Part shown: piece by piece, positions 1 to 12,322 of the stretch
How positions within the stretch are numbered: position 1 is the stretch's first letter
How the letters are laid out: the number at the start of each line of letters is the position of its first letter
NCBI GenBank assembly: GCA_913009915.1
Contig: CAJVYZ010000022.1
Span: 1 to 12,322, forward strand
Source: an uncultured Gemmatimonadota bacterium
GTDB lineage: Bacteria; Gemmatimonadota; Gemmatimonadetes; Gemmatimonadales; GWC2-71-9
Direction: 5' to 3'
DNA length: 12,322 nucleotides
Program-made: the position numbers and the translations under genes
The notes under the pieces: generated by a model
Told to the model about the DNA's origin: nothing
The model's input: the letters and a program-made list of their open reading frames with translations, nothing else
Database searches by the model: none

Positions 1-61
1 AGAAGACGGCATACGAGCTATATCAGTGTGACTGGAGTTCAGACGTGTGCTCTTCCGATCT
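1..61 (+). other. Illumina P7-side adapter with index (artefact)
   Basis: This stretch reads as the Illumina P7/TruSeq index adapter, beginning inside the P7 flow-cell sequence (AGAAGACGGCATACGAG), then an index-like segment near 18-27, then the read-2 primer ending in GCTCTTCCGATCT at 61. It is not genomic. The real insert starts at 62, so the gene reading off this end is cut artificially. One or two bases around the index do not match the standard adapter, consistent with low-quality end sequence. Confidence 0.97.
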
Positions 62-2106
62 CTAGCCGTCCGGGCGTAGCCGGTCGTGAGGAACTTGGCC
101 GGCACCAAGAAGCCCAGTACCCCGTCGGGGGCGGTGAGTTCGAGCCCGCGCTCGAGGAACGCTAGCGCCAGGTCCGGCTGATGGGCATAGCCGGTTCCGC
201 CGCCTCCTCGCCACCACGTGTAGCGCTCCCTCAGGTGGCGGCGTTCGTCCCGTCCCAGTTCCTCCGCCCGAACCCACGGCGGATTACCGACCACCAGGTC
301 GAAGCCGCCGCCGCGGACGAATACGTCTCCGAAGTGGCCTTCGAAATGGAACCAGGGTAGTGATCCCTCGCGATCCAACTTCCTGCGATAGCGTTGCACC
401 GTCCTGATCCCATCGCGGATACGGTTGACGCGCTTTCGTATCGATCCATCCGGACCGCGGCGCTCGCCGAACAGGCTTCGGTCGCCGGCCTGAACTTTAC
501 ACTCCGTCAGCATGTGTCGCAGCCGGGCCTCTGCCGTAGTCAGGCAAGTGCGAGTGGCCTCGACCTCGGCCGCACGCAGCTTCCGGGCGTGGGTCGCCTT
601 GATGGTGGAGTGCGACTCGAACACCTGGCGGCGGAGTTTGGCGTGCGTGTAGGCGTCTATCTGCGGCGAGAGTGGCGATCCGTAGGCGGCCCCGAGCGGA
701 TCGCGTAGCGAATCGCCCTGCCGCACCAGACAGTCGAGGTTCGGCAACGGGCGCACCCGACTCGAAGGTCCGTCTTTCTCCAAGGCCACGATGGCCAGCC
801 ACAAGCGCAGTTCGGCCAGCCTGACCGCCATGGGATCCTTGTCCACTCCGAATAGATGGCGCCGGAGGATGCGGCGCCTGGCCGCGGCCGTGTGGCCCCG
901 ATCGCCGAAGCGCAACTCGGCCAGCAGGGTGAGCGCGCCGAGCAGGAAGGCCCCGGATCCGGCGGCGGGGTCGAGTACCGTGACGTCGGTCCACAACCGC
1001 CGCAGATCGGGCGAACGCTCCCGAATCATGGTGGTAGCGCTGGTGTGATCGATTCCCGTTCGACTCGCCGCGAAGGCCGCGAAACTGTGGTGCAGCAAAT
1101 CGTTCACCAGCGACGCGGGCGTGTAGTAACTCCCGGATGACTTGCGCTCACCCGACTGCATCAGGCCCTCGAACACCCTCCCCAGCATGTCGGGCGCGAT
1201 GGTGTGGGGATCGGTACCCTCTGTAACCGTGAAGCGATAGCGCTCGAACACATCGTCGAACACGTCGCGCCAGGAAGGATTTGCGATAACCAGTTTGTGC
1301 CGCCGCTCGAGAAAGTGAGGCTCGAACAGGCCGCCATTGAGAAACGGTATCCGGCCGTAGTTCTGGACGGAGGCACTCCGAGCCGTGACCGGTCGATTCA
1401 ACGTTCCGAAGAACAGAGGGTGGAGCAGGTGACGCTGGACAGACCGCTTCGACGCTAGACACCGGTCCACTTCGGTACGCAGAAAATCCTCCCGGCCGTC
1501 GAGCCATCCCTTGGCCTGCACGAAGTACAGGAACAGGACTCGGCTCAATTGCAGCAGCGCTATGTGTCGCCGGTCGCGAATGGGGACGGTCGGAGCCATG
1601 GCGTAGACCATCTTGCCGTACCCGGCTTCGAAGGCTCGGAAGAACCGGCGCCCGGCACTCTCGCTGGCCAGTACCCGGGCGATCCTAGCTGCGGTGCCCA
1701 GATGGGTGGTCTCTCGGCAGCCTACCAGGCTCTTGAGTTGGCTCCGTTCCAGGGCCGAATAATGATGACGCCGGAAACCGGCCGTGGGGATGTCGTCGAA
1801 CGCGACCGCCATCGCCAGATCGGCTCCGTTGACCGCCACCACGGCCGCCACTTCGCCGCGCCGCGACAGCAGGGCGCCGATGCGGCGGGCCGCCCGCACG
1901 GGGTTCACGGCCTCGATGGCATACCAGGGAAATTCGTCCACCGCGCTGACCCTGGCCGCACGGGTAATGTCCGGTTCCGGGGTCGATGCTCCCAGCCAGT
2001 CATCGATCGGGATTTCTTCGAACGCCGGCCGAAACCCCATCGCTTCGATGAACAGCGGTGCGTCGGCCACCGAGCAAACCGACTCGAGGCAGGTGAGCGG
2101 GGACAC
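62..2106 (-). CDS. Eco57I/type IIG-like DNA adenine-N6 methyltransferase, 3' end missing
   Basis: Large restriction-modification methylase of the Eco57I/N6-adenine class, about 681 residues present and the C-terminus lost at the adapter. Translating the minus strand shows the family landmarks in order: a helical N-terminal region, FLNGGLFE (about residue 255), SGSYYTP (324-330, motif X region), the S-adenosylmethionine loop DPAAGSGAF (from 379, motif I) and the catalytic NPPW (608-611, motif IV). The gap of about 230 residues between motifs I and IV is usual for Eco57I-type enzymes. The missing part should hold the target-recognition domain. No clear PD-(D/E)XK nuclease motif is visible, so I cannot say whether it also cuts DNA. 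I chose the GTG at 2104-2106 because GGAG lies 5 bases upstream and an in-frame stop (2128-2130) closes the frame just above; ATG at 2038-2040 is the fallback. No other R-M gene is in the window, so it may be a single-polypeptide system. Confidence 0.88.
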
Positions 2107-2179
2107 CGTGGCTCCGTGTTGTGGACGCTACACGATGGTGGCCTTCGCTCGGGGAGGACGTACCCGGTTGGTGCGAGCA

Positions 2180-2212
2180 GGGGCGTTTTTGTGGGGTCTC
2201 GGGGCGGAGGGG
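2180..2212 (+). other. Potential G-quadruplex motif in the methylase leader
   Basis: Four runs of four G occur on the plus strand (2180-2183, 2193-2196, 2201-2204, 2209-2212), with loops of 9, 4 and 4 bases. This meets the usual definition of an intramolecular G-quadruplex, allowing one longer loop. It lies about 75 bases upstream of the methylase start, on the strand that would be the transcription template. In GC-rich DNA such runs can arise by chance, so any role is only a possibility. Confidence 0.4.
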
Positions 2213-2227
2213 TGAGAGAGCGCTAAC

Positions 2228-2273
2228 GCCGGTCAGCTGTGTGGTTCTGGGATCCGGTAGGTGCCCCTCCCCC
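2228..2273 (-). repeat. Diverged copy of the glycosyltransferase 3' end (direct repeat A)
   Basis: The segment matches 3245-3290 in the same orientation, 1017 bases apart. About 36 of 43 bases agree from 2231 onward, and the shared GCCGG before that adds to it. On the minus strand both copies read TYRIPEPH, then Ser or Gly, then TGA and CCGGC. Most differences within this shared reading frame fall at wobble positions, so copy A looks like the tail of a homologous but diverged glycosyltransferase gene rather than a recent local duplication. Similarity to the protein is lost before the TYRIPEPH tail, so this is a scar and not a gene. The rest of 2107-2349 holds no gene I can support. Confidence 0.7.
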
Positions 2274-2349
2274 GTGGATCACTATGCCTCCTGATCGCAG
2301 CGAACCGCGGCGGTCGTGCGTTACGCTACTATTCCAGTTAGACGGGTCG

Positions 2350-2739
2350 TCACGGAGTGGTCCGTTTCGTGGCGTCGGGCGGCACGAAGTACTCGTGTAC
2401 ATCGGGCGGCAGGGATCCCCGCAGGGCCAACCGCTGTAGCTGCAAGTACGTGTGCAATGCCTTGTTGATGCGTGTCTGATATCCCTTCGTGCCTTGTGCT
2501 CTGAACGCGGCTACCACTTCGCGATCGAGACGGATGGTGATTGTTTCCTTCCCGACAGGAATGATCAGCCTGGCATCGGGCGGCAGGTCTCCCTCGAGCA
2601 ACGGCGCTGCCTCGGGATCATCAGCGACAGCCCTGGCGATCTCTTCGTCGGTCTGGTTGTCGAGCCGCTGGAAATCAGTCCGGCCCTCGGGCAGTTCATC
2701 CGTCTCCGGATTGAAGCTGACAGTACGCTTTTCTTTCAT
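2350..2739 (-). CDS. brnA: BrnA-type antitoxin (DUF4415)
   Basis: Antitoxin of the BrnT/BrnA toxin-antitoxin family, 129 residues from the ATG at 2737-2739. In this family the antitoxin binds the ribonuclease toxin and, through a ribbon-helix-helix fold, represses its own operon. The diagnostic part is the block from about residue 57: ARLIIPVGKETITIRLD, then FRAQGTKGYQTRIN, which is the BrnA/DUF4415 signature. It is preceded by an acidic linker (TDEEIARAVADDPEAAPLLE) that is also usual for BrnA. The C-terminal tail after the repressor fold (from RGSLPPD) is longer than in many BrnA proteins. GGAG nine bases upstream supports the start. The first 44 bases overlap the end of the toxin gene in another frame, so translation is probably coupled. 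Confidence 0.9.
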   Translation of the reverse strand: MKEKRTVSFNPETDELPEGRTDFQRLDNQTDEEIARAVADDPEAAPLLEGDLPPDARLIIPVGKETITIRLDREVVAAFRAQGTKGYQTRINKALHTYLQLQRLALRGSLPPDVHEYFVPPDATKRTTP

Positions 2740-2977
2740 GACGGTTCGCTCCACGGGCTGAAATGAGTCGGAACCCCTCGCCCCGCATGGTGTAGACGAC
2801 GGCGACCAACCGCCCCTGAACTTCCCCCACCGCCTTGAACCGCCTCTCACCGTATCCCTCTTTCGTGACTTCGTATTCCATGTAGGTCCCGAAGAACACC
2901 TGGGTGGCATCGATGAAGTCGACTCCATGCTTGGCCAGGTTGGCGTCGGCCTTGTCCGGGTCCCATTCAAAATGCAT
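2696..2977 (-). CDS. brnT: BrnT-type ribonuclease toxin (DUF497)
   Basis: Toxin of the BrnT/BrnA family, 93 residues. Characterised BrnT is a small RelE-like ribonuclease that blocks translation until neutralised by BrnA. The family pattern is plain: FEWDPDKADANLAKHGVDF at the N-terminus, the mid-protein VYTMRGEGFRLISAR, and the closing ISARxAxxxERxxY. The length is normal and nothing is broken. The ATG at 2975-2977 is preferred over the TTG at 2983 because the predicted -10 box ends at 2983, which puts transcription start on or next to the ATG and gives a leaderless message; no Shine-Dalgarno sequence is present. The toxin comes first and overlaps the antitoxin by 44 bases, the usual brnTA order. 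Confidence 0.92.
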   Translation of the reverse strand: MHFEWDPDKADANLAKHGVDFIDATQVFFGTYMEYEVTKEGYGERRFKAVGEVQGRLVAVVYTMRGEGFRLISARGANRHERKAYCQLQSGDG

Positions 2978-2982
2978 GGTCA

Positions 2983-3011
2983 AATGTATGTACGCAACCT
3001 CTATATGTCAA
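2983..3011 (-). promoter_or_regulatory. brnTA promoter, sigma70-type, probably leaderless
   Basis: On the minus strand a perfect -35 TTGACA (3006-3011) is followed after exactly 17 bases by TACATT (2983-2988), four of six matches to the -10 consensus. Transcription would begin around 2976-2977, on the first base of brnT. The exact spacing and the absence of an alternative make this the clearest promoter in the window. Confidence 0.7.
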
Positions 3012-3027
3012 GACTTTTGTACGTACG
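2985..3027. promoter_or_regulatory. Paired operator-like repeats flanking the brnTA promoter
   Basis: Two near-identical ten-base sites, TGTATGTACG (2985-2994) and TGTACGTACG (3018-3027), lie 33 bases apart, close to three helical turns, and embrace the -35 and -10 boxes. The second contains the palindrome ACGTACGT. BrnA is known as an autorepressor with a ribbon-helix-helix fold, and such proteins usually bind tandem short sites, so I infer these to be its operator. Confidence 0.5.
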
Positions 3028-3202
3028 TTATCGTCCGTTCTCAGTCAATCCGTGAGTGAATTGATATAAATGGTGAAATTACAACAGGTTAGGGTATTGG
3101 CTCAGGTGAGGTATACAGATTTGTAATACCGTTCCGACGAACGCTATTGTCCCTGTTTCGGCGGTTTGGGTTCGCCAGTTCCCCAAGTTGTTGTCTGGCA
3201 AG
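3028..3202. other. AT-richer intergenic stretch between brnTA and the tRNA scar
   Basis: No gene is visible here. The base composition is clearly more AT-rich than the flanking genes, especially 3040-3150, and there is a weak imperfect inverted repeat (GGTAT 3110-3114 with ATACC 3127-3131). The composition change fits foreign DNA between the toxin-antitoxin pair and the chromosomal glycosyltransferase. Confidence 0.4.
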
Positions 3203-3246
3203 CGCGCCCGGGAGGACTCGAACCTCCAAGCCCAGGCTTAGAAGGC
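3203..3246 (-). tRNA. tRNA-Arg(TCT) 3'-half fragment (probable att scar)
   Basis: Read on the minus strand, this is the second half of a tRNA. It has the end of an anticodon stem, the loop CTTCTAA (anticodon TCT, Arg), GCCTG, a five-base variable region, a perfect T-arm GGAGG-TTCGAGT-CCTCC, the acceptor strand CGGGCGC and discriminator G; CCA is not encoded. Upstream there is no D-arm and no GCGCCCG acceptor partner. Instead the sequence runs straight into the glycosyltransferase stop codon at 3250. The fragment cannot make a tRNA. Integrases commonly recombine at the anticodon or T-loop and leave exactly such 3' halves. Confidence 0.75.
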
Positions 3247-3290
3247 CGGTCAGCCGTGCGGTTCGGGGATCCGGTACGTGCGCCCCCGCC
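3245..3290 (-). repeat. Glycosyltransferase 3' end (direct repeat B)
   Basis: Functional partner of the diverged copy at 2228-2273. It contains the last codons of the glycosyltransferase, its TGA stop (3250-3252) and CCGGC just beyond, where the tRNA 3'-half starts. The two copies bracket brnTA. Confidence 0.7.
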
Positions 3291-4404
3291 ATTCCACCCG
3301 CTTAGCACCGCGCACGATCGACCTGGCTGCAATGTACATCAGGCTCACCACGCCGAGCGGATATAGGAAACCGTACCACGCCGGGATCTTCATCCCGACC
3401 GACATTAGCGCCCAGAACAGCACCGAGAGCGCCACGGCCACCGTGCCGCCCATCAGTAATTCCGGCACGTGCCACATCAACCCGACAATCAGCAACGCCG
3501 CCGGCGCCAACCAGAAGATCCCCACCAACGAGAAGAACACCGGCAGCAAGGCACGCTGCACGGGATACTCGTGCAGTGATTGCCGGCCGCCGAGGTACAT
3601 GTTCTTCGACCATCCCTCCACCAGTTGACCTAGGCCCCGGTACATCCTGGTGGCCATCAACTCGGTGGCGAAGGCAAAGAACACTCGGCGGCCGGCGGCG
3701 GCGGTCCGCTGTGCCAGCGCCAGATCCTCCGCCACCGCGTCCTTCACGCTCGCGTGGGTGCCCATCGCTTCGTAGGACCGGCGGGGCATCATGATGAACT
3801 GGCCGTTGGCGATCATCGAACGGCTCGACTTGGACCGGTTGACGGCGCGCGGATGGTATCGTACGCCGAGCAGGGCCCACACCTGCGGCATGATGACCCG
3901 CTCCCAAAAACCCAGGCACAACTGGTGCGGCGCCACCGTGACCAGGTCCGCTTTTTCCGCCCGCAGTGCGCCGACCGCGTGGCCGATCAGCTCGGGGCCG
4001 TGGATGGTATCCGCGTCGGTGAACAGCAGGATGTCCGCCTTCGCGACGCGATATCCCTGGTGGCAGGCCCACGGTTTGCCGAACCAGCCCGGGGGAATCT
4101 CCTCGCCCTCCACCAGTCGGATCCGCGGGTCCCGCGCCGCGCATTGCCTGACGATCGCGCCCGTCTCATCCGTCGACCGGTCGTCGACCACGATGATCTC
4201 CAGCGAATCGTAGGATGACGCCATCACCGATTCGAGCACCGTCCCGATGTTGGCTTGCTCGTTCCGGGCGGGGATGATGACGCTTACCGGTTCTCCCGAG
4301 GCTGGGGGAAAGTCGGCCAATCGGGGGGTGCGGCTGCCCAGGCGGATAAGCAAGAAAAAAGGCCCCAACCACAGGGCCGCGATGAGCAGTTCGACGGGAA
4401 TCAT
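3250..4404 (-). CDS. Membrane-bound family 2 glycosyltransferase (CrtQ/HpnB-like)
   Basis: GT-A fold glycosyltransferase of family 2, 384 residues, which should transfer a sugar from a nucleotide donor to a lipid acceptor at the cytoplasmic membrane. Visible parts are an N-terminal membrane helix (4-22), SVIIPARNE (41-49), VVDDRSTDE (72-80) for nucleotide binding, GKPWACHQG (109-117), the metal-binding FTDAD (128-132), an ED pair (226-227) and GWSKNMYLG (264-272). Three C-terminal hydrophobic helices follow (about 287-312, 316-338, 343-364). GKxWA and GWSKN together resemble carotenoid (CrtQ) and hopanoid-associated (HpnB) glycosyltransferases; the acceptor cannot be told. ATG at 4402-4404 gives the family's normal N-terminus; a GTG just before it is possible. 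It starts 10 bases after the RsbRD-like gene, so the two probably share a transcript. Its 3' end is the edge of the island scar. Confidence 0.88.
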   Translation of the reverse strand: MIPVELLIAALWLGPFFLLIRLGSRTPRLADFPPASGEPVSVIIPARNEQANIGTVLESVMASSYDSLEIIVVDDRSTDETGAIVRQCAARDPRIRLVEGEEIPPGWFGKPWACHQGYRVAKADILLFTDADTIHGPELIGHAVGALRAEKADLVTVAPHQLCLGFWERVIMPQVWALLGVRYHPRAVNRSKSSRSMIANGQFIMMPRRSYEAMGTHASVKDAVAEDLALAQRTAAAGRRVFFAFATELMATRMYRGLGQLVEGWSKNMYLGGRQSLHEYPVQRALLPVFFSLVGIFWLAPAALLIVGLMWHVPELLMGGTVAVALSVLFWALMSVGMKIPAWYGFLYPLGVVSLMYIAARSIVRGAKRVEWRGRTYRIPEPHG

Positions 4405-4414
4405 CACCCCGCCG

Positions 4415-4936
4415 TTACGTCTGTGCCGGTCGGGTGACCGAGGCCAGTTTTTCTTCGATGGCTTCCAGCTGGCGCTCGACGTCGCTCTCGTCGAAGTCTG
4501 CTCCGGAGGCGGGAACACCGTTCTGACGGAAGAGCGTGGCCACCAGGGCGTCGGTGTATCCCACGACCGCCACGGCGATGCCTTTGTCGAGAACACTGTT
4601 GAGGCGCATCATGATGGCCAGGCCGGCTCGAGCCCGCATGGCCGCCAGCACTGGAGACAGTGTCCGGGTCAGCAGCCCCCGCAGGTACTGCATTTCTTCC
4701 ACTACCTCGCCGGCGGCCAATCCTCGCGCCGCCGCTACTCGGCCGTAGTGTTCGCACACGTCGAACCACACCGTCTTGGTCTCACGACGGTACGGTCCCA
4801 CCATTTCAATGATGATGTCGAGGATGAGCTTCAACTCCCGCTCGACAGTCGAACGGGCTATTGTGTTCGAAGACGTGAGACGATCGCCTAGCCACGCGGA
4901 CCACTGGTCGATCATTGCATCGCGCTGTTCGGCCAT
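4415..4936 (-). CDS. RsbRD N-terminal-domain-like protein
   Basis: Small, mostly helical soluble protein of about 173 residues. After the start MAEQRDAMIDQWSAWLGDRL it has a helical bundle with VERELKLILDIIIEMVGPYR, a histidine/tyrosine stretch near FDVCEHYGRVAAARGLAAGE, EEMQYLRGLLTRTL and a final NSVLDKGIAVAVVGYTDAL. This pattern resembles the RsbRD N-terminal sensory domain of stressosome and some kinase proteins. There is no STAS, kinase or other output domain, so it would have to act through a partner. The frame stays open to an ATG at 5059, but that would overlap the divergent carboxypeptidase gene and add an unlikely N-terminus; I chose the ATG at 4934-4936. It lies immediately upstream of the glycosyltransferase on the same strand and shares a 92-base divergent intergenic region with the carboxypeptidase. 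The family assignment is by eye and moderate. Confidence 0.55.
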   Translation of the reverse strand: MAEQRDAMIDQWSAWLGDRLTSSNTIARSTVERELKLILDIIIEMVGPYRRETKTVWFDVCEHYGRVAAARGLAAGEVVEEMQYLRGLLTRTLSPVLAAMRARAGLAIMMRLNSVLDKGIAVAVVGYTDALVATLFRQNGVPASGADFDESDVERQLEAIEEKLASVTRPAQT

Positions 4937-5028
4937 CGCCTGTCCGGCCGCGTCCAATGCTGGGTGCGAAGCTCGCAGTTGCGTCTCCCGGTGGAATGTT
5001 GAGGGGGGAAAGTTACAGCGGAGGGGCA

Positions 5029-5988
5029 ATGGCGTCAAAAGCAATCCATCCACCGGCACTCAAAGCCGGTAGCCGCATCGGGTTGGTCGCACCGGCCGGA
5101 CCGATCCTGGAGCGGGACGACATCCGGCGCGCGGTGGAACGGTGCCAAGCCCTTGGCTACCAAGCGGTTGTCGGGGAAAACGCCCACGCCAAGTACGGCT
5201 ACCTCGCCGGCACCGATCCCCAACGCCTGGCCGATCTCAATAGCGCGCTGACCGATCCGTCGCTCGACGCAATCTGGTGCCTGCGAGGCGGTTACGGAAC
5301 GCCTCGGCTGTTGCCGCGCGTGGCATACTCCGCCGTGGCCGATCATCCCAAAATCGTCATCGGGTTCTCCGACATTACCGCGCTCCTTCACGCACTGGTC
5401 CATCAAGCAGGGATCGTGACGTTCCACGGCCCAGTGGCCAGGGAACCGCTCAGCGCTTTCAGCCATGACGCCATGATGCGGGTCGTTGCCGTCAGTGATG
5501 CCGCCGGTGTCCTGCCACCGGCGCCCGCGTCCGACGACACATTGGTCGGGACCGATGGCCGCATCGTGACACTGCGAGGGGGCCGGGCGGAGGGTCCCCT
5601 GTTCGGCGGCAACCTGACCCTGATGTGCCATCTCGTCGGGACGCCGTATCTAGCAACACTCGATGGCGCGCTGCTGTTCCTTGAAGAAGTGTCGGAAGAT
5701 CTCTACGCCGTCGATCGATGCTTGGTGCATCTGCGTAACGCCGGAATTCTCGAGCGTCTGGCCGGGATAATCATCGGCCGCTTCACCGACCTGACCCGGG
5801 CAACACCGTCCGGAGCCCTGGGTTTCGAAGAAGTTCTCGAGACCCACCTCGGCGCCTTGGGAATCCCCGTCGCCTTCGGCTTCCCCATCGGCCACGTCGC
5901 CGACCAATGGACCTTACCCCTCGGTGTAGTCGCCCGCCTCGACGCCGACGCCGGAACGCTCGAACTCCTAGAACCCGCCGTCAGCTAG
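5029..5988 (+). CDS. LD-carboxypeptidase, S66 family (LdcA/MccF-like)
   Basis: Serine peptidase of family S66, 319 residues. LdcA members remove the terminal D-Ala from murein tetrapeptides during cell-wall recycling; MccF members open microcin C-type peptides. The catalytic triad is readable: Ser114 in IGFSDITALLHAL, Glu219 in LFLEEVSEDLYAVDR, and His289 in FGFPIGHVADQW. WCLRGGYGTPRLLP (83-96), the turn next to the active site, is also typical. Length is normal and there is no signal peptide, consistent with the cytoplasm. The ATG at 5029-5031 is preceded by a G-rich Shine-Dalgarno sequence (GGAGGGG, 5020-5026, close spacing) and gives the usual family start; the open frame further upstream is not needed. 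It is divergent from the RsbRD-like gene and 36 bases ahead of the hydrolase. LdcA versus MccF cannot be decided from sequence alone. Confidence 0.9.
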   Translation: MASKAIHPPALKAGSRIGLVAPAGPILERDDIRRAVERCQALGYQAVVGENAHAKYGYLAGTDPQRLADLNSALTDPSLDAIWCLRGGYGTPRLLPRVAYSAVADHPKIVIGFSDITALLHALVHQAGIVTFHGPVAREPLSAFSHDAMMRVVAVSDAAGVLPPAPASDDTLVGTDGRIVTLRGGRAEGPLFGGNLTLMCHLVGTPYLATLDGALLFLEEVSEDLYAVDRCLVHLRNAGILERLAGIIIGRFTDLTRATPSGALGFEEVLETHLGALGIPVAFGFPIGHVADQWTLPLGVVARLDADAGTLELLEPAVS

Positions 5989-6024
5989 CCCCCACGCCCT
6001 ACGCCCCATGAACCCCGGACCAAC

Positions 6025-6873
6025 ATGGCCACCCCTTTCTTAACCAAACACCTCCTCCCCGGTTCCCTGGGCGACCTCCTCGTCGATGTTCGCACCGGCG
6101 ACCGGTCTTCCCCCCGCCCCGCCGTACTCGTCATTCACGGATTCAAGGGATTCAAGGATTGGGGCATGTTCCCCCCACTGGCCGACCGGCTGGCCAACGC
6201 CGGTTTCACCGTGGTCAGCTTCAACTTGTCGGGGAGCGGTGCCGACGACGCCGGCAAGTTTTCCCTCCTGGAGCGGTTCGCCCGCGCCACCTACCGCGAC
6301 GACCTCGAGGATATCGACCGCATGTTGCGAGCGATCGCGGAAGGTGACTTGGAGTTCCCGTCGCCGACCAGTGTCGGCGTGGTGGGACACTCTCGGGGCG
6401 GAGGCGCTGCCGTATTGATAGGCGATGATCCGAGGATCGACGCCCTGGTGACTTGGGCCGGGATCGGCACCATCCGCCGTTGGTCGGACAACGACATGAA
6501 ACTGTGGCGGGAGCGGGGGGTACTGGAGATTCTCAATGCCCGCACCGGCCAGGTCATGCCGCTGCACGACGAAGCCCGCCGTGAGATCGAGGCCGATGCG
6601 GACGGGGCCCTCGACATCGGACGCGCCGCCGCCCGGGTGGCGGCGCCATGGCTCATCATCCATGGCGATCAGGACGAAGCCGTGCCCATCGACGAAGCCC
6701 GGCGGCTGGCGGCCGCATCCACCAGCCGGGGGGGGGGGACCGAAACCGAATTCGTCGTTCTCGAGGGAGCCGGCCACACCTTCGGCGCCGCTCACCCGTT
6801 CGCCGGTATGACGCCGCATCTCCAGGAAGCCATTGATCAGACGGTCGGTTGGTTCAGCCGGCACCTGGGATGA
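6025..6873 (+). CDS. Alpha/beta hydrolase (dienelactone hydrolase-like)
   Basis: Cytoplasmic alpha/beta hydrolase of 282 residues, with the complete fold signature: oxyanion-hole motif HGFKGFKDW (38-46), nucleophile elbow GHSRGG with Ser123, acidic residue in HGDQDEAVP (Asp217), and catalytic His251 in EGAGHTFG. The HGFKGFKD pattern occurs in esterase/dienelactone-hydrolase-like proteins of unknown substrate; no lid domain or signal peptide is seen. The start at 6025 lies 36 bases after the carboxypeptidase stop, with only a weak ribosome site. The stop overlaps the next gene's ATG (ATGA at 6870-6873). An 11-base run of G (6728-6738) lies inside the coding region at residues 235-238, and the frame is intact as given. 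The substrate is unknown. Confidence 0.85.
   Translation: MATPFLTKHLLPGSLGDLLVDVRTGDRSSPRPAVLVIHGFKGFKDWGMFPPLADRLANAGFTVVSFNLSGSGADDAGKFSLLERFARATYRDDLEDIDRMLRAIAEGDLEFPSPTSVGVVGHSRGGGAAVLIGDDPRIDALVTWAGIGTIRRWSDNDMKLWRERGVLEILNARTGQVMPLHDEARREIEADADGALDIGRAAARVAAPWLIIHGDQDEAVPIDEARRLAAASTSRGGGTETEFVVLEGAGHTFGAAHPFAGMTPHLQEAIDQTVGWFSRHLG
6728..6738 (+). repeat. G11 homopolymer inside the hydrolase gene
   Basis: Eleven consecutive G bases encode part of RGGG near residue 237 of the hydrolase. Such tracts are prone to slippage and to sequencing error. At the present length the frame continues through the catalytic His251; one base more or less would remove it. Confidence 0.9.
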
Positions 6874-7472
6874 TGGCCGAGCGGAGTTTGGTCCGACCGG
6901 AGTTTCTAGACCTGTTGCACGGGCACATGGCCGATGCCGAACCCACGGTGGTAGACGACCCTGCTCTGGCCCAGGCGGCTGTAGCCTTGGTCGTGGCCCC
7001 GGATCCCCTCTCGATACTGTTCATCCGCCGGGCCATCAGGGCCGCCGATCCCTGGTCGGGCCAGATGGCCCTCCCCGGAGGACGGGCGTCGGCGGGTGAC
7101 GCCGATCTCAAGGAAACCGCCATGAGGGAAACCCAGGAAGAGGTGGCCATCGCCCTGGGTGACGGCCGGTACCTCGGTCAACTCGACGACGTCGCTCCCC
7201 GTACCCCCGACCTCCCGCCACTCATGGTCCGGCCCTTCGTGTTCGTCCTCCCTCGGCGGGTCAGTCCCCGGCCCTGCTGCCAGGAGGTGGAGGAGGCGCT
7301 CTGGCTGCCGGTAGCCGACTTCGTGAGGCCTGGGGTGTACCGGGCAGTATCGCTGACCTTCAAGGGCGCCATCCGGGTCTTTCCGGGATACCGGGTGGGA
7401 TCCGATACCGTCTGGGGAATGACCGAGAGAATCATCACACCTCTGTTCCGCTCTCTGAACCTTATTCCCTGA
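6870..7472 (+). CDS. Nudix hydrolase, NudL/CoA pyrophosphatase-like
   Basis: Nudix (nucleoside diphosphate-X) hydrolase of about 200 residues. The Nudix box runs through PGGRASAGDADLKETAMRE and TQEEVAI: Gly-Gly, an Asp where the general box has Glu, and RExxEE for metal binding. Asp at that position and the preceding FIRRAIRAADPWSGQMALPGG resemble the CoA-pyrophosphatase (NudL/YeaB) branch, which hydrolyses CoA and its thioesters. The close variant DPWSGxxALPGG is common among uncharacterised members, so the substrate is not certain. The C-terminal part (SLTFKGAIRVFPGYRVG to VWGMTERII) also fits this branch. The ATG at 6870 overlaps the hydrolase TGA (ATGA) and a second ATG follows directly, so translation is coupled. 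It is the last gene of this plus-strand group, 148 bases before the next operon. Confidence 0.85.
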   Translation: MMAERSLVRPEFLDLLHGHMADAEPTVVDDPALAQAAVALVVAPDPLSILFIRRAIRAADPWSGQMALPGGRASAGDADLKETAMRETQEEVAIALGDGRYLGQLDDVAPRTPDLPPLMVRPFVFVLPRRVSPRPCCQEVEEALWLPVADFVRPGVYRAVSLTFKGAIRVFPGYRVGSDTVWGMTERIITPLFRSLNLIP

Positions 7473-7525
7473 CCTTCTTTCGCTGTAACTCATTTATTGA
7501 CAACTGATTGACTAAGGCGGCGAGG

Positions 7526-7545
7526 GATTTCGCTCACCCGAAATC
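7526..7545. other. Perfect inverted repeat in the dtxR upstream region
   Basis: GATTTCG (7526-7532) and CGAAATC (7539-7545) form a perfect seven-base stem with a six-base loop, 54 bases after the Nudix stop. No T-run follows on either side, so it is a poor intrinsic terminator. It may be a factor-assisted 3' hairpin for the Nudix gene or a protein-binding palindrome for the next operon. Confidence 0.45.
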
Positions 7546-7584
7546 AAAGAGTGGTGTGCTGTAAATTTGCAATTGGTCATGACG

Positions 7585-7608
7585 TATAGTAAAATTAGGC
7601 AACCCTAA
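7585..7608 (+). promoter_or_regulatory. Operon promoter -10 box with DtxR/MntR-type operator
   Basis: TATAGT (7585-7590) matches five of six bases of the -10 consensus; no good -35 is seen at the right distance. Four bases downstream lies TTAGG-N4-CCTAA (7595-7608), a perfect palindrome with AT-rich flanks of the type bound by DtxR/IdeR/MntR-family repressors. It covers the expected transcription start near 7597, the place where a metal-loaded repressor would block transcription. The first gene behind it encodes such a repressor, so autoregulation is likely. The leader would be only about 24 bases. Confidence 0.65.
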
Positions 7609-7620
7609 ATATGGCAGCCC

Positions 7621-8307
7621 ATGACCGCTCCTACCGCCGATGAACTGACCACGTCCGTCGAGGACTACCTCAAGGCCATCTACGCCATCACCCGGCAGGG
7701 CCACCCGGCCTCCACCAGCGACATTGCCGGCTGGCTGGGTCTCTCAGCGCCATCGGTGAGCGGCATGGTCAAGCGCCTGGCAGGGCAGGGGCTGCTGGAG
7801 CACCGGCCTTACAAAGGCGTCGAACTGACGGCCAAGGGCCGGCGTGGTGCCCTCACCGTCCTCCGGCGCCACCGGATCATCGAATCGTACCTGGTGGAGC
7901 GGCTGGGCTACAGTTGGGACTCGGTCCACCAAGAGGCCGAACGGTTGGAACACGCCGTTTCGGAAGTGCTGATCGAACGCATGGCCGACGCCCTCGGTAA
8001 CCCCGAGTTCGATCCCCACGGCGATCCGATCCCCCGACCCGATGGCTCCATGGCGGAGGCAACGTCCACCCCCATGCCCGACATCGCCGTGGGCCAGGAA
8101 GGAGTGCTGCGTCAGGTTCGCAGCAATGATGCCGAGCAGCTCCGGTTCATTGCCTCCGTGGGTCTCAAACCGGGCGCGGTCTTCACCGTCCTCGGTCAGC
8201 AGCCGTTCCACGGTCCGACCACCATTCGTCTGGGCGATACCGAACAGGTGATCGGCCATCAGATCGCTTCTCTCCTTTGGTGCGAAGTGCCCGGGGAGCA
8301 AGGATGA
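7621..8307 (+). CDS. DtxR/MntR-family metal-dependent repressor
   Basis: Soluble metalloregulator of 228 residues in three parts: winged helix (about 10-75, SDIAGWLGLSAPSVSGMVKRL as recognition region), dimerisation/metal domain (about 80-135), and a FeoA/SH3-like C-terminal domain (about 155-225). Ligand positions can be read against DtxR: His84, Glu88, His103, Glu107, Glu110 and His111 are all present. Where DtxR has Met10 and Cys102, this protein has Asp15 and Glu107, as in MntR (Asp8, Glu99). This favours Mn(II)-type coordination, but iron-responsive relatives with Glu also exist, so the metal is open. DPHGDPIP after the metal domain is typical of the family. It sits directly behind the TTAGG-N4-CCTAA operator and its stop overlaps the next ATG (ATGA, 8304-8307), so it is the first cistron of the redox/Feo operon. 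Confidence 0.92.
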   Translation: MTAPTADELTTSVEDYLKAIYAITRQGHPASTSDIAGWLGLSAPSVSGMVKRLAGQGLLEHRPYKGVELTAKGRRGALTVLRRHRIIESYLVERLGYSWDSVHQEAERLEHAVSEVLIERMADALGNPEFDPHGDPIPRPDGSMAEATSTPMPDIAVGQEGVLRQVRSNDAEQLRFIASVGLKPGAVFTVLGQQPFHGPTTIRLGDTEQVIGHQIASLLWCEVPGEQG

Positions 8308-9512
8308 CCGTGCGATTCGTTCTGACGGCCTTCTCGGCGGTCTTGATGCTGGCAGCGTGCGGTGAAATCGGAACCGAGGCACCGGCTGATGGAGAGACGT
8401 TGGATGCACCGCTCCCCGGACTGACGCCCGAGGAGCTCGCCGCCTTCCTGAAGGGCGACGAACAGTTCGGCTTCGCCTTCTCACCAGTGCTTGGTCTGGG
8501 GCCCATTTTCAACAACGTTTCCTGCGCCTCGTGCCACAGCGGCGACGGCCGCGGCCGGCCTGAGAACGCTCTGACCCGGTTCAGCCGCAGCGCCACCGAT
8601 CCGGCGCTCGACATCGGCGGCCCCCAACTACAGGACAAGGCGCTTCCGGGCGCCACGCCCGAGACGCTGCTCGCCGGCGTGCTGACCTCGTTGCGCCTGC
8701 CGCCGCCGGTGTTCGGCACCGGCTTGATAGGGGCCATTCCCGCGGCCAGCATCCTGGCCAACGCCGATCCCAACGATCAGGACGGCGACGGCATCTCCGG
8801 CAGGGCCAACATGGTGGTGCCGGCGGCGTTCGTGCCGCTCGACGAACCCGGCGGCGGTTCGGGGCCGCAGTTGGGACGGTTCAGCCGCAAGGCTCAGGTA
8901 ACCAGCCTGCTGCAACAGATCACCGAGGCGTATCACCAGGACATGGGCGTTACTTCCGACTTTCTCCCGGTGGAGAACGTAAATCCCCAAGTCGGCACTC
9001 CCACCGAAACCGCCGACCTGGCAGTGGACCCCGAACTCCCCCTGGCCGACTTGCGAGCCGTGGTCCACTACGTCCGGCTGCTGGCCCCGCCGGCACCGGG
9101 GCAGGACACGCCGCAGAGGCAACTGGGCGAGGATCTATTCGCTCAAATCGGCTGCGCCCGATGCCATATCCCCGTCATGCAAACCGGCTCGAACATCATC
9201 CAAGCCCTGGCTTTCAAACCGGTACCGCTGTACTCCGATCTGCTGCTCCACGACATGGGAGACGCCCTGGCCGACAACCGGCCCGATGGCCAGGCAACCG
9301 GTCGGGAATGGAAGACAACACCGTTGTGGGGGTTGCGCCTGATACGGCAGTTTCTCAACGGCCAGGCGTTCCTGCTTCACGACGGAAGTGCTGGCTCCGT
9401 GGAGGAGGCCATAATCAGGCACGGTGGCGAGGCCCAAGTTGCCCGGGACGCCTTCGTGAATCTTTCCGCGGACGACCGGGCCGCCCTGCTCGATTTCGTA
9501 GAGTCGCGATGA
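8304..9512 (+). CDS. Di-haem c-type cytochrome lipoprotein (DUF1111/COG3488)
   Basis: Exported di-haem oxidoreductase of 402 residues. The N-terminus is a lipoprotein signal ending in the lipobox LAAC (Cys19). Two haem-c sites are present, CASCH (74-78) and CARCH (284-288). Other family landmarks are DPNDQDGDGISGRAN (155-169), LLLHDMGDAL (313-322), WKTTPLWGL (336-344) and FLLHDGSAGSVEEAIIRHGG (356-375), which place it in the DUF1111 di-haem group distantly related to bacterial cytochrome c peroxidases and MauG. The family's reaction is not firmly known; homologues are often found near iron-regulated envelope genes. A good ribosome site (GGGGAG) precedes the ATG, which overlaps the repressor stop; the next gene overlaps in the same way. 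I infer a lipid-anchored periplasmic electron carrier or peroxidase that works with the Rieske protein and barrel encoded next. Confidence 0.9.
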   Translation: MTVRFVLTAFSAVLMLAACGEIGTEAPADGETLDAPLPGLTPEELAAFLKGDEQFGFAFSPVLGLGPIFNNVSCASCHSGDGRGRPENALTRFSRSATDPALDIGGPQLQDKALPGATPETLLAGVLTSLRLPPPVFGTGLIGAIPAASILANADPNDQDGDGISGRANMVVPAAFVPLDEPGGGSGPQLGRFSRKAQVTSLLQQITEAYHQDMGVTSDFLPVENVNPQVGTPTETADLAVDPELPLADLRAVVHYVRLLAPPAPGQDTPQRQLGEDLFAQIGCARCHIPVMQTGSNIIQALAFKPVPLYSDLLLHDMGDALADNRPDGQATGREWKTTPLWGLRLIRQFLNGQAFLLHDGSAGSVEEAIIRHGGEAQVARDAFVNLSADDRAALLDFVESR

Positions 9513-9931
9513 ACCGTCGGGCCTTCGTCGAAGTGTCTCTCACGGCGCTCGGCTCCGCCGCGATCGGTGGCTGCGCGTCGCTCCAAACCGTGCCCGTGAC
9601 TCCCGAACGCGGCCGGGCGCGGATCGTGGTGCGCAACCATCCATCGCTCGATCGGCAGGGCGGATCACTCAAGGTGCTTCCCGACGGATGGACCGTCCCG
9701 CTTTATGTCCTGGCCGTCCCGGGGGGCTACGTGGTGGTCAGCCCTATCTGTACCCATCAGGGGTGCACCGTCGGCATCGAAGGCAGCCACTTGGTGTGTC
9801 CCTGTCACGGCTCGACCTACACGCGGGACGGGGCCGTTGTCCGGGGCCCCGCCGAGGAACCGTTGAGGCGGTTTCCGTCGACTCTCCACGGTGACGGTGT
9901 GCTGGAGATCGATCTGGCGGGTGCGGTGTGA
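9509..9931 (+). CDS. Tat-exported Rieske [2Fe-2S] protein
   Basis: Small Rieske iron-sulphur protein of 140 residues. Cluster ligands are Cys81 and His83 in CTHQGC and Cys97 and His100 in CPCHGS. Cys86 and Cys99 provide the disulphide seen in high-potential Rieske proteins of bc-type complexes. The N-terminus has a twin-arginine motif (NRRAFV), as expected for a folded Fe-S protein. It also has a possible lipobox IGGC (Cys22), so the protein may be anchored to a membrane after export. There is no oxygenase domain and no cytochrome b in the window, so this is a stand-alone electron carrier rather than part of a bc1 complex. It overlaps the cytochrome gene at ATGA (9509-9512) and the next gene at GTGA (9928-9931). 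Electron exchange with the di-haem protein is a reasonable inference. Confidence 0.93.
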   Translation: MNRRAFVEVSLTALGSAAIGGCASLQTVPVTPERGRARIVVRNHPSLDRQGGSLKVLPDGWTVPLYVLAVPGGYVVVSPICTHQGCTVGIEGSHLVCPCHGSTYTRDGAVVRGPAEEPLRRFPSTLHGDGVLEIDLAGAV

Positions 9932-11103
9932 GCGGCGTTTCCCGGATAGTCGCGACCGGCTTCGTCTTCCTCGGTGGTTGGGCAACGACCCTCCAGTCGC
10001 AGGAGGACACCACCGAAGTAGACCGGCCCATGGTACGGGGCGACATGTACGACAAGCCATACTTGGCGCAGCTGGCCGGCCGGACCGCCGTGGGCGGCTA
10101 CGTCGAGTTTCACGCCCGGTACGCCAGGGTGGATGGCGTCAAGGAAGAGTTCACCTTTCTGGCCAAACGCTTCAACCTGTTCTTCGCCAGCCAGATAAGC
10201 GACTTCATCCGCTTTGCCGCGGAACTGGAGTTCGAAGACGCCGCCGAAGAGATCAACCTCGAGTTCGCCGCCGTCGATTTTCTGATCGCTCGCGCGCTCG
10301 CCTTCCGGGCCGGGGTGATCCTCGTGCCACTCGGTAAATTCAATCTGTCGCACGACAGCCCTTTGAACGAGTTCACCGACCGGCCGCTGGTGTCGACGCG
10401 GGTATTCGGCGTTACCGTGTGGGAGCCGGGGATCGGGGCGCTCGGCATTTTCCCGGTAGGGTCGGCGGGACGGATCACCTATCAGATCTATGCGGTCAAT
10501 GGATTCGACGACGGTCTCATCACCGAATCCGACGGCACCCGAATCCCCGAAGGCCGTCGCAACTTCGAGGACAACAACAACTCTCCATCGCTCGTCGGCC
10601 GAGTGGCGTGGAGTCCCCGCATCGGCATCGAGTTGGGGGCCTCGTTACACACGGGTCCCTACAACGTGTTCCAGCAGGACGGGCAGGAGATAGATCAGAA
10701 GCGCAACCTGACCATCTGGGTGGTCGACTTCGAGGCCGACTTCCGGGGTATCAGATGGGAGGGTGAAGGCGGGCAGGCCAATATCGATGTGCCCGCTAGC
10801 CTCCTGGGGATCTACGCCGAGCGGCAACAGGGCTTCTATTTCCAGGGCATGTGGGACTTCGGGCGCCAGTGGATTCGCACCATGCCCAAGTCGTTCTTCT
10901 CCGCGGGCGCCCGGGTGGACGTCCTCGATCTCGATGCCGATATCTCGGGAGACAACGTCAAGCAGATCTCGCTGGGGTTCAATTTCCGCCCCACGGGCGA
11001 GACCGTCTTCAAATTCAACTACGTTCGCGGTCGGGCCAGGGACCGGTTCAACAACCCCAGTGACTTCGCGGATTTCTTGTTTTCAGTCGCCACCTATTTC
11101 TAG
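9928..11103 (+). CDS. Outer-membrane porin-like beta-barrel protein
   Basis: Outer-membrane protein of 391 residues, reminiscent of phosphate-selective-porin (OprO/OprP)-like barrels. A Sec signal peptide covers about residues 1-25 (hydrophobic IVATGFVFLGGWATTLQSQ). The rest alternates polar and apolar residues in short strands (GGYVEFHARYARV, RFAAELEFEDA, ISLGFNFRP, FKFNYVRGRARD) and ends FLFSVATYF, with the C-terminal Phe used by the barrel assembly machinery. The start is the GTG at 9928-9930, which overlaps the Rieske stop as GTGA; no other start fits as well. It ends 10 bases before the membrane-anchored regulator. In this setting it could be a channel for iron or a scaffold for the cytochrome, but the substrate cannot be read from the sequence. 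Confidence 0.82.
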   Translation: MSGVSRIVATGFVFLGGWATTLQSQEDTTEVDRPMVRGDMYDKPYLAQLAGRTAVGGYVEFHARYARVDGVKEEFTFLAKRFNLFFASQISDFIRFAAELEFEDAAEEINLEFAAVDFLIARALAFRAGVILVPLGKFNLSHDSPLNEFTDRPLVSTRVFGVTVWEPGIGALGIFPVGSAGRITYQIYAVNGFDDGLITESDGTRIPEGRRNFEDNNNSPSLVGRVAWSPRIGIELGASLHTGPYNVFQQDGQEIDQKRNLTIWVVDFEADFRGIRWEGEGGQANIDVPASLLGIYAERQQGFYFQGMWDFGRQWIRTMPKSFFSAGARVDVLDLDADISGDNVKQISLGFNFRPTGETVFKFNYVRGRARDRFNNPSDFADFLFSVATYF

Positions 11104-11113
11104 TCCGGATCCC

Positions 11114-12160
11114 ATGACTGACCCAGCCCTCAATCTGATCGTCTTCGCACTCATCGTCGCAGTACTGGCAATCCTCTTCTGGCCCAAACGCGGACTGGTC
11201 GCCCTGGTCGCCGGTCATCTCCGTGTGACCGACCGCGTGCGCATGGAAGACGCCCTCAAACACTTGTACAAGGCCCAGAGCTCCGGCCGAATCGGCTCCC
11301 TCGAAAGCCTCGCGGGCGCTCTCGGCGTCCCCCGCTCAAAGGCCGTGCGGTTGGTGGCCAAGCTCGAATCTTCCGGCTTGATGCAGACCACCGACCGGGG
11401 CCTGTTGCTGAGTGCCGACGGACGGGCGTACGCCCTGCGGATCGTGCGGTCGCATCGGTTGTGGGAGCGATTCCTGGCCGACCGGACCGGCTTGACCCCG
11501 GTCGAGTGGCACGAGGAAGCCGAGCGCCAGGAACACACGCTGAGCCCCGAGCAGGCCGAGGATCTCTCCGCCCGGATGGGACACCCGCGCTACGATCCGC
11601 ACGGCGATCCGATACCCACCGACCGGTTGGAGTTGCCCCCCGCAGCCGGCGTTGCCCTGACGGCGCTGGTGCCGGGCCAAGCCGGCCGGATCATTCACCT
11701 AGAGGACGAACCGCGGGAAATTTACCAGCACCTCGTCGACCAAGGCCTGGCGCCCAACATGGAAATCCTCGTCCTCAACACCGGGCCCGATCGCATCAGC
11801 TTTCGCGGCGAGGGGCGGGACCACGACCTGGAACCCATCGAGGCGGCCAACATCACCGTAGTGCTACTCGCCGTGCCCGATCCAGCCGCGGTGGACACGG
11901 TACAGCACACTTTGGCCGAAGCCGAACCGGGCCAGTCGGTGACGGTCGTGGGCATATCCCCCGTGTGCCAGGGTCGGCAGCGCCGTCGCCTTCTCGACCT
12001 CGGCGTCGTGGTCGGCACCACCATTCAAGCCGAGTTCCGGAGCGCAACCGGTGACCCGGTGGCCTATCGCATTCGAGGTGCGCTGATCGCCCTCCGCAGG
12101 CAGCAGGCCGAGTGGATCCTGGTGGAGCCGGCGGCTGCGGCAAGTGAGGGCGCCGCGTGA
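11114..12160 (+). CDS. Membrane-anchored DtxR-family regulator fused to two FeoA domains
   Basis: Unusual 348-residue fusion. An N-terminal membrane helix (about 6-24, LNLIVFALIVAVLAILFWP) is followed by basic residues, placing the rest in the cytoplasm. Next come a DtxR-like helix-turn-helix (about 40-105) and a dimerisation/metal domain whose ligand positions are kept: Asp46, His114, Glu118, His133, Glu137, Glu140 and His141, then DPHGDPIP. Two FeoA/SH3 domains follow: about 179-252 (HLVDQGLAPNMEILVL) and 274-337 (RRRLLDLGVVVGTTIQ). FeoA normally docks on the ferrous transporter FeoB, so this protein may sense metal and touch both DNA and the transporter. ATG 11114 lies 10 bases after the barrel gene and keeps the membrane helix; an internal ATG (residue 44) would remove it. 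The stop overlaps a GTG that probably begins feoB. Whether it still binds DNA is unknown. Confidence 0.88.
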   Translation: MTDPALNLIVFALIVAVLAILFWPKRGLVALVAGHLRVTDRVRMEDALKHLYKAQSSGRIGSLESLAGALGVPRSKAVRLVAKLESSGLMQTTDRGLLLSADGRAYALRIVRSHRLWERFLADRTGLTPVEWHEEAERQEHTLSPEQAEDLSARMGHPRYDPHGDPIPTDRLELPPAAGVALTALVPGQAGRIIHLEDEPREIYQHLVDQGLAPNMEILVLNTGPDRISFRGEGRDHDLEPIEAANITVVLLAVPDPAAVDTVQHTLAEAEPGQSVTVVGISPVCQGRQRRRLLDLGVVVGTTIQAEFRSATGDPVAYRIRGALIALRRQQAEWILVEPAAAASEGAA

Positions 12161-12190
12161 CCAAAATCATGCCCGCTCCCTGCCATGGTT
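12157..12190 (+). CDS. Start of a truncated gene, probably feoB
   Basis: A GTG overlaps the stop of the regulator/FeoA fusion (GTGA, 12157-12160) and opens a frame of 11 codons, MTKIMPAPCHG, before the P5 adapter begins. That is too short to identify by homology. I infer FeoB (ferrous iron transporter GTPase) because the gene before it ends in FeoA domains, the 4-base overlap follows the pattern of this operon, and many FeoB proteins carry a short Cys/His-containing lead before the G1 motif. An ATG at 12169 is an alternative start. Confidence 0.35.
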
Positions 12191-12248
12191 AGATCGGAAG
12201 AGCGTCGTGTAGGGAAAGAGTGTAGATCTCGGTGGTCGCCGTATCATT
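12191..12248 (+). other. Illumina P5-side adapter, reverse complement (artefact)
   Basis: From AGATCGGAAGAGCGTCGTGT at 12191 to GTATCATT at 12248 this matches, base for base, the reverse complement of the 58-base Illumina universal (P5) adapter. It is library sequence, not genome. Confidence 0.98.
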
Positions 12249-12322
12249 AAAAAAAAAAACGAAAAGAAAAGAAAAAAAAAAAGAAGAAAAATGACACACA
12301 ACAGTGACGTACGATACAGTGG
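12249..12322 (+). other. Non-genomic tail after the adapter
   Basis: An A-rich stretch (12249-12291) with scattered G and C, then about 30 bases of low-complexity mixed sequence. This is what base calling gives after a read runs off the end of its library molecule. It should not be searched for genes. Confidence 0.9.

Follow-up and report, generated by a model that had tools for sequence, protein, structure and literature searches.

A conserved gene set of di-haem protein, Rieske protein and outer-membrane barrel linked to predicted metal control in Gemmatimonadota

In an uncultured Gemmatimonadota bacterium, we found that a DHOR (DUF1111) di-haem lipoprotein, a Rieske lipoprotein and an outer-membrane barrel are encoded together in a conserved gene set, and its tie to metal control, as judged by sequence comparison, is well supported. 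We regard it as just about probable that this trio forms the outer-envelope part of a DtxR/MntR-repressed acquisition system for divalent metal (Mn and/or Fe(II)). The features are numbered within the window, which is the whole 12,322-nucleotide stretch of DNA that was analysed.

7566-7595, plus strand: sigma-70-like promoter from a consensus scan (TTTGCA or TTGCAA, spacer of 17-18 nt, TAAAAT)
7595-7608, plus strand: putative DtxR/MntR-type operator TTAGGCAACCCTAA, 12 bp 5' of the start codon
7621-12160, plus strand: five-gene operon, a tightly packed, metal-linked unit
7621-8307, plus strand: DtxR/MntR-family regulator with a C-terminal FeoA domain (Pfam Fe_dep_repress, Fe_dep_repr_C and FeoA)
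8304-9512, plus strand: DHOR (DUF1111) di-haem lipoprotein with two CxxCH motifs (Pfam DHOR, 6e-65)
9509-9931, plus strand: Rieske [2Fe-2S] protein with a Tat-type signal and an invariant lipobox Cys22 (Pfam, 2.6e-11; alignment A3)
9928-11103, plus strand: outer-membrane beta-barrel, a distant Porin_O_P/BBP2 relative with a GTG start and a C-terminal Phe
11114-12160, plus strand: membrane-anchored DtxR-FeoA-FeoA fusion (Pfam Fe_dep_repr_C and two FeoA)
12157-12190, plus strand: 5' end of feoB, truncated where the contig ends; a same-genus contig (L029) reads through
12191-12322, no strand: adapter and low-complexity tail, non-genomic, with an exact adapter core at 12191-12203

The five open reading frames are all in frame with a single terminal stop apiece, and run from the DtxR regulator through DHOR, Rieske and barrel genes to the DtxR-FeoA-FeoA fusion. 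Four-base overlaps join the genes at 8304 (ATGA), 9509 (ATGA), 9928 (GTGA) and 12157 (GTGA), with a gap of 10 bases between 11103 and 11114. The re-read frames and the Pfam matches thus agree with the gene order and junctions given in the first-pass annotation, which had also noted a new start codon at 12157. This codon belongs to feoB, since L029 continues there into a 739-residue FeoB beginning MTKIMPAPCHG, and a second contig of the same assembly (C92) begins at FeoB residue 302, 96% identical to and colinear with L029. In the own genome, PF02421 gave weak matches only, and the FeoB_C model then located the missing half on C92; FeoB is linked to FeoA here by both L029 and C92. The first ~61 bases of the window, like its end, are adapter or tail, with an exact adapter core at 49-61.

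Of 298 Gemmatimonadota genomes, 30 gave a score above 400 bits with a barrel profile, a choice by barrel that would miss barrel-less variants. The Rieske gene lies beside the barrel in 30/30 of these genomes and DHOR does so too in 29/30, the remaining contig ending first. The neighbourhood search set beforehand therefore found the gene set conserved, and tests of linkage, operator and tree led us to reject adjacency by chance. Beyond Gemmatimonadota, there are related sets in Eisenbacteria, Bacteroidota and Latescibacterota; each of the four phyla has barrel and DHOR, those of Latescibacterota being assigned by clustering, and two of the four have Rieske. Two Eisenbacteria loci (L051, L052) have the arrangement DHOR-barrel-DtxR-Nramp with no Rieske match, so that the Rieske protein appears dispensable to the module. 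Imelysin accompanies DHOR at eight Bacteroidota/Latescibacterota loci, and the Bacteroidota loci hold it together with DHOR, Rieske and barrel; a single tblastn query (1e-5) gave no imelysin match in the Gemmatimonadota module loci.

The operator adjoins TAAAAT, a -10-like hexamer, and the promoter scan of 7400-7700 returned 2 overlapping matches vs 0.4 expected in shuffles. TTAGGN4CCTAA has its sole copy in the assembled own genome at this operator. Of 36 Gemmatimonadota module loci, 29 have the shorter box TTAG-N6-CTAA 5' of the operon or of its partner operon, and the exact box is absent from the other 7. None of the eight DHOR paralogue loci fetched as a control has it; at one of these (L041) the contig ends behind DHOR and a module is possible. 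A DtxR-type operator before the operon, proposed earlier, is thus borne out as a prediction by the same box at related loci. No such box lies beside the module at the eight imelysin loci. Genome-wide, the box was rarer than its reversed control in 6/7 genomes and equal to it in 1/7. The full operator set was read in these seven genomes and part of the sites inspected; sites outside module loci include a DtxR promoter (L139) and a TonB receptor (L133), and those at L128, L130, L135 and L141 have no obvious metal gene.

The PDB relatives of the regulator include SloR, ScaR and IdeR. SloR and ScaR are manganese sensors, and Met/Cys ligands are those of DtxR/IdeR. In our alignment, the linked regulators have Asp/Glu ligands in place of Met/Cys, as in SloR and ScaR. 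The second ligand motif, readable in 17 of 19 scanned loci, contains Glu, except for one L039 copy with Asp, and Cys in no case. The N-terminal E-D motif was read in 13/19. Manganese is therefore at least as likely as iron to be the metal sensed, and the regulator presumably binds the TTAG-N6-CTAA box. The fusion protein may not bind DNA, because its DNA-binding domain reaches a score of 20.1, below the cut-off of 26.

The first-pass annotation took Feo uptake as the defining partner of these genes, and this did not hold. We looked for FeoB, Nramp and ZIP (the last by clustering), and in the 30 barrel genomes the importer adjoining the module is swapped: FeoB in 4, Nramp in 6 and a ZIP-like protein in 2, with none of the three seen in 18/30 within the fetched stretch, where some contigs are short. 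In L029, L030, L039 and L115, the fusion precedes FeoB. L110 and L049 have a ZIP-like protein as well as a multicopper oxidase, the latter within the same run of genes. The module is linked to divalent metal (Mn and/or Fe) and not to Feo as such, as the manganese-type ligands of the linked regulators also indicate.

Two CxxCH haem sites are present in 52/52 DHOR rows (alignment A2), and the structure model has the bCCP/MauG fold common to the di-haem cytochrome c peroxidase/MauG superfamily. Fold relatives include MauG, MacA and 6e1c, a MauG-like protein of copper homeostasis. Gln110 and Glu120, candidates for the distal Gln/Glu pair of the peroxidatic haem, occur together in 46/52 rows, ten apart as in the CCP profile, in a stretch outside the hhalign alignment; two of the six rows without the pair come from barrel-bearing loci (L059, L061). 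All 52 rows have His373 in the column of the Met that we take to be the axial haem ligand of classical peroxidases. The His/Met second haem of classical bacterial cytochrome c peroxidase is thus absent from these rows, and DHOR would be a non-standard peroxidase. Of the iron or manganese redox roles suggested earlier (reductase, ferroxidase or peroxidase), peroxidase would suit the modelled fold and the conserved candidate Gln/Glu pair better than ferric reductase.

High-potential Rieske proteins have both disulfide cysteines, and these are kept in 15/21 Rieske rows, including the window protein. The cytochrome bc1 and b6f Rieske subunits were considered and rejected, as those NCBIfam models match far under their cut-offs. 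The C-terminal Phe of the barrel recurs in 63/63 rows. The barrel has no Pfam match above cut-off, and the single protein matched no solved structure by sequence at E 10; its profile gave a single match to solved structures (E 0.8), which is unrelated and was discarded.

In the acquisition system that we propose, loss of metal by the DtxR/MntR-type repressor would switch the module on, and the barrel, as a presumed selective pore, would admit divalent metal through the outer membrane. Beside this port, the lipid-anchored DHOR might reduce hydrogen peroxide or handle metal redox, and this would keep the metal divalent and limit Fenton chemistry. The Tat-exported Rieske lipoprotein would be the usual, dispensable electron partner of DHOR; we infer this chemistry, the electron path and the peroxidase direction. 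The inner-membrane importer would be interchangeable, with FeoAB here and Nramp or ZIP elsewhere.

The likelihoods that we give to this reading and to its alternatives are not mutually exclusive. The trio might be an assimilatory metal reductase, in which Rieske and DHOR send electrons out and, near the barrel, turn Fe(III) or Mn(III/IV) into an importable divalent ion. The importers found beside the module belong to divalent-metal families, the second haem is predicted to be bis-His and of lower potential because His373 replaces Met, and the fold relative MacA is a cytochrome linked to metal reduction. We nevertheless hold this to be rather unlikely: the 15/21 Rieske rows that keep both disulfide cysteines, as high-potential proteins do, would be poor donors for Fe(III), though Mn(III/IV) might accept their electrons. 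We noticed no electron source of the cytoplasmic membrane next to the module, and the multicopper oxidase of L110 and L049 points to oxidation.

That oxidase and the ZIP-like protein would fit with an EfeB-like activity, in which DHOR uses peroxide to oxidise Fe(II) or Mn(II) in import or periplasmic metal buffering, as would the eight loci that pair DHOR with imelysin, clusters of a kind likened to EfeUOB in PMC3143127. Against it stands the order of events. FeoB and Nramp transport divalent ions, so oxidation before import runs counter to both, and we judge such an activity unlikely. A maturase like MauG or MbnH, modifying a partner (barrel or imelysin) and building its metal site, seems improbable: MauG and 6e1c are among the fold relatives, yet the axial residue of MauG is Tyr294, of which a Y294H mutant is a PDB entry, that of DHOR is His in 52/52 rows, and the partner set varies by locus. 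We give a similarly small chance to a module for electron transfer in stress or respiration that belongs to the metal regulon and takes no part in transport; the 18/30 genomes without an importer seen beside the module would suit it, but the barrel stands beside Rieske in 30/30 of the genomes chosen by barrel, and box and importer linkage recur independently.

Several known systems resemble the module. DUF1111-imelysin iron clusters, of which Leptospira has an operon of this type (PMC13066512), likewise include a DHOR-family di-haem protein among envelope genes that respond to iron, whereas the Gemmatimonadota module adds Rieske and barrel and its operator is a DtxR-type box. A literature search found no paper that combines DUF1111 with Rieske, and one that combines imelysin with Rieske. 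As in Feo uptake, the window encodes FeoA domains with FeoB following, although FeoB adjoins the module in only 4/30 genomes; we know of no envelope redox or pore genes in classical Feo. DHOR has the fold and two CxxCH of the cytochrome c peroxidase/MauG superfamily and a candidate for its Gln/Glu pair, with the spacing of ten, and differs in its invariant His373. Porin-cytochrome conduits (Mtr, Cyc2) also hold a barrel and redox lipoproteins in one operon; in contrast, DHOR has two haem motifs only, CxxCH occurs in 0/63 barrel rows, and the window barrel contains no cysteine. Neither a multihaem cytochrome threaded in the barrel nor a haem motif fused to it was seen. MnoP is the outer-membrane Mn channel of Bradyrhizobium, according to a review (PMC9334652). 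Like MnoP, the module barrel is an outer-membrane protein that may be tied to Mn uptake, with Nramp nearby in 6/30 genomes. No di-haem or Rieske partner of MnoP is known to us.

To our knowledge, little is known of the route that Fe(II) and Mn(II) take through the outer membrane, or of what maintains their right redox state ahead of FeoB, Nramp or ZIP. The persistence of the trio with varying iron and manganese importers suggests undescribed cell-surface handling of scarce metals. More tentatively, the module might be an undescribed envelope machine of at least four phyla, an outer-membrane divalent-metal port coupled to a redox chain of the lipid-anchored di-haem protein, usually with Rieske, which would let metal enter where the redox chemistry of metal (Fe or Mn) or peroxide takes place and plug into whichever inner-membrane importer is present. 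If so, the manganese-type regulators would be compatible with an assimilatory Mn(III/IV)-reducing port or a peroxide-guarded Mn/Fe import port; we know of no described case of either. The named gene set, the operator and the importer-swap pattern make the outer-membrane metal question directly testable. In Bacteroidota, where a link to Bizionia rests on gene names, PMC9478572 reports that Rieske and cytochrome c fall with imelysin in an iron-regulator mutant and reads them as respiratory-chain parts; they may instead be genes of the module type.

The first-pass annotation gave the five operon genes and their junctions correctly, and their domains were assigned as listed below.

7621-8307, plus strand: DtxR regulator with a FeoA domain
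8304-9512, plus strand: di-haem lipoprotein (DHOR), DUF1111 domain match
9509-9931, plus strand: Rieske protein, domain match
9928-11103, plus strand: outer-membrane barrel, no Pfam match above the cut-off
11114-12160, plus strand: Fe_dep_repr_C and two FeoA domains, with a hydrophobic stretch N-terminal to them

The operon observation was confirmed, and DHOR, Rieske and barrel (the trio, or module) form a stronger conserved unit than was visible from the sequence alone. When the barrel profile was searched against 298 genomes of the phylum, 68 matched at 1e-20 and 30 had a best match above 400 bits (lowest 402.8), although some profile rows derive from the same genomes and thus match by construction; the next match, at 306, was a second barrel inside one of those 30. 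A Rieske gene adjoins the barrel in all 30 genomes (our own read from the window), and DHOR is also adjacent in 29, although L092 and L116 stop partway through the DHOR gene at the edge of the contig; in the remaining one, G250, the contig ends before any DHOR. The DHOR search found the family in 24 of 61 genomes (our own and 60 relatives), as genes with Rieske and barrel behind them or as paralogues with neither.

A scan of named genomes returned 27 loci, four of which (L046, L047, L050, L055) repeat genomes already covered. L048 and L049 are additional Gemmatimonadota module loci, and L054 is cut within DHOR. Three Eisenbacteria loci (L051, L052, L053) carry DHOR and barrel with no Rieske match, and Bacteroidota L056 and L057 have DHOR-Rieske-barrel. 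The order is barrel-Rieske-imelysin-DHOR in five other Bacteroidota (L058, L060, L062, L063, L064; the L062 barrel from clustering alone) and barrel-imelysin-DHOR in Latescibacterota L059 and L061 (barrel assigned by clustering), while L069 has imelysin and DHOR only; the other seven loci gave neither a Rieske nor a barrel match. Three barrel relatives of about 600 aa (P0041, P0047, P0059) are listed with the methyltransferase-type Pfam domains PF04140 and PF04191, possible fusions.

Immediately next to a -10-like hexamer and 12 bp upstream of the start codon is the operator TTAGGCAACCCTAA (7595-7608), and the same 14-bp palindrome, TTAG-N6-CTAA, which we take to be part of the classical DtxR/IdeR box, stands upstream of other module loci. 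It occurs exactly 42 times in 50 loci (726,432 bases); in 35 loci (498,922 bases) there were 33 boxes, against 0, 1, 0, 0 and 1 in five first-order Markov simulations. Among 36 Gemmatimonadota module loci, the window counted, 29 carry the box in front of either the module or its partner operon; in 18 it stands immediately upstream of DHOR, even without a linked regulator (e.g., L035, L037, L108). The seven with no exact box are L032, L107 and L118, where one-mismatch sites are present, L105, L120, and the two with truncated DHOR, L116 and L092. Five loci have two exact boxes, paired before DHOR with starts 19-23 bp apart in L114, L117, L119 and L121, and placed one before Nramp and one before DHOR in L106. 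Elsewhere, Eisenbacteria L051 and L052 have box pairs 22 bp apart before DHOR, Flavobacteriales L057 has two boxes, one of them between its divergently oriented DtxR and DHOR genes, and the single box of L056 is distant from the module. Eight imelysin loci had no box beside the module (L059 has one downstream), and eight fetched DHOR paralogue loci of the same phylum, one (L041) cut behind DHOR, had none at all.

Genome-wide, the box and a reversed control pattern occurred 2 and 13 times in our own genome, 2 and 31 in G018, 1 and 19 in G009, 9 and 92 in G023, 2 and 25 in G308, 1 and 1 in G147, and 7 and 14 in G111. The box is therefore rare and not enriched, yet concentrated at module operons in most of these seven genomes. 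Its stricter form, TTAGG-N4-CCTAA, occurs once in our assembled genome, at the window operon, and nowhere in three others. Among the additional sites are ones at a DtxR promoter and at a TonB receptor; on contig C5 of G111, two boxes (L133, 1501-1538) precede a TonB-dependent receptor gene, a candidate further regulon member. In G023, contig C13 (L139) has the Abhydrolase-NUDIX-DtxR order of the window without the trio; there the trio is on a different contig and has a box of its own.

Our own genome is fragmented (completeness 76.5%), and adapter sequence occupies 1-61 and 12191-12322 of the window. Because the exact adapter core is found at both ends, the genomic part of the window stops at 12190, and ORFs extending into the adapter have false ends. 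The adapter cuts a large minus-strand gene at 62-2106, which has an NPPW motif and resembles a restriction-modification methylase; two small overlapping minus-strand genes at 2350-2983 resemble a BrnT/BrnA-type toxin-antitoxin pair. The sixth gene of the same-genus contig L029 encodes a 739-aa FeoB, whose N-terminus, MTKIMPAPCHG, is the same reading as the window's start at 12157. Our contig C92, also with adapter at its end, opens at FeoB residue 302 and is 96% identical to and colinear with L029, on which the window stops at 8937 and C92 begins at 9806; feoB is therefore the continuation of the operon, interrupted here by a gap in the assembly. The membrane-anchored DtxR-FeoA-FeoA protein precedes FeoB in all four loci with a wholly readable FeoB (L029, L030, L039, L115), and in several Feo loci at a distance from the module, PF02742 matches are found some 2.2 kb upstream of FeoB_C. 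Judged by this gene order, the protein is part of Feo in Gemmatimonadota rather than of the trio. In L030, a ZnuA-type binding protein lies behind FeoB.

The first-pass annotation had joined the trio to Feo iron uptake; a conserved unit tied to metal control stood, while Feo as its defining partner did not. In the stretches that were fetched around the 30 modules, FeoB was found in four (our own, G009, G018, G135), Nramp in six (G003, G044, G056, G147, G250, G308), a ZIP-like protein below the Pfam cut-off in two (G081, G240; spotted through clustering, so that further cases may have been missed), and no importer in 18. In 13 genomes spanning 11 genera, the module has a DtxR-family gene no more than 10 kb away, against 0.26 expected from 47 such genes across the 30. 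A tree of 57 DHOR proteins, in which 23 rows are labelled none, partly through short contigs, requires 4, 4 and 3 changes for the labels Feo, Nramp and ZIP; 3, 4 and 3 of these are forced by well-supported branches. The importer appears to have been swapped repeatedly around a constant envelope trio. Instead of belonging to Feo iron uptake, the trio should be read as an importer-independent module of the outer envelope that serves divalent metal under DtxR/MntR control. L110 runs DtxR, multicopper oxidase (Tat signal match slightly below cut-off), ZIP-like, DHOR, Rieske, barrel, as does L049 behind a short DtxR-like frame; the multicopper oxidase and ZIP-like genes together take up 1034-4011 in L110 and 6416-8825 in L049. 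L034 encodes, between DtxR and DHOR (8324-9496), a 390-aa protein that has a CxxCH near its N-terminus and matches no Pfam family; it may be a barrel that carries haem.

Manganese sensors are marked by Asp/Glu ligands and iron sensors by Met/Cys. Aligned to SloR and ScaR, the regulator shares the E-D-Y and A-E-x-x-E-H residues; among 19 scanned loci, the E-D motif was readable in 13 and the second ligand motif in 17, with Glu, or Asp in one copy, and never Cys. Since Nramp is also the commonest neighbouring importer found, manganese is at least as likely as iron.

For the chemistry, putative peroxide handling is favoured. In published work, DUF1111 adjoins imelysins in iron-uptake clusters compared to EfeUOB (PMC3143127); a Leptospira imelysin/di-haem operon is upregulated by an iron chelator, its di-haem gene being peroxide-induced in one of two species (PMC13066512); one DUF1111 protein is induced by peroxide and depends on RirA (PMC8007024); and a DUF1111 protein is listed among those changed by chromate (PMC2996968). 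Rieske, cytochrome c and imelysin transcripts show a joint fall in an iron-regulator mutant (PMC9478572), and outer-membrane proteins such as MnoP are able to carry Mn (PMC9334652). Our literature search found no paper treating DUF1111 together with Rieske.

In 21 Rieske rows, all four cluster ligands are invariant, as are Arg3 and Cys22, which fits the requirement of a Tat-exported lipoprotein. The disulfide cysteine pair is retained in 15 rows (all 14 Gemmatimonadota and L057) and absent from six, every one Bacteroidota; its loss lowers the potential. The window barrel matches Porin_O_P at E 0.0016, below the family cut-off, and at E 0.1 BBP2 matches 18 and Porin_O_P 17 of 63 barrel rows, none of which has CxxCH and all of which end in Phe. 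In the mature window barrel, Asp/Glu exceed Lys/Arg by 14, but selectivity is not to be read from this charge because it varies from 19 acidic to 7 basic across 25 rows.
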